Assembly (NCBI RefSeq): GCF_021631985.1
Contig: NZ_CP070225.1
Span: 3,534,001 to 3,598,000 of the forward strand
Length of the DNA: 64,000 nucleotides
From: Sandaracinus amylolyticus
GTDB taxonomy: Bacteria; Myxococcota_A; Polyangia; Polyangiales; Sandaracinaceae
Direction: 5' to 3'
Shown: positions 1-64,000 of the stretch, piece by piece
Layout: each line of letters begins with the position of its first letter
Position numbering within the stretch: position 1 is the stretch's first letter
The notes under the pieces: generated by a model
The model's input: the letters and a program-made list of their open reading frames with translations, nothing else
Database searches by the model: none
What the model was told of the DNA's origin: nothing
Translations under genes and position numbers: made by a program

Positions 1-234
1 GGCGAGCACCTCTCCGTCGCGCATCGCGTCGCAGAGCAGGCGTGCCGCTTCGACGCCGCGACGACGAAGGTCGCCAAGGCGTTCCTCAAGCCCATTCCGA
101 AGGAGCGCCTCGCGCGCGAGAAGGACGTGTTCTGCGAGCTCTTCGCCGGCCCGGTGGTCGCGAAGGCGCTCGCGCGCTTCGACGCCGACACCTCGGCGAT
201 GCCCTACCTCCCCGCCAAGCAGGACTCTGCATGA
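1..234 (+). CDS. Enoyl-CoA hydratase/isomerase-like protein, C-terminal part only
   Basis: The frame is open from the first base and ends at TGA 232-234, giving the last 77 residues of a protein cut by the window edge. The visible piece (…FLKPIPKERLAREKD, then VFCELFAGPVVAKALARF) resembles the C-terminal helices of the crotonase fold, where a short 'F…L..sP.v..AL..F' segment closes the trimerisation region. The catalytic oxyanion-hole residues lie outside the window, so hydratase, isomerase or another crotonase activity cannot be told apart. Its stop overlaps the ATG of the acyl carrier protein gene (ATGA), so it is the upstream member of the same lipid operon. Confidence 0.6.
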   Translation, partial: GEHLSVAHRVAEQACRFDAATTKVAKAFLKPIPKERLAREKDVFCELFAGPVVAKALARFDADTSAMPYLPAKQDSA

Positions 235-473
235 GCACCGCGAACGACGTGCTGCCGCGCCTGATGACCCTCGCCGCCGAACGCTTCGGAAAGCGCTCGA
301 GCGAGCTGCGCCCCGCCGACGATCTCTTCGACGCGCTCGGCATCGACAGCGTCGAGGCGATGTCGCTCGTCACCGCGCTCGAGGAGCGCTTCGGCATCGA
401 GATCCCCGACTACGAGGTGCAGGACGTGCGCACCTTCGAAGAGCTCGCGACCGTGATCGCGCGGAGGGTCTGA
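231..473 (+). CDS. Acyl carrier protein
   Basis: An 80-residue protein, the normal size of a free-standing acyl carrier protein. It has the phosphopantetheine attachment motif LGIDSVEAMSL with Ser40 as the modified residue, an acidic helix II and the usual C-terminal segment (EIPDYEVQDVRTFEELATVI). The ATG at 231 overlaps the preceding stop codon; longer in-frame starts would run into the upstream gene. It should carry an acyl chain as a thioester in the cytoplasm. The adjacent acyl-AMP ligase gene begins 5 bases after its stop and is the obvious candidate to load it, which would make this a dedicated ACP rather than the housekeeping AcpP; that last point is inference. Confidence 0.9.
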   Translation: MSTANDVLPRLMTLAAERFGKRSSELRPADDLFDALGIDSVEAMSLVTALEERFGIEIPDYEVQDVRTFEELATVIARRV

Positions 474-478
474 GCTCG

Positions 479-2209
479 ATGATGATCCCGCCCGAAGGCT
501 ACGACTCGCTCGGAGAGCTGCTGCACGACGCGCTCGTGCAGTGGAAGAGCGAGACCGCGCTGATCGAGGTCGATCGGCGCGCCGAGAAGAAGCGCCTGAC
601 CTATCTCGACGTGCGTCGCGAGGTCGCGCCGGTCGCGCGCTGGCTCGCCGATCGCGGCGTGGGCCCTGGTGATCGCGTCGCGATCGTGATGAGCAACCAG
701 GCGCGCTGGCCGATCGCGGCGATCGCGCTCTTCGCGCGCGGCGCGGTGATGGTGCCGCTCGACTACAAGCTCTCGGGCGACGAGCAGGTCGCGCTGCTGC
801 GCCATGCCGGTGCACGCGCGCTGATCACCGAGCACCCGCTGCTGCGGCGCATGAAGGACCTGCCCGCGATCGACGTGCTGGTCTCCGAGGCGCCGGAGAG
901 CGAGAGGAGCGCGCAGCGCTGGGAGGATCTCGACCCCGACGTGATCGCGCCGCCGGTCGAGCGACGCATGCGCAGCGACGCCGCGAGCATCGTGTACTCG
1001 TCGGGCACCGGAGGTCGCGCCAAGGGCTGCGTGCTCACCCACGACGCGTACCTCGAGCAGCTCGGCGCGCTGATGCGCCTCTTCCCGATGCGCCCGGGGC
1101 ACAAGACGTTCTCGGTGCTCCCGACGAACCACGCGATCGACTTCATGGTCGGGTTCCTCGGGCCCTTCGCGTGTGGCTCGACCGTCGTGCACCAGCGCAC
1201 GCTGCGGCCCGAGTTCCTCGTGTCGACGATGCGCGAACACCGCATCACGCACATGGCGCTCGTGCCGCTGCTGCTCGCCGCGTTCGAGCGCGCGATCGAC
1301 GAGAAGATCGACGAGCGTCCGGCGTGGCAGCGCGCGGCGCTCGGGCTCGTCTCGCGTGCGAACGCGGAGCTCACCCGTGCGAAGCCCGACGTCGCGCTGA
1401 GCCGCACGCTGCTCGGCGGTGTGCACCATCAGCTGGGCGGCGCGCTCGAGCTGCTCTTCTGCGGCGGTGCGTTCGTCGATCGCCGCCGCGCCGAGCGCTT
1501 CTACGAGCTCGGGATCCCGGTGGTGATCGGCTACGGGCTCACCGAGTGCTGCACCGTCGCGACGGTCAACGATCTGCGCCCGTTCCGCGCGGACTCGGTC
1601 GGTCGCGCGGTGCACGGCGTCGAGGTGCGCGTGCACGCGCCCGGCGCCGACGGAGTCGGTGAGATCTGGATCCGCGGGCGCACCGTGATGCGCGAGTACT
1701 GGAACGACGCGGAGCTCACGGCGCGCACGATCACCGAGGACGGCTGGCTGCGCACCGGCGATCTCGGGTGGCTCGACGCGAGCGCGCACCTGCACCTCGT
1801 CGGTCGCAGCAAGAACATGATCGTCACCGCGGGCGGCAAGAACGTGTACCCCGAGGACGTCGAGTCGGCGTTCGAGGGCGTCGCGTGCGAGGAGCTCGCG
1901 GTGTTCGCGTCGGGCTACGTGTGGCCGCGCCACGCCGCGCTCACCGAGGAGCAGCTCGTCATCGTGGTGCGCACCAAGAGCGCGGCCGCGATGCGCGACG
2001 CAGAGCGCGAGATCGCCGCGCGCAATCGGCGGCTGCCCGAGCACAAGCGCGTGCACGCGGTGCTCGCGTGGAGCGACTCGTTCCCGCGCACCGCGTCGAT
2101 GAAGGTGAAGCGCGAGGCGCTCGCGGAGCAGCTGCGCGCGGGCGCGCGTCCCGAGCAGCTCGTCGCGCTCGAGCGCGCGAGCGGCGCGATGTTGGGAGGT
2201 CTGTCGTGA
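479..2209 (+). CDS. AMP-dependent synthetase / acyl-CoA (or acyl-ACP) ligase
   Basis: A 576-residue member of the ANL superfamily, which activates a carboxylate as acyl-AMP and passes it to CoA or a carrier protein. Visible core motifs are the phosphate-binding loop YSSGTGGRAKGCVLTH near residue 171, GYGLTECC near 351, the TGDLGWLD motif near 426 with the following GRSKNMI hinge, and a C-terminal lobe ending in SMKVKREAL, which carries the catalytic lysine. A GGAGGGT Shine-Dalgarno sequence lies just upstream of the paired ATG ATG start (479 or 482). It sits directly after the ACP gene and overlaps the diacylglycerol-kinase-like gene by 4 bases. It resembles long-chain fatty acyl-CoA synthetases; whether the acceptor is CoA or the neighbouring ACP is not decidable from sequence. 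Confidence 0.88.
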   Translation: MMIPPEGYDSLGELLHDALVQWKSETALIEVDRRAEKKRLTYLDVRREVAPVARWLADRGVGPGDRVAIVMSNQARWPIAAIALFARGAVMVPLDYKLSGDEQVALLRHAGARALITEHPLLRRMKDLPAIDVLVSEAPESERSAQRWEDLDPDVIAPPVERRMRSDAASIVYSSGTGGRAKGCVLTHDAYLEQLGALMRLFPMRPGHKTFSVLPTNHAIDFMVGFLGPFACGSTVVHQRTLRPEFLVSTMREHRITHMALVPLLLAAFERAIDEKIDERPAWQRAALGLVSRANAELTRAKPDVALSRTLLGGVHHQLGGALELLFCGGAFVDRRRAERFYELGIPVVIGYGLTECCTVATVNDLRPFRADSVGRAVHGVEVRVHAPGADGVGEIWIRGRTVMREYWNDAELTARTITEDGWLRTGDLGWLDASAHLHLVGRSKNMIVTAGGKNVYPEDVESAFEGVACEELAVFASGYVWPRHAALTEEQLVIVVRTKSAAAMRDAEREIAARNRRLPEHKRVHAVLAWSDSFPRTASMKVKREALAEQLRAGARPEQLVALERASGAMLGGLS

Positions 2210-3102
2210 CGAAGTGGCTCGCGATCGTGAATCCGGCGGCGGGCGGTGGGCGCTGCGGCGAGCGCGCCGACGAGGCCATCGAGACGCTGCGACGCGGCGG
2301 CATGACGATCGACGTGGTGCGCACCGAAGCGCCGGGGCACGCGACGACGCTCGCGCGCGACGCGGCCGCGAGCGGGCGCACGCACTTCCTCGCGGTGGGC
2401 GGCGACGGCACGACGTTCGAGATCCTCAACGGGCTCTTCCCGCGCCGTGAAGCGGGCGAGCCCCCGACGGTCGCGATGCTCCCGCTCGGCACCGGCAACT
2501 CGTTCCTGCGCGACTTCGGGATCGAGGGCGCGGAGGCCGCGATGGACGCGATCCTGCGGGCCCAATCACACCCCTGCGACGTGCTGCGAATCGATCACGC
2601 GCGCGGCGTGCTGCACTCGATCAACATCGTCGGCGTCGGGTTCAGCGCGGACGTCGGCGCGCTCACGAACCGCCGCTACAAGCACCTCGGCGCGGCGGGC
2701 TACGTCGTCGCCGTGCTGCGCACCGCGATCGGCCTGCGCTCGCCGACGTTCCCGCTCCGCATCGACGGCGGCGCGCTCGACGCGCGCCCGGCGATCCTGC
2801 TCTCGTTCTGCAACAGCCGCTGCACCGCGGGCACGATGCGCATGGCGCCCAACGCCGAGGTCGCCGACGGGATGCTCGACGTGATCCGCATCGGGCCGCG
2901 CTCGCGCCTCTCGTTCGTCTCGGCGTTCCCCAGCATCTTCGCGGGACGGCACGTGAAGAAGGAAGGCGTCGAGGAAGCGCGCGCGAAGCGGGTGGAGCTC
3001 GAGCTCGATCGCGAGGTCGACACGATGATCGACGGCGAGGTGCTTCCGCTGCGGCTGCGATCGATCGAGGTCGTGCCCGGCGCGCTGCGGGTGATCGCAT
3101 GA
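2206..3102 (+). CDS. Diacylglycerol kinase-like (YegS/DagK family) lipid kinase
   Basis: A 298-residue protein starting with GTG at 2206 (GTGA overlap with the ligase stop; GGGAGGT ribosome site at 2194-2200). The N-terminus has the family's NPAAGGGR motif, then GGDGTTFEILNGL near residue 64 (the nucleotide-binding GGDGT signature) and PLGTGNSFLRD. The C-terminal half ends with a conserved 'DGE' segment (MIDGEVLPLR). Such enzymes phosphorylate diacylglycerol, sphingoid bases or related lipids at the inner membrane face. Between an acyl ligase and a PlsC-type acyltransferase it probably makes or recycles a phosphorylated lipid intermediate; the actual substrate is unknown. Confidence 0.88.
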   Translation: MTKWLAIVNPAAGGGRCGERADEAIETLRRGGMTIDVVRTEAPGHATTLARDAAASGRTHFLAVGGDGTTFEILNGLFPRREAGEPPTVAMLPLGTGNSFLRDFGIEGAEAAMDAILRAQSHPCDVLRIDHARGVLHSINIVGVGFSADVGALTNRRYKHLGAAGYVVAVLRTAIGLRSPTFPLRIDGGALDARPAILLSFCNSRCTAGTMRMAPNAEVADGMLDVIRIGPRSRLSFVSAFPSIFAGRHVKKEGVEEARAKRVELELDREVDTMIDGEVLPLRLRSIEVVPGALRVIA

Positions 3103-3884
3103 GCGAGCTGCCGCCCGTCCCGTCGGAGTCGCTGCAGAAGCCGTCGCTCGCCGACTACGCGAAGTCGGCCGCGCTCTGGGCCGCGGGGCTCACGTACTTC
3201 GTGCCCGCCTCGGCGGGGATGGTGCTCACGTGCGCGACGCTCGGGCTCGATCGCTCGCTCGCGTACCAGCGCTGGTATGCCGAATGGGTGATCCGTCTCA
3301 CCGGATCGAAGTGGCGCGCGCACGTGCACCCCGACGTCGATCCCAAGCGCCCCTGCGTGTTCGTGCACAACCACACGAACCACTTCGACTTCGTCTTCAT
3401 GCACAACGCGACGCCGCACTACAAGCGCGGGCTCGAGCTGGAGTCGCACTTCAAGTACCCGGTCTACGGGCAGATGATGAAGGTCCGCGGCGGCATCGCG
3501 GTGAAGCCCGGGGTGAAGGGCCAGACCCCCGAGGTGCTCGCGAACATGCGCGAGGCGCTCAAGGACGGGCACGCGATCCTCACGTTCCCCGAGGGCCATC
3601 GCACCACCACCGGACGACTCGGTCCCTTCCGCAAGGGCGTGTTCTTCCTCGCGCGCGATCTCGAGATGCCGGTGGTGCCGGTGACGGTGACCGGCGCGTA
3701 CGAGATGATGCGCAAGGGGAGCCTGATGATCCGGCCGGGGCACACCATGACGGTGCACGTCGATGCGCCGATCGAGACCGCGGGCATGAGCGACGACGAG
3801 GTGCCGCAGCTCGTCGATCGCGTGCACGCCCAGATGTCGGGGCACATCGACGACTACTGGCGCGCGAAGGGATGGCCCGGATGA
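3099..3884 (+). CDS. 1-acyl-sn-glycerol-3-phosphate acyltransferase-like (PlsC family)
   Basis: A 261-residue protein with the acyltransferase block I HTNHFD (HX4D) near residue 92, a block III FPEGHRTTTG near residue 163 that binds the phosphate of the acceptor, and a hydrophobic N-terminal segment (residues about 25-45) likely to anchor it in the inner membrane. The ATG overlaps the previous stop (ATGA). Family members move an acyl group from acyl-CoA or acyl-ACP to lysophosphatidate or other lysolipids. With the ACP, ligase and lipid kinase it completes a plausible set for loading an acyl chain, phosphorylating a lipid and acylating it. Confidence 0.88.
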   Translation: MSELPPVPSESLQKPSLADYAKSAALWAAGLTYFVPASAGMVLTCATLGLDRSLAYQRWYAEWVIRLTGSKWRAHVHPDVDPKRPCVFVHNHTNHFDFVFMHNATPHYKRGLELESHFKYPVYGQMMKVRGGIAVKPGVKGQTPEVLANMREALKDGHAILTFPEGHRTTTGRLGPFRKGVFFLARDLEMPVVPVTVTGAYEMMRKGSLMIRPGHTMTVHVDAPIETAGMSDDEVPQLVDRVHAQMSGHIDDYWRAKGWPG

Positions 3885-4522
3885 GCGCGCCGGCCCGCCG
3901 CGACGAGCTCGACGGACGCACCACGCGCGCTGCGGCGATGCGCCAGGAGCGCCGTCGCGCCGTGCTCGACGCGAGCCTGCGCGTGTTCAGCGAGAACGGC
4001 TACCACGCGACGCGCATCAGCGATCTCATCGAGGCCGCGGGGATCGCGCGCGGCACGTTCTATCTCTACTTCGAGAGCAAGAACGCGATCTTCCACGAGC
4101 TGCTCGATCAGCTCCTCGAGCGCATCCGCGCGTCGGTGGACGGCGTCGACACGCGCGTCGATGCGGCGCCGCTGCGCGATCAGCTGCTCGTGATCGTGCG
4201 GCGCGTGCTCGCGACGTTCCACGAGCACCCGGAGCTCACGCGGCTCGTGCTGCGCAGCGCGCCGGGGCTCGACGACGAGGTCGACCGCAAGCTCGCCGCG
4301 TTCTACGGGCAGCTCCACGCGTGGCTCGCGGTGTCGATGCAGAACGCGCAGGCGCTCGGCCTGATGCGCGTGCTCGACGTCGACGTGGTCTCGTGGTCCG
4401 TGATCGGCGCGGTGAAGCAGATCGTCGAGCTCTCGCTGGAGCGCCGAGAGGGCGCGGACCTCGATCGCGCGACCCGCGCGCTGCTCGATCTGCACCTCGA
4501 CGGGATGCTCGTCGCGCGCTGA
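3881..4522 (+). CDS. TetR/AcrR family transcriptional regulator
   Basis: A 213-residue protein with a canonical TetR N-terminal helix-turn-helix: VLDASLRVFSENGYHATRI followed by SDLIEAAGIARGTFYLYFES at about residues 25-65. The C-terminal ligand-binding half is helical and without family-specific motifs. ATG 3881 overlaps the PlsC-like stop (ATGA), so the regulator is cotranscribed as the last gene of the lipid operon and may autoregulate it, with an acyl-CoA or lipid as a likely effector (inference). No inverted-repeat operator can be assigned because the operon promoter is outside the window. Confidence 0.9.
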   Translation: MSAPARRDELDGRTTRAAAMRQERRRAVLDASLRVFSENGYHATRISDLIEAAGIARGTFYLYFESKNAIFHELLDQLLERIRASVDGVDTRVDAAPLRDQLLVIVRRVLATFHEHPELTRLVLRSAPGLDDEVDRKLAAFYGQLHAWLAVSMQNAQALGLMRVLDVDVVSWSVIGAVKQIVELSLERREGADLDRATRALLDLHLDGMLVAR

Positions 4523-4683
4523 CCCGCGCGCGACTGCCCGAGCGCCTGCCGGACGAGCTCTGCCCCGACGGCGCGAAGGCCGGCTGGTGGGCGAAGACGG
4601 TGCAGCTCGATCTCGAGGCGCAGGGCGTGGTGACGCGCGAGAAGACGCGCCGCCGCGCTTTCACCGCGCGTGAGCGATCAGCG
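4522..4683 (+). pseudogene. 5'-truncated remnant of a small winged-helix-like gene (DUF6958-like)
   Basis: Directly after the TetR stop, the next frame reads LPERLPDELCPDGAKAGWWA then KTVQLDLEAQGVVTREKTRR. The core GWWAKTVQLDLEA...GV resembles the C-terminal half of small (about 100 residue) DUF6958-type proteins. There is no ATG or GTG before the conserved segment, no ribosome site and no room for the N-terminal half. The frame then runs on without a stop into the convergent ADP-ribosylglycohydrolase gene. I read it as a broken gene whose 5' part was deleted. The family name is from memory of the motif and is uncertain. Confidence 0.45.
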
Positions 4684-5605
4684 CATCGACCAGCGGTTGC
4701 CAGATCTCGCGACCGCGCAGCGCCTCACGCCAGCGCGCGGGGATGCCGTGCACGCCGACGGCGATCCCGACGATGCCGCCAGTGAGGCACGCCGTCGTGT
4801 CGGTGTCGTGTCCGAGCGCGATCGCGGCGCGCACCGCGCGCTCGAAATCGGGCTCCTCGGCGCAGTCGCGCGCCGAGCGGAGCGCGTCGACGACGTAGCC
4901 ACCGCCGCGCCCTTCGATGCGCTCGTCGGGACGCACGTGGAACTCGAGCGCCTCCTCGCGATCGCTCCCCGGCTCGATCGTCGCGCGCAGCGCGCTCACC
5001 GCGTCGGCCCACGGGTCGGTCACGCCCTCGAGCACGCGACGCGCCCACAGCGCGTAGTACGCGCAGCACACACGAGCGCGCGCGTGACCGTGCGTGACGC
5101 ACGACTGTCGCTCCGCATCGCGCACCAGCTCGGCATCGTTCCCGCGATGCCACAGCGCGAGCGGAAGCACGCGCATCAGCGAGCCGTTCCCGTTGGCGCT
5201 CGGGTCGCTCGGACCGGCGCGCTCGGCGTCGACGCCGCTCTGGATCGCGCGGATCGCCCGCGCGGTCTGGACCCCCACGTCGAACACGTCTCCGTCGACC
5301 GCGAGCTCGCCCCACTCGTACCAGTTCACGAGCCGCCGCCCGAGATCGTCGAGGTCGAGCGCACCGCGATGCAGCAGCGACGTGAGGAGCGCCAGCGCGT
5401 GCGCGCCGTCGTCGGAGTACGTCCCGGGCGCGATGCGCGCGTGGCTGCGCCGGAACCCCGACGGCGGCTCCATCTCGATCGGGGTCGGGATGTCCGCGGG
5501 CGCGTGGAACTCGTAGGGCACGCCGAGCGCGTCGCCGACGAGCAGGCCGATCACGCCGCCCGCGATGCGATCCGCGCGCGAGACGCTCGGATCGCGCGCG
5601 ATCAC
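4661..5605 (-). CDS. ADP-ribosylglycohydrolase family protein
   Basis: A 314-residue protein of the DraG/ARH family, which removes ADP-ribose from proteins or small molecules using two magnesium ions. Metal-binding motifs are visible at both ends: GDALGVPYEF and GTYSDDGAHAL in the N-terminal third, and GHDTDTTACLTGGIVG near the C-terminus. The first SDDGA replaces the more usual TDDT, a variant that occurs in the family. I start it at GTG 5605, which overlaps the upstream gene's TGA (GTGA); GTG 5608 is also possible. It is the last gene of a minus-strand run holding a kinase and an FHA protein. No ADP-ribosyltransferase is visible nearby, so its substrate is open. Confidence 0.88.
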   Translation of the reverse strand: MIARDPSVSRADRIAGGVIGLLVGDALGVPYEFHAPADIPTPIEMEPPSGFRRSHARIAPGTYSDDGAHALALLTSLLHRGALDLDDLGRRLVNWYEWGELAVDGDVFDVGVQTARAIRAIQSGVDAERAGPSDPSANGNGSLMRVLPLALWHRGNDAELVRDAERQSCVTHGHARARVCCAYYALWARRVLEGVTDPWADAVSALRATIEPGSDREEALEFHVRPDERIEGRGGGYVVDALRSARDCAEEPDFERAVRAAIALGHDTDTTACLTGGIVGIAVGVHGIPARWREALRGREIWQPLVDALIAHAR

Positions 5606-6105
5606 CACGCGCGGCTCAGGAACGGCGCGCCATTGCTGGTCGCTGCGCGCGCCTGGGCGATCGCGCGCATCACCTCGTCGCGCGAGAGCGTCGCGAGGGG
5701 TGCGATCCACTCGACGAGCTCGCCGCTCGAGGAGAACACGCGCGTCGGATACGGCGCGCGCGTGAGCAGCGAGAGCCCCGCGGTCGCGGTGCGCACCGCA
5801 GCGGGAAGGAACCCGTTGCCGTCGACGAGATAGCCGTGCGCGCAGTGGCTCGCGCCGAAGCGCTTCATCAGGTTCGCCGAGGCCTGGCGCGCCGTGTCGT
5901 CGAACGACATCGACACGGTCTTCTCGATCACCGTGATCGACGCGTACTTCCGATCCGAGCTCTCGCGCAGCACGTCCTCGACGGCGCGCTCGATCGCCGC
6001 GACCCCCGACACCGTCACGTGGGCGCGCCACACGGAGACGACCAGCCTCGGCGCACCGAGGAGCGCCCACTGCGGTGTCGCTTCGAGGATGGGCAAGCTG
6101 CGCAT
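5602..6105 (-). CDS. Hypothetical protein, 167 aa (possibly STAS/SpoIIAA-like)
   Basis: I do not recognise the family with certainty. The 167-residue protein has no signal peptide or clear membrane segment. The pattern of an early beta-strand (APRLVVSVWRAHVTVSGVAA), a long helix with a charged patch (IERAVEDVLRES), a strand KYASITVIEKTV and a later GYLVDGNGFLPAAVRT resembles the SpoIIAA/STAS-like proteins of about 160 residues common in myxobacteria; this is a weak resemblance. Its stop overlaps the start of the ADP-ribosylglycohydrolase gene, so the two are translationally coupled. The upstream acyltransferase-like gene ends 42 bases before its ATG at 6105. Confidence 0.7.
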   Translation of the reverse strand: MRSLPILEATPQWALLGAPRLVVSVWRAHVTVSGVAAIERAVEDVLRESSDRKYASITVIEKTVSMSFDDTARQASANLMKRFGASHCAHGYLVDGNGFLPAAVRTATAGLSLLTRAPYPTRVFSSSGELVEWIAPLATLSRDEVMRAIAQARAATSNGAPFLSRAW

Positions 6106-6147
6106 GGCGTCGGGCGACGATACGCGACGGATCCGCGTGCGGGAAGA

Positions 6148-7251
6148 TCACCCGCGCGAGGGATGGCGCCGCGCCTTGATGTGCACCCACGCGAGCGCGC
6201 CCAGCGCGCACGCGACGATCATCACGATCGCGACCGTGATCGCAGCGCCGAGCGAGAGCGTCGGGCCGATCACGCGCGCGAGCCCGATTCCGGCCACGTA
6301 GAGCGCGAGCAGGTGCGAGACGTAGAGGAACAGCGTCTCGCTCGCGATCGTCCGGAGCGCGCGCGGCAATGCGACGACGCGCGCGCTGGCGATCGCGAGC
6401 ACGGCTGCGACCATCGCGACCGCCGCGAGGCGCACCAGCGAGAACCCCGGCGACGCCGAGTAGAGCAGCGGATCGCTCGGTCGTGCGATCAGCGCGTCGA
6501 CGATCACCGACGCCGCTCCGATCGCCACCGACCCCATCGCGAGGCGCACCCCCGCGCGCGTCCCCGAGGTGCGCGCGCCGTCGGGCAGCGCGATCGCGCC
6601 GAGCACCACGCCCGCGAGCACGAACCCGCTCCACGGCAGCAGCGGGAACAACGACCCACCGCTGCGCGAGACGTAGTTGCACACGAGGCGCAGCGCGCTC
6701 CCCTCGCACTCGATGCGCGCCGCGAGCGGCGCGAGCCCGATCGCTGCCGCCGCGAGCCCACCGCTCACCAGCACGACCTGCGATGCGCGCCGCGCGATCA
6801 CACACATCGCCTCGAGCAGCAGCATCGTCACGCCGATGCACTGCAGCACGTCGACGATCATCGCCTCGTCGATCGCGCGCCGCGCGAGCTCGGCATCTCC
6901 GCTCAGCACGCCCGCCGGCGCATGGAGCAGGTACCCGATCGCGATCAGCATCCCTGCGCGCTTCACGCGCCGGGCTCGCGCAGTGCGATCCGCGCGATAG
7001 CTCTCCCACCGCGCGAGGCTCGACAGATGGAACGACACGCCCGCCGCGGTCATGAACCCGACCGCGGTCAGCCCGCGCACCCACGTCCAGATCTCGAAGC
7101 CGCGCCCGGTGCGCCACGCGTCCGCGAGCAGCGCGTCGATCACGTGCCCCTGGATCATCTGCACGCTCATCAGGAGCCGCAGCAGATCCACGAAGTGCGC
7201 GCGCGCCGGAGCCTTTCGCTCGGCGGACGGCGAGGCGTCGGTGACGCTCAT
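6148..7251 (-). CDS. Multi-pass membrane protein, heparan-alpha-glucosaminide acetyltransferase-like (DUF1624-type)
   Basis: A 367-residue integral membrane protein with about ten hydrophobic segments. The N-terminal block FVDLLRLLMSVQMIQGHVID followed by GLTAVGFMTAAGVSFHL and RVKRAGMLIAIGYLLHAP matches the layout of acyltransferases of the HGSNAT/DUF1624 type, which move an acyl group across the membrane to a sugar or lipid. The ATG at 7251 overlaps the stop of the kinase gene (ATGA). Because it is coupled to a Ser/Thr kinase, its activity may be phospho-regulated, but no sequence feature shows that. Substrate unknown. Confidence 0.75.
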   Translation of the reverse strand: MSVTDASPSAERKAPARAHFVDLLRLLMSVQMIQGHVIDALLADAWRTGRGFEIWTWVRGLTAVGFMTAAGVSFHLSSLARWESYRADRTARARRVKRAGMLIAIGYLLHAPAGVLSGDAELARRAIDEAMIVDVLQCIGVTMLLLEAMCVIARRASQVVLVSGGLAAAAIGLAPLAARIECEGSALRLVCNYVSRSGGSLFPLLPWSGFVLAGVVLGAIALPDGARTSGTRAGVRLAMGSVAIGAASVIVDALIARPSDPLLYSASPGFSLVRLAAVAMVAAVLAIASARVVALPRALRTIASETLFLYVSHLLALYVAGIGLARVIGPTLSLGAAITVAIVMIVACALGALAWVHIKARRHPSRG

Positions 7252-8528
7252 CGCAGCTCGCGCACGACGGCGGCGAGCGCATCGAGCGGCGGACGCGCTG
7301 CCGGATCGGGACGCGTGCACTCGGTCGCGATCGCGACCAGCGCCTCGGGCGCAGGCGCGTCGAGCTGTCCGCAGATCTCGCGCACGGTCGTGCCGAGCGC
7401 GTAGACGTCCATCGCCACGTGCGCGGGCGCGCCCGCGCGCTGCTCGGGCGGCATGTACGCGAGCGTGCCTTCCGCGATCGCGTGCGGCGACGCGCCCGCT
7501 TCGCCCATGCGCTGCGCGGTGCCGAAGTCGGTGAGCACCACGCGATCCATCGTGCGCAGCAAGAGGTTCGACGGCTTCAGATCGCGGTGCACCACGCCGC
7601 GCTCGTGCACGTACCGCAGCGCGTCGATCGCGCTCTCGATCCACGGCAGCAGCCACTCGCTGCGGATCGCGCCCTTGCTCAGCCAGGTGCGGATCGAGCC
7701 GTGCTCGAGGTTCTCCATCGCGATCGCGCCGAGCGTCTCGTCGACGTCGAGCACGCGGATCACGCCGGGGTGCTCCATCGACGCCGCCATGCGCGCCTCG
7801 AGCAACAAGCGCTCGCGATCGGCGCGACCCCGACGGTGATAGACCTTGAGCGCGACCGGCCGCGCGAGCTGCGTGTCCTCCGCGAGGAACACCGTGCCCG
7901 CACCGCCGCGACCGAGCTCGCGCAAGAGCTTGTAACGCCCCCGCGAGAGCGCTCCGTCGGCCATCAGCGTCGCGCCCTCGTCGCGGCGCGGCGTGGCCTG
8001 CTTCTCGCGCAGTCGCGCGACCCGCTCTCTCGCGCGCGGATAGTCGAGATCGCGCGCAACGATGCGTTCGTAGAGCGAGAGCGCCCCGCGCGCATCACCA
8101 CGTCGCTCCGCGATCTCCGCCGCGAGCATCCATCCATCGAGCGGCGCGTCGGGCTCGCGCAGCATCGGCGCGAGCACCTCCCACGCCGTGCTCTCGTCGC
8201 CGCGCGCATCGAGCCGCTCCGCGACGCGGCAGCGCAGATCGCTCATTCCACCGCTCGCGAGCACGCGTCGCGCGAGATCGATCGCGACCACCTCGCGCCC
8301 GACCTCGCAGAGACGCTCGAACGCCTCGATCGCGATCGCCTGATCCTCGCTGCCCGGCTCGGTGGTGCGCTGCGCGAGCGCGACGAGCTTCGCGGCCTCG
8401 CGCTCGAACGGATCGGCGGCTTCGGCCGGCGGCGTGCTCGCGATCACCGGCGCCGGTGTCTCGACCTCCGGCTCGGCGACCGGCTCGTCGGCCACGAACC
8501 ACCCGCGCATGCGCTGCCACACGCTCAC
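7248..8528 (-). CDS. Serine/threonine protein kinase with N-terminal TPR-like region
   Basis: A 426-residue soluble kinase. Residues about 40-185 are helical and repeat-like (TPR character), and the kinase domain fills the rest. Visible motifs are the glycine loop ELGRGGAGTVF near 200, the ATP-binding lysine in VALKVY near 228, HRDLKPSNLLL near 312, DFGTAQR near 332 and the APE-equivalent YMPPEQ. All catalytic residues are present, so it should be active. There is no transmembrane segment, unlike many myxobacterial PknB-type kinases. It starts at GTG 8528, overlapping the FHA gene's stop by four bases (GTGA). The upstream FHA protein is the natural phosphothreonine-reading partner. Confidence 0.92.
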   Translation of the reverse strand: MSVWQRMRGWFVADEPVAEPEVETPAPVIASTPPAEAADPFEREAAKLVALAQRTTEPGSEDQAIAIEAFERLCEVGREVVAIDLARRVLASGGMSDLRCRVAERLDARGDESTAWEVLAPMLREPDAPLDGWMLAAEIAERRGDARGALSLYERIVARDLDYPRARERVARLREKQATPRRDEGATLMADGALSRGRYKLLRELGRGGAGTVFLAEDTQLARPVALKVYHRRGRADRERLLLEARMAASMEHPGVIRVLDVDETLGAIAMENLEHGSIRTWLSKGAIRSEWLLPWIESAIDALRYVHERGVVHRDLKPSNLLLRTMDRVVLTDFGTAQRMGEAGASPHAIAEGTLAYMPPEQRAGAPAHVAMDVYALGTTVREICGQLDAPAPEALVAIATECTRPDPAARPPLDALAAVVRELR

Positions 8529-9691
8529 GCGAGCACCTCGACGCGTACCCCGCCCACGGTGATCACGTCGCCGTAGAGCAGGTCCACGCCCGCCGCGACG
8601 TTCTGCGCGCCGAGCACGACGCTCACGCCCGCATCGGGCTGCATCACCGCGCGATCGTCGACGAACACGAACGTCGCGCTCAGCCCCGCGACGCGCAGCT
8701 CGGCCTCGCCCGCCACCACGCGCTCGCCGCGATCGAGCCCGCGCAGCACGTCGATCGCGATCCCTTGCGCGCCCGGGCTCACGCGCAGCGACACGTCATC
8801 GCCGAGCCCGATCTCGGTCGGCCCCGAGAGCGCGATCTCGCCCGCGATCGGCACGCCCGCGATCAGCGTCCCGTTGCGGCTCCCGAGATCACGCACCACG
8901 ACCGCGTCCTCGCGTCGCGCGATCTCGCAGTGACGACGCGACACCGAGCCTCCGCGCACCACGACGTCGGCATCGCTGCGCCCGATCACCGCGGGCAGCG
9001 AGCCCACGAGCCCTACCCTCGCGCCGCCCACGTCGAGCTTCAGCCGGCGCCCGCGCGGCCACTTCTCCTCGATGCGCCGCAGCATCTCCGCGATCGACGG
9101 ATCGCTCGGCGCGAGCAGCGTCGCTTCGCGCAGCGCACGACGCGCCACGTCGCGCGCACCGACGCGCGTCGCCATCTCCTGCTCCGACACCAAGCGGCGC
9201 AGCCGCGCGTCGCGCTGCTCCTTCGCGTGCGTCGTCTCGAGCACCTTCTCGAGCCGCTCGATCTCGCCCGCGTGCTCGAGGCATCGCGCGAGGTCCTCGT
9301 TGCGCCCGAGCAGCTCGTAGCAGTCCGCCGCCTCGACCCACTTCTCCGCGCGCTCGAGCCGCTCCGCGGCGTCGACCAGCTTGCGCTTCGCGTCCGCGCT
9401 CACCGCGCCGCGCTCGCGCGCCGACTCGAGCACCGCGACGCCGATGCGGGCCTCGAGATCACGACGTCCGTCCTCGCGATCCGGCGGCATGAAGCGCAGC
9501 GCGTCGACCCACGCCTGCACCTTCTCCTCGACGTTCTTCGCTTGCTCGCCGAGCCGCGTCATCAGCTCCGCGGCCTTCCCGGGGTCCCCCATGTCGACCC
9601 ACAGGTACGCGGCCTTGCGCAAGTCGCCCTGCACCTCGGCATCCAGGGCCTGACGTGCACGCGTGTCGAAGAGGCGTCGGAAGAAGCTCAC
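8525..9691 (-). CDS. FHA domain protein with N-terminal TPR-like helices
   Basis: A 388-residue protein with an N-terminal helical repeat region (residues about 10-210; 'W.eAA.cYe.lGr...la' patterns typical of TPR) and a forkhead-associated domain near 230-300. The FHA signature is intact: VIGRSDADVVV, SVSRRHCEI and DLGSRNGTL, including the Arg, Ser and Asn that hold phosphothreonine. A further beta-rich segment follows (residues about 310-388), possibly a second degenerate FHA-like fold. It lies first in the five-gene minus-strand run and overlaps the kinase gene, so it probably scaffolds or senses that kinase's products. It is divergent from pilB. Confidence 0.88.
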   Translation of the reverse strand: MSFFRRLFDTRARQALDAEVQGDLRKAAYLWVDMGDPGKAAELMTRLGEQAKNVEEKVQAWVDALRFMPPDREDGRRDLEARIGVAVLESARERGAVSADAKRKLVDAAERLERAEKWVEAADCYELLGRNEDLARCLEHAGEIERLEKVLETTHAKEQRDARLRRLVSEQEMATRVGARDVARRALREATLLAPSDPSIAEMLRRIEEKWPRGRRLKLDVGGARVGLVGSLPAVIGRSDADVVVRGGSVSRRHCEIARREDAVVVRDLGSRNGTLIAGVPIAGEIALSGPTEIGLGDDVSLRVSPGAQGIAIDVLRGLDRGERVVAGEAELRVAGLSATFVFVDDRAVMQPDAGVSVVLGAQNVAAGVDLLYGDVITVGGVRVEVLA

Positions 9692-9733
9692 GAGTCTTTC
9701 GGGCAGGTGCGTTCAGCGCGCTGCGATGGTTCC

Positions 9734-9779
9734 GACCGTACGGTCATCGTTGACACCGAGCGGATCCATCCACGACGAT
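9734..9779 (+). promoter_or_regulatory. Candidate pilB promoter with adjacent palindrome
   Basis: In the 129-bp divergent gap a perfect 12-bp palindrome GACCGTACGGTC (9734-9745) is followed four bases later by a consensus -35 box TTGACA (9750-9755). GACGAT (9774-9779), 18 bases further on, could serve as -10 but is a weak match. The palindrome abutting the -35 box is a good operator candidate for control of pilB, and possibly of the divergent FHA-kinase genes. Confidence 0.4.
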
Positions 9780-9820
9780 CCGACGCCACCTCGCACGCAT
9801 CTTTCCTCGGAGGCCCCTAC

Positions 9821-11504
<1,684 letters not shown>

Positions 11505-11527
<23 letters not shown>

Positions 11528-12712
11528 CGCGGGAGAGGCGCTCTTCCGAGAGCGCCTGGCCCGAGTCGAGCAGCGGGCGCGCGATCACGCCGGAGCGGCG
11601 GTCGCGATCGCCGTGCTGCGCGATCCACGTGTCGATGCGCCAGCGCATCTCGTCCGCGACCGCGATGACGTGAGGCTCCTGCAGCAGCGTGAGGTGATCG
11701 CCGGGCACGTCGACGATCTGCACCGCGCCGAACACCGCCTCGCGCCAGCCGAGCCGCGCCTCGTGGTGGAAGCGCGGCGTGTAGTAGACGTCCTCGGTCG
11801 CGCGGAAGACGACGACGTCGCCCTCGTACGGCTTCGGCTTGAACTCGAGCGCGAGCTCGATGTTCTCGAGCGCGGCCTGGAGGTGCGCGTCCTCGTCCTG
11901 CAGCGGCGCGCCGACGGCGCGGCGCCATCGCAGCATCCGCGAGCGCATCGCGTCGCGCTCGCGCTCCACGCGCGCCACGATCTTCTCGCGCACGTACCCG
12001 GTGCCGCCGAGCGCGAGCTTCTCGACGTGGCGCCGCGCGCGCTCGACCGGCGACACCCACTCGATCGGCATGGGCCCGATCGCGTCGAGCATGCCGACCA
12101 TCGCGACCTCCTCGCCGGCATCGACGAGCAGGCGCGCCATCTCGAGCGCGGTGAGCCCACCGAGCGAGACCGCGAGCAGGAAGTAGGGCCCGCGCGGCTG
12201 GAACCGGCGCAGGTCCTCGACGTAGAGGCGCGCGTACTCTTCGACCGACGGCTTGCGGCCGGGAGGCATCGCGAACTGCGCGGAGAGCCCGTAGATCGGC
12301 TGCGCGGGGCCGAGGCGCTGCGCGAGCGGGCGATAGTACGAGCAGCCCGCGCCGAGCACGTGCACGCCGAAGATCGCGGGGCGCGTGCCGGTCGTCTGGA
12401 TCGGGATCACCGAGGGCGCGACGCTGCGCACGTCGCCGCGTCGCATCGCGTCGGCGAGCGCCGCGACACACTGGGCCTGGAGCAGCGCGCCGAGCTCGAT
12501 GCTGTGCCCGGTCTTGCGCGAGATCGCGTCGGCGAGGCGGAGCGCGAGCAGCGAGTGCCCCCCGAGATCGTAGAAGCGATCCTGGATGCCGATCCCCTGT
12601 ACGCCGAGCGCGTCCTCGAAGAGCGCGAGCAGCGTGCGATCGAGCGCGTCGCGCGGCCCGGCGCTCGGCGCCTCCGAGCCGGTGACGATCTCGGGATCGG
12701 GCAGCGCGCGCG
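11505..12712 (-). CDS. NRPS carrier and thioesterase domains (3' part of a frameshifted NRPS gene)
   Basis: This frame continues the upstream condensation-adenylation protein after a reading-frame break at 12705-12712. It begins in the A10 motif (…RALPDPEIV) and encodes a thiolation domain with the phosphopantetheine site YDLGGHSLLALRLADAI. A type I thioesterase follows, with the nucleophile elbow AVSLGGLTALEMARLL, a catalytic Asp in GMLDAI and a His in VPGDHLTLLQEPHV. It would release the product by hydrolysis or cyclisation. There is no start codon or ribosome site near the beginning of this frame, so it is not a separate gene. As sequenced it would not be translated unless the frame is restored by strain variation, slippage or correction of a sequence error. 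Confidence 0.75.
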
Positions 12713-15592
12713 CTCGTCGATCTTCCCGCCGCTCGCGACCGGCAGCGCGTCGAGCAGCACGTAGCTCTTCGGCACCATGTACTCGGGCAAGCGCTCCGAG
12801 AGCGCGGCGCGCAGTAGATCCGCGCTCGCGCGCGGGAGCTGCGGGACCACCCACGCGACGATGCGATCGCTGCCGCCGAGCCGTCGCGCGCGCACGATCG
12901 CGTCGCGCACCTCGGGCAGCGCGCGGAGCGCGGACTCGATCTCGCCGAGCTCGATGCGGAACCCGCGGATCTTCACCTGGTGATCGGTGCGCCCGAAGAA
13001 CTCGATCACGCCGCGCGCGTCGATGCGCGCGAGATCGCCGGTCGCGTACATCGTGCCGCTGCCCGCGAAGGGATCGGGCACGAAGCGCGACGCGTCGAGC
13101 TCGGAGCGCGCGTGGTACCCGAGCGCGACCGTCGGCCCTCCCACGAAGAGCTCGCCGATCGCTCCGTCGGGCACGATCTCGCGCTGCAGTCCGAGCACGT
13201 AGGCGCGCGCGCTCGCGAGCGGCCGCCCGATCGGGATCTCGCTGCCGATCGGACGTGGATCGCGCTCGGGGTCGTAGACCGTGCAGCTGATCGTCGCCTC
13301 GGTCGGGCCGTACGCGTTGAGCAGGCGCGGCGCGCCCGGCATCGCGCGGAACGCGTGGAACGCGCGCGCCGAGACCCTCTCGCCGCCGATCACGAGCAGG
13401 CGCACGTGCGCGGGCAGACGCGTTCCGTCGCGCTCCATGCGGTGCACGAGCTCGTGGAAGAACGCGGTCGGGAGGTTGAGGACGGTGATGCGCTCGCGCG
13501 CGATCTCGTCGAGGAAGACGTCGAGCGACTCGCTCGCCGCGTCGCTGCGCAGCACCACGCACGCGCCTGCGAGCCACGTCGGATAGACCTCCTCGAGCGC
13601 CACGTCGAACGCGGGCGACGCGAACTGCAGCACGCGATCGTCGGGCCCGAGCTCGTACTCGCGCATCACCGCGCGGTTGTGGGCGAGCAGCGCGCGATGC
13701 GGGACCAACACGCCCTTCGGCTTGCCGGTCGAGCCCGAGGTGTAGAGCGAGTACGCGGCGTCCTCGCCGCGCGGCGGGTCCGACAGGACGCCCGCCCGGC
13801 CTCGCGCGATCACGTCGTCGACGCGCATCGTCGGCACGTCGGCGTCGAAGGGCGCGCGCTCGCCCGCGACGATCACCAGCGCGACCTGCGCGTCCTCGAC
13901 CACGTCCGCGAGCGACCCTGCCGGACGTCGGAGATCGAGCGGCACGAACGTCACGCCCGCGCGCAGCGCGCCGAGCTGCGCGACGAAGAGCTCGAGCGAG
14001 CGCGGCAGCGCGAGCGCGATCTTCGCCCCGCGGCTCACGCCGTGCGCTGCGAGCCCCGACGCGAAGAGCCCCGACACCTCGTCGAGCTCCGCGTAGCTCA
14101 GCGTGCGTCCGCCCGATTCGATCGCGAGCCTCGCGCTGCGCTCGATCATCACGCGCTCCAGCACGGTGCCGTAGCCCTCGTGATCGGGCGCGATCGGGAA
14201 GCCGGGCACGCCGCGCGACGCGAGCACGCCCGCCTCGTCCGCGGGGATCATCGCGAGCTCGCCGAGCCGCGCGTCGGGGCGCTCCGCGAACGAGCGGAGC
14301 AACGTCACGACGTAGCGCAGCATCGCCTCGGCGTGCTCGCGCCGCACGCGCTCCGGGTCGTGCTCGAGGCGCATCACGAGATCGCCGTCGAGGTAACAAG
14401 CGAGCGTGATCGGGCCGGATCCCTGCTCGTGCAGGCGACAGTCGCGCGTCTCCCACGCGCCGCCGAGCGCGCGCAGCGCACTGCCGAGCAGCGAGTTCTC
14501 GAACACCACGATCGCGTCGCAGAGCGGACGCCCGCGCGGGATCTGCGAGAACGTCTGCACCAGCGCGAGCGGGGTGTGCTCGAAGGGCCGCACCTCGAGG
14601 TGCTGGCGTCGGATCTCCGCGAAGTAGTCGAGCGCCGCGATCTCGGGCGTCACCGTCGCGCGCACCGGCACCGTGTTGATGAGGCAGCCGACGATCTGCT
14701 CGCCGCGCGGCACGAGGTGACGGCACGCGCGCGTCGCCCCGATCACGACGTCGCTGCTGCGCGCGGTCCGCGCGAGCACGATCGCGAGCGCGCCCTGCAC
14801 CATCGCGTTGAGCGTGAGCCCGCGCTCTCTTCCGATCGCGCCCAGCTCCGCGACCAGCGCTGCAGGCAGGTGCGCCTCGACCTCGACGTGTCGAGGCACT
14901 TCGGTGCGCCCCGCCGGCGCGGGCGCGAGCCAGGGCAACGTCGCCGGCTCGCGCAGCCCGTCGAGCAGCGCGCGGAAGTAGGCCTCGGCCGCGCTCCCAT
15001 CGAGGCTCGAGAGCGCCTCGACGTGCGCGCGGAACGGCGTCGGCTCGGGCAGCGTGACCGCCTCGCCGCGCACGCTCGCGTCGTAGAGCGCGAAGACCTC
15101 CTCGATCACCGCGCGGCTCGAGCGGCCGTCGAGCAGGATGTGGTGGAACGTCCAGACCAGCGCCTGCTCGTCGGCGCCGAGGTCGACGAGCGCGAGGCGC
15201 CACGCCGGCCGCGAGAGGTCGAGCCCGGCGCGTCGATCCTCCTCGAGCAGCGCGGCGAGCCCCGCGTCACCGTCGACACGGTGCCGATCGAGCCGCGCCT
15301 CGAGACGCGCACGCACCACCTGGCGAGGCTCGCTCCCGTCGAGCCCGAAGGACGTGCGCAGCGCCGCATGCCGCTCGGTCGCGTGCTGCCATGCGCGGAT
15401 CAACAGCGCGTCGTCGAAGCGTGTCGCACGCACGACGAGCTGCTGCACGTCCACCATCCGTCCCCGGGAGAGGCGCGCCTCGACGAGCATCCCGCCCTGC
15501 ATCGGGGCCAGCGGGTACGTCTCGAGGATGTCGGGATCGCGCGTCAGCATCGGGCCTGGAGCATCGGAGGCGTACGTGTGCGACGTCATCAC
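12407..15592 (-). CDS. Non-ribosomal peptide synthetase, condensation-adenylation part (frameshifted)
   Basis: It starts at GTG 15592 or, more likely, ATG 15589. Condensation domain: YPLAPMQGGML start, active-site HHILLDG at residues 150-156, NTVPVRATV near 310. Adenylation domain: YTSGSTGKPKGV near 617, SPAFDVALEEVYPTWL, NAYGPTEATISCT near 760, GDLARI, FFGRTDHQVKIRGFRIELGEIE, and GGKIDER (A10 lysine) near 956. From there the frame is lost: residues after about 962 are out-of-frame arginine-rich sequence ending at 12407. With the frame restored the protein would be C-A-T-TE, about 1,361 residues. The binding-pocket residues I can align (D-V-E-N-V-G-A-I-S) have Glu at position 239, which hints at a basic amino acid; this is weak. 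A lone C domain on a single module suggests acylation of one amino acid. Confidence 0.85.
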   Translation of the reverse strand: MMTSHTYASDAPGPMLTRDPDILETYPLAPMQGGMLVEARLSRGRMVDVQQLVVRATRFDDALLIRAWQHATERHAALRTSFGLDGSEPRQVVRARLEARLDRHRVDGDAGLAALLEEDRRAGLDLSRPAWRLALVDLGADEQALVWTFHHILLDGRSSRAVIEEVFALYDASVRGEAVTLPEPTPFRAHVEALSSLDGSAAEAYFRALLDGLREPATLPWLAPAPAGRTEVPRHVEVEAHLPAALVAELGAIGRERGLTLNAMVQGALAIVLARTARSSDVVIGATRACRHLVPRGEQIVGCLINTVPVRATVTPEIAALDYFAEIRRQHLEVRPFEHTPLALVQTFSQIPRGRPLCDAIVVFENSLLGSALRALGGAWETRDCRLHEQGSGPITLACYLDGDLVMRLEHDPERVRREHAEAMLRYVVTLLRSFAERPDARLGELAMIPADEAGVLASRGVPGFPIAPDHEGYGTVLERVMIERSARLAIESGGRTLSYAELDEVSGLFASGLAAHGVSRGAKIALALPRSLELFVAQLGALRAGVTFVPLDLRRPAGSLADVVEDAQVALVIVAGERAPFDADVPTMRVDDVIARGRAGVLSDPPRGEDAAYSLYTSGSTGKPKGVLVPHRALLAHNRAVMREYELGPDDRVLQFASPAFDVALEEVYPTWLAGACVVLRSDAASESLDVFLDEIARERITVLNLPTAFFHELVHRMERDGTRLPAHVRLLVIGGERVSARAFHAFRAMPGAPRLLNAYGPTEATISCTVYDPERDPRPIGSEIPIGRPLASARAYVLGLQREIVPDGAIGELFVGGPTVALGYHARSELDASRFVPDPFAGSGTMYATGDLARIDARGVIEFFGRTDHQVKIRGFRIELGEIESALRALPEVRDAIVRARRLGGSDRIVAWVVPQLPRASADLLRAALSERLPEYMVPKSYVLLDALPVASGGKIDERARCPIPRSSPARRRRAPGRATRSIARCSRSSRTRSAYRGSASRIASTISGGTRCSRSASPTRSRARPGTASSSARCSRPSVSRRSPTRCDAATCAASRPR
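12705..12712. repeat. (CG)4 dinucleotide run at the NRPS frame break
   Basis: On the coding (minus) strand the run lies between GAC GAG and CTG CCC GAT. Three CG units would give the canonical A10 reading GKIDERALPDPEI and join the two frames. The four units present shift the frame by two bases. It is therefore the most economical site for the frame break. Confidence 0.75.
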
Positions 15593-15600
15593 AATGGGCC

Positions 15601-15624
15601 AGTTGCGTCAACGCAGACGCAACT
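15601..15624. promoter_or_regulatory. Inverted repeat just upstream of the NRPS start
   Basis: Perfect 8-bp arms AGTTGCGT (15601-15608) and ACGCAACT (15617-15624) are separated by 8 bases, starting only 9-12 bases upstream of the NRPS start codons. The position suits an operator or a translation-blocking stem. An imperfect G/C-rich dyad (about 15622-15645, GGGTGGGGA/TTCCCCC) follows, and may instead terminate the preceding minus-strand gene. The rest of the 114-bp gap shows nothing else. Confidence 0.4.
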
Positions 15625-15706
15625 TGGGTGGGGAGCTTTCCCCCAATCGGGTGAGCGCTTCTGCGGGTGGTTCGTCATGGCCCTGGAGCGCTCGCCGACC
15701 TCGCCT

Positions 15707-16078
15707 TCAGAACGTCGGTTTCCAGATCATGAACGCCAGGCAAACGGCGAGGAGCCCACACGCGATGGCCCCGGCGCGCGGGCTCCTACGTCCCTCCTTG
15801 CCCACCGCCCAGAGCACGACGTTGATCGACACCAGCGACGCCGTCGCCGCGCCCACGATCCACGGCGCGACGAGCGACACCCCGCCGCCGAACGCCATCG
15901 CCCACCCGGCGATCCACACCCCGCCGAAGCCCGGGCCGGCGATCAGATAGGCGAATCGCTGTCGGTCCTCGAGCGGCGTCGGGACGAACGCGCCGATCGT
16001 GCCCGCGGCGAGCGCCGCGACCGCGATCAACTTCACGAACCGGAGCACGAGCAGCAGCTCGATCGGGAAGAGCGGCAT
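15707..16078 (-). CDS. Small membrane protein of unknown function, 123 aa
   Basis: I do not recognise it. The 123-residue protein is mostly hydrophobic, with about four membrane segments: residues 5-30, 45-70 (glycine-rich, GPGFGGVWIAGWAMAFGGG), 72-92 and 100-120. A short basic loop (GKEGRRSPR) lies between the last two. No catalytic motif is visible. ATG 16078 is preceded, 21 bases upstream, by a large hairpin. It lies between the CPBP protease and NRPS genes on the same strand, but gaps of 114 and 195 bases with hairpins argue for separate transcription. Confidence 0.7.
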   Translation of the reverse strand: MPLFPIELLLVLRFVKLIAVAALAAGTIGAFVPTPLEDRQRFAYLIAGPGFGGVWIAGWAMAFGGGVSLVAPWIVGAATASLVSINVVLWAVGKEGRRSPRAGAIACGLLAVCLAFMIWKPTF

Positions 16079-16098
16079 CGGGGCGCACTTCTCTGGCG

Positions 16099-16142
16099 CG
16101 ACGGCTCGAGCTCGTTCGACGTTCGAACGAGCCGAGCCGTCG
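16099..16142. terminator. Long hairpin upstream of the small membrane-protein gene
   Basis: CGACGGCTCG(A)GCTCGTTCGA pairs with TCGAACGAGCCGAGCCGTCG: a 20-bp stem with one bulged base and a tiny loop. It ends 21 bases before ATG 16078. No T-run follows on either strand. It may be a terminator-like structure for the upstream CPBP gene or a 5'-leader stem controlling the small membrane-protein gene. Confidence 0.5.
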
Positions 16143-16186
16143 TGCGTGATTGGGTGGGGGGCCCCGACGGATTCACTCCGGCGGGG

Positions 16187-16209
16187 GGAGGGTCTGGGAC
16201 AGACCCTCC
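16187..16209. terminator. Perfect 10-bp hairpin downstream of the CPBP protease gene
   Basis: GGAGGGTCTG and CAGACCCTCC flank a GGA loop, a perfect stem. It lies 65-87 bases past the CPBP stop on the minus strand, one of three hairpins in a 195-bp gap. There is no T-run, as is common in GC-rich genomes. Confidence 0.5.
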
Positions 16210-16234
16210 GGAGGCGAACGGCTAGGACGATGCT

Positions 16235-16257
16235 CGGAAGGACGGGACGGCCTTCCG
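16235..16257. terminator. Hairpin just after the CPBP protease stop
   Basis: CGGAAGG (16235-16241) pairs with CCTTCCG (16251-16257) across a 9-base loop, 17 bases past the minus-strand stop. It is the closest candidate transcription terminator for that gene. Confidence 0.4.
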
Positions 16258-16273
16258 GGCGGAAGTACTAGCG

Positions 16274-17560
16274 TCAGGTCGCGCCCGCGGCGAGCGCGCC
16301 GGCGGCGAGGAGCCCGTTGTAGACGAGGTGCGCGACGCAGGGCACGAGCGTCGAGCCGCTCGCCGCGCGCATCAGCGTGAACCCGAGCCCCGCGATCAGC
16401 ACCGAGACGAGCCCGCCCCAGTTGCCCCAGTCCTGCGGCGCGTGCGCGATGGCGAAGAGCAGCCACGCGCCCGCGATCGCGACGAGCTCGCGCTTCGCGC
16501 CACCAGGACCGCGCAGCGCCCCGTAGACCAGCCCGCGGAAGAACACTTCCTCGGCGATCGGCGCGACCACCGCGAGCGCCGCGAACGAGAGCATCCCGCT
16601 CGGCCAGCTCACGAACGCCTCGACCGGCGCCTCTCCGGTCGACGGAACGATCGCGAGCGCGACCCGCGCGACGAGAGAGAGCAGCACCCCCACGAGCGGC
16701 GCGAGCACGAGCCATCCGATCGTGTAGGGGAGCGCGAGCCGTCGCGCGCGGGTGGGCTCGCCGACCCACGAAGGCGCGCGCGGCGCCCGCACCAGACCGA
16801 GCGCCGCGGTCTGCGCCCCCTCGACGCTCGGTCGCACCAGCACATAGGCCACCGCGATCTCGACGGCTGCGAGCGCGAGCCCGCCGACCAGCCCCGCGGT
16901 CGGGCCCGACGGTCCGAACGCGCCGATCGTGATCCCCGCGCCGAGCACCAGCGCGACCCCGAGCGCCGCGCGCACCGCACCGCGCGACGCCACGTCGTGG
17001 GCCTCCACCGGAGCGCGCGCGGTCATCACGAGCACCAGCCCGATCGCGACCCCGAGCGCGCCGAGCACGATCGCGAGATCCCGCTCGCCGAGCGGCTCTC
17101 GCGCGAGGATCCGCGCGCGCACCGGCACGCCCTCGATCGCGCCGTCGTCGCTCGCGAGCTCGATCGCGACCGGCACCGCGTCCTCGTCGATCGCGAGCTC
17201 GCGCACCCGCGCGAACACCACGCACGAGCCCGCCTCGGAGCGCGCCACGCCCTCGAGCAGCGCGGGATCGATCGCGAGCCCGAACATCTCCTCGGCGCGG
17301 TCGGTCCGCACCACCACGATCCGCCCGGCGCCGCTCCACCGCGTCGCCTCCATCGGGTCGCGCGCACAGAGCTCGAAGGTCGCGTCGTCGCCCCGCAGGA
17401 GGCGCGCCTCGAGCAGCCGCGACGATCCCGCCGGCGTCCACTCCCCGACCGCCTCGAGCTCGCGCGCCTCGAGCCCGCTCACCCGGATCACCGCCGCTCC
17501 CAGCGCGATCACCAGCGCGAGCGAAGCGGCCACCAACGCCGAGGAGATCGCCCGCGACAC
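16274..17560 (-). CDS. CPBP family intramembrane glutamic endopeptidase
   Basis: A 428-residue protein from GTG 17560. An N-terminal membrane segment (residues 5-28) precedes an extracytoplasmic region of about 130 residues, then several membrane spans. The CPBP/Abi catalytic motifs lie in the last third: APIAEEVFFRGLVYGALR (EEXXXR), FAIAHAPQDW (FXXXH) and VAHLVYNG. Family members are membrane-embedded proteases (Rce1-like). The extra N-terminal extracytoplasmic domain is unusual compared with the core family size of 200-250 residues and may sense a signal. The GTG start has TACGAT six bases upstream, a possible -10 box for a leaderless message. Longer in-frame starts upstream look non-coding. 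Confidence 0.85.
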   Translation of the reverse strand: MSRAISSALVAASLALVIALGAAVIRVSGLEARELEAVGEWTPAGSSRLLEARLLRGDDATFELCARDPMEATRWSGAGRIVVVRTDRAEEMFGLAIDPALLEGVARSEAGSCVVFARVRELAIDEDAVPVAIELASDDGAIEGVPVRARILAREPLGERDLAIVLGALGVAIGLVLVMTARAPVEAHDVASRGAVRAALGVALVLGAGITIGAFGPSGPTAGLVGGLALAAVEIAVAYVLVRPSVEGAQTAALGLVRAPRAPSWVGEPTRARRLALPYTIGWLVLAPLVGVLLSLVARVALAIVPSTGEAPVEAFVSWPSGMLSFAALAVVAPIAEEVFFRGLVYGALRGPGGAKRELVAIAGAWLLFAIAHAPQDWGNWGGLVSVLIAGLGFTLMRAASGSTLVPCVAHLVYNGLLAAGALAAGAT

Positions 17561-17721
17561 CGGCCCATCGTACCGAGCCCGAGGGGCGATTGGCACGATT
17601 CTGTACGCCGCTCGGTGCGATCTGAGGGTGCCGCCCGCGATCCCGCGCGCTCCGCCGTCCTCTCGGAAATGCCCAAGATTCGCGCATCCACGATCGAGGA
17701 CAGCGAATTTCATCGATCGCC

Positions 17722-17737
17722 GGATCACGAGTGATCC
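17722..17737. promoter_or_regulatory. Operator-like palindrome in the CPBP/small-gene divergent region
   Basis: GGATCAC-GA-GTGATCC, two 7-bp arms with a 2-base centre, lies in the most AT-rich stretch of the 279-bp divergent region (17690-17800). This is typical of a dimeric regulator site. No convincing -35/-10 pair could be fixed around it. Confidence 0.4.
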
Positions 17738-17839
17738 CGTATGGATCAATCGCTATTCTCGACGTGACGTGACCATCGGTGAAAATACGTTGCGTGTCAG
17801 TGCTTGTCTCGTGCGCGATCCTCGCGTAGATCGCTTCCC

Positions 17840-18115
17840 ATGCGCATCAGCAACTCGTTCTCCGAAGGCGAGATCCAGGTCATGGATTTCATCCTCACGA
17901 CCCTCCTTCGCGGCGGCACCCCGAACATGGCGGTGCGGAGCAAGGATTTCGCGTCGTTGTGCCGCAAGGTGCAGTCGATGAAGTCGCGCGCGGCGGACGT
18001 GAAGTCGGGCGCGCCTGTCAAGCGCGGCGAGCCGACGCAGTCGTCGGTCGGCGTGATCGGCGCGGCGGACGAGTCGGTCGACGAGGGCGCCGAGGATCTT
18101 CGCGACGTCGGCTGA
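17840..18115 (+). CDS. Hypothetical protein, 91 aa
   Basis: I do not recognise it. From ATG 17840 it encodes a 91-residue protein: MRISNSFSEGEIQVMDFILT, then a short basic segment VRSKDFASLCRKVQSMKSRA, then a low-complexity acidic tail (GAADESVDEGAEDL). An in-frame start at 17804 would add 12 unlikely arginine/serine-rich residues. A regulator or DNA-associated role is possible from its size and charge, but nothing proves it. It stands alone between a promoter-like AT-rich region and a strong terminator hairpin, which supports a real monocistronic gene. Confidence 0.6.
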   Translation: MRISNSFSEGEIQVMDFILTTLLRGGTPNMAVRSKDFASLCRKVQSMKSRAADVKSGAPVKRGEPTQSSVGVIGAADESVDEGAEDLRDVG

Positions 18116-18126
18116 GCGCGGGACGG

Positions 18127-18162
18127 GATCGCGCGTGATCCGCCCGTGAATCACGCGCGATC
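18127..18162 (+). terminator. Strong hairpin after the 91-aa gene
   Basis: GATCGCGCGTGAT (18127-18139) and ATCACGCGCGATC (18150-18162) form a perfect 13-bp stem with a 10-base loop, 12 bases after the stop codon. There is no T-run. It separates the small gene from pyrC. Confidence 0.7.
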
Positions 18163-18237
18163 GTCGGGGCCACGAAGGGATCGCCGACACGTCCCGTCTT
18201 GACGCGGGGGCGGCGCTCCACTAAGCGCGCGCACCGT

Positions 18238-19557
18238 ATGACGTCCCCGAGCGAGCGTGAGAGCGGGAAGGCGGACGTGATCGTCCTGGCGGGAGGCCGG
18301 GTGATCGACCCGAGCACGGGTCACGACGGCGAAGCCGACGTGGTGCTCGAGGGCGGCAAGGTCACTCGGGTCGGGCGCGACGCGGGCCGAGGGATCGAAG
18401 GCGCTGCCGTGCAGCGGATCGAGGCGCGGGGACGCTGGGTCGTCCCCGGGTTCATCGACCTTCACGTGCACTTCCGCGAGCCCGGCCAGGAGTACAAGGA
18501 AGACATCGCGTCGGGCCTGCGCGCCGCGGCCGCGGGTGGCTTCACCGCGGTGTGCGCGATGCCGAACACCAAGCCGGTGAACGACACCCGCGCGATCACC
18601 GAGCAGATGGTCGCGCGCGCGAAGGAAGCAGGCGGCCCGCGCCTCTTCCCGTTCGGCGCGATCACGATGGGCAGCAAGGGCGAGCAGCTCACCGAGATGG
18701 CGGACATGAAGGACGCCGGCGCGGTGGGCGTGAGCGACGACGGCGTCTGCGTGATGAACGCGGCCGTCATGCGGCGCGCGCTCGAGTACGCCGCGACCTT
18801 CGACCTGCTCGTCTCGCAGCACTGCGAGGACCACCACCTCACGGCGGGCGCGCAGATGCACGAAGGTGCCATTTCGACGAAGCTCGGGCTCCGCGGATGG
18901 CCGCGCGAGGCCGAGGACGTCATCGTCGCGCGCGACCTCGTGCTGAACCAACGGGCCAAGGCGCGCTACCACGTGGCGCACGTCTCGACGAAGGGCGCGG
19001 TCGCGCTCATCCGCGAGGCGAAGGCACGCGGGCAGCGCGTGTCGTGCGAGGTGACGCCGCATCACCTCTTGCTCACGGATCACGAGCTCCTCGGGTACCG
19101 CACGGCGTGCAAGGTGAACCCGCCGCTGCGCGAGGCGGAGGACGTCGAGGCGATGGTCGAAGCACTGCGCGACGGGACCATCGACTGCGTCGCGACGGAT
19201 CACGCGCCGCACAGCTCGCTCGAGAAGGACTGCGAGCTCGCGGCGGCCTCGCCCGGGATGATCGGGCTCGAGACCACGATCCCGCTGCTGCTCGGGCTGG
19301 TGCACCGCGGTGCGCTCTCGGCGACGCGCTTCGTCGAGGCGCTCACGAGCGGACCTGCCCGACTGTCGGGGATCCGCGGAGGCTCGCTGCGCGTCGGTGA
19401 GCGCGCGGACGTGACGGTGATCGACCCCGAGACGCGGTGGACGGTCGGGCGCGAGACGCTACGATCGAAATCCCTGAATTCTCCGTGGCTCGGCAAGGAG
19501 CTGCGGGGTGCGTGCGCGATGACGATCGCGGCCGGAGAGGTGGTGTTCGAGCGATGA
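18238..19557 (+). CDS. pyrC: Dihydroorotase
   Basis: A 439-residue type I dihydroorotase, which closes carbamoyl-aspartate to dihydroorotate in pyrimidine synthesis. Metal-binding motifs are present: [10 protein letters not shown] near residue 76 (HxH), the later His sites SQHCED and [21 protein letters not shown], and the catalytic ATDHAPHS with Asp near residue 320. [12 protein letters not shown] is the usual substrate-binding segment. ATG 18238 is preferred over an upstream in-frame codon at 18199 because the extra residues are arginine-rich and unconserved. It overlaps carA by four bases (ATGA), so two pyrimidine enzymes are translationally coupled; pyrB, often next to pyrC, is not in the window. 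Confidence 0.93.
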
Positions 19558-20708
19558 CGCGGCGGAACGCGCGGAAGGCCTGGATCGCGCTGGCGGACGG
19601 GACGGTCTTCGAGGGATGTGCGGCGGGCGCCGCTGTGTCCGACTCGGGGGCGACGCCCCCGAACCCGCGGGAGACGACCGGTGAGGTCGTGTTCACGACG
19701 GGCATGACCGGGTACCAGGAGGTCCTCACGGATCCCTCGTATTGCGGGCAGATCGTCGTGATGACGGCGCCGGAGATCGGCAACACCGGCGCGACGACCG
19801 AGGACGACGAGGCGGGCAAGCCGTGGGTCGCCGGCTTCGTCATGCACGAGCTCTCGCCGATGGCGAGCAACTGGCGCAGCCAGGAGACGCTCGACGCGTA
19901 CCTCCGGCGCCACGGCGTGGTCGCGATCGACCGCGTCGACACGCGCGCGCTCACGCGGCACATCCGCGACCACGGCGCGCAGTCGGCGGTGATCGGGACG
20001 AGCTCGCCCGAGGCGCTCGTCGCGAAGGCGAAGGCCGCGCCCTCGATGGCGGGCCAGGACCTCACGGGCGCGGTGACGACGCGCGAGCCCTACGTCTGGG
20101 CCGAGGGCGCGGGCGTGTGGCACACGCCCGAGGGCGAGCCGACGCGGCACGTGGTCGCGGTCGACTTCGGCGTGAAGAAGAACATCCTGCGCTGCCTCGT
20201 GGACCACGGGTGCCGCGTGACGGTGGTGCCCGCGACGACGAGCGCGAAGGACATCCTCGCGCACGATCCCGACGGCGTGTTCATCTCGAACGGCCCCGGC
20301 GATCCGGCGGCGGTCGCGCACGGGATCGAGACGGTGCGCGAGCTGGTCGGGCAGAAGCCGCTCTTCGGGATCTGCCTCGGGCACCAGATGCTCGCGCTCG
20401 CGCTGGGCGGGAAGACCTACAAGATGAAGTTCGGCCACCGCGGGCTGAACCATCCGGTGAAGGACCTCTCGACCGGGCGCGTGGAGATCACGACGCAGAA
20501 CCACGGGTTCGCGGTCGACGCGGAGTCGCTCGCGGGCAAGTGCGACGTGACCCACGTGCACCTGAACGACGGGACGTGCATGGGCCTCGAGCACCGCGAC
20601 AGCGGTGCGTTCTCGGTGCAGTACCACCCCGAGGCGAGCGCGGGCCCGCACGACGCGCGCTACCTGTTCAAGCGCTTCGTCGAGCGGATGGACGCCGCGA
20701 AGCGCTGA
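19554..20708 (+). CDS. carA: Carbamoyl-phosphate synthase small (glutaminase) subunit
   Basis: A 384-residue subunit that hydrolyses glutamine to feed ammonia to CarB for carbamoyl-phosphate (arginine and pyrimidine synthesis). The N-terminal CarA domain has [19 protein letters not shown]. The class I amidotransferase domain has [10 protein letters not shown], the catalytic Cys in FGICLGHQ near residue 274 and the His/Glu pair in YHPEAS near 356. ATG 19554 overlaps the pyrC stop. A short insert ([20 protein letters not shown]) lies near residue 30, slightly longer than usual. carB does not follow: the next gene is convergent and begins two bases after the stop. Confidence 0.95.
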
Positions 20709-20709
20709 T

Positions 20710-21519
20710 TCAGATCAGCACGAAGCACTCGATCGAGGTCTCGAGCCGGAAGTTCGAGCCGATCGACTGCCGCTCGGCGTGGAAGAGGTCGAGCCGATAG
20801 GTTCGGCCTCGCTCGAGCCCGAGCTCCTCGGCGATGTCGTCGAAGCGGATGGTGCCTTCGACCGGGAAGTGCAGGCCGCCGAGATCCAGCACGAGCTCGC
20901 CCTCGACGAAGATCCAGAGGTCGTCGTCGCCTCGGAAGGTGAGCTCTTCGCCGCCGCGATACTCGAAGCGCGTGTGGATCTCGGTCGTGAAGTGATAGTT
21001 GTGGGTGTGGCGGTTCTCCGGCGGACCGTAGGTCCCGTCGCCGAAGCCACGCCCGTCGAGCGGGAAGAACGCGTCCGAGTCGAACACCCACGAGCCGGTA
21101 CCAGTCGGCTCGAGCGGGATCGGCACCTGGAACGACATGTTCACGCCGTCGACGTCCCGATACCACTCGCGGAAGCGCTCGGGGCCCGCGGTCATGCGAG
21201 TCGGACCGGCGGCGGCGTGCACCGGCTTGCCCTCGGCGTCGAGCTCGGTGGCGACGAGGCCGGTGAACGCGACGTTCGGGTCGGTGCCCTGGTAGGCGGG
21301 GTTCTCGAAGTCGATGTGCTCTTCGCGGAAGTCGCGCACGTTCGCGACCAGCTGATCGCAGGCGCCGCCATCGGAGCGCGGCCGCGAGGCATCGGCGGGC
21401 TGCGCACCGCTGTCGGGCGCGGGCGGCGTGGAGCCGCCGTCGCCGTCGGTCGTGCCGGCGTCACTGCACCCACAGCCGAGAGCGATCAGGAGCGAGACGG
21501 CGAGTCGATTGGCGCGCAC
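20710..21519 (-). CDS. Lipoprotein with fibro-slime domain
   Basis: A 269-residue protein from GTG 21519, placed eight bases after a GGGAGGT ribosome site. The signal peptide ends in a lipobox (LLIALGCGCSDAG), then an Asp/Ser/Pro-rich linker leads to a domain at about residues 75-265. Its segments NYHFTTEIHTRFEYRGGEEL, TFRGDDDLWIFVEGELVLDL and GGLHFPVEGTI match the fibro-slime module (PA14-like beta sandwich, known from Dictyostelium and Fibrobacter surface proteins and frequent in myxobacteria). It probably sits on the outer membrane and binds polysaccharide or takes part in the extracellular matrix. It is convergent with carA with only one base between stop codons. Confidence 0.85.
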   Translation of the reverse strand: MRANRLAVSLLIALGCGCSDAGTTDGDGGSTPPAPDSGAQPADASRPRSDGGACDQLVANVRDFREEHIDFENPAYQGTDPNVAFTGLVATELDAEGKPVHAAAGPTRMTAGPERFREWYRDVDGVNMSFQVPIPLEPTGTGSWVFDSDAFFPLDGRGFGDGTYGPPENRHTHNYHFTTEIHTRFEYRGGEELTFRGDDDLWIFVEGELVLDLGGLHFPVEGTIRFDDIAEELGLERGRTYRLDLFHAERQSIGSNFRLETSIECFVLI

Positions 21520-21563
21520 GAGGGACCTCCCAGGAGAGAGAGGATCGCGACGCGCACGTCGGG

Positions 21564-21905
21564 TCACCCCTCGCGTGCGAAGGGCTCGAAGTCGATCCAC
21601 TCGCTGGTCAACGCGGCCCGCGCGCGCTCGCTCAGAATCGGCATCTCGTAGGGAGGTGCGAGCGCGAAGTCGCTGCCGTCGTGCTCGGTGATCACGAGCA
21701 CCGGCGAGCCGGCCGACAGCAGCGCGGGATTGGGCACGCGGCTCGGCTCGGTCCGCCCCGGCAGCGTCACCATGCTCCACCGCGGGATCGACGGATCGAC
21801 GGGAGGCGGCGGGCGCTTCTCGATGCGCGCGCGACCGGTCGGGACGATCGCGTGGAGCTCCGGCATCGAGCGCGCGAGCGGCTCGTCGTGCGGCACGGCG
21901 AGCAC
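21564..21905 (-). CDS. Hypothetical protein, 113 aa (possibly 5'-truncated, Imm11-like tail)
   Basis: From GTG 21905 the frame gives 113 residues ending in VITEHDGSDFALAPPYEMPI then LSERARAALTSEWIDFEPFA. That ending faintly recalls DUF1629/Imm11-type immunity proteins, which finish with 'iSerar.aL…gfeF.p'. Upstream of the GTG the frame stays open to 22005 with protein-like acidic sequence (NAEEPEEYPEHGEPEGY) but holds no ATG, GTG or TTG. The gene may therefore have lost its 5' end, or it is short. No toxin gene is visible beside it. Function unknown. Confidence 0.5.
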   Translation of the reverse strand: MLAVPHDEPLARSMPELHAIVPTGRARIEKRPPPPVDPSIPRWSMVTLPGRTEPSRVPNPALLSAGSPVLVITEHDGSDFALAPPYEMPILSERARAALTSEWIDFEPFAREG

Positions 21906-22004
21906 GTAGCCCTCGGGCTCACCGTGCTCCGGGTACTCCTCGGGCTCTTCGGCGTTGCGGTCCCATCGCTCCCAGCTCGACCGCCGGAGCCAAGAACATC
22001 GACC

Positions 22005-22874
22005 TCATCGCGCGGCGCGAGCGGTCTCGAGCAGGCGTGAGAGGACGCCGGGCTCGCACGCTTGGTCGCCAAGCTGTCCGATGCGCTCTGCAACGAGCAG
22101 CGCCTGCGAGATCGAGAGGCGCTCGACCCTCCGGAGCGACGACGCGAAACGAACGAGTGACGCGCGGATCGTGGCGACGAGATCGGGATCGATGTGGTCG
22201 CGCTCGACCGCGTCAGCGATCCGCAACGCGTAGGACCAGCCGGGCTCGTGACGACGACGGACGGGGCCGAGCGCTGCGTCGGTCGCGGCCGCGTCGAGCT
22301 CGCCGCGCAGGAACGCGCCAGCCGCGAGCAGCTCCGCCACTGGTGCGTCCCACGCGGACGAGAGATCGAAGATCGATTCGAGCGGCGAGCATTCGAGGTC
22401 GCGCAGGATCTCGCTCGGGTCGCGAGAGACCGAGGCGCGTCGAATCTGCATCGCTCGTGGTCGCTCGGGGCGCGCGCCGTTGGTCTTCTCGTACGCGATC
22501 GCGCGTTCGAGGAGGTGGCGCTCGAACGCGCGTCGGCTGCCCCGAATCGGATGCGCGCAGACGCGCTCGATCTGTGCGCGCGACAGTGGCGCGTACTTCG
22601 CGAGGTCGAACGCGATCGAGTGATTCACGTGCGGCGGCGGCGCGCTGGCCTCCGCGAGATCGAGCGCGAGGAGCTGCTCCAGCCGTGCGTCGGTGAGCTG
22701 ATTCCCTCGCAGCTCTCGGCTCGCGAACGCGCGCCACATCGTCCAGCGGAAATGCTCGGGCGAGTCCGTGTCGGCCGTGCGTATCTGCTCTTCGAGCAAC
22801 GCCTCGTCGATCACGCCTGCTTCGCACCAGTCGGGCGCGTACGCGAGGCGTCTCAGCGCTTCGTCGCGCGTCAT
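22005..22874 (-). CDS. Hypothetical protein, 289 aa, mostly helical
   Basis: I do not recognise it. From ATG 22874 (ATGA overlap with the cytochrome gene's stop) it encodes 289 residues without a signal peptide or membrane segment. The sequence is rich in short amphipathic helices, for example MTRDEALRRLAYAPDWCEAG, DARLEQLLALDLAEA and SISQALLVAERIGQL. This recalls helical-repeat scaffolds but gives no clear repeat. Translational coupling to the multiheme cytochrome suggests a related role or simple readthrough. The codon composition looks slightly less GC-biased than its neighbours. Confidence 0.7.
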   Translation of the reverse strand: MTRDEALRRLAYAPDWCEAGVIDEALLEEQIRTADTDSPEHFRWTMWRAFASRELRGNQLTDARLEQLLALDLAEASAPPPHVNHSIAFDLAKYAPLSRAQIERVCAHPIRGSRRAFERHLLERAIAYEKTNGARPERPRAMQIRRASVSRDPSEILRDLECSPLESIFDLSSAWDAPVAELLAAGAFLRGELDAAATDAALGPVRRRHEPGWSYALRIADAVERDHIDPDLVATIRASLVRFASSLRRVERLSISQALLVAERIGQLGDQACEPGVLSRLLETARAAR

Positions 22875-24643
22875 CGCGATCGGCGACGCATCACGAGCCA
22901 CGCGAGCGGCGCGAGCGCGAGCCACCCGCTCACCCCAGCGCTTCGCGCGCCGGCGCGGCAGCCGCACCCTCCCCCGCCTTCGTAGTCGACCGTGCCTGCG
23001 TCCATCCCGACGCCCGCATCGATCTGCGGAGCCGGGCATGCGCGCGGCGACGTACCGAGCGCGACCTCGACGACCTCCATGTCGACCGGCTCGTCCCCGC
23101 CGTGCTCGCGCCATGCGTCGTACGCGACCTGCCCCCAGCTGCGCCCGCCGAGCGCGGGGTCCGTGCTGGCCGGCGCTTCGTCGCGCAGGAACTCGATGTA
23201 CTCGCGGGTCGTCGCCTGCATGCGCAGCCGCGCGCGCAGCGTGAGCGTGCCCTCGCCGCAGAGCTCACCCAGCGTGTAGCTCGTCTCGTCCCAGTGGCGA
23301 TAGCCGCCGGCTCCGTCCGCGTAGTCGCGACCGAGCGGCGCCGCGTCGATCTCCGCGGGCGGCGCGAACCCCTCGGGCGGGATGCGCGTGTCCTCGATCA
23401 ACGTGTCGTTGAGCACGAAGTGGAAGCCCTCGACCCCGCCCACGCCGAGCTTCACCTCGTACGTGCGCAGCTGCGCGTCGTGCTCGAGCGTCGCGCTCTC
23501 GTCGTCGTAGCGCCCCGAGCCCGCGACCACGCGGCCCGTCTCGTCGACGACCTCGATCTGCAGCCACATGCGGCGCCCTTCCGGATAGCCGGTCGGCAGC
23601 TTGTGGCCGCTCTCGTTGGTCACGCGCACGGTCGCGGTCGCGACGTCGCCGTCGAGCGCGCTCGACGTGATCGCGACCGTCGCGGCCTCGCCCAGCATCA
23701 CCTCGGCGCGCATCGCCGAGCGCTCGAGGAACATCGCCGCGTCCGCGTCGTGCTCGCGGACGCTCGCCGCGATCGCGCGCGGCACCCACGTGCTCGCGCC
23801 CGCGAGATCGTGGCGGCTCATCTCGGGCCGCGGATCGAACGCGACGTCGTCCGACGCGCGCTGCGCGACCTCGGGCATGTGGCAGCTCTGGCAGGTCTCG
23901 CCGCGCGCCCCGAACGCGCTGTGGCGCCACTCCGAGTACGTGCGCTCGATCGCGAAGCGACGTCCGGTGGGCTGCATCGCACCGTCCTCGAGCCGGAAAC
24001 CATCGTGCAGCGGGTTGTGGATGTCGTGGCACGAGCCGCAGAGCGCGCCGCTCGACAGGTAGGGATCGAGCACGGTCGGGTGCCGCGGATCCTCTCCTGC
24101 CGCGTACTCGTAGGGCCCGCGCCGTGCGTTGCCCTCTTCGCCGTCCGCGAGCAGCAGCTGCGCGTTCGAGATCATCGCCGGCTCGGGCGGCTCGGTGATC
24201 CGATGGCAGATCATGCACCCGATGCCGTCGCGATCGGCGGAGAGCGCACCGCTCTGATCGGGGCGCAGTCGCTCGGGGAACGTCGGATTCGCGGCGTCGT
24301 ACTCGGGCAGCGACGAGCGTCCGCCGAGCCACGCGGTCGGCGTGTGGCAGCGCAGACAGAAGTCGCTCGCGCCGGGCACGTCTTCTTCGGCGATCGCGAG
24401 CGCGGCGAGCGCGACCGGATCGCGCGCCGCGTGGCTCATCATCGACCCGCGCCACGAGTCGTAGGGCTCGTAGTCGTCGTCCGGCGCGTACGCGCTGTGG
24501 CACATGCGGCAGGTGCGCGACGACTGGATCGGCAGCGTGATGCCGTTCTCCTCGCCGACCGGCTGCGTGCCTGGTTGGAAGATCTGCGCGCTCGCGGTCG
24601 ACGAGACCCCGAGCACGACCAGCACGACGAGAGTGCGACGCAC
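22871..24643 (-). CDS. Exported multiheme c-type cytochrome with MYXO-CTERM-like tail
   Basis: A 590-residue protein with a signal peptide (MRRTLVVLVVLGVSSTASAQ). Five CXXCH heme sites are visible: CRMCH (45-49), CLRCH near 95, CMICH near 142, CGSCH near 202 and CQSCH near 252. Extra distal histidines (HTP, HDIHNP, SHAA) occur as in cytochrome c554/NrfA-like electron carriers. A beta-rich domain follows (about 310-510). The C-terminus has the form GGGGCGCR, a hydrophobic span and RRRSR, the layout of the MYXO-CTERM sorting signal for surface anchoring. It likely moves electrons at the cell surface or periplasm; the redox partner is unknown. The GTG start at 24643 has no ribosome site but has a TATGCT box eight bases upstream. 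Confidence 0.85.
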   Translation of the reverse strand: MRRTLVVLVVLGVSSTASAQIFQPGTQPVGEENGITLPIQSSRTCRMCHSAYAPDDDYEPYDSWRGSMMSHAARDPVALAALAIAEEDVPGASDFCLRCHTPTAWLGGRSSLPEYDAANPTFPERLRPDQSGALSADRDGIGCMICHRITEPPEPAMISNAQLLLADGEEGNARRGPYEYAAGEDPRHPTVLDPYLSSGALCGSCHDIHNPLHDGFRLEDGAMQPTGRRFAIERTYSEWRHSAFGARGETCQSCHMPEVAQRASDDVAFDPRPEMSRHDLAGASTWVPRAIAASVREHDADAAMFLERSAMRAEVMLGEAATVAITSSALDGDVATATVRVTNESGHKLPTGYPEGRRMWLQIEVVDETGRVVAGSGRYDDESATLEHDAQLRTYEVKLGVGGVEGFHFVLNDTLIEDTRIPPEGFAPPAEIDAAPLGRDYADGAGGYRHWDETSYTLGELCGEGTLTLRARLRMQATTREYIEFLRDEAPASTDPALGGRSWGQVAYDAWREHGGDEPVDMEVVEVALGTSPRACPAPQIDAGVGMDAGTVDYEGGGGCGCRAGARSAGVSGWLALAPLAWLVMRRRSR

Positions 24644-24651
24644 GGTCGTCG

Positions 24652-24657
24652 AGCATA
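24652..24657 (-). promoter_or_regulatory. Candidate -10 box (TATGCT) of a leaderless cytochrome message
   Basis: Read on the minus strand TATGCT ends eight bases before GTG 24643. A transcript started 6-8 bases after a -10 box would begin at the start codon. There is no Shine-Dalgarno sequence, which fits a leaderless mRNA. Confidence 0.35.
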
Positions 24658-24663
24658 GCGCGC

Positions 24664-24702
24664 GAGTCCAGGTCCTGGACTTCCGAGTCCAGGTCCTGGA
24701 CT
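24664..24702. repeat. Tandem pair of 17-bp palindromes between lysA and the cytochrome gene
   Basis: The 18-base unit GAGTCCAGGTCCTGGACT occurs at 24664-24681 and 24685-24702 (period 21). Each unit contains a palindrome AGTCCAGG-T-CCTGGACT with perfect 8-bp arms. The pair fills most of the 64-bp gap, starting 6 bases after the lysA stop. It may act as a double terminator for argH-lysA or as a paired binding site for the cytochrome promoter. Confidence 0.6.
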
Positions 24703-24707
24703 CCGTC

Positions 24708-26012
24708 TCACGCTTCGCGCGGGTAGAGATCCTCGACGCGCTCGCGCTCGCGGATCACCCGGTACGCGTCGCCCTCGACGATCACTTCCGCCGCGAGCGG
24801 GCGCGCGTTGTAGCGGGTCGCCATCGCCGCGCCGTACGCGCCCGTGCTGCGGATCAGCAGCAGGTCGCCACGCTGCACCGGCGGCAGCGGGCGATCGAGC
24901 GCGAGGAAGTCGCCGGTCTCGCACACCGGGCCGACGATGTCGGCCGCGCTCACGTCGCCCTCGCGCGGCCGCACCGGCACGATCGCGTGGTACGCGCCGT
25001 AGAGCGAGGGACGCAGCAGCTCGGTCATCGCCGCGTCGACGATCACGAAGCGCTTGGTGCCCTGCTCCTTCACGTAGAGCACGCGGGTGAGGATCCCGCC
25101 CGCGTCGCCCACCATCGCGCGCCCCGGCTCGACCACGATCTCGAGATCGAGATCGCTCGCGCCGCCCCGCTCGATGCCCGCGCGGATCGCCGCGCCGAAC
25201 GCGTTCCACGGCGCGTACGGCGCGTCCTCGTCGCCGTAGTGGATCGGCCAGCCACCGCCCGCGTCGAGCGCGCGGATCGGCGCGCCCGCGTCGGCGCACT
25301 CCTTCGCGAACGCCGCCACGATCGCGACCGCGTCCTCGAGCGGCTTCGCGCCGCCGATCTGCGATCCGATGTGGCACGCGATGCCCTCGAGCTCGAGCCC
25401 GTCGCTCTCCACGATGCGCGGCAGCAGACGCCGCGCGACGTCGAGCTCGAGGCCGAACTTCGTGCCGTGGATCCCGGTCGCGATGTACGGGTGCGTCGCG
25501 GGATCGACGTCGGGGTTCACCCGCAACGCGATGCGCGCCGTGACGCCCTTCTCGCGCGCGATCGCCTCGATGACGTCGATCTCCGGCTCGCTCTCCACGT
25601 GGATCGCGCGGATGCCCGCATCGAGCGCGTACGCGATCTCCGCGTCGCTCTTGCCGACGCCGCTGAACACGATGCGCTCGGGCGGGATCCCCGCGGCGAG
25701 CGCCCAGTAGAGCTCGCCGCCCGAGACCACGTCCGCGCCGGCACCGAGCGACGCGAGCAGACGCAGGACCTCCGGGTGCCCGTTCGCCTTCATCGCGTAG
25801 CAGACCATGTGCTTCGCGGGCGCGAGCGAGGCGTCGATCGCGCGGTACGCACGCTCGATCGCGCTCGCCGAGTAGACGTGCGTCGGCGTGCCCACTTCCT
25901 CGGCGATCGTCGACAGACCCATGCCGTCGATCGCGAGCTCGCCCTCGTCCTCGTCGTGCGCGAAGTGCGCGCTCGGCGGCACGTCGGTGCGCGTTCCCTT
26001 CTCGCCCGCCAT
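24708..26012 (-). CDS. lysA: Diaminopimelate decarboxylase
   Basis: A 434-residue PLP enzyme (alanine-racemase-type barrel plus beta domain) that converts meso-diaminopimelate to lysine. The PLP lysine is in YAMKANGHPEVL (Lys75). Other motifs are HIGSQIGGAKPLEDAV, the phosphate-binding GGGWPI and EPGRAMVGDAG. The beta-domain active site CETGDFLA provides the Cys and Glu that complete the dimer's active site, followed by GAYGAAMATRYNARPLA. ATG 26012 overlaps the argH stop by one base (TGATG), so the two are coupled. The initial 25 residues are longer than in many homologues. Confidence 0.93.
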   Translation of the reverse strand: MAGEKGTRTDVPPSAHFAHDEDEGELAIDGMGLSTIAEEVGTPTHVYSASAIERAYRAIDASLAPAKHMVCYAMKANGHPEVLRLLASLGAGADVVSGGELYWALAAGIPPERIVFSGVGKSDAEIAYALDAGIRAIHVESEPEIDVIEAIAREKGVTARIALRVNPDVDPATHPYIATGIHGTKFGLELDVARRLLPRIVESDGLELEGIACHIGSQIGGAKPLEDAVAIVAAFAKECADAGAPIRALDAGGGWPIHYGDEDAPYAPWNAFGAAIRAGIERGGASDLDLEIVVEPGRAMVGDAGGILTRVLYVKEQGTKRFVIVDAAMTELLRPSLYGAYHAIVPVRPREGDVSAADIVGPVCETGDFLALDRPLPPVQRGDLLLIRSTGAYGAAMATRYNARPLAAEVIVEGDAYRVIRERERVEDLYPREA

Positions 26013-27448
26013 CAGCGTGCTCCCTCGATCGCGCCCAACGCCGCGCTCTCCTTCGCCACGTCCACACCGCGCGCCGACAACCGCTCGCGCAGCGCGGCGA
26101 TCTGCGTCGACACCTGCTTGCGCGCGGGACCACCGAGCACGTCGCGCCGCTCGATCGCGGTCTCCGCCTCGATCGCGACGAAGATCGACTCGTCGAACGA
26201 AGGATGCTCGGCGCGGTACTCGTCGAGCGTCAGCTGCGGCAGCGTCTTGCCCGCGTCGACGCAGCGCTTCACGAGGCGCCCCGCGACGTGGTGTGCCTCG
26301 CGGAACGGCACGCCGTGCGCCGCGAGCCAGTCCGCGATCTCCGTCGCCTCGACGAACCCCTCGACCAGCGCGGCGCGCATGCGCTCGCTCTTGAAGCGCG
26401 CGGTCGCGAGCGCGCCCGCGAGCACGTCGAGCGAGTCGTCGATCGTGTCGAACGCGTCGAACGCCGGGCGCTTGTCCTCCTGCATGTCGCGGTTGTAGGC
26501 GAGCGGCAGGCCCTTCATCAGCACCAGCAGCGACACGAGATCGCCGATCACGCGGCCCGACTTGCCGCGCACCAGCTCGGCCATGTCGGGGTTCTTCTTC
26601 TGCGGCATGATCGAGCTGCCGGTGGTGAAGCGATCGCTCATCTCGACGAACGCGAACTCCTGCGCGCTCCAGAGCACGAGCTCCTCGCTGATGCGCGACA
26701 GGTGCACCGCGCAGATCGAGAGCGCGGAGAGCGACTCGAGCAGGAAGTCGCGATCCGACACCGCGTCGATCGAGTTGCGCATCGGACGCTCGAAGCCGAG
26801 CTCGCGCGCCGTCTGATGGCGATCGAGCGGGAACGTCGTCCCCGCGAGCGCCGCCGCGCCGAGGGGCGCCTCGTTCATGCGCTTCGCCGCATCCTCCAGG
26901 CGACCGCGATCGCGCTCGAGCATCTCGCACCACGCGAGCAGGTGATGCGCGAGGCGCACCGGCTGCGCGCGCTGCAGGTGCGTGTAGCCCGGCATCACCA
27001 CGTCGATCGTCCCCGCCGCGCGCACCGACAAGACCGCGACGAGGCGATCGATCTTCGACGCGGTGCGCGCACACGCGCTGCGCGTCCAGAGGCGCATGTC
27101 GGTCGCGACCTGATCGTTGCGGCTGCGCGCGGTGTGGAGGCGCCCGCCGGCCTCGCCGATGCGCTCGGTGAGCAGCGCCTCGACGTTCATGTGCACGTCC
27201 TCGCGATCGGCGCGCCACGTCATCTCGCCGCGCTCGATCTCACCGCCGATGCGCGCGAGACCTTCTTCGATCTTCTTCGCGTCCTCGGCGCTCACGATCC
27301 CGCGCGCAGCGAGCATGCGCACGTGGGCGATCGAGCCGCGCACGTCCTCGGGGCCGAGTCGTTGGTCGACGTCGACGCTCGCGTTCACGCGCGCTGCGAC
27401 CGCGTCGAGCTCCTCCTCGAATCGACCACCCCAGGCCTTGTCCGACAT
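26012..27448 (-). CDS. argH: Argininosuccinate lyase
   Basis: A 478-residue enzyme of the fumarase/aspartase superfamily, splitting argininosuccinate into arginine and fumarate. It starts at ATG 27448 (KAWGGRFEEELDAVAARVNA is the usual N-terminus). Motifs are TARSRNDQVATDMRLW, MPGYTHLQRAQPVRLAHHLL and the signature GSSIMPQKKNPDMAELVRGK near residue 278 with the mobile-loop serine. A GGAGG site lies about ten bases upstream. It is the first gene of the argH-lysA pair, an arrangement seen in many bacteria, and is divergent from the vWA operon. Confidence 0.95.
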   Translation of the reverse strand: MSDKAWGGRFEEELDAVAARVNASVDVDQRLGPEDVRGSIAHVRMLAARGIVSAEDAKKIEEGLARIGGEIERGEMTWRADREDVHMNVEALLTERIGEAGGRLHTARSRNDQVATDMRLWTRSACARTASKIDRLVAVLSVRAAGTIDVVMPGYTHLQRAQPVRLAHHLLAWCEMLERDRGRLEDAAKRMNEAPLGAAALAGTTFPLDRHQTARELGFERPMRNSIDAVSDRDFLLESLSALSICAVHLSRISEELVLWSAQEFAFVEMSDRFTTGSSIMPQKKNPDMAELVRGKSGRVIGDLVSLLVLMKGLPLAYNRDMQEDKRPAFDAFDTIDDSLDVLAGALATARFKSERMRAALVEGFVEATEIADWLAAHGVPFREAHHVAGRLVKRCVDAGKTLPQLTLDEYRAEHPSFDESIFVAIEAETAIERRDVLGGPARKQVSTQIAALRERLSARGVDVAKESAALGAIEGAR

Positions 27449-27475
27449 CCTCTCTCTGCCTCCGAAAGCGCGCGG

Positions 27476-27504
27476 ACTCTTGAGGATCGGCGCGCGCGGT
27501 TCAA
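27476..27504 (-). promoter_or_regulatory. Candidate argH promoter
   Basis: On the minus strand TTGAAC (27504-27499) is followed after 17 bases by AAGAGT (27481-27476), 27 bases before the argH ATG. The -35 is good and the -10 is a weak match. Confidence 0.3.
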
Positions 27505-27578
27505 CTGGAATGCGCGATGGACCACGGCGCGTTCGCGGGCCTGCCCACGCGGACGGGGTCGGCCCATCGCGCACACGC

Positions 27579-27584
27579 TATGCT
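27579..27584 (+). promoter_or_regulatory. Candidate -10 box for the vWA operon
   Basis: TATGCT lies 42 bases before ATG 27627 in the divergent region shared with argH. No clear -35 is visible at 16-18 bases. The same hexamer precedes the cytochrome gene. Confidence 0.3.
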
Positions 27585-27626
27585 TTCTCTCCCAACGCTC
27601 GCGCGCCCGCGACCGTCTCAGACCTC

Positions 27627-29653
27627 ATGATCCCCAGCCCGCTCCTCCGAGCCGTCGGCCGCGTCGCGCGGAGGCTGCGCGCCCAGCGCGCGGCGGATGC
27701 GGCCACGACGGTGGGGCTCGCCGGCCTGGGGATCGCAGCGCTCGCGTTGATCGCGGGAAAGACGGGCGCGCTGGGCGATCACGAGGCGCGCGTGCTGCTC
27801 GTGATCGCGGTCGTGATGCCGTGTGTCGCAGCGCTGATCGCGGCTCTGCGTCCGGTGCCTCGCCTGGTCGCGGCGCGCCTGCTCGATCGCGCGCACGCGA
27901 CCAAGGGCCGCCTCGCGGCAGCGCTCGAGCTCGCGAGCACGCAGGCGAACGACGACTGGACGCGCGCTGCGCTCGAGGACGCAGCCGCCCACGCGACCTC
28001 GCTGCGCGCCGATCGCGCAGTGCCGTTCCGGGCCCCGCGCGATCTCGGGCCGTTCGCGGGACTGAGCATCGCGGTCGCGCTGCTGGCGTCGCTCGAGATC
28101 CCACGGCGCGTCGAGATCCCGATCGCACGGGGGATCACGCCGGTGGTGCTGCACGACGACGATCTCGACGCGTTCGAGGATCGCATGCGCGCGATCACCG
28201 ACGCGCCCGACGTCGCGCCCGAGGTGCTCGCGCAGGCCGAGGCGCTCAACCGCGTGCTCGAGGATCTCGCCGATCGACGGATCGATCGCAGCGAGACGCT
28301 GCGCCGGCTGGCGGAGCTCGAGGAGCGCATCGAGGCCGCACGTCCCGCCGGCGACGAGCACCTGCGCGACGAGCTGCGCGCCATGGGCCAGGAGCTGCGG
28401 CGCAGCGAGCTCGCGCAGGATCTCGCGGAGGCGATGCGCGAAGGCGACGCGGCGCGCGCGGAGCTCGCGATGCGCGAGCTCGCGTCGCGGATGCGCGAGG
28501 ATCGTCCCGACCGCGCGGAGCTCGATCGACTGCGACGCGCGCTCGAAGAGGCGGCGCGCGAGCGCGAGGACGCGGGCGAGGACGAGCTGGAGCGCCGCGA
28601 AGAAGAGATGCAGCGCCTCCTCCAGCGCGAGCAGGCCGCGACGCCCGAGCAGCAACAGGAGCAGCAGCGTCTTCTCGAGCAGCGACGTCGTGAGCTCGAT
28701 CGACTGCGGCGCGAGCACCAGGAGCGACAGGAGGCGCGGCGCGAGCTCGATCGACTGCGACGCGAGCTCGAGCAGAGCGCCGAGTCGATGCAGCAGCAGG
28801 ACGAGCCCTCGCAGCAGCAGACCAGCGAGTCGATGGAGCGCGCGGCCGAGGATCTGAACCGCATGGCGCGCCAGCAGCTCACGCAGGAGCAGATGGAGGA
28901 CATCGCGCGTCAGGCGCGCGAGCTGCGCGAGCTGATCCGACGCCAGCGCGAGCAAGAGCAGCAAGCCGGCGGACAGGGCGAAGGACAGCAAGGCCAGCAG
29001 GGCGGGAGCGGCGGCGAGGGACAACAGGGTCGTCAGCCGAGCCCGATGGATCGATTCGTCCTGCGGGCGCGTGGTCAGGGCGATGGGCAGGGCACGCCGA
29101 TCGTCGCGCCGGGCAGCGGCGCCGAGGGCCAGGAAGGACAGAGCCCCGGTGGTGGCTCGCAGCAGGGCGCGCAGGGCGGCGCCGGCGCGGGCGCGCAGGG
29201 CGAAGGGCAAGAAGGCGGAAGCAGCGGCGGCCAAGGCGAAGAGCAAGAGGCGCTCGCGCTCGGTCAGGGCGGCGACGCACAGCTCGAGATCCCCGGGCTC
29301 GGCGGACAGCAGGGCGAAGAAGGCGGCGCCGGTGGCCAGGGCGAAGGCACGATGCCCGGTGGTGGTGCAGGCGCCGAGCACGCGCCCTCCTCGCTCGACG
29401 ATCCCACCGCCCTCGGCGAAGCTGGACGCACCGTGCAGGTGCGCGGCGAAGCGCGTCGCGGCCCCTCGCGCCCCGAGGTGATCCGCACCGCCGCGCAGCG
29501 CGGCTTCGCGACCCGCGAGTACAGCGACGTCTACGGCGAGTACGCGGATCACGCCGAAGAGGTCATCGAGCGCGATCGGGTTCCGCCCGGCTACCGCTTC
29601 TACGTGCAGCGTTATTTCCAGCTGATCCGTCCGCGCGACGGATCGGAGAGCGA

Positions 29654-29657
<4 letters not shown>
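27627..29657 (+). CDS. Membrane-anchored coiled-coil protein with Gln/Gly-rich region (DUF4175-like)
   Basis: A 676-residue protein from ATG 27627. Two N-terminal membrane spans (about residues 28-45 and 54-72) and a third near 145-160 precede a very long Arg/Glu/Gln coiled coil (about 185-450) with repeated ELDRLRR and QQQ blocks. A Gly/Gln-rich disordered stretch (about 455-590) follows, then a folded-looking tail (residues 610-676, REYSDVYGEYADHAEEVIER). The layout resembles DUF4175-type proteins that open MoxR/BatA operons. It overlaps the MoxR gene by four bases. Function unknown; it may be an envelope scaffold acted on by the ATPase. Low-complexity DNA here makes assembly errors possible. 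Confidence 0.75.
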
Positions 29658-30654
<997 letters not shown>

Positions 30655-30655
<1 letters not shown>

Positions 30656-31584
30656 TGTTCGGCTGGCTGCGAAAGCAGGCGTCGAGCGCGCCGGCGCGCG
30701 CGATCGACGACGACGCGTTCGACGAGGAGTTCCAGCGCCGGCTCGAGGCGCTCGCGATCGCGTCGCGACGGCTGGTCAGCGGGAGGATGCGCGCCGAGCG
30801 TCGATCGCAGAAGACCGGCGCGGGCATCGAGTTCGCGGATCACCGCGAGTACGCGCCGGGCGACGACTTCCGGCACCTCGACTGGAAGCTCTACGGACGC
30901 AGCGAGAAGTTGCTGCTCAAACTATTCCAGGAGGAAGAAGACCTCTCGGTCTACCTGCTGCTCGACACGTCGGCGTCGATGGAGTTCGGTGCTCCTCAGA
31001 AGCTCGCGTACGGCAAGCGCATCGCGGCCGCGCTCGCGTACGTCGCGCTCTCGAGCCTCGATCGGGTGTCGGTGCTGACCTTCGCCGACGTGATCGGGGC
31101 GCGCCTTCCGCCCACGCGCGGCAAGAGCCGCATCTTCAAGGTCTTCGAGTTCCTGCGGGGCGCGCGGCCCGAGGGGCGCACCGGGATCGAGGGCGCGATG
31201 CGCGCGTTCGCGGCGCAGCACAAGCGTCGTGGGGTCGCGATCGTGATCAGCGATCTCTACGACCCTGCGGGCTTCGAGCGTGGCATCGACGCGCTGCGCT
31301 ACGCGCGCTTCGAGCCCTTCGTGATCCAGCTCGTCGATCCCTCCGAGGCGCGCCCCCCGCTGCACGGCGACGTGCGCCTGGTGGATCGCGAGACCGGCGA
31401 GTCGCGCGAGGTGACGGTCACGCCGCGCGTGCTGGAGCGCTACGCCGCGGCGCACGCCGCGTACCTCGCGGGCATCGCGTCGTACTGCGCGCAGAAGCAG
31501 GTGCCGCACGTGGTGATCGAGACGAGCACCGCGTGGGACGACGCGGTGCTCAGCGTGCTGCGGCGCGGCGGATTGCTGGGCTGA
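30655..31584 (+). CDS. DUF58 domain protein with vWA-like fold
   Basis: A 309-residue protein. The DUF58 signature FADHREYAPGDDFRHLDWKL lies at residues 60-79. It is followed by a vWA-type metal-site motif LLLDTSASM at residues 102-110 and a later ISDLYDP. It lacks the N-terminal membrane spans of many DUF58 proteins, so it is probably cytoplasmic or peripheral. It starts at ATG 30655 in a TGATG overlap with MoxR. MoxR-DUF58 pairs are a recurrent unit; the DUF58 protein is presumed to be an adaptor for the ATPase. Confidence 0.9.
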
Positions 31585-31585
31585 T

Positions 31586-33490
31586 ATGGAGTGGACGGGG
31601 CTCTCGCTGGGGCAGGTGCTCGCGACGCTCGGCGCGTTCGGCGCCGCGGTGTTCGTGCTGTATCTCCTCAAGCTGCGGCGGCGGCCGGTCGAAGTGCCCT
31701 TCGTGCGGCTCTGGCACGACGTGCTCGCCGAGCAGCGCACCACCCGCCTCTTCTCCTCGCTCAAGCGGATCCTCTCGCTGCTGCTCGCGCTCTCGGTGGT
31801 CGCGATGCTCGCGATCGCGCTCGGTGATCCCCGGTGGATCGCGGGGCGCGACGAGGGGCGCACGCTCGTCGTGCTCGTGGACTCGAGCGCGTCGATGGGC
31901 GCGACCGACGTCGAGGGCGGGCGCATCGAGGCGGCACGCGAAGCCGTGCGGCGTCGCATCGCGGCGATGGGCGCGGACGATCGGATGATCGTCGCGTCGA
32001 TGGGCGCGAGCACGGTCCCGCTCGGCCCGATCGACGGCGATCCCGAGGTGCTCGAAGAAGCCCTCGATCGGCTCGAGGCCCGCGATGTCGCGGCCGATCT
32101 CGCGCGCGGGCTCGGGTGGGCGCTCGACGTCGCGCGCGGCGCGCTGGGCGCGGAGATCGTGATCGTCTCCGATGGCCGGCTCGATCCGCCGGGCGAGCTC
32201 GTCGAGGCGCGCGCACGCGAGAGCGGCATCCCGGTGCGCTGGGATCGCGTCGGAGAGACCGAGACCCGCAACGTCGCGATCACCGCGTTCGCGGTGCGGC
32301 GCTATCCGATCGACAAGAGCCGCGCCCAGGTGCTGATCGAGCTGTGGAACCCCGGCGCGAACGCCGAGGAGATCGAGCTGACGCTGCTCGGCGACTCGCA
32401 CGCGGGCGAAGGCGTTCCGCTCGACGTGACCACGATTCGCCTCGGCGCGGGCGAGCGCGCGACGCGGCTCTTCGAGAACGTGACGGGCGCGGATCGCACG
32501 CTCGAGGCGCGCATCCGACTGGCCGACGGAACGCGCGACGATCTCGCGGCCGATGATCGCGCGTTCGCGCGCCTGCCCGAGCGACGTCGCGCGCGCGTGC
32601 TGGTCGTCGCCGAGGACGACATCTACCTCGAGGCCGCGCTGCTGCTCGACGAGTACCTCGCGGTCACGCACGTCACCCCGGCGCAGTTCCCGCCGTCCGA
32701 CGATGAATTCGACGTCGTGATCTACGAGTCGTTCGTCCCGGCGCAGCCGCTCGATGCGCCGTCGATCTGGCTCCATCCGCAGCCCGCGGAGGGCGTGCAG
32801 GGACCGCTCGTGGTCGAGGGCACGATCGAGCGACCGTTCTTCGATCGGCTCGAGCGCGACCATCCGCTGCTCGCGTTCACGAGCCTGCGCGACGTGAACA
32901 TCGCCGAGGCGCTCGCGGTGCGCGTCGAGCCGGGTGACGTGGTGGTCGGTGCGGATGCGCGCGGCCCGCTGCTCGTCACCGGCACCCGGAACGGGCGGGG
33001 CTTCGTCGCGCTCACCTTCGATCCGCGGCGCAGCGATCTCCCGCTGCGCGTCGCGTGGCCGCTGCTCCTGCTGCACGCGATCGACTCGTTCGTGGAAGAA
33101 GCGAGCGGGCACTTCTCGTCGTACCGCACCGGCGAGCCCTGGTACGTGCCGGTCTCGCCGAACGCGACGCGCGCGGCGTTGGTCGACGACGGAGCGGAGC
33201 ACCCGGTGCCGATCGTCGATGGCCGCGCCGTCGCGAGCAGCGAGCGCGCAGGGTTCTATCTCTTGCTCACCGACGGCCCTGACGCCGAGCACCTGGCGGT
33301 CAACCTCGGGCCGAGCGGCGAGGCCGATCTCGCGGTCGCCACGACGATGCCGATCGCCGGTGAGCCGAGCGAGGCGCCCGCGATCATCGAGGCCCCGGTG
33401 CGTGGCGAGCCCTGGGCGTGGCTGGTGCTGATCGCCTTCGGCGTGCTCGCGATCGAGTGGGTCACGTTCCACCGGCGGTGGACCGTATGA
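31586..33490 (+). CDS. BatA-like membrane protein with vWA domain
   Basis: A 634-residue protein. Two N-terminal membrane spans (residues 8-29 and 60-82) with the BatA motif YLLKLRRRPVEVPFVRLW are followed by a vWA domain with an intact metal site DSSAS (D99, S101, S103). A beta-rich extracytoplasmic region of about 320 residues and a C-terminal span (AWLVLIAFGVLAIEWVTF) complete it. It begins one base after the DUF58 stop. BatA-type proteins work with MoxR ATPases in envelope stress tolerance in Bacteroides and relatives; the precise client is unknown. Confidence 0.88.
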   Translation: MEWTGLSLGQVLATLGAFGAAVFVLYLLKLRRRPVEVPFVRLWHDVLAEQRTTRLFSSLKRILSLLLALSVVAMLAIALGDPRWIAGRDEGRTLVVLVDSSASMGATDVEGGRIEAAREAVRRRIAAMGADDRMIVASMGASTVPLGPIDGDPEVLEEALDRLEARDVAADLARGLGWALDVARGALGAEIVIVSDGRLDPPGELVEARARESGIPVRWDRVGETETRNVAITAFAVRRYPIDKSRAQVLIELWNPGANAEEIELTLLGDSHAGEGVPLDVTTIRLGAGERATRLFENVTGADRTLEARIRLADGTRDDLAADDRAFARLPERRRARVLVVAEDDIYLEAALLLDEYLAVTHVTPAQFPPSDDEFDVVIYESFVPAQPLDAPSIWLHPQPAEGVQGPLVVEGTIERPFFDRLERDHPLLAFTSLRDVNIAEALAVRVEPGDVVVGADARGPLLVTGTRNGRGFVALTFDPRRSDLPLRVAWPLLLLHAIDSFVEEASGHFSSYRTGEPWYVPVSPNATRAALVDDGAEHPVPIVDGRAVASSERAGFYLLLTDGPDAEHLAVNLGPSGEADLAVATTMPIAGEPSEAPAIIEAPVRGEPWAWLVLIAFGVLAIEWVTFHRRWTV

Positions 33491-36177
33491 CGCGCGGCTT
33501 CGTCGTGCGGCTGGTGCTCGCGCTGATCGCGGCGATCGCGATGGCGGCGTCGATCGTCGCGGCCACGAGCGCGCCGATCACCTGGACGATGAGCGGCGAG
33601 GAGTGGGAGCTCCTCGCGCCGCGCAACCTCGCGCTGCTCGCGGTCGCGCCGCTCTTGGTGCTCGGTGGGTGGCGCTCGCTCGCCGATCTCCCGCGCGCAC
33701 AGCTCGTGCTCGGGTACGTGGTGCGGCTCGCGGTGCTCGCGATGCTCGCGCTCGCCCTCGCGCGTCCGGCGCGCACCACCGACGCGACGCGCGTCGCGGT
33801 GGTGTTCCTGGTCGACGTCTCGGACTCGGTGAGCGACGCGGATCTCGCGCGGGCGCGCGAGCGCATCGACGCGGCGTGGCGCGCGCGCGGTGAGGACGTG
33901 GTGCGCGTCGTGACGTTCGCGCGCGATGCGCGCGTGCTCGAGATCGACGACGAGGTCCCCCCGATCGCGCGCCACGAGGACGGCGCGGGCAGCGATCTCG
34001 CGTCCGCGCTGCAGCTCGCGTACGGGCTCTATCCGCCCGGTCATCTGCGTCGTGCGGTCGTGCTCAGCGACGGCGCGCAGACCGAGGGCGACGCGCTCGC
34101 CGAGGCGCAGCGCGCGGCCGAGCTCGGCGTGCGCATCGATCACGCGCCGTTCACCGAAGGACCTCCGGGCGAGATCGCGATCTCCTCGCTCTCGCTGCCC
34201 GATGCGCTCCAGGCGGGCCAGCCGTTCACGGTGCGTGTGCGCGTCTTCGCGAGCCAGCCCACGAGCGCGCGCCTGCGCCTCTACCAAGGCGAGACGCTCA
34301 ACGGCCTCGACGGAGTGCGCGACGTCGAGCTCGCGGCGGGCGACAACGAGATCGCGCTGCGCTCGGTGGTGCACGTGCCCGGGCCGGTCACGTACCGCGC
34401 GGAGCTCGAGGCGCGCGGCGAAGATCGTTGGAGCCCCAACAATCGTTTCGCGACCACGGTGATCGTCCCCGGTCGTCCCGCGGTGCTCTACGTCGAGGGC
34501 ACCGCGAGCGCGGCCACGCACCTCGCGCGTGCGCTCAGCGCGGGCGAGCTCGACGTGGACGTGCGCTCTCCGCGCGCGATGCCGACGTCGGCGGCCGAGC
34601 TCGAGCGCTTCGACTTCGTGATCCTCTCCGACGTGCCCGCCGATCAGGTGAGCGCGTCGGCGCAGGACGCGCTCGATCGCTTCGTGCGCAGCGGCGGCGG
34701 GTTCATGATGGCGGGCGGCGAGCAGTCGTACGGGCTCGGCGGATGGCGGGGCACGCGCGTCGAGCGACTGCTCCCGGTGCGCATGGAGGGCGAGCGCCGT
34801 CGTGATCAGCCCTCGCTCGCGCTCGCGCTCGTCATCGATCGATCGGGCTCGATGAGCGGCGAGAAGATGGAGGCCGCGAAGCAAGCGGCGCAGGCGACGG
34901 CCGAGCTGCTCTCGGCGCAGGACTACCTCGAGGTCGTCGGGTTCGACGCACAGGCCGAGCGCATCGTGCGCATGCAGAGCGCGGGGAATCGCATCGCGAT
35001 CCAGCGCGACATCGGGCGCATGGCGCCGCGCGGCGGGACCGCGATCTTCCCGGGCCTCGACATGGCGTTCCAGGATCTCTCGGTCACGCGCGCGCGCCTC
35101 AAGCACGTGATCCTGCTGACCGACGGGCAGACCCAGGAGAGCGGCCTGCCCGAGCTGGTCTCGGTGATGCGCGCCGAGGGGATCACGGTGACGACCGTCG
35201 GCATCGGCGCGGACGTGAACCGATCGTTGCTCACGCAGCTCGCCGATCTCGGCGGAGGTCGCAGCTACTTCACGAGCGACGCGCGCAACGTGCCGCGCAT
35301 CTTCATGCAGGAGACCACGACGGTCACGCGCAACGACGTCGTCGAGGAGTACGTGCGTGCGCGCGTGGTCGCGCCGGCGGACTTCCTGCGCGGCATCGAC
35401 GTCGCGAGCGCGCCCTTCTTGCGCGGCTACGTCGCGACGCGCGCGCGCCCGGCGCCGGCGCAGGTGATCCTCGAGAGCGAGCTCGGCGAGCCGCTGCTCG
35501 CGCGGTGGCGCGTCGGGCTCGGATGGTCGCTCGCATGGACGAGCGACGTGAAGGCGCGCTGGTCCACCGAGTGGCTGCGCTGGGGCGGGTTCTCGCGGTT
35601 CTGGGTGCAGCTGGTGCGCGAGCACATGCGCGAGCGCGAGCGCCACGAGCTCCCGATGCGCGCCGAGGTGATCGGCGACGAGGCGCGGGTGGTGGTCGAC
35701 GCGATCGGCGAGAACGACGAGTTCGTGAACGGCCTCGCGTCGACGCTCGTGGTCGAGGGCCCGATGGGCGCGCGCACGAGCGAGCGCATCCGCGAGGAGC
35801 ACGTGCTGCGACAGACCGCGCCGGGCCACTACGAAGCGCGGTTCCCGCTCTCGAGGTACGGCAGCTTCGTGCTGCGCGCCGAGCACCGTCAGGACGATCG
35901 CCTGGTCGCGGAGAGCACGAGCGAGCTGGTGCGCCCCTACCCGCGCGAGTACGCGAGCCTCGAGCCCGACCTCGCGCTGCTCGATCGCCTCAGCGAGGTC
36001 GGGCGCGGCCGGAGAGATCCCAGCCCCGACGCGCTCTTCGATCCTGCCGGCGAGTCGGTTCGCAGGCGAGAAGAAGTCTGGTCGCCACTCTTGTTCGCCG
36101 CGCTCGCGCTCTTCGTGATCGATCTGCTGCTGCGCCGAGTGCGCCTCTTCGATCGCGCGTTCCGCGCGGCGAGCTGA
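33487..36177 (+). CDS. Membrane protein with two vWA domains and a glutamine-amidotransferase-like domain
   Basis: An 896-residue protein from ATG 33487 (ATGA overlap). Order: N-terminal span, second and third spans (about residues 45-60 and 75-95), vWA domain 1 (FLVDVSDSVS near 107), a beta domain, and a GATase1-like segment (ILSDVPADQVSASAQDALDR; FVRSGGGFMMAGGEQSYGLG, no catalytic Cys). Then come vWA domain 2 (VIDRSGSMSGEKM near 450), a beta-rich region and a final C-terminal span. Both vWA metal sites look complete. It ends the five-gene operon, which therefore carries four vWA-type folds in three proteins next to one MoxR ATPase. Confidence 0.85.
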   Translation: MTRGFVVRLVLALIAAIAMAASIVAATSAPITWTMSGEEWELLAPRNLALLAVAPLLVLGGWRSLADLPRAQLVLGYVVRLAVLAMLALALARPARTTDATRVAVVFLVDVSDSVSDADLARARERIDAAWRARGEDVVRVVTFARDARVLEIDDEVPPIARHEDGAGSDLASALQLAYGLYPPGHLRRAVVLSDGAQTEGDALAEAQRAAELGVRIDHAPFTEGPPGEIAISSLSLPDALQAGQPFTVRVRVFASQPTSARLRLYQGETLNGLDGVRDVELAAGDNEIALRSVVHVPGPVTYRAELEARGEDRWSPNNRFATTVIVPGRPAVLYVEGTASAATHLARALSAGELDVDVRSPRAMPTSAAELERFDFVILSDVPADQVSASAQDALDRFVRSGGGFMMAGGEQSYGLGGWRGTRVERLLPVRMEGERRRDQPSLALALVIDRSGSMSGEKMEAAKQAAQATAELLSAQDYLEVVGFDAQAERIVRMQSAGNRIAIQRDIGRMAPRGGTAIFPGLDMAFQDLSVTRARLKHVILLTDGQTQESGLPELVSVMRAEGITVTTVGIGADVNRSLLTQLADLGGGRSYFTSDARNVPRIFMQETTTVTRNDVVEEYVRARVVAPADFLRGIDVASAPFLRGYVATRARPAPAQVILESELGEPLLARWRVGLGWSLAWTSDVKARWSTEWLRWGGFSRFWVQLVREHMRERERHELPMRAEVIGDEARVVVDAIGENDEFVNGLASTLVVEGPMGARTSERIREEHVLRQTAPGHYEARFPLSRYGSFVLRAEHRQDDRLVAESTSELVRPYPREYASLEPDLALLDRLSEVGRGRRDPSPDALFDPAGESVRRREEVWSPLLFAALALFVIDLLLRRVRLFDRAFRAAS

Positions 36178-36290
36178 AGCTCGGAGTCGTCCGAGCACCG
36201 CCCCCCACACGCTCCGGTCGTCGCCCAGCGCGCCGCGGAACGTTCCTGGTCGCGCCCTGGCAGCTCCGGATCGCGTCCCGGCAGCCAGAA

Positions 36291-36540
36291 CGCATCCCGG
36301 AGATCACCGGACGCCGTTCTGGCGCGTCGGAACGCGTTCCGGAGATCACCGGACGCCGTTCTGGCGCCCAGAACGCATCCCGGCGCTCACCGGACGCCGT
36401 CCTGGCGCGTCGAGACGCGCTCCGCGCGCGCCGGAGCACGTCGTGGCACATCGAATCGCGATCCGGAGCTCACCGGACGCCGTCCGACGCGCCAGAACGC
36501 ATTCCGGAGGACCACCAGAACACGTTCCGGCACATCCGTG
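36291..36540. repeat. Six-unit tandem repeat of 41-43 nt in a non-coding region
   Basis: Units start at 36291, 36333, 36374, 36416, 36457 and 36498 (lengths 42, 41, 42, 41, 41, 43). Most open with CGC(A/G)(T)TCCGG, carry TCACCGGACGCCG in the middle and end in CCAGAA or a variant. Degenerate units flank it (about 36248-36290 and after 36541). The varying length breaks any reading frame after two units, so it is unlikely to encode a protein. With the hairpins at 36622-36900 it fills the 760-bp gap between two convergent transcription units; I see no gene here. Confidence 0.85.
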
Positions 36541-36621
36541 CGCATCCGGAAGCGCTGGGGCGAGGCCCGAAGGGCGAGCCCGATCAATTCGGCTCCACGA
36601 TGCCCGAAGGGCGAGTCGGTC

Positions 36622-36666
36622 CGCGTGAGGACGCGAGCGCGCGAAGCGCACTCGCGTCCTCACGCG
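36622..36666. terminator. 16-bp perfect hairpin in the convergent gap
   Basis: CGCGTGAGGACGCGAG (36622-36637) pairs perfectly with CTCGCGTCCTCACGCG (36651-36666) across a 13-base loop. It lies between the ends of the vWA operon (+) and the site-2 protease gene (-), so it may stop transcription from both sides. Confidence 0.6.
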
Positions 36667-36723
36667 TCCTTCCAACACACCGAGATCGTCCACCCACCGC
36701 GCGCGGCCGAAGCCTCACCAGCC

Positions 36724-36900
36724 GGGGCGCGGGGCATGGTGCCCGAGCGCTTCCGCAGCGACCCACCCGAAGGCAGCCCCGTTCGCGTCCGGTTCTCGTC
36801 GCGCGCTCTGCGCGCGCCGAGAACGATCCCGCCCGCCGACGCCACGTCGTCGTCGCAAGCCAGTCGCGAGGCTTAGCGAGGGCACCATGCCCCGCGCCCC
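36724..36900. repeat. 21-bp inverted repeat arms enclosing a second hairpin
   Basis: Arms at 36724-36744 (starts GGGGCGCGGGGC) and 36880-36900 are perfect reverse complements 135 bases apart. Inside lies another stem at 36792-36824: GTTCTCG-t-CGCGCGC and GCGCGCG-c-CGAGAAC around a TCT loop, one mismatch in 15. No transposase, target duplication or reading frame is associated. It could be a structured RNA, a double terminator or a small non-autonomous element. Confidence 0.6.
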
Positions 36901-36937
36901 TCACCGAAGCCCTTCCCCGCGCGGAGATCGCGGAGAT

Positions 36938-38215
36938 CTAAACGCGAAGAGCAGGCTCATGCAGCGCCAACCACTTCACGAGATCAGCCCGGCGAACCAT
37001 CCCCCTCAACACCCCATCCCGATCCACCACCGGCACCTGATCGATCTCCCGACGAGCCAACCCTTCGAGCGCCTCCGCAGCGCTCGCCTCCGCATCCACC
37101 ATCACCAGCCGAGACGCCGGCGTCATGATGTCCGCCACGCGCGCCTCTCCCCAGTGCTCGCGCGGCAGCTTCCGCACGTCGCTCATCGCGACGATGCCCA
37201 CCAGGTGATCGCCTTCCATCACCGGGAACACTGCCTGCTCGCTGCCCATGAAGCGCTGGTAGACGAGCTCGTCGACCGCGGTCCACGGCCCGACCACCTC
37301 GAAGCGCGTCCTCATCAAACGCGCGACCGGCACGCCCTCGAGCGCCTCGCGCACCACGACCTGCTCGTATCCGCTCCGCGCCGCGCCCGCGAGGAACCAT
37401 CCGATCAGCGCGAGCCAGATCCCCGATCCGACGTTGCCGCCGAGCATCGACACCACGCCGAGCGCGACCAGCGTCATCCCGAACAAGCGGCCCGCGCCCG
37501 AAGCCCATCGCGTCGCGCGCCGCAGATCGCCCGTCGTCCACCACAGGATCGCGCGCAGCACGCGCCCGCCGTCGAGCGGGAAGCCCGGCACCATGTTGAA
37601 CATCGCGAGCGCGACGTTCACCGGCCCGAGCCACAAGAGCAGCGTCGCCACCGGATCGAGCGACGCGTACGCGATCTCCGGATCCTCCGCGAAGCGCGAG
37701 ATCGCGTCGCCCGCGAGCGCGGTCCCGAGCGCGATCGATCCGATCCCGATCGCGAGGCTCACGATCGGCCCGATCGCGGCCATGAACAGCTCGGCCTTCG
37801 GCGAGCGCGGCTCGCCCTCCATGTGCGCCATCCCCCCGAACAAGAAGAGCGTGATGCGCGAGACCGGGATGCCGAACATGCGCGCGACGATCGCGTGCGA
37901 GAGCTCGTGCAGCAGGATCGACGTGAAGAAGAGCACCGCTGCCGCGAGCGCGACGCTCCACACCAGCGCGCCGCTCCACTGCGGATGCCACTGCGGGAGC
38001 ACGCCCGCGCCGAGCTGGAACGCGACCAGCGCGAAGATGATCAGCAGGCTCCAGTCCGCGACGATCTGCACGCCGAACGCGCGCCCCAGCGGGATGCCCC
38101 CGCCGGTCTCGCGGCGCGCTCTCGCGCGCTCTCGCTCGCGCGCTCTCGCGTCGTCGCGCCGGTCGGGCTCGTGAGCGCCCCACGTCGAGCTCGGGGCGTG
38201 CGTCGTGCTGGCCAT
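36938..38215 (-). CDS. Site-2 protease family (M50) intramembrane metalloprotease with CBS domains
   Basis: A 425-residue protein from ATG 38215. A hydrophilic N-terminus with an Arg/Glu-rich patch (residues 20-45) leads into membrane spans. The zinc motif is LLHELSHAIVARMFG near residue 103 and the second metal motif NMVPGFPLDGGRVLRAI near 215. Two CBS domains fill about 300-425 (VMEGDHLVGIVAMSDVRKLP and VVDRDGVLRGMVRRADLVKW). This is the cytoplasmic-CBS SpoIVFB-like class of S2P, which cleaves membrane-bound regulators and senses adenine nucleotides through CBS. Its substrate is unknown; no sigma or anti-sigma gene is adjacent. Confidence 0.92.
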   Translation of the reverse strand: MASTTHAPSSTWGAHEPDRRDDARARERERARARRETGGGIPLGRAFGVQIVADWSLLIIFALVAFQLGAGVLPQWHPQWSGALVWSVALAAAVLFFTSILLHELSHAIVARMFGIPVSRITLFLFGGMAHMEGEPRSPKAELFMAAIGPIVSLAIGIGSIALGTALAGDAISRFAEDPEIAYASLDPVATLLLWLGPVNVALAMFNMVPGFPLDGGRVLRAILWWTTGDLRRATRWASGAGRLFGMTLVALGVVSMLGGNVGSGIWLALIGWFLAGAARSGYEQVVVREALEGVPVARLMRTRFEVVGPWTAVDELVYQRFMGSEQAVFPVMEGDHLVGIVAMSDVRKLPREHWGEARVADIMTPASRLVMVDAEASAAEALEGLARREIDQVPVVDRDGVLRGMVRRADLVKWLALHEPALRV

Positions 38216-38323
38216 CGTGTTCGTCGTCGCTCCCGCGCGCTCGTCATCAACGCTCGTGCCACGCCGATCGCGATCCCCACCTCCGAGGTGACGCGACGCA
38301 CGTGAGGCGACCCGCCGCGCGCG

Positions 38324-38329
38324 TATCCT
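38324..38329 (+). promoter_or_regulatory. Candidate -10 box (TATCCT) close to the start codon
   Basis: GTATCCTCGCG ends about ten bases before ATG 38340, with no Shine-Dalgarno sequence between. Nearly the same string (GTATCCTCGCG) precedes the lipoprotein gene at 61815. Confidence 0.35.
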
Positions 38330-38339
38330 CGCGCTCACG

Positions 38340-39875
38340 ATGGCTCGCACCGCGACGTTCCTCGCGCTCTCGATCGCGCTCACCGCGTGCTCGTCGAGCG
38401 CATCCCCGCTCGATGCCGGGCTCGACGGCGCGCAGACATCCGAGCACGACGCGCAGACATCCGAGCCCGACGCGCCGATCGCCGACCCGACGCTGATCGC
38501 GCTCGAGCACACGCGCGAGCTGCGCGGCGTGTGGGCGCCCTCGGTCTACAACCTCGCGTTCCCCTCGCGCACCGGGCTCACGCGCGCCCAGATCGAGGCC
38601 GAGATCACGCGCATCCTCGACACCCTCGAGTCGATGCGCGGCAACGCGGTGTTCCTCCAGATCCGCCCCGAGTCCGACGCGCTCTACGCCTCGGAGATCG
38701 AGCCGTGGAGCCGCTTCCTCACCGGCACCCAGGGTGGCGATCCCGGCTTCGATCCGCTCGCGATGTGGCTCGAGCGCGCGCACGCGCGCGGCATCGAGGT
38801 GCACGCGTGGATGAACCCCTACCGGGGCATGACGAGCACCTCGATCACCACGGCCGAGAACCACGTCACGCGCACGCTCGCGGAGCACACGCGCACCGTG
38901 GGCTCGATCCTCTGGCTCGACCCCGGCGCGCCCGAGGTGCGGCAGCACATCGTGCGCGTCGTGCGAGACGTCGTGGCTCGCTACGACGTCGATGGCATCC
39001 ACTTCGACGACTACTTCTATCCCTACCCCGGCAGCGGCACGCTCGACGACAGCGCCACGTACGAGGCCTATCGCGACGGAGGCGGCACGCTCGAGCGCAG
39101 CGACTGGCGCCGGCAGAACGTGCACGACCTGGTGCGCGAGGTGTCGGTCGCGATCGCGGAGCTGCGCGACGACGTGCGCTTCGGGATCAGCCCCTTCGGG
39201 ATCTATCGCCCCGGCATGCCGCCCGGGATCACCGGGCTCGACGCCTACGAGGCGATCTCGTGCGACCCGCTGCCGTGGATCGAGAACGGCTGGGTCGACT
39301 ACGTCGCGCCGCAGCTCTACTGGCCCACGACCCAGACCGCGCAGGACTTCGATCGCCTGATCGAGTGGTGGGCCGGTCGCGCGCAGGACGGGCGCACGAT
39401 CCTCGCGGGCATGAACGTGGTCGGGATCGAGGGCGACGACGATCGTTGGACCTCCAACGAATTCGAGGCCGAGATGGACGCGGTGCACCTGCACCTCGGG
39501 CGCGGCGTGTCGGGCTCGATCGCGTACACGGTCCGGCCCTTCCTCACGAACCACGAGGGCATCACCGACCTCTATCGCGACGAGCTCTGGATCTCGCCCG
39601 CGCTCACCGGCCCGCTCGCGAGCGCCGATCCCACCACGCGCCCCGCGCCGCCGACGCTCACGCGCGAGGGCGAGCTCGTGCGCATCACGCACGGCGATCG
39701 CGACGCCCTGCGCGCGTACGTGATCTACGAGCGCGCCGAGGGCGACGCCGCGCACCACGTCGCGCGCATCGTCCCCGCGACGAGCGACACGATCGAGCTC
39801 GATGGCACGCGCGATCCCGCAGTGAGCGCGGCCGATCGCCGCGGCATCGAGAGCCTCGCGCGACGGCTCCCGTGA
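38340..39875 (+). CDS. Lipoprotein, glycosyl hydrolase-like family 10 (GHL10, DUF187)
   Basis: A 511-residue lipoprotein: signal peptide and lipobox LSIALTACSSS, then a short linker holding a duplicated (D)AQTSE element, also a direct repeat in DNA. The barrel domain starts ELRGVWAPSVYNLAFPSR and continues NAVFLQIRPESDALY, HAWMNPYRGMTS, DGIHFDDYFYPYP (the acidic FDDYFYP motif of the family), FGISPFGIYRP and DYVAPQLYWP. These are the conserved blocks of GHL10/DUF187 enzymes, proposed to act on cell-wall or other glycans. A fibronectin-like tail closes the protein. It is probably anchored in the outer membrane. Confidence 0.88.
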   Translation: MARTATFLALSIALTACSSSASPLDAGLDGAQTSEHDAQTSEPDAPIADPTLIALEHTRELRGVWAPSVYNLAFPSRTGLTRAQIEAEITRILDTLESMRGNAVFLQIRPESDALYASEIEPWSRFLTGTQGGDPGFDPLAMWLERAHARGIEVHAWMNPYRGMTSTSITTAENHVTRTLAEHTRTVGSILWLDPGAPEVRQHIVRVVRDVVARYDVDGIHFDDYFYPYPGSGTLDDSATYEAYRDGGGTLERSDWRRQNVHDLVREVSVAIAELRDDVRFGISPFGIYRPGMPPGITGLDAYEAISCDPLPWIENGWVDYVAPQLYWPTTQTAQDFDRLIEWWAGRAQDGRTILAGMNVVGIEGDDDRWTSNEFEAEMDAVHLHLGRGVSGSIAYTVRPFLTNHEGITDLYRDELWISPALTGPLASADPTTRPAPPTLTREGELVRITHGDRDALRAYVIYERAEGDAAHHVARIVPATSDTIELDGTRDPAVSAADRRGIESLARRLP

Positions 39876-39885
39876 GCAGAGCGGG

Positions 39886-39904
39886 TTGACACGTCTGGCA
39901 TCCT
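39886..39904 (+). promoter_or_regulatory. TTGACA and CATCCT boxes upstream of the metallophosphatase
   Basis: TTGACA (39886-39891) is too close to CATCCT (39899-39904) to be its partner. CATCCT ends ten bases before ATG 39915, the same spacing as TATCCT before the preceding gene. Either could be used; the evidence is weak. Confidence 0.25.
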
Positions 39905-39914
39905 TGTCGCCGCA

Positions 39915-41033
39915 ATGGATGGCTTCCAGGGGTGGGCCGTCCGAGCAGCGCTCGCGTGTCTGCTCGGGCTTGCAGGGGTGACGGGCTGCGGCGGCGGTGA
40001 TCAGGGCTTGGCCCCGATCGACGCCGGCGGCGGCCCATCGATCGGTCCCGATGCGGGCCGCGCCGACGCAGGGCGCGTCGACGGCGGCAGCACGGCCGAC
40101 GTCGACGCGGGTCGCGGGCCCGACGGCGGACCTCCCCCGAGCGAAGCGCTCCGCTTCATCGTCATGGGCGACACCGGCGAGGGCAACGAGGCCCAGCGCG
40201 CCGTCGCGGTCGCCGTTCGCGATCTCTGCGCGCGCGAGGGCTGCGACTTCGTGCTGCTCCTCGGCGACAACATCTACGAGTCGGGCGTCACGTCGGTCGA
40301 CGATCCGCAGTGGCAGACGAAGTTCGAAGAGCCCTACCACGACATCGACCTGCCCTTCTACGCCGTGCTCGGCAATCACGACTACAACGACGCGCTCGGC
40401 CTCGGCGGCTCGTGGGATCGTGGGATGCTCGAGGTCGAGTACTCGGCGCACAGCACGCGCTGGGAGATGCCGGCGACGCACTACACGCTGCAGCTCGAGA
40501 ACGTCGGCCTCGTGATGCTCGACACGAACAGCCTGTTCCACGAGGACACGCGCTACGGCGATCAGGCCGAGTGGTACGCCGAGGCGGTGGACGAGCTCCG
40601 CGCCGACGGCGCCGAGTGGATCCTCGTCGCGGGCCACCACCCGTACCGCTCGAACGGCTCGCACGGCAACGCCGGCAACTACGAGTCGCGCATCGGGATC
40701 CCGAACCTCATCCCGCCGATCAACGGCGCGAACGTGCAGAGCTTCTTCGACGAGCACGTCTGCGGCACGGCCGACGTCTACTTCTCCGGCCACGATCACA
40801 ACCGCCAGTGGATCGACGAGCCCGAGGCGCTCTGCGGGACGACGATGATCGTCAGCGGCGCCGGCGCGAAGCTCACCGCGTTCGCGCGCGAGGACAACGC
40901 CACGCTCTTCCAGGACGACCAGCGCGAGGGCTTCCTCTACGTCGTCATCGAGGGAGATCGCTTCGTGGGGCGCTTCGTCGATCGCGACGGGCGCACCGAT
41001 TTCGAGCACACGGTCACGCGGACGTCGCGCTGA
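39915..41033 (+). CDS. Lipoprotein, calcineurin-like metallophosphatase
   Basis: A 372-residue protein with a lipobox-like signal (LLGLAGVTGCGGG) and a low-complexity Asp/Gly/Ala linker (residues 33-75) typical of myxobacterial lipoproteins. The dimetal phosphatase motifs are complete: MGDTGEGN near 85, LLLGDNIYESG near 117, AVLGNHDYND near 152, VAGHHPYRSNG near 236 and YFSGHDHNRQ near 292. The arrangement is closest to purple/tartrate-resistant acid phosphatases. It should hydrolyse phosphoesters in the periplasm or at the surface; substrate unknown. Confidence 0.9.
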   Translation: MDGFQGWAVRAALACLLGLAGVTGCGGGDQGLAPIDAGGGPSIGPDAGRADAGRVDGGSTADVDAGRGPDGGPPPSEALRFIVMGDTGEGNEAQRAVAVAVRDLCAREGCDFVLLLGDNIYESGVTSVDDPQWQTKFEEPYHDIDLPFYAVLGNHDYNDALGLGGSWDRGMLEVEYSAHSTRWEMPATHYTLQLENVGLVMLDTNSLFHEDTRYGDQAEWYAEAVDELRADGAEWILVAGHHPYRSNGSHGNAGNYESRIGIPNLIPPINGANVQSFFDEHVCGTADVYFSGHDHNRQWIDEPEALCGTTMIVSGAGAKLTAFAREDNATLFQDDQREGFLYVVIEGDRFVGRFVDRDGRTDFEHTVTRTSR

Positions 41034-41079
41034 CGTTCGCTCGTGCAGAACGGGGCTTTCGCTCGTTGCCCCCCTCCCC

Positions 41080-41096
41080 CCCTCGTGTTACGAGGG
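41080..41096. repeat. Hairpin just upstream of the beta-barrel gene
   Basis: CCCTCGT-GTT-ACGAGGG, a perfect 7-bp stem ending 12 bases before ATG 41109, partly covering the presumed ribosome site. It may modulate translation or end the upstream metallophosphatase transcript. Confidence 0.4.
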
Positions 41097-41108
41097 CGGC
41101 CGGCAATC

Positions 41109-43142
41109 ATGGAGAAACGCGCTCTCCGTCTTCTCTTCGCGCTCGCGATCGCGCTCTCGAATCCATCGTTCGCATCGGCTCAAGCGACCGACGACGAGGA
41201 GCTCGAAGAGGACGTCGTCGAGACCGAGCCCGGTGCTGACGACGAGGAGGAGCCGCGGCTTCGTCCGCCGAGCGTCGAGCCCATCGCGATCCCCGACGAG
41301 GAAGAAGAAGCCTCGACCGAAGAAGAAGAGGTCGAGGAAGAAGTCGTCGAGGAGGAAGAGGAGGCGGCCGAGGAGGAGCCCGCGGAGGACGAGGAGCTCC
41401 CCTCGCCCGACGCCGCCGACGAGCGCCTCGACCTCGGTGGCGATCCGACGATCGAGCCGTGGACCACGCCGCAGACCGTGTTCGAGCTGCACGGCTACAT
41501 GCGCATGCGCGGCGAGTTCCAGGATCAGTTCTCGCTCGGACGCAGCGCGCCGACCAGCTACCGGGACGCGATCGACTATCCGTTCGAGCTCTTCATCCCG
41601 CGCGACGACGGCAGCGTGGCGGGAGACATCGAGGGCGGCTGCCGCGGCGGCGCCAGCACCGACGCGAGCCCCTGCAACCAGCGCGCGCTCGCGTTCGCGA
41701 ACATGCGCCTGCGCCTCGAGCCGACGATCCATCTGAGCGACGACGTGCGCGTGCGGATGCAGATCGACGTGTTCGACAACCTCGTGCTCGGCTCGACGCC
41801 CGAGGGCTACGGCCTCGGCGGCAACTACTTCGGGCGCCTCGGCGAGCGCTCGTACGACTCGACGTTCACGCCGTGGACGTCGTTCTCGGGCTCGCAGCGC
41901 CCGTCGAGCGCCGGCTTCAACTCGTGGCAGGACAGCATCATCGTCCGCCGCGCGTGGGCGGAGGTTCGGAACCGCGGCCTCGGTGAGCTGCGCTTCGGTC
42001 GCATGGGCAACCACTGGGGCCTCGGGATCATGGCCAACGGTGGCACCGGCATCGACGCCGACTTCCAGAGCGACGTCGATCGCATCATGGCGATCACCCG
42101 CCTCGTCGGGTTCTACTTCTTCGGCGCGTGGGACTTCGCGTCGGAGGGCTTCCTCTACGAAGATCCGCTCGAGAACCGCGTGCCCTTCGACTGGGTGCGC
42201 AACGACGACGTCGACCAGTTCACGTTCGGCGTGGCGCGTCGCTCGACGCCCGAGGAGCAGGAAGCGGCGCTGCAGCGCGGCGACTTCGTGCTCAACGGCG
42301 GCCTCTACTTCGTCTACCGCACCCAGAACCTGACGAGCGAGGGCACGCCCAACCCGCTGGACTCCGCGGCGAACCCGATCCTCTTCCGCCGTGGCTTCGA
42401 GGTCTTCGTCCCCGACATCTGGGTGCAGTTCCTCTACGAGAACCTGCGCCTCGAGGCCGAGGCCTCGATGATGATCGGCACGATCGACAACATCTTCCGC
42501 CCGAGCGACGCGGAGACCGAGGGCTTCGACCGCACCGGCACGAGAGACATCCTCTCGTTCGGCTTCGCGTTCGAGGGCGAGTACCACCTGCTGAACAACC
42601 AGCTCGGCATCTACTTCAACGCCGGCTACGCCTCGGGCGACGCCGACGTCGAGGGCCTGATCGGCGACCAGCAGGGCGGCATCTACGAGCAGCAGGCGCG
42701 CTCGGGCGCGAGCACCGATCGCAACCTCACCGCGTACGCGTTCCACCCGAACTACCGCATCGACCTCATCTTCTGGCGCACGATCATGCGCCAGATCTCG
42801 AGCGCGTATTACTTCCGCCCCGGCATCAGCTACGACTTCATCCGCTCGAGCTTCGGCCAGCTCCTCGGCGCGCGCGCCGACGTGGTGTGGAGCCGCGCGT
42901 CGGAGGTCGTGCAGACGTGGGGCAACCAGCCCGACCTCGGCGTCGAGATCGACGCGCAGGTCTACTATCGCAGCGAGGACGGCCCCGACCTGCTCGACGG
43001 CTTCTACGCGTCGCTGCAGTACGGCATCTTCTTCCCGCTCGGCGGCCTCGGCTACCTGCCGGGCGACCCGGCCCAGGCGAGCGCGCACCAGGGCGGGCAG
43101 AACGCGCAGACCCTGCGCCTCATCCTCGGCGTGCAGTACTAG
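41109..43142 (+). CDS. Outer-membrane beta-barrel-like protein, TIGR04551-like
   Basis: A 677-residue exported protein. The signal peptide (MEKRALRLLFALAIALSNPS…FASAQA) is followed by a strikingly acidic segment, with long runs of Glu (residues about 28-105), and then a domain rich in aromatic-alternating strands: FELHGYMRMRGEFQDQF, ANMRLRLEP, IIVRRAWAEVRNRGLGELRF, GRMGNHWGLGIMANGG. It ends LRLILGVQY, with a terminal aromatic as in outer-membrane barrels. It resembles the uncharacterised myxobacterial TIGR04551 group (from memory). The poly-Glu arm could bind divalent cations or basic partners. ATG 41109 is chosen because the signal peptide begins there. Confidence 0.75.
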   Translation: MEKRALRLLFALAIALSNPSFASAQATDDEELEEDVVETEPGADDEEEPRLRPPSVEPIAIPDEEEEASTEEEEVEEEVVEEEEEAAEEEPAEDEELPSPDAADERLDLGGDPTIEPWTTPQTVFELHGYMRMRGEFQDQFSLGRSAPTSYRDAIDYPFELFIPRDDGSVAGDIEGGCRGGASTDASPCNQRALAFANMRLRLEPTIHLSDDVRVRMQIDVFDNLVLGSTPEGYGLGGNYFGRLGERSYDSTFTPWTSFSGSQRPSSAGFNSWQDSIIVRRAWAEVRNRGLGELRFGRMGNHWGLGIMANGGTGIDADFQSDVDRIMAITRLVGFYFFGAWDFASEGFLYEDPLENRVPFDWVRNDDVDQFTFGVARRSTPEEQEAALQRGDFVLNGGLYFVYRTQNLTSEGTPNPLDSAANPILFRRGFEVFVPDIWVQFLYENLRLEAEASMMIGTIDNIFRPSDAETEGFDRTGTRDILSFGFAFEGEYHLLNNQLGIYFNAGYASGDADVEGLIGDQQGGIYEQQARSGASTDRNLTAYAFHPNYRIDLIFWRTIMRQISSAYYFRPGISYDFIRSSFGQLLGARADVVWSRASEVVQTWGNQPDLGVEIDAQVYYRSEDGPDLLDGFYASLQYGIFFPLGGLGYLPGDPAQASAHQGGQNAQTLRLILGVQY

Positions 43143-43146
43143 CCAG

Positions 43147-43165
43147 GCCGCCTACGCGGCGTTTT
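43147..43165 (+). terminator. Intrinsic terminator after the beta-barrel gene
   Basis: GCCGC-CTAC-GCGGC followed by GTTTT, five bases after the stop: a short but canonical stem and T-run. Confidence 0.7.
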
Positions 43166-43281
43166 CGGTTGGGACTCGGCAAGATCACCATCGGTTCGAG
43201 TCGCTTCGCTCCGGGGTGGATCTGCCGTCTCGTTCTCTCGGGTTCGAGCGGGCTGGGGAACCGGCCCTATGAGCTGACCCT

Positions 43282-44946
43282 GTGACCGCTCCGCTTCGAT
43301 TGATCCCGCTCGGTGGCCTCGGCGAGATCGGGATGAACTGCATGGCCATCGAGCACGGGGACGACATCCTCGTGCTCGACTGCGGCGTGACGTTCGACTC
43401 GCGCGGGCTCGGCATCGACCTCGTGCACGCCGACTTCGGCTACGTGCTCGATCGCCGCGAGAAGGTGCGCGGCCTGGTGCTCACGCACGGCCACGAGGAC
43501 CACATCGGCGCGACGAGCTGGTTCCTCCGCGACATCCCGGTACCGGTCTGGGGCCCGCCCTACGCGCTCGCGCTCGTGAAGCAGCGCATCGCCGAGCACC
43601 CGTTCCACGACATCGAGCGCCTCGACCTGCGCACGATGCAGCACGGCGTCGAGTACGCGATCGGCCCGTTCTCGTGGGAGCTCTGGCGCGTCACCCACTC
43701 GATCCCCGACGCGCACGGCATCGTGATCCGCACGCCCGTGGGCACGATCGTCCACAGCGGCGACTTCAAGATCGATCGCAATCCCCCGCCCGGCGATCAC
43801 ATGGATCTCGCGCGCATCGAAGAGATCGCGCAGGGCGGCGTGCGCGTGATGATGTCGGACTCGACGAACGCGCTCACCCAGGGCCACTCGGGCGGTGAGC
43901 GACAGGTCGAGGAGAGCCTCGAAGAGCTCGTCCGCAACGCGCGCGATCGCGTGATCATCGGGCTCTTCGCGTCGAACGTCGGGCGCATCCGCGCCCTGCT
44001 CGACGTGGCGCGCGCCACCGGCCGCAAGCTGATCCCGATGGGCCGCTCGGTCGACACGCACCTGCGCATCGCCGAGGAGCTCGGGGTCATCACCGATCCC
44101 CACGACGTGCTCGTCCCGCGCGATCGCGCGCGCACCGTCCCGCGCGATCAGTGCCTCATCGTCGCGACGGGATCGCAGGGCGAAGGCCCCGCCGCGCTCC
44201 CGCGCCTCGCGAACGGCACGCACCCCGACCTCGAGCTCGGCGCGGGCGATCTCGTGATCCTCAGCGCGCGCATCATCCCGGGCAACGAGCGCGCGGTGCT
44301 CGAGCTCATCAACACGCTCGAGCGTCGCGGCATCTCGGTGGTGCATCGCGGCAACGATCCGCGCGTGCACGTGAGCGGTCACGCGCACCGCGACGAGCAG
44401 CGCGAGCTGATCCAGCTCGTCCGCCCCCAGACGTTCGTGCCGGTGCACGGCACCTTCATGCACCTCAAGGCGCACGCCGAGATCGCGCGCGACGCCGGCG
44501 TTCCCGAGGTCTTCTTCTTCGAGAACGGCCAGATCATCGAGCTCTACGAGGATCGCACCGAGCTCGCGGAGCGCACCCACTCGGGGCGCGTGCACATCGA
44601 TCACTTCGAGCCGGTCTCCGACCGCGTGATCCGCGATCGCACCCTGCTCGCGCAGCTCGGCGTGGTGTTCGTCTCGCTGCTCTGCGATCAGCGCGGACGC
44701 ATCCTGGACGATCCGCAGATCGTCTCGCGCGGCGTGATCGACGAGGACGCCGACTACGATCTCCTCGAGGATCTGCGCGACGACGTGCGCGACGCGGTCG
44801 AGACGATGCGCAGCCCCGAGGATCGCCTCAGCGACGAGCTGCTGCGCGACCAGGTGCGCCGCGCGGTGCGTCGCTTCTTCGGTCGCGAGCTCGGCCGCAA
44901 GCCGCTCGTCTACGCCACCATCGCGCGCGTCGAGACCCGTCGATGA
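43282..44946 (+). CDS. rnj: Ribonuclease J
   Basis: A 554-residue metallo-beta-lactamase/beta-CASP RNase, with both exo- and endonuclease activity on mRNA and rRNA precursors in the cytoplasm. It starts at GTG 43282. Visible motifs are LGGLGEIGMNCM, the metal site THGHEDHIGA (H69, H71, D73, H74), HSGDFKID, MSDSTNAL, SARIIPGNERAVLELIN, HVSGHAHRDEQRELIQLV and PVHGTFMHL, plus the C-terminal domain. The size and motifs fit RNase J and not RNase Z. Its stop overlaps the next gene's ATG (ATGA). Confidence 0.93.
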   Translation: MTAPLRLIPLGGLGEIGMNCMAIEHGDDILVLDCGVTFDSRGLGIDLVHADFGYVLDRREKVRGLVLTHGHEDHIGATSWFLRDIPVPVWGPPYALALVKQRIAEHPFHDIERLDLRTMQHGVEYAIGPFSWELWRVTHSIPDAHGIVIRTPVGTIVHSGDFKIDRNPPPGDHMDLARIEEIAQGGVRVMMSDSTNALTQGHSGGERQVEESLEELVRNARDRVIIGLFASNVGRIRALLDVARATGRKLIPMGRSVDTHLRIAEELGVITDPHDVLVPRDRARTVPRDQCLIVATGSQGEGPAALPRLANGTHPDLELGAGDLVILSARIIPGNERAVLELINTLERRGISVVHRGNDPRVHVSGHAHRDEQRELIQLVRPQTFVPVHGTFMHLKAHAEIARDAGVPEVFFFENGQIIELYEDRTELAERTHSGRVHIDHFEPVSDRVIRDRTLLAQLGVVFVSLLCDQRGRILDDPQIVSRGVIDEDADYDLLEDLRDDVRDAVETMRSPEDRLSDELLRDQVRRAVRRFFGRELGRKPLVYATIARVETRR

Positions 44947-46310
44947 CGGCACGCATCGCGCTGTTCGCGATCCTCCTCGCACTGACGGGCTGCGGACCCT
45001 CGGCGCCGCCGGCCGACGACGCGAGCGATCTCGCGCTCGAGCCACGCGAGATCCTCGGCGGTGAGATCGTCGAGGGCGCGGCCGAGGTCGCGGGCCGCTC
45101 GCTCACCGAGGACGAAGCGCGCGCGTTCGAGCCGCTCCTCGCCGCAGCCCAGCGCATCCGCCAGCTGCGCTTCGTGCGCCCCGTGCCCACGCGCGTGCAG
45201 ACGCAGGACGACATCGTCGCGTTCGTGCGCGCGCACATCGAGCGCGACGAGCTCGAGCACGCCCGCGTCTTCTACGTCGCGCTGGGCCTGCTCGCGCCGG
45301 ACCTCGACGTCGAGCGGATGATCCTCGCGGTGATGGGCGAGCAGATCGTCGGCTACTACGACCCCGAGGCCGGCGTGATGGTGGTGCGCGAGGACGTCGT
45401 CGGCGAGCTGCGCCGCGGCGGCGCCGACGCGCGCGATCAGAGCGCGCTCGTGCTGGTGCACGAGTACGTGCACGCGCTCCAGGACCAGCACCTCGGCCTG
45501 CGCGAGCAACAAGAAGAAGAGCGCTCGATCGACGGCGACAACGCATTCGCCTCGCTCGTCGAGGGCGACGCGACGCTCGCGATGATCGGCTGGATCGTCG
45601 ACGCACAGGGCCATCGCCTCAGCACGCTCACCCGCGATCCCACGATCCTCGCGAACATCGTGCGCAGCTCACCCGCGGTCGCCGGTGGTGCCGAGCTCGA
45701 GCGCGCCCCCGCGATCGTCCGCGCGCCGCTGCTCTCTCGTTATCTCGACGGCCTCGTGTTCACCGCGCACCTCCACGGCAGCGGCGGGTTCACGTGGATC
45801 GACGACGCGTTCCGCCGCCCGCCCGAGTCCACCGAGCAGGTGCTGCACCCCGAGCGCTACCTGAACCGCGAGCGACCCGAGACGATCGCGCTCCCCGCGT
45901 TCGACGAGCTCACCGACGCGGGCCTCGAGGTGCACGACGAGGACACCCTCGGCGAGCTCGAGATGGGCGTGTACTTCGCGCTCGGCACGTCGAGCGATCG
46001 CGAAGCGGCCGCGGCGACCGGCTGGGGTGGCGATCGCATCCGCGTCTATCGCGGACCGAACGGCGCGACGTCGGCCGTGTGGTTCACCACGTGGGACGAC
46101 GAGCGCGAGGCGATCGAGGCCGAGGCCGCGGCATCGCGGGTGCGCGATCACGTGCCCGAGGCGCAGCGCGCATCGCATCTCGTGCGTCGCGTCGGCCGCG
46201 CCCTGCTGATCCTGCGCGACGTCGACCCCGCGCTACAGCCCGCGGTGCTCGACGACTTCGACGCCTTCGCCGCATCGCTCCCGCACACGCCGGGGCGCAT
46301 CGAAGGCTGA
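44943..46310 (+). CDS. Lipoprotein with HEXXH zinc-peptidase-like motif
   Basis: A 455-residue lipoprotein (lipobox LLALTGCGPS). A zinc-binding motif VHEYVHALQDQH (H173, E174, H177) is followed by SLVEGDATLAMIGW, whose Glu208 could be the third ligand as in gluzincins; VGYYDPEAGVMVV precedes the motif. I know no named family for it. The complete motif supports an active metallopeptidase at the outer membrane or periplasm. It is translationally coupled to RNase J, which is odd for a cytoplasmic RNA enzyme. The C-terminal half has no recognisable domain. Confidence 0.75.
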   Translation: MTARIALFAILLALTGCGPSAPPADDASDLALEPREILGGEIVEGAAEVAGRSLTEDEARAFEPLLAAAQRIRQLRFVRPVPTRVQTQDDIVAFVRAHIERDELEHARVFYVALGLLAPDLDVERMILAVMGEQIVGYYDPEAGVMVVREDVVGELRRGGADARDQSALVLVHEYVHALQDQHLGLREQQEEERSIDGDNAFASLVEGDATLAMIGWIVDAQGHRLSTLTRDPTILANIVRSSPAVAGGAELERAPAIVRAPLLSRYLDGLVFTAHLHGSGGFTWIDDAFRRPPESTEQVLHPERYLNRERPETIALPAFDELTDAGLEVHDEDTLGELEMGVYFALGTSSDREAAAATGWGGDRIRVYRGPNGATSAVWFTTWDDEREAIEAEAAASRVRDHVPEAQRASHLVRRVGRALLILRDVDPALQPAVLDDFDAFAASLPHTPGRIEG

Positions 46311-46319
46311 TCCGACCCG

Positions 46320-46535
46320 CTGAGGAGAGCCGAGAACTTTTGAGGAAAGCAGGAGGGTTAGGAAGACCACGTCGAAGCGTCTTCCTGATCCTCCGACGCG
46401 CGAAGAGAGCGCCGTTCGGATCAACCGCGGAGGGCCGCTGAGAGAAGCGCGCGCTTCATCGCTACGAAAACCGTAGCGCTACGAATTTCGTAGCAGCCAC
46501 ACTCTCCTGCTCTCCTTCCTTCCTGCTCTCCTCAG
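46320..46535. repeat. Nested inverted repeats in the convergent gap
   Basis: Outer arms CTGAGGAGAGC (46320-46330) and GCTCTCCTCAG (46525-46535) are perfect complements. Inside lie a near-perfect 16-bp stem at 46352-46367/46379-46394 (purine-rich GGAGGGTTAGGAAGAC) and a pair of hairpins at 46461-46494. The 250-bp gap separates two convergent genes. The layers could fold into one branched RNA or act as terminators for both strands. Confidence 0.55.
46461..46494. terminator. Twin GCTACG…CGTAGC hairpins
   Basis: GCTACG-AAAAC-CGTAGC (46461-46477) is immediately followed by GCTACGAA-T-TTCGTAGC (46478-46494). The unusual AT content and position between convergent genes suggest a bidirectional terminator. 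Confidence 0.5.
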
Positions 46536-46560
46536 TCGATCCCTCTTCCGGAATCTCTCC

Positions 46561-47355
46561 TCACTTGATCACGGCGAACGTCTGCTGGTTCATCGCCACG
46601 ATGTTCCCCTGATCGTCCCAGAGCTCGCGCGTCTCGAGCACCCAGCCCTCGTGCGCGACCGGCGTCCACGCGCGGTACGCGAACGTGCCCTCGGGATCCA
46701 CGCCGCGCAGATCGCGCAGCACCTGCATCGTGAACGCCACCGTGCCCATCGGGCGCGGCCCCGCGCTGCGCGAGAAGAGCGTCGGCCACCACGCGTCGAG
46801 CATCGCCGCGCACCACGCCGCGTCCGCCTTCGCGCCCGGCTCGTGCATCCGCACCCAGCCCTCGCAGCGCGCGCTCGGCCCCTTCGTGAACGGCAGCGGC
46901 CCGACGTTGCGATACTCGAACGCCTTCGCGAACGGCGGCCCGAACGCGCTCATGTCGACCACCGGCACGTCACGCCACGGGGTCATGCGCGGCGCGCTGG
47001 CCTCGACGAACCCCTCGCTCCCCGGGCGCGCCTTCGCGCTCACCGCCACGCAGTGCGCGCGCAGCTCGTCACCCTGCGTCAGCCGCGCTGCGACCGTCGA
47101 CTGCCCCGATCCCGCGCGCAGCGTCTCCACCGCGATCTCCGCCGCACCCACCAGCGTCGCGCCGGGCAGCTCGACCGTCAGTGATCGCACCGTGCGCTCC
47201 GGGTCCGCGACGTGCTCGTCGATGGCGCGCACCATCGTCGCGATCACGAGCCCTCCGAACGCCCCGCGGCCTTGTTGCCACCCGTCCGGAACGCTCCACT
47301 CCCAGGGTCCCGCGGCCCCCCTCCGCGGCGTGCTCAGCCCTTCGAAATTGCCCAT
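46561..47355 (-). CDS. Acyl-CoA thioesterase family protein (TesB-like double hotdog)
   Basis: A 264-residue protein of double-hotdog size. The N-terminal hotdog has QGRGAFGGLVIATMVRAIDE, matching the 'hGG' substrate helix of TesB-like enzymes, then RTVRSLTVELPGAT and STVAARLTQ. The C-terminal hotdog has WWPTLFSR…PMGTVAFTMQVLRD and GWVLETRELWDDQGNIVAMN. Such enzymes hydrolyse acyl-CoA thioesters. It stands alone, divergent from tig. The catalytic residues are not fully recognisable, so activity is assumed from the fold. Confidence 0.82.
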   Translation of the reverse strand: MGNFEGLSTPRRGAAGPWEWSVPDGWQQGRGAFGGLVIATMVRAIDEHVADPERTVRSLTVELPGATLVGAAEIAVETLRAGSGQSTVAARLTQGDELRAHCVAVSAKARPGSEGFVEASAPRMTPWRDVPVVDMSAFGPPFAKAFEYRNVGPLPFTKGPSARCEGWVRMHEPGAKADAAWCAAMLDAWWPTLFSRSAGPRPMGTVAFTMQVLRDLRGVDPEGTFAYRAWTPVAHEGWVLETRELWDDQGNIVAMNQQTFAVIK

Positions 47356-47401
47356 GCGCGCGAGAGCTTGATGTCACCGTCGCATCGGCGCGACCCGGTT
47401 C

Positions 47402-47430
47402 TTGACGCTCACAGAGCGTAGGGCTAGGTA
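47402..47430 (+). promoter_or_regulatory. Candidate tig promoter
   Basis: TTGACG (47402-47407) and TAGGTA (47425-47430) are separated by the ideal 17 bases, about 100 bases before the tig ATG. The -35 has one mismatch from consensus and the -10 is moderate. Confidence 0.45.
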
Positions 47431-47482
47431 CCCGCACTTCGGTCGGGCAACACCTGCCTTCGCCGGCAAGGCCGCCACGCGT

Positions 47483-47516
47483 CGCCCGCCCTCACAGAAC
47501 GCCCGCCCTCACAGAA
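47483..47516 (+). repeat. 17-bp tandem duplication in the tig leader
   Basis: CGCCCGCCCTCACAGAA occurs twice without a gap (47483-47499, 47500-47516), 15 bases before the tig ATG. It replaces the expected ribosome site; each copy has CACAGAA, and no good Shine-Dalgarno sequence is seen. Confidence 0.7.
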
Positions 47517-47531
47517 AGCGCGCACCGAGCC

Positions 47532-48842
47532 ATGCAGTCGCAGGTCAGCGAGATCGATCCCGTCACCGTCGAGATCCAGGTCGAGGTTCCCTGGGATCGC
47601 GTCCAGAAGAACCTGGACGAGACGTTCACGAAGCTGCAGCGGACCGCGCGCATCAAGGGCTTCCGCCCCGGCAAGGCGCCGCGCAACGTGCTCCAGCGTC
47701 TCTTCTCGAAGGACGTGCAGGCCGAGGTCGTCTCGAATCTCGTCGAGGAGAGCGTCGTCCAGGCGGTGCAGCAGCACTCCATCCCCGTCGTCTCGCAGGC
47801 GATGATGGACGCGCGCCCCGAGCTCACCCTGGGCCAGCCCCTCACCTTCAAGGTGAAGTTCGAGGTTCGCCCCAAGGTCGAGAACCTCGAGACGACGCTC
47901 GAGCTGACGCGCACGCCTGCGACCGTGAGCGACGCCGAGATCGAGCAGGAGATCGAGCGCCTCCGCCAGCAGCACGCGATCGTGCGCCCCATCGAGGGCG
48001 AGCGCGCCGCGCAGAAGGGCGACGTCCTGATCATCGACTACGCGGTGACGATCGACGGCGAGCCCAAGCCCGACATGAAGGGCGAGAACCGCACGGTGAA
48101 CCTCGGCGAGGGTCGCCTGCTCGACGAGATCGACGCGGGCCTCGTGGGCGCGAAGGTCGGCGAGAAGAAGACCATCGAGATCGCGCGTGGCGACGACGAC
48201 GCGAACAAGGAGCTCGCGGGCAAGAAGGTCGTCTTCGAGGTCGACGTGAAGGAGCTGCGCGAGCGCGTGCTGCCCGACGTCGACGACGAGTTCGCGAAGG
48301 ACGTCGGCGAGTACGAGACGCTCGCGGACCTCCGCACGAAGCTGCGCGCGCGCCTCGAGGAGAGCGCGAAGGCCCGCAGCGAGAGCCAGCTGCGCGAGCA
48401 GGCCGTCGAGAAGCTCGCCGAGAAGAACCCGATCCCGGTCCCGCCCTCGCTCGTCGATCAGCAGCTCCGCGCGATGCTCCAGGAGTACATGCAGATCATG
48501 CAGATGCTCGGGCAGCAGCCGGACTTCGGGAAGGACGGCTTCGACGAGATGCGCAAGCGCGCGGAGACGAAGGTCCGCGCCGCGCTGCTCCTCGGCGAGC
48601 TCTCGCGCAAGGCCGAGATCAGCGTCGCCGCCGACGAGATCGAGGCGAAGATGCGCGAGCTCGCCGAGAAGACCGGCAAGCACATCGCCAAGGTCAAGGC
48701 CGACTACGCGGGCGAGAAGCGCGAGCAGCTCGAGACGCAGATCCTGGAAGACAAGCTGATCAAGCACCTGCTCGACCGGGCTACGATCACCGACGCCGCG
48801 CCTACTTCTTCCGAGAGCGCCGCTTCCGCCGCGGCCACCTGA
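47532..48842 (+). CDS. tig: Trigger factor (ribosome-associated chaperone, peptidyl-prolyl isomerase)
   Basis: A 436-residue trigger factor. The ribosome-binding signature KGFRPGKAPRNVLQRLF lies at residues 42-58. The FKBP-like PPIase domain is at about 150-245 (QKGDVLIIDYAVTIDGEPKP, VNLGEGRLLDEIDAGLVGAK). Long helical arms follow, with PVPPSLVDQQL and a low-complexity Ser/Ala tail. It binds ribosomes at protein L23 and shields nascent chains. It is the first gene of tig-clpP-clpX-lon, the classic chaperone/protease order. Confidence 0.95.
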   Translation: MQSQVSEIDPVTVEIQVEVPWDRVQKNLDETFTKLQRTARIKGFRPGKAPRNVLQRLFSKDVQAEVVSNLVEESVVQAVQQHSIPVVSQAMMDARPELTLGQPLTFKVKFEVRPKVENLETTLELTRTPATVSDAEIEQEIERLRQQHAIVRPIEGERAAQKGDVLIIDYAVTIDGEPKPDMKGENRTVNLGEGRLLDEIDAGLVGAKVGEKKTIEIARGDDDANKELAGKKVVFEVDVKELRERVLPDVDDEFAKDVGEYETLADLRTKLRARLEESAKARSESQLREQAVEKLAEKNPIPVPPSLVDQQLRAMLQEYMQIMQMLGQQPDFGKDGFDEMRKRAETKVRAALLLGELSRKAEISVAADEIEAKMRELAEKTGKHIAKVKADYAGEKREQLETQILEDKLIKHLLDRATITDAAPTSSESAASAAAT

Positions 48843-48896
48843 GCGCTAGTTTCTTTCCCACGCGCCGGCGCTCGCCGACGCAGGAGCATTTCGCCG

Positions 48897-49517
48897 ATGA
48901 ACGACCGTCCGATCGACCCGGCACTGATGACGTACTTCCCGCACGTCTACGAGACCACTCACCGCGGTGAGCGCGCGTGGGACCTCTGGAGCCGACTGCT
49001 CCGCGATCGGATCATCTTCCTCGGCAGCGAGATCAACGACGACGTCGCGAACGTGATCATCGCGCAGCTCCTGATCCTCGAGGGCGAGGATCCGGACAAG
49101 GAGATCACGATGTACATCAACAGCCCCGGCGGCGTGATCACGTCGGGGCTCGCGATCTACGACACGATGCAGTACGTGCGCTGCCCGGTGTCGACGGTGT
49201 GCCTCGGTCAGGCCGCGTCGATGGGCGCGGTGCTGCTCGCGGCGGGCACCAAGGGTCGCCGTCGTTGCCTCCCGAACTCGCGTGTGATGATCCACCAGCC
49301 GCACGGCGGCGCGCGCGGCCAGGCGACCGACATCGAGATCCAGGCGCGCGAGATCCTCCACCTGCGCGGCCGCCTGAACGAGATCCTCGCGAGGCACACC
49401 GGCCAGTCGATCGAGCAGGTGAAGAACGACACCGAGCGCGATCGTTTCCTCGCCGCGAACGAGGCCAAGGAGTACGGCCTCATCGACGAGGTCATCGCGC
49501 ACCGGAAGCAGCTCTGA
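48897..49517 (+). CDS. clpP: ATP-dependent Clp protease proteolytic subunit
   Basis: A 206-residue ClpP with the full catalytic triad: Ser108 in GQAASMGA, His133 in MIHQPHGG and Asp182 in DTERDRF. The oligomer-forming [19 protein letters not shown] is standard. ATG 48897 follows an AGGAG site. It forms the 14-subunit barrel that works with ClpX, encoded next. The 54-bp gap after tig allows cotranscription. Confidence 0.97.
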
Positions 49518-49535
49518 ACCACGGGCTCGGAGCGT

Positions 49536-49560
49536 GCCCCTCCCTCTTCACGGGAGGGGC
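49536..49560. terminator. Hairpin between clpP and clpX
   Basis: GCCCCTCCC (49536-49544) and GGGAGGGGC (49552-49560) form a perfect 9-bp stem with a 7-base loop, 18 bases after the clpP stop. With the clpX promoter candidate downstream it suggests that clpX can be transcribed separately. Confidence 0.55.
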
Positions 49561-49581
49561 TCAACTCACCGGCCACCCGCG

Positions 49582-49610
49582 TTGCTACCGCGGAACGCCG
49601 GCACTAGACT
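49582..49610 (+). promoter_or_regulatory. Candidate clpX promoter
   Basis: TTGCTA (49582-49587) and TAGACT (49605-49610) are separated by 17 bases, about 120 bases before the clpX ATG. Good match to a housekeeping (sigma-70-like) promoter. Confidence 0.5.
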
Positions 49611-49731
49611 CTCTCGGTGATTCTCGCGGTCGGGTGCTGCGTCGTCCTCTCGCAGGGCGCGCGGCTCCGATCGAGACGAACGTCGCATCGAGAAGCTCAA
49701 TTTTGCTCAGAGCAGGGGACGGGTCGGACTG

Positions 49732-50991
<1,260 letters not shown>

Positions 50992-51093
50992 TCCCTCCCG
51001 CGTGTTTCTCGGTGCCGTGATCGACGGCAACCGTGATACACGCATGAAGGGCCCTTGGTACGGCCTGAATTGATCGGGGGGAGGAGCGAGCGG

Positions 51094-53610
<2,517 letters not shown>

Positions 53611-53630
53611 ACAGCGCGAGAAGCGCGGTG

Positions 53631-53667
53631 AACGAGCGAGTTGACGCAGTGCGTCGACTTGCTCGTT
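53631..53667 (+). terminator. Lon terminator hairpin
   Basis: An 18-bp stem (AACGAGCGAGTTGACGCA with TGCGTCGACTTGCTCGTT; two G-U pairs in RNA) is followed by CTGCTTTGT. It lies 20 bases after the lon stop: a convincing intrinsic terminator that isolates lon from the lipid-like locus. Confidence 0.75.
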
Positions 53668-53727
53668 CTGCTTTGTCCTGTATCTCTGCCGGCCGTGCGG
53701 GGGCCACGCTTCATCCGAGCACCGCTC

Positions 53728-54447
53728 GTGAGCCGGATCCGTGAGGTGCGCTCGCTCGCGCCTGCCGAGATCGACGTGATGTGGACGCTCTTCGCGCGTC
53801 ATTACGAGGACGTGACGCGCGAGACGTTCGAGCAAGACCTCGCGCCGAAGCAGCACGTCATCCTGCTGCGCGAGGCCGTGTCGCGGCAGATCGTCGGGTT
53901 CTCGACCATCGAGGTCGATCGACGTCATGTCGGTGGTCGCGACATCGTGTCGATCTTCTCGGGCGACACGATCGTCGAGCGACGCTACTGGGGCACGCGC
54001 GCGCTGCATCGCGCGTTCTTCCGCTACGTCATGGCGCTGAAGCTCGCGAGCCCGACGACGCCGGTCTACTGGTTCCTGATCACCAAGGGCTACAAGACGT
54101 ATCTGCTGCTCACGCGGAACTTCCCGGAGCACTGGCCGCGTCACGATCGCGCCACGCCGCCCTGGCAGCAGGCGATCCTCGACGACCTCGCGACGCGGCG
54201 CTTCGGTGATGCGTACGACGCGCGACACGGCGTGCTGCGCCTCGCGGACTCGGGCCACGGAAGGCTGCGCGCCGAGGTCGCGCCGATCGACGAGACGCTC
54301 GCGCACGATCCCGACGTGCGGTTCTTCGTCGAGCGCAACCCCGGCGCGCCGCGCGGTGACGAGCTCTGCTGCCTCGGCCGCGTGGGCGTGGGGCTCGCGA
54401 TGCAGTTCGGTCGCAAGCAGCTCGCGCGCGCGCTCGAGGGCGCCTGA
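53728..54447 (+). CDS. GNAT-like acyltransferase of unknown specificity
   Basis: I start it at GTG 53728 ([20 protein letters not shown]); upstream in-frame starts at 53641 and 53695 fall within or next to the lon terminator. The 239-residue protein has the loose features of a GNAT fold (helix [20 protein letters not shown]; strands [20 protein letters not shown] and [19 protein letters not shown]; then a helix [13 protein letters not shown]). The acetyl-CoA loop is not well preserved. It is one base from the GH3-family gene (TGATG), and so likely acts on the same acyl product. N-acyl-amino-acid synthase-like activity is possible but not shown. Confidence 0.65.
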
Positions 54448-56021
54448 TGTTGCTCTCGGCGTTCCACACCGCGTGGATCGGCTCGATGCTGCCCGCGCAG
54501 CAGCGCTTCGCGCGCGCGCTGTCGCGACCGCGCGAGACGCAGCTCGCGAAGCTCGCGGCGCACCTGCGCGCGCACGAAGCGACCGCGTACGGTCGCGCGC
54601 ACGGGTTCGAATCCGTGCTCAGAGCACACGATTCGCTCGGCGCGTGGCAGCGCCGCGTGCCGGTCGCGCGGTGGGGCTCGATCGAGCCGTGGATCGATCG
54701 CATCGCGCAGGGCGAGCCGCGCGTGCTGACGGTCGAGCCACCGCGCTGCTTCGAGCGCTCGGGGGGATCGACGTCGGCGACCAAGCTGTTGCCGATCACG
54801 CCGCGCTTCTTGAGCGAGATGGGCGAGTCGACGTCGTCGTGGCTGGTCGATCTGCACCGACGTCATCCGCTGATCGGCAAGCGCAGCTATTGGTCGATCT
54901 CGCCGGTCGCGCGCGCGCCGCAGCGCACGCCGGGCGGCATCCCGATCGGGATGAGCGACGACGCCGAGTACTTCGGGTCGATCGCGCGCGACGTGATCGC
55001 GCGCTCGATGGCGGTGCCCTCGCACGTCGCGAGCGCGCCCGACGTGGACACCTGGCGCCGGGAGACGGTGCGGCATCTCTTGTCGGCGGGTGATCTCGCG
55101 CTGATCTCGGTGTGGTCGCCGAGCTTCCTGACGCTCTTGCTCGAGTGGACCGAGGCGAACCTCGACGCGCTCCTCGGGACGATCCCGGTGCGGCGCGCGG
55201 AGTCGATCCGTCGCGGGCTCGATCGCGAGGGGCGCTTCGTCGTGGAAGCGTTGTGGCCCGAGCTCGCGCTGATCTCGTGCTGGGCCGACGGGCCCGCGCG
55301 TGCGCTGCTCCCCGCGCTGAAGTGCTTCGTCGCGCGCACCACGTTGCAGCCGAAGGGACTGCTCGCGACCGAGGGCGTGGTGAGCGTTCCGCTCGGCGAT
55401 CGAGAGAGCGCGCCGATCGCGATCACCTCGCACTTCCTCGAGTGGATCGATCTCGATCATCCGACGCGCGCGCCGCTGCTCTCCGACGCGCTGCGCGTGG
55501 GCGGCACGTACTCGCCGCTGCTCACGACCGGCGCCGGGCTCGCGCGTTATCACCTCGCCGACGTCGTGCGCGTCGTCGGGATGGAGCGCGCGACGCCGCG
55601 GGTGCGCTTCGAGGGCAAGCTCGATCGCGTGAGCGACGTGGCGGGCGAGAAGCTGCACGCGTCGTTCGTCGAGCGCTGCGTGGACGATGCGCTGCGCGCC
55701 ACGGTCGGCGACACGCGCTTCGTGCTCCTCGCCCCGCGCGCGCGTCCCGCGGGCTATCGCCTCTACGTCGAGAGCGACGCCGACGAAGGCTTGCTGAGCA
55801 AGCTCGCGCACAGGCTCGATCGCGAGCTCGCCGCGTCGCATCCGTACTCGTACGCGCGCGATCTCGGGCAGCTCGGGCCGATCGACGCGCGTCGCGTCGC
55901 GCGCGGCGAAGCGCGATACCTCGACGCGATGATCGCGCGCGGGCAGCGCGCGGGAGACGTGAAGCCGTCGCGTCTCGACGCCGAGAACGGCTGGGACGTG
56001 ATCTTCGGAGTGCCGTCATGA
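54447..56021 (+). CDS. GH3-family acyl-adenylating enzyme
   Basis: A 524-residue member of the GH3 (auxin-responsive promoter) family, which adenylates an acyl acid and joins it to an amino acid or another amine. Motifs are [20 protein letters not shown] near residue 105 (nucleotide-binding P-loop equivalent), [57 protein letters not shown] and [13 protein letters not shown]. Most characterised relatives are plant hormone enzymes. In bacteria GH3 proteins are found in lipid or siderophore-like loci. It is translationally coupled to the Rieske oxygenase gene (ATGA). Confidence 0.85.
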
Positions 56022-57079
56022 CGAGCATGCGAGAGCGGGCGGGGCGTCTGCGCGATCACTGGTACGTCGCGGCGCGCAGCGACGAGGTCACGACGAAGAA
56101 GCCGCTCGGCAGCGTGATCCTCGAGCAGCCACTCGTGCTCTTCCGCACCTCGAAGGGGCGCGTGGTGGTGCTCGAGGATCGCTGCGCGCACCGCAACGCG
56201 AAGCTGAGCGAGGGCGACGTCTGGGGCGATCGGCTAGGGTGCCCGTACCACGGCTGGACCTACGACTGCGAAGGTCGCCTCGTGAACGTGCCGAGCGAAG
56301 GGCCGCGCTCGCTGCCGGTGCTCGAGTGCAGCGTGCCGCGCTTCCACGTGCTCGAGCGCTACGGGCTCGTCTGGGTGTGGATGGGGCACGGCGCGCCCGA
56401 CAAGGAGCCCTTCGTGATGCCGCACTTCGACGCGGAGGGACGCGGCGACGAAGAGGGCTGGGGCGGCTACTGGATGACCACGGACTTCGCGAACGGGGTG
56501 ACCAACCTCGTCGAGAACTTCATGGACGTCCCGCACACGGTGTTCGTGCACAAGGGCTGGTTCCGCCGCACCGCGAACAAGAAGATCAAGACGAAGGTGG
56601 AGCGCACGAAGGACAGCGTGCTCGTCACCTACGATCAGCCGTCGGACAGCATCGGGTTCACCGGGCGCATCCTGAACCCGAGCGGCGCGCCGATGGTGCA
56701 CACCGACAAGTTCTACATGCCGAACGTCACGCGCGTGGACTACGACTTCGGCGGTGAGCGCGGGTTCGTGATCACGTCGACGTGCACGCCGCGCGGTCCG
56801 TTCGACACGCGGGTGTACACGCGGATCAGCTATCAGCTCGGGCGCTGGAACCGCCTCGCGCGGCACCTGCTGCCGCCATACACGCGCGAAGTGATCCGAC
56901 AGGACGTCGTGATCATGCGGAACCAGGGCGACAACCTGCAGCGCTACGGCGGCACGCCGCGCTTCCTCTCGACCGCGGCGGACGTGCTGCACGAGCACAT
57001 CGAGTCGCTGCGCGATCACGCGACGCGCGGCGACGACGCACCCGAGCCGCGCGTCGACGTGATCGAGATGTGGATCTAG
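56018..57079 (+). CDS. Rieske [2Fe-2S] aromatic-ring-hydroxylating-type oxygenase
   Basis: A 353-residue oxygenase. The Rieske cluster ligands are in DRCAHRN (C56, H58) and GCPYHGWTYD (C75, H78). The mononuclear-iron site is in NLVENFMDVPHTVFVH (Asp/His/His facial triad, near residue 165). It resembles the VanA/Rieske monooxygenase group, which hydroxylates, desaturates or demethylates substrates with electrons from a reductase that is not in the window. Next to GH3 and desaturase genes it may modify a lipid or an aromatic acid. Its stop is eight bases from the convergent GNAT gene's stop. Confidence 0.88.
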   Translation: MTSMRERAGRLRDHWYVAARSDEVTTKKPLGSVILEQPLVLFRTSKGRVVVLEDRCAHRNAKLSEGDVWGDRLGCPYHGWTYDCEGRLVNVPSEGPRSLPVLECSVPRFHVLERYGLVWVWMGHGAPDKEPFVMPHFDAEGRGDEEGWGGYWMTTDFANGVTNLVENFMDVPHTVFVHKGWFRRTANKKIKTKVERTKDSVLVTYDQPSDSIGFTGRILNPSGAPMVHTDKFYMPNVTRVDYDFGGERGFVITSTCTPRGPFDTRVYTRISYQLGRWNRLARHLLPPYTREVIRQDVVIMRNQGDNLQRYGGTPRFLSTAADVLHEHIESLRDHATRGDDAPEPRVDVIEMWI

Positions 57080-57086
57080 TTGGAGC

Positions 57087-58202
57087 TCAAACGAGCGCCA
57101 TCTCGAAGCCGGGCGCGCGATCGAGCGCGATCGGTGCACCGTCGAACCCGGGAGCGTGCACCGAGTAGAGCGTGATCGGGACGCTCTCGACGACGTAGGG
57201 GCGCAGCGCGTCGCCCAGCGCGAACTGCGCGTACTCGGGCAGCGCGACGAAGTGCGCCCGCTCGTCGCGCGTGCGCTCGCGGACGAGATCGATCATCGCG
57301 CGCAGCACGTCGGGTCGCTCGGCCTCGAGGTGCGTGAGGTAGAGGATCTTCATGGTCTCGCCGTCCTTCGGGACGCGGATCCACGGCTCGAGCACGCGCC
57401 CGGCGCGCGCGAGGTGCGGCGGGACGCGCGAGACGAACGTCTCCTTCGCCGGGCTCGGTGACCACGGCGCGACGCATCCGATGATCGCGCTGCGCGCGTC
57501 CTCGGCGATCACGAAGCGCTCGATCGCGTGCCCGGGCCAGGCGCGAAGCCGACGCGCGAAGTCCCCGCGAAATCCCGCGAATCGCGCCCTCTGGCGCGAC
57601 TCGTAGAACGCCTCGAGCGCCTCGCGATCGCCCGACGTGGCAGCGCGCACCCGCACGTCACGAAGCCGCGGGCGCGGCCACAGCGGCCAGCGCGCGAGCA
57701 CGCTCTGCATGCGGAACGGCGCGAGCGGCAGGTACGTCGGACCACCCTTCCCTCGCCGCTCGATCAGCGCCGCGCGCGCGAGCGTGTTCGCGTCCATCAC
57801 CGCGGTGACGAACACCGACGCGCGATCGAGCTCCTCGATCTCGCTCGCGTGCGCGACCAGCGCGCCGTACGCGCGGCGCCACGACACGAGGAGGCGTCGA
57901 TCCTGCGCGATGCGGAGATCCCCGAGGTACGCGACCTTCACCGGCGCGCCATGCGCCCATCCGTCGCGCACCGTGATCGTCCCGACGCCGCGGATCTCAC
58001 CCGCGCTCTCGCACACGATCACGACGTGGCGATCGCTCTGGCAGCGCAGCAGCGCGAAGAAGTCGGGGCCGCGGCGATAGCCCACCTCGAACGCTGCGGT
58101 GCCCATCGCACGTCGATCGTAGAAGCGCACGATCGCGTCGTTGTCGGCCTCGGTCGCGAGGCGCGCGCCCGGCACGCCCTCGAGGATCTCGGCGATGCGC
58201 AC
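57087..58202 (-). CDS. Double-GNAT acetyltransferase-like protein
   Basis: A 371-residue protein with two GNAT-like halves (about residues 10-170 and 185-365). Segment VKVAYLGDLRIAQDRRLLVS then WRRAYGALVAHASEIEELDR in the first half has the strand-loop-helix pattern of an acetyl-CoA site (RxxxxA/G-like); the second half has MKILYLTHLEAERPDVLRAM. Tandem GNATs often have one inactive half. It starts at GTG 58202, one base past the desaturase stop, so both are one transcript. Substrate unknown. Confidence 0.72.
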   Translation of the reverse strand: MRIAEILEGVPGARLATEADNDAIVRFYDRRAMGTAAFEVGYRRGPDFFALLRCQSDRHVVIVCESAGEIRGVGTITVRDGWAHGAPVKVAYLGDLRIAQDRRLLVSWRRAYGALVAHASEIEELDRASVFVTAVMDANTLARAALIERRGKGGPTYLPLAPFRMQSVLARWPLWPRPRLRDVRVRAATSGDREALEAFYESRQRARFAGFRGDFARRLRAWPGHAIERFVIAEDARSAIIGCVAPWSPSPAKETFVSRVPPHLARAGRVLEPWIRVPKDGETMKILYLTHLEAERPDVLRAMIDLVRERTRDERAHFVALPEYAQFALGDALRPYVVESVPITLYSVHAPGFDGAPIALDRAPGFEMALV

Positions 58203-58203
58203 G

Positions 58204-59178
58204 TCAGAAGTAGCGCTTGTCGAGCGCGGCGAGCGCGGCTTCGTCCGTCGGGAAGGGACGCGGCGGCAGCGCCATCAGCACCACGCGGTACCAGAGCGGC
58301 TGCGTCTCCTTCTGATCGCTCGCCGCGCAGAGCTCCTGCCACGGCATCGACGGGTGCCGGTGGTGCGTGAGGTTGTAGTTGAAGTTCAGGAAGAGCACGC
58401 GCACGAGCCAAGGCGCGCGCAGGTTGTACGCGCCCTCGATCACGTGGATCGGCGTGCGCAGGTGATAGACCCACTGCAGCCACGACCACGTGAACGCGAA
58501 CGCGACGTACGCGGGCACCAGCGTCGACATCGACCACGGGCCCCACGCGATCACCGCGCCCCAGAACGCGTAGAGCACGAGCGCCTCGAGGCGCATCCGC
58601 GTCCAGTCGCGCTCCTTGAACTGCTCGAACATCGCGGCGTACGTGTTGAAGCGCTTGGTGCGCGCGAGGAAGCGGACGAAGCGCCACGGGATGAAGAACG
58701 AGATCAGCGGGAACACGAGCCCGCCGATCCACAGGCCGCCGCAGATCACGAAGTAGTAGAGCGCGACCTTGAGCGCGGGCGTCTCGCCGGGATGGATGAA
58801 CTCGCCGCGCTCCGCCTCGCTGCGGTTGCGCACGTGGTGCCCCCAGTGGTGCACGCGATGGAGCGTCGCCGACGTGCCGAAGAGCGTGCTGCCGGCGAGC
58901 CCGATGATGTAGTCGATCGCGGGCACCGCGTGCGCGTTCCGATGGAAGTGCTCGTGCATCATCGTGAACACGCCCTGCATGAGCAGGCAGAAGAGCGCGA
59001 TGAGCGCGATGCGCAGCGCGACGTGTGGCGCGTGCTCGATGCCGGTGAGCACCGCGGCCCAGCCGAGCACCTGGCCGCCGAGCACGACGAGGTTGTGGGC
59101 GCCGTAGCGGCCGCGCGAGCTCGCGACGGGTTCGGTGCGCGGGACGTTCTCGCTGCCCGGAGCGTCTTTCGGAGGCAT
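58204..59178 (-). CDS. Fatty acid desaturase-like membrane protein (1)
   Basis: A 324-residue membrane di-iron desaturase from ATG 59178 (a GTG at 59187 would add three residues). Three histidine boxes are visible: MMHEHFHRNAH, HRVHHWGHHVRN and FNYNLTHHRHPSMPW, spaced around hydrophobic segments. This arrangement is typical of FA_desaturase/hydroxylase proteins (beta-carotene ketolase-, sphingolipid- or fatty-acid-desaturase-like). Its start is divergent from the alpha/beta hydrolase gene, suggesting a shared control region of about 90 bases. Confidence 0.88.
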   Translation of the reverse strand: MPPKDAPGSENVPRTEPVASSRGRYGAHNLVVLGGQVLGWAAVLTGIEHAPHVALRIALIALFCLLMQGVFTMMHEHFHRNAHAVPAIDYIIGLAGSTLFGTSATLHRVHHWGHHVRNRSEAERGEFIHPGETPALKVALYYFVICGGLWIGGLVFPLISFFIPWRFVRFLARTKRFNTYAAMFEQFKERDWTRMRLEALVLYAFWGAVIAWGPWSMSTLVPAYVAFAFTWSWLQWVYHLRTPIHVIEGAYNLRAPWLVRVLFLNFNYNLTHHRHPSMPWQELCAASDQKETQPLWYRVVLMALPPRPFPTDEAALAALDKRYF

Positions 59179-59267
59179 CGGTCGCACGGGCGCGAGTGTG
59201 GGAGCGCGACGCGTGCGCGCGCAAATGCTCGCTTGCGCAGGTGAGAAAATCGGGGGAACCCTCGCGC

Positions 59268-60206
59268 GTGCAGACGCCCGCTCGCTGGCGCCCCGAGGGC
59301 TTCGACGCGTACCGCGCGCTCTACCCCGCGACGCCCGCGTTCGCGCTGCCCGACCTCGCGACGACGAGCGAGTTCGCGACGCGATGGACCGCGATGTCGA
59401 AGCTGCGCGAGGAGGCGTGGCCCGCGACGTTCGCGCCGGTCGTCGATCGCATCGCCGTGGTGTTCGTGCGCGGCTACCTCGGCAATTGGATGCCGGGGAA
59501 CCTCATGGCGCCGACGCGCGCGTTGCGCGCGCTCGGCATCCCGGTCGTGCTCCATCGCAGCGCCGCCGAGGGTCCGATCGCGCGCAACGCGCGGATGCTC
59601 GGCGATGCGATCCGTCGCGACCTCCCGAGCGATCGCGAGCTCGTCATCGCGGGGCACAGCCGCGGTGGGCTCGAGGCGCGATGGCTCGTCGCGCACGACG
59701 ACGAGCTCGCGAAGCGCACGACGGTCGTGCTCACGTCGCAGACGCCGCGCGGTCCTTCGCCCGTGCTCGAGAGCATGCTGCTCGGCGAGCACCGCGCGAC
59801 GCTGCGCAAGCCGCACCGTCGCATCGCCGAGGGCGTGCAGCGCGTCGGTCTCCACGCGATCGGCGCGGCGACGGGCGGACGCGAGCTGACGCGCGAAGGA
59901 ATCGCGCGCGTGGTCGAGACGCTCGCGCGCGCCGGCGACGTCACGCGGGTGATCCAGACCGCGTCGTGGTCGAGCGTGCCGACGACGTGGCTCGACTCGT
60001 TCCACGAGCGGCTCGGCGAGATCGCACCGGGACGCGCGCACGACGGGCAGTTCTTCCTCGACGACCTCGTGTGGCCCGGCGTGCCGCACGTGCTCCTGCC
60101 GCACCTCGATCACGCGCAGCCCGCGATGGGCGGTCACGGCTTCGATCACGTACGGTACTGGCTCGTGATGCTCTCGCTCGCGCTGCAGCTCGAGGTCTCG
60201 CGATGA
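59268..60206 (+). CDS. Alpha/beta hydrolase-like protein
   Basis: I start it at GTG 59268, preceded by a GGGGGAA site at 59252-59258; GTG 59196 and 59241 are alternatives. The 312-residue protein has the hydrolase pattern: strand IAVVFVRGYLGNWMPGN, nucleophile elbow IAGHSRGGLEARWL (Ser near 130) and a late His in PAMGGHGFDH. RGYLGNW carries a likely oxyanion residue. A lipase or esterase role is suggested. It overlaps the second desaturase by four bases (ATGA). Confidence 0.75.
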   Translation: MQTPARWRPEGFDAYRALYPATPAFALPDLATTSEFATRWTAMSKLREEAWPATFAPVVDRIAVVFVRGYLGNWMPGNLMAPTRALRALGIPVVLHRSAAEGPIARNARMLGDAIRRDLPSDRELVIAGHSRGGLEARWLVAHDDELAKRTTVVLTSQTPRGPSPVLESMLLGEHRATLRKPHRRIAEGVQRVGLHAIGAATGGRELTREGIARVVETLARAGDVTRVIQTASWSSVPTTWLDSFHERLGEIAPGRAHDGQFFLDDLVWPGVPHVLLPHLDHAQPAMGGHGFDHVRYWLVMLSLALQLEVSR

Positions 60207-61201
60207 GCGCGCACGATCCCGAGCTGCAGGACGCGCACCTCGTCGACGATCTCGAGTCGTCGCTCGATGCCGCCCGCACCGAGACGAAGCTCTCGCGCAG
60301 CGCGGTGCCACGCGACCTGCTGCGCACCGCGACGCGCGCCGGGCTCCTGCGCATGGCGCTCGAGGAGTGGGCGATGCTCGCGCTCCTCTGGATCGCGATG
60401 AGCATCGCGCCGTGGTGGTGCTACCCGGTGCTCGCGCTGCTCGTCGCGGGGCGCCTGCACGCGCTCGGCATCCTGATGCACGACTGCTCGCACATGCCGA
60501 TGCCGGGCAGCCGCAAGGACCTCGTCGTGCGCGTGCTCGAGGTGCTCTGCGCATATCCGATCGCGACGACGATGAACGCGATGCGGTACCACCACCTGCG
60601 CCACCACCGCGACAGCGGCATGCGCAGCGACCCGTACTTCAAAGCGAACCTCGAGGGCCGCCCGCTGATGTACGCGCTCAACGTGCTGCGGGGCGCGGTG
60701 CTGATCCCGTTCTGGACGCTGCGCGTGCCGGTCGGTCTGCTCGCGGTCGTGTGGCCGCGCGCGCGCAACGTGTACGGGCGCGTCTGGCTCCAGGACAAGT
60801 CGGGCAAGGACCTCACGCATTCGCGGGAGGTCGTCGACTGCGGTCGCGCCGAGCTCGGCCAGGGCGTGTTCCAGGCGCTGGTGATCGCGGCGTGGATCGC
60901 GTGGCCGCGCGAGGTGCTCTTCGGCTACGTGATCCCGGTGACGATCACCGGGCTGCTCGCGGCGTGGCGCCTCCTGCAGGAGCACAACTACGTGCGCGCC
61001 GAGGATCGCAGCCTCGCGACGATCCTCGCGACGACGAACGATCACCACATCCGATGGGTCGACAAGCTCGTGCTCGCGCCGCGCAACATCGGGCACCACG
61101 TCGCACACCACCTGCACCCGCAGGTCGGGCTCGAGCACCTGCCCGCACTGCGCGCGTGGTACGCCGAGCGCTTCCCCGATCGTTATCCGCGCCCGCAGTG
61201 A
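60203..61201 (+). CDS. Fatty acid desaturase-like membrane protein (2)
   Basis: A 332-residue desaturase with the canonical three histidine boxes: LMHDCSHMPM (H93-H97), HHLRHHRDSG near 130 and GHHVAHHLHPQVGLEHLP near 295, plus four membrane segments. The last box (HHLHP…H) is that of acyl-lipid or sphingolipid-type FA_desaturases. It differs strongly from the desaturase on the other strand nearby, so they are not recent duplicates. ATG 60203 overlaps the hydrolase stop. Confidence 0.9.
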   Translation: MSAHDPELQDAHLVDDLESSLDAARTETKLSRSAVPRDLLRTATRAGLLRMALEEWAMLALLWIAMSIAPWWCYPVLALLVAGRLHALGILMHDCSHMPMPGSRKDLVVRVLEVLCAYPIATTMNAMRYHHLRHHRDSGMRSDPYFKANLEGRPLMYALNVLRGAVLIPFWTLRVPVGLLAVVWPRARNVYGRVWLQDKSGKDLTHSREVVDCGRAELGQGVFQALVIAAWIAWPREVLFGYVIPVTITGLLAAWRLLQEHNYVRAEDRSLATILATTNDHHIRWVDKLVLAPRNIGHHVAHHLHPQVGLEHLPALRAWYAERFPDRYPRPQ

Positions 61202-61273
61202 TTGCGCGCGTCGTGATCGCGCGTAAGGCTGCGCGCTGTTTCCGGTCTCGCGGACTGATCGCCGCGAAGCCTC

Positions 61274-61345
61274 GGGCGGGTAGCTCAGCGGCAGAGCAGA
61301 GGTTTTACACACCTCGGGTCGCAGGTTCGATCCCTGTCCCGCCCA
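61274..61345 (+). tRNA. tRNA-Val(TAC)
   Basis: A 72-nt cloverleaf: acceptor GGGCGGG/CCCGCCC, D arm GCTC…GAGC, anticodon arm GAGGT/ACCTC with loop TTTACAC (anticodon TAC, reads GTA), T arm GCAGG-TTCGATC-CCTGT and discriminator A. CCA is not encoded. The 3' flank holds no T-run. Confidence 0.92.
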
Positions 61346-61474
61346 TCGATCGCCGCCGCGCCGGGTCGGCTCGATCCCACGCCGGTCGACGAGCGCGCGC
61401 CTCCCGTGTGACGCGAGCGCGCGCTGCATCGTCACGACCGCACCCGACGCGTGGCGCGCACGCCGAATGACTTC

Positions 61475-61689
61475 GCACGACGGGTGCCGACGCGTGTCCG
61501 TGCTCCCGTTCGGATCACGAGGACCCTCCCGACGCGTGTCTGGTGCCTCCGATCAGATCCCACCGCGCGTCCCGACGCGTGTCTGGTGCCTCCGATCGAA
61601 TCCCACCGCGCGTCCCGACGCGTGTCCGGTGCCTCCGATCGAATTCCACCGCGCGTCCCGCCACGCGTCCGGTGCCTCGTGGCGGACGC
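61475..61689. repeat. Five-unit 43-nt tandem repeat downstream of tRNA-Val
   Basis: Units of exactly 43 nt start at 61475, 61518, 61561, 61604 and 61647. The core is CCCGACGCGTGTCTGGTGCC then TCCGATCGAATCC, with CACCGCGCGT opening units 3-5. A degenerate unit may precede (61432). The 61346-61814 gap otherwise contains no gene; the tail up to 61800 carries one isolated partial unit (CCACGCGTGTCC). The repeat does not look like IS or CRISPR: no spacer variety, no leader, no cas gene. Confidence 0.88.
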
Positions 61690-61801
61690 AGAGCGCGCTC
61701 ACGCCGCGACTTCCAGCCCGTCCTCGCGATCCCACGCGTGTCCACGCCGGCCAGCACACCGCGGCCGATTCCGCCACTGCCGGTCGACGACGCCTGCGCT
61801 G

Positions 61802-61807
61802 TATCCT
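61802..61807 (+). promoter_or_regulatory. Candidate -10 box (TATCCT) close to the lipoprotein start
   Basis: GTATCCTCGCG lies seven bases before ATG 61815, matching the box before the GHL10-like gene. There is no ribosome site between box and ATG. Confidence 0.35.
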
Positions 61808-61814
61808 CGCGGGC

Positions 61815-63860
61815 ATGCGCTTCTCTGCTTGCCCGTGGGTCGCCGTGCTCTCCGCGCTGCTGCTCGTCGCGTGTGGCGACGACGATGGGAGCGCCGATCC
61901 CGATGCCGGCACGCCCGACGCGGGCCCCTCGTACCCAGTCGAGTGCGAGAACATCAGCCCGATGGACTGCCTGCTCCCGTGGCCGTCCAGTCGCTACCTC
62001 GCCCCGGACGAGACCACCGCGACGGGCGTGCGCATCGAGATCCCCGAGGCCGCGATGCCGCGCAACTTCCGCGCGGTGCCGGCCGATCCCGCCATCCTCT
62101 CGCGCTTCGACGGATTCAGCGCGGCGACGTCGATCATCACCGCGTTCGCCGACATCGATCCCTCGAACCTGCCCGACGAGGAGCACATCGAGGACAGCCT
62201 CGCGCAGGGCTCGCCGACCGTGCTGATCGACGCCGAGACCGGCGAGCGCGTCGCGCACTTCGCCGAGCTCGACACCTGGGAGTACATCGATCCCGCGCGC
62301 CGTCCGCTCTACATCCGCCCCGCCGCGCGTCTCGCGCAGCAGCGCCGCTACCTCGTCGCGATCCGCGATCTCCGCCACACCGACGGCAGCGCGATCGAGC
62401 CCTCCGCGTACTTCCGCGCGCTGCGCGACGACACGCCGCTGCCCGACGCGAGCGACATCGAGTCGCGGCGCGCGCACTTCGAGGACGTCTTCACCCGCCT
62501 CGAGGCCGCGGGCGTCGATCGCGCGACGCTGGTGGAGGCGTGGGACTTCCAGACCGGCACCGACGAGATCGCGTGGCACGACACGATCTCCGTGCGCGAT
62601 CAGGGCCTGCGCGCGATGGCGACCGACACCGCGCCGCGCTGCACCGTCACGACGACGCGCGATGCGCCGCGCGCCGAGATCTGGCGTGAGATCGAGGGCA
62701 CGGTGCGCGTGCCGCTCTTCCTGCGCGGCACCGACCCCAACTCGTTCGACGAGTCGACGCTGAGCCGCGGCGACGACGGCGAGCCGGCGCAGAACGGCTG
62801 GGCCGACGTGCCGTTCATCATCCGCATCCCGAACAGCGTGCGGGCGCGCGTGGCGGCGGGTGGCGAGCCGGTGCGTCTGCTCGACTACGGCCACGGCCTC
62901 TTCGGCGATCGCTTCGGCGACGGCGGGACCGTCAGCCGCACGATCGAAGCGAACGAGATGGTGTCGGTGCAGATCGACTGGTGGGGCTGGTCGCGCGACG
63001 ACGTGACGCGCGTCGCGCAGACGCTCCAGGACTTCTCCGAGTTCGTGTCGTTCGGCGAGCGCGCGGTGCAGGGCGTCGCGAACCACGTGTTCCTCCACCG
63101 CGCGTTCTCGGTGGAGGGAGGCTGCGCCGAGCTCGAGGAGCTGCAGATCCCGCTCGACGCCGGTGGCGGCACCGCGCCCGCGATCGATCGCGAGGAGCTC
63201 TACTACTACGGCAACAGCCAGGGTGGGATCTTCGGGCTCTCGCTCGCGGGCATCGCGGTCGACGTCGATCGCTTCGTGCTCGGCGTCGGCGGGATGACCT
63301 ACTCGGTCATGATCCCGCGCTCGTCGAACTGGGTGACGTACGGCAGCATCATGGAGCTCGGGTATCGCGATCCGCTGCAGCGCTCGATGCTGATGGTGCT
63401 CGCGCAGTCGCTCTTCGATCTCGCCGAGCCCGCGACGTACGCGCCGCACGTGCTGCGCGATCCGCTGCCCTGCGCCGACGACGTCTGTGCGTCGGGCGCG
63501 ACTCCGCTCAAGCACGTGCTCTCGCAGATCGGTCGCGACGACGCGCAGGTGCCGAACGTCGCGGCGCACATCGCAGCGCGCACGATGGGCATCGGGTACG
63601 CGAGCCCCGCGCCCTACGAGCCGTGGAACATGGAGGCGCTCACCGCGGACATGGGCGCGTCGCTCGGCACCGACGCGATGGTCGTGTACGACATCCCCGA
63701 AGTGCCGGTGCTCCCGCTCGGCACGCGCAATCCGGGCGGCGACAACCCCGCGCACAGCGGGGTGCGCGAGTCGCCCGCGGCGGTGGAGCAGATCGATCTC
63801 TTCCTGCGCCCCGACGGAACCGTCGTGCAGACGTGCGACGGGGTCTGCGACCCGACCTGA
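61815..63860 (+). CDS. Large lipoprotein with alpha/beta-hydrolase (lipase-like) domain
   Basis: A 681-residue lipoprotein (LSALLLVACGDDD lipobox) with a short Asp/Pro linker. The N-terminal part (ECENISPMDCLLPWPSSRYL…) recalls the N-terminal domain of bacterial virulence-factor lipases (Pla-1/cef/VolA type). The C-terminal half has LLDYGHGLFGDR, a nucleophile elbow YYYGNSQGGIFGLSLAG (Ser near 467) and a late His (NPAHSGVRES). Four Cys in pairs suggest disulfides. It is probably an outer-membrane lipase or esterase. The family link is by pattern only. Confidence 0.78.
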   Translation: MRFSACPWVAVLSALLLVACGDDDGSADPDAGTPDAGPSYPVECENISPMDCLLPWPSSRYLAPDETTATGVRIEIPEAAMPRNFRAVPADPAILSRFDGFSAATSIITAFADIDPSNLPDEEHIEDSLAQGSPTVLIDAETGERVAHFAELDTWEYIDPARRPLYIRPAARLAQQRRYLVAIRDLRHTDGSAIEPSAYFRALRDDTPLPDASDIESRRAHFEDVFTRLEAAGVDRATLVEAWDFQTGTDEIAWHDTISVRDQGLRAMATDTAPRCTVTTTRDAPRAEIWREIEGTVRVPLFLRGTDPNSFDESTLSRGDDGEPAQNGWADVPFIIRIPNSVRARVAAGGEPVRLLDYGHGLFGDRFGDGGTVSRTIEANEMVSVQIDWWGWSRDDVTRVAQTLQDFSEFVSFGERAVQGVANHVFLHRAFSVEGGCAELEELQIPLDAGGGTAPAIDREELYYYGNSQGGIFGLSLAGIAVDVDRFVLGVGGMTYSVMIPRSSNWVTYGSIMELGYRDPLQRSMLMVLAQSLFDLAEPATYAPHVLRDPLPCADDVCASGATPLKHVLSQIGRDDAQVPNVAAHIAARTMGIGYASPAPYEPWNMEALTADMGASLGTDAMVVYDIPEVPVLPLGTRNPGGDNPAHSGVRESPAAVEQIDLFLRPDGTVVQTCDGVCDPT

Positions 63861-63864
63861 TCGA

Positions 63865-64000
63865 TCAGCGCCTCCGGCGCGCCGCGATCCAGGCGTCGAT
63901 CGAGTAGCGACCCGGGCCGGTGATCATCAGCGCGATCGCCGGCACGAGGAACAGGAACGCGTGCTCCTTGTCGCTCCACGGATCCGCGGCGTGGGCGACG
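63865..64000 (-). CDS. DoxX family membrane protein, C-terminal part
   Basis: The minus-strand frame ending at TCA 63865-63867 reads …DPWSDKEHAFLFLVPAIALM then ITGPGRYSIDAWIAARRRR. The 'F..lVPaiALmltGPGRySlDa' segment is the usual C-terminal helix of DoxX/DoxD-type proteins, which have four membrane spans and are linked to redox or lipid functions. The N-terminus lies beyond the window. It is convergent with the lipase-like lipoprotein (four bases between stops). Confidence 0.7.
   Translation of the reverse strand, partial: VAHAADPWSDKEHAFLFLVPAIALMITGPGRYSIDAWIAARRRR

Follow-up and report, generated by a model that had tools for sequence, protein, structure and literature searches.

The GTAG- and CGTC-tagged repetitive extragenic palindromes (REP/BIME) are short, palindromic and intergenic, and favour convergent spacers and the 3′ ends of genes. 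Within one family they keep a single sequence genome-wide; the GTAG types accompany RAYT transposases, and the CGTC types occur without a dedicated transposase (PMC3733652). A second system, the tandem repeats of archaeal Borgs, has originated independently at many sites with differing sequences, evolves fast and is near-absent from related genomes; its units are perfect, about half of the repeats lie within genes, and they are enriched in A (PMC9879509).

The array described here lies in a 64,000-nt stretch of the Sandaracinus amylolyticus genome, hereafter the window, and belongs to a class of tandem arrays that occupy intergenic DNA and are specific to the genus. Like REPs, the arrays of this class favour convergent spacers; unlike REPs, they mostly differ from one another in sequence, with just one four-locus subfamily in this genome, and their units follow one another head-to-tail in tandem. 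As in Borgs, they appear to arise separately, vary in sequence, evolve fast and are near-absent from related genomes, whereas those studied here are intergenic, consist of imperfect units, are confined to a period of ~42 nt and contain dyads. With bacterial minisatellites (VNTRs) they share a head-to-tail intergenic arrangement, copy-number change, seen here between sister species, and putative homogenisation within a locus; to our knowledge, ordinary VNTRs do not have one unit length common to unrelated sequences.

A tandem array between tRNA-Val and a predicted lipoprotein gene

The 43-nt repeat adjoining tRNA-Val is a real tandem array, as seen both by TRF and from the positions of its core (Table 1). 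TRF reports, at 61527-61678, a period of 43 with 3.5 copies, 93% matches and a score of 248, the sole array of such strength nearby; the core, CCCGACGCGTG(T), is present in six copies, one at the start of each unit, with core-to-core spacings of 43, 42, 43, 43 and 43 nt. The initial annotation had correctly recognised a tandem 43-nt repeat, but counted five units at constant spacing, four of them well conserved; good conservation is found in three full, near-identical units (units 3 to 5) and a partial one (61657-61678). In the first two units and the remainder of the last, little is retained besides the core.

Table 1. Features of the window array and its surroundings (positions in the window).
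Feature	Position	Strand	Basis
Another array of this architectural class, unrelated in sequence, in a convergent spacer, period 41/83	36262..36547	.	
tRNA-Val (anticodon TAC), preceding the array	61274..61345	+	ARAGORN; Rfam RF00005, 66.5 bits
Tandem array, period 43, six cores, CCCGACGCGTGTCC	61443..~61690	+	TRF and core positions
Unit 1, core of the 'first' type, GACGCGTGGC, reverse-complementary to the last core	61443..61485	+	
Unit 2, 42 nt, degenerate beyond the core	61486..61527	+	
Unit 3, conserved	61528..61570	+	
Unit 4, conserved	61571..61613	+	
Unit 5, conserved	61614..61656	+	
Unit 6, 'last' type core GCCACGCGTC	61657..61690	+	
TATCCT, probable −10 element, 7 nt ahead of the downstream gene's ATG	61802..61807	+	Sequence comparison, inference
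Predicted lipoprotein gene, family unassigned	61815..63860	+	Coding model; lipobox-type N-terminus MRFSACPWVAVLSALLLVACGDDD

Because the period of 43 is not divisible by 3 and the coding model places the start of the gene after the array, the array is non-coding and a coding repeat is ruled out; the reading frame stays open upstream, across the array, solely as a result of the high GC content. Rfam covariance models applied to 60900-62200 match the tRNA alone, and the array fits no known structured RNA; likewise, a search of 61200-61900 for an intrinsic terminator (a hairpin followed by a U tract) found none. A 12-bp direct repeat (GCCGGTCGACGA) flanks the array at 61381-61392 and 61779-61790, 398 bp apart, and may be due to chance in such GC-rich DNA.

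Whereas the flanking tRNA-Val and the lipoprotein character of the downstream product are in line with the initial annotation, the lipase-like nature given to the latter is unconfirmed, the gene having no match among Pfam and NCBIfam models. Hexamers resembling TATCCT also precede the lipoprotein gene in relatives, and the array probably sits upstream of this gene's promoter, to judge by the position of the putative −10 element. The closeness of such a hexamer to the ATG, in this gene (window 61802-61817) as well as in its relatives, suggests a leaderless transcript.

The succession of tRNA-Val(TAC) and lipoprotein gene is a conserved pair, found in another member of the genus (G002) and in four genomes from other genera of the family (G004, G007, G008 and G009), in all of which a spacer of ~40-95 bp without an array lies between the two. 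Since the spacer is array-free in G002 and in the other genera, the window array must have arisen after the split from G002. In the sister species (G001), ~3 kb of additional DNA separates the tRNA from the array.

A class of intergenic arrays with one unit length

Four blocks of this genome (1.66 of 10.96 Mb, ~15%) were scanned de novo, with arrays called by TRF and genes by a hexamer model trained on the same four blocks. In this sample, 25 intergenic arrays have a period of 25-60 nt, and in 22 of them it is 40-45 nt (binomial P = 1e-14); further intergenic arrays lie at half (20-22) or double (83-86) this period. This sharp peak bears out the earlier proposal that the repeats of the window belong to a general class of elements. 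The most frequent periods are 41 and 43, not 42. Within genes, array periods are divisible by 3 and show no general peak at 40-45, yet seven coding arrays have a period of 42. The observed density of about one array per 70 kb extrapolates to ~150 intergenic arrays in the whole genome; outside the TRF arrays, coding sequence that the gene calls missed blurs the autocorrelation.

Unit sequences are mostly unrelated from array to array, and no k-mer is common to all arrays, by which a universal sequence motif is rejected. The two arrays of the window exemplify this: they are unrelated in sequence, as the initial annotation had stated, but both belong to one architectural class. That unrelated sequences nearly all have a period of 40-45 implies a constraint on how long the unit is and what shape it has, but not on its sequence. 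The same class is present in the sister species (400 kb of its genome), whereas ~485 kb from three further genera of this family (G004, G005 and G007) yielded 0 arrays against 7-8 expected at equal density. In the literature searched, whose coverage was incomplete, arrays of this kind were not reported from myxobacteria.

Symmetry and folding of the units

A unit of this class, ~42 nt long, tends to have two imperfect dyads ~21 nt apart: its consensus, read as a circle, tends to equal its own reverse complement, which places two dyads half a period from each other. Dyad symmetry has a mean z of 1.65 over 24 arrays, compared with 0.05 for 150 control intergenic 42-mers (Mann-Whitney P = 1.5e-6); local dyads without a half-period partner are weakly significant (P = 0.03). 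REP units are palindromic; here the class shows dyad symmetry on average, and the units of the window array show little of it (P = 0.47).

Folded as RNA, single units from 27 arrays average a z of about −1.2, near-equal on the two strands, and three units of the window array together fold better than shuffles on both strands (z −2.8 and −3.0). Compensatory changes were not seen inside arrays, where three double changes fall on paired and three on unpaired positions; with variants thus uncompensated, selection on pairing is not supported. A permutation fold test of mirror-symmetric unit order gave −0.76 ± 0.14 with flanks, a value biased by moved flank pieces that break the array, and −0.36 ± 0.14 without flanks; the pairwise version of the test is biased by degenerate end units, and we take the signal as a whole to be weak.

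Placement at gene ends

Of 36 convergent spacers, 9 contain an array, against 17 of 251 spacers of other kinds (odds ratio 4.6, P = 0.002). Arrays lie a median of 55 nt from the gene ends that face them and 140 nt from facing gene starts. In co-directional spacers, 10 of 13 arrays are closer to the end of the upstream gene (P = 0.09). Moreover, array-free 3′ flanks of genes fold more stably than shuffled sequence (mean z −0.82 and −0.84), in contrast to divergent 5′ flanks (−0.04); this richness in hairpins makes gene-end hairpins plausible as the seed of arrays.

Turnover between sister species

Block A is collinear with the genome of the sister species, with ~92% identity of the flanking DNA. 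Six loci could be compared, each with an array of equal period in the two species (43/43, 43/43, 43/43, 42/42, 41/41 and 22-43/21-43), in which copy number or unit sequence has changed, in one case beyond recognition; place and period are kept while the sequence turns over fast. Copy number differs between the sister species at orthologous arrays, a comparison between species, whereas the minisatellite/VNTR criterion concerns strains. In addition, two arrays of the sister species are absent from this genome at otherwise aligned sites.

A genus-restricted sequence subfamily

A sequence model of the window-array unit found a subfamily with the core GACRCGTGTCC, comprising 4 loci in this genome and 8 in the sister species; applied to 10 other genomes, the model found no array, and by this sequence criterion the subfamily is restricted to the genus. 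Three of its loci form orthologous pairs with diverged units. The core of the last full unit reads G-C-C...GTC at all 12 loci and that of the first unit GAC...G-G-C at 8 of the 12, so that first and last cores are reverse complements of each other, while inner cores (GAC...GTC) are near-palindromic. This first/last rule gives the subfamily defined ends, which may reflect end pairing, a mobile past or sequence history.

A strand-specific reading of G-T pairs in the core at the RNA level was discarded as inconsistent, the core strand being sense or antisense depending on the locus. In genome coordinates, core orientation is uniformly plus in this genome (4/4, at 2.0-4.7 Mb); in the sister species it is minus at 2.8-5.5 Mb (6/6) and plus at 7.3 Mb (2/2). 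One subfamily array adjoins a predicted protein gene of unassigned function (C1:4733817-4734617), and an 82%-identical copy of this gene in the sister species (4685553-4686307) also borders a subfamily array.

Origin of the arrays

The best explanation, which we favour tentatively and at less than even chances, is local amplification of hairpin DNA from the 3′ flanks of genes, producing arrays that, if they have any effect, may act as multi-hairpin transcript ends or insulators. The seed at each locus would be a short inverted-repeat (hairpin) DNA, mostly from a gene 3′ flank or terminator-like, which would be duplicated in tandem, independently per locus, either through replication slippage aided by the hairpin or through unequal exchange, and whose units would afterwards be homogenised within the locus. 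The most likely effect, if any, would be that of a hairpin chain that can be read from either strand and that terminates or insulates transcription; at the window, the array would separate tRNA-Val from the promoter of the lipoprotein gene. Support comes from the period peak with its half and double periods, the lack of a common motif, and the dyad symmetry and RNA folding of the units, as well as from the convergent enrichment, the hairpin-rich array-free 3′ flanks and the retention of place and period while units change; the two sister arrays missing here and the array-free tRNA-Val spacer in five relatives point the same way. The explanation is weakened by the low dyad symmetry of the window array and its lack of a U-tract terminator, by the uncompensated changes and by the co-directional count of 10/13; moreover, hairpin slippage alone does not account for so narrow a period.

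Nearly as much is accounted for by neutral minisatellites, that is, by a lineage-specific habit of replication or repair that duplicates ~42 nt and leaves functionless arrays surviving where they are harmless, in convergent spacers and off promoters. This is quite possible, though we would not call it probable: fast turnover, presence or absence between sister species, and the lack of both a shared motif and covariation all agree with it, and the depletion of arrays in divergent spacers is the outcome to be expected if purifying selection removed arrays that damage promoters, but most comparable arrays keep position and period despite replaced sequences, dyad symmetry exceeds that of other intergenic DNA, and the subfamily follows its first/last core rule.

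Beyond hairpin amplification as such, the arrays might form a class defined by architecture, a ~42-nt unit whose two dyads stand ~21 nt from each other, and independent of sequence, held in place while its sequence is rewritten, in which a cellular factor or a DNA or RNA structure reads length and symmetry alone; we consider this rather unlikely. The occurrence of one repeat length in many unrelated sequences of one genus implies that a length of DNA or RNA is being measured by a mutational machine or a selective filter. Identifying this length-measuring cause would explain the birth and upkeep of intergenic repeats in large GC-rich genomes, and would also tell whether multi-hairpin arrays replace classical terminators there.

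The initial annotation had proposed protein binding sites in helical phase, which in strict form would mean dimers bound to dyads every two turns along a single side of the helix. Two features agree with such sites, namely periods close to 2, 4 and 8 turns at 10.5 bp per turn (20-22, 40-45 and 83-86) and dyads about half a period apart, but the arrays share no motif or k-mer, periods of 41 and 43 drift by ~34 degrees per unit, about half a turn over five units, and outer units lose all but the core; strict phasing is less likely than the favoured amplification of hairpin DNA, and in our judgement improbable. These results are nevertheless compatible with a protein that reads shape.

Least probable of all is spread as a dispersed or mobile element with definite boundaries, at least for the GACRCGTGTCC subfamily: the core common to 12 loci in two species, the reverse-complementary ends (GCC in the last full unit, GGC in the first) and the sister locus adjoining a copy of a gene that borders another array would suit it, but PF01797 (Y1/RAYT) is absent from both genomes (G000 and G001) while being detected in the E. 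coli control, the two absent sites show no clear target duplication, and most arrays stand outside any shared sequence family.

Separate from these arrays, a dispersed family of 74-90-nt repeats (GAGCACTCCGGC...CTCGCCCGCAGGTCCCTACCGTCCGCGCGC) is present in 2-4 tandem copies at many intergenic sites, among them C1:3675652, 3833882, 4579260, 4844943 and 4889854 in this genome and ~3643785 in the sister species, and several long hexamer-repeat arrays (GCGTGA, CACGCT, CTCGCC) lie within 5 kb at C1:4629426-4634193.
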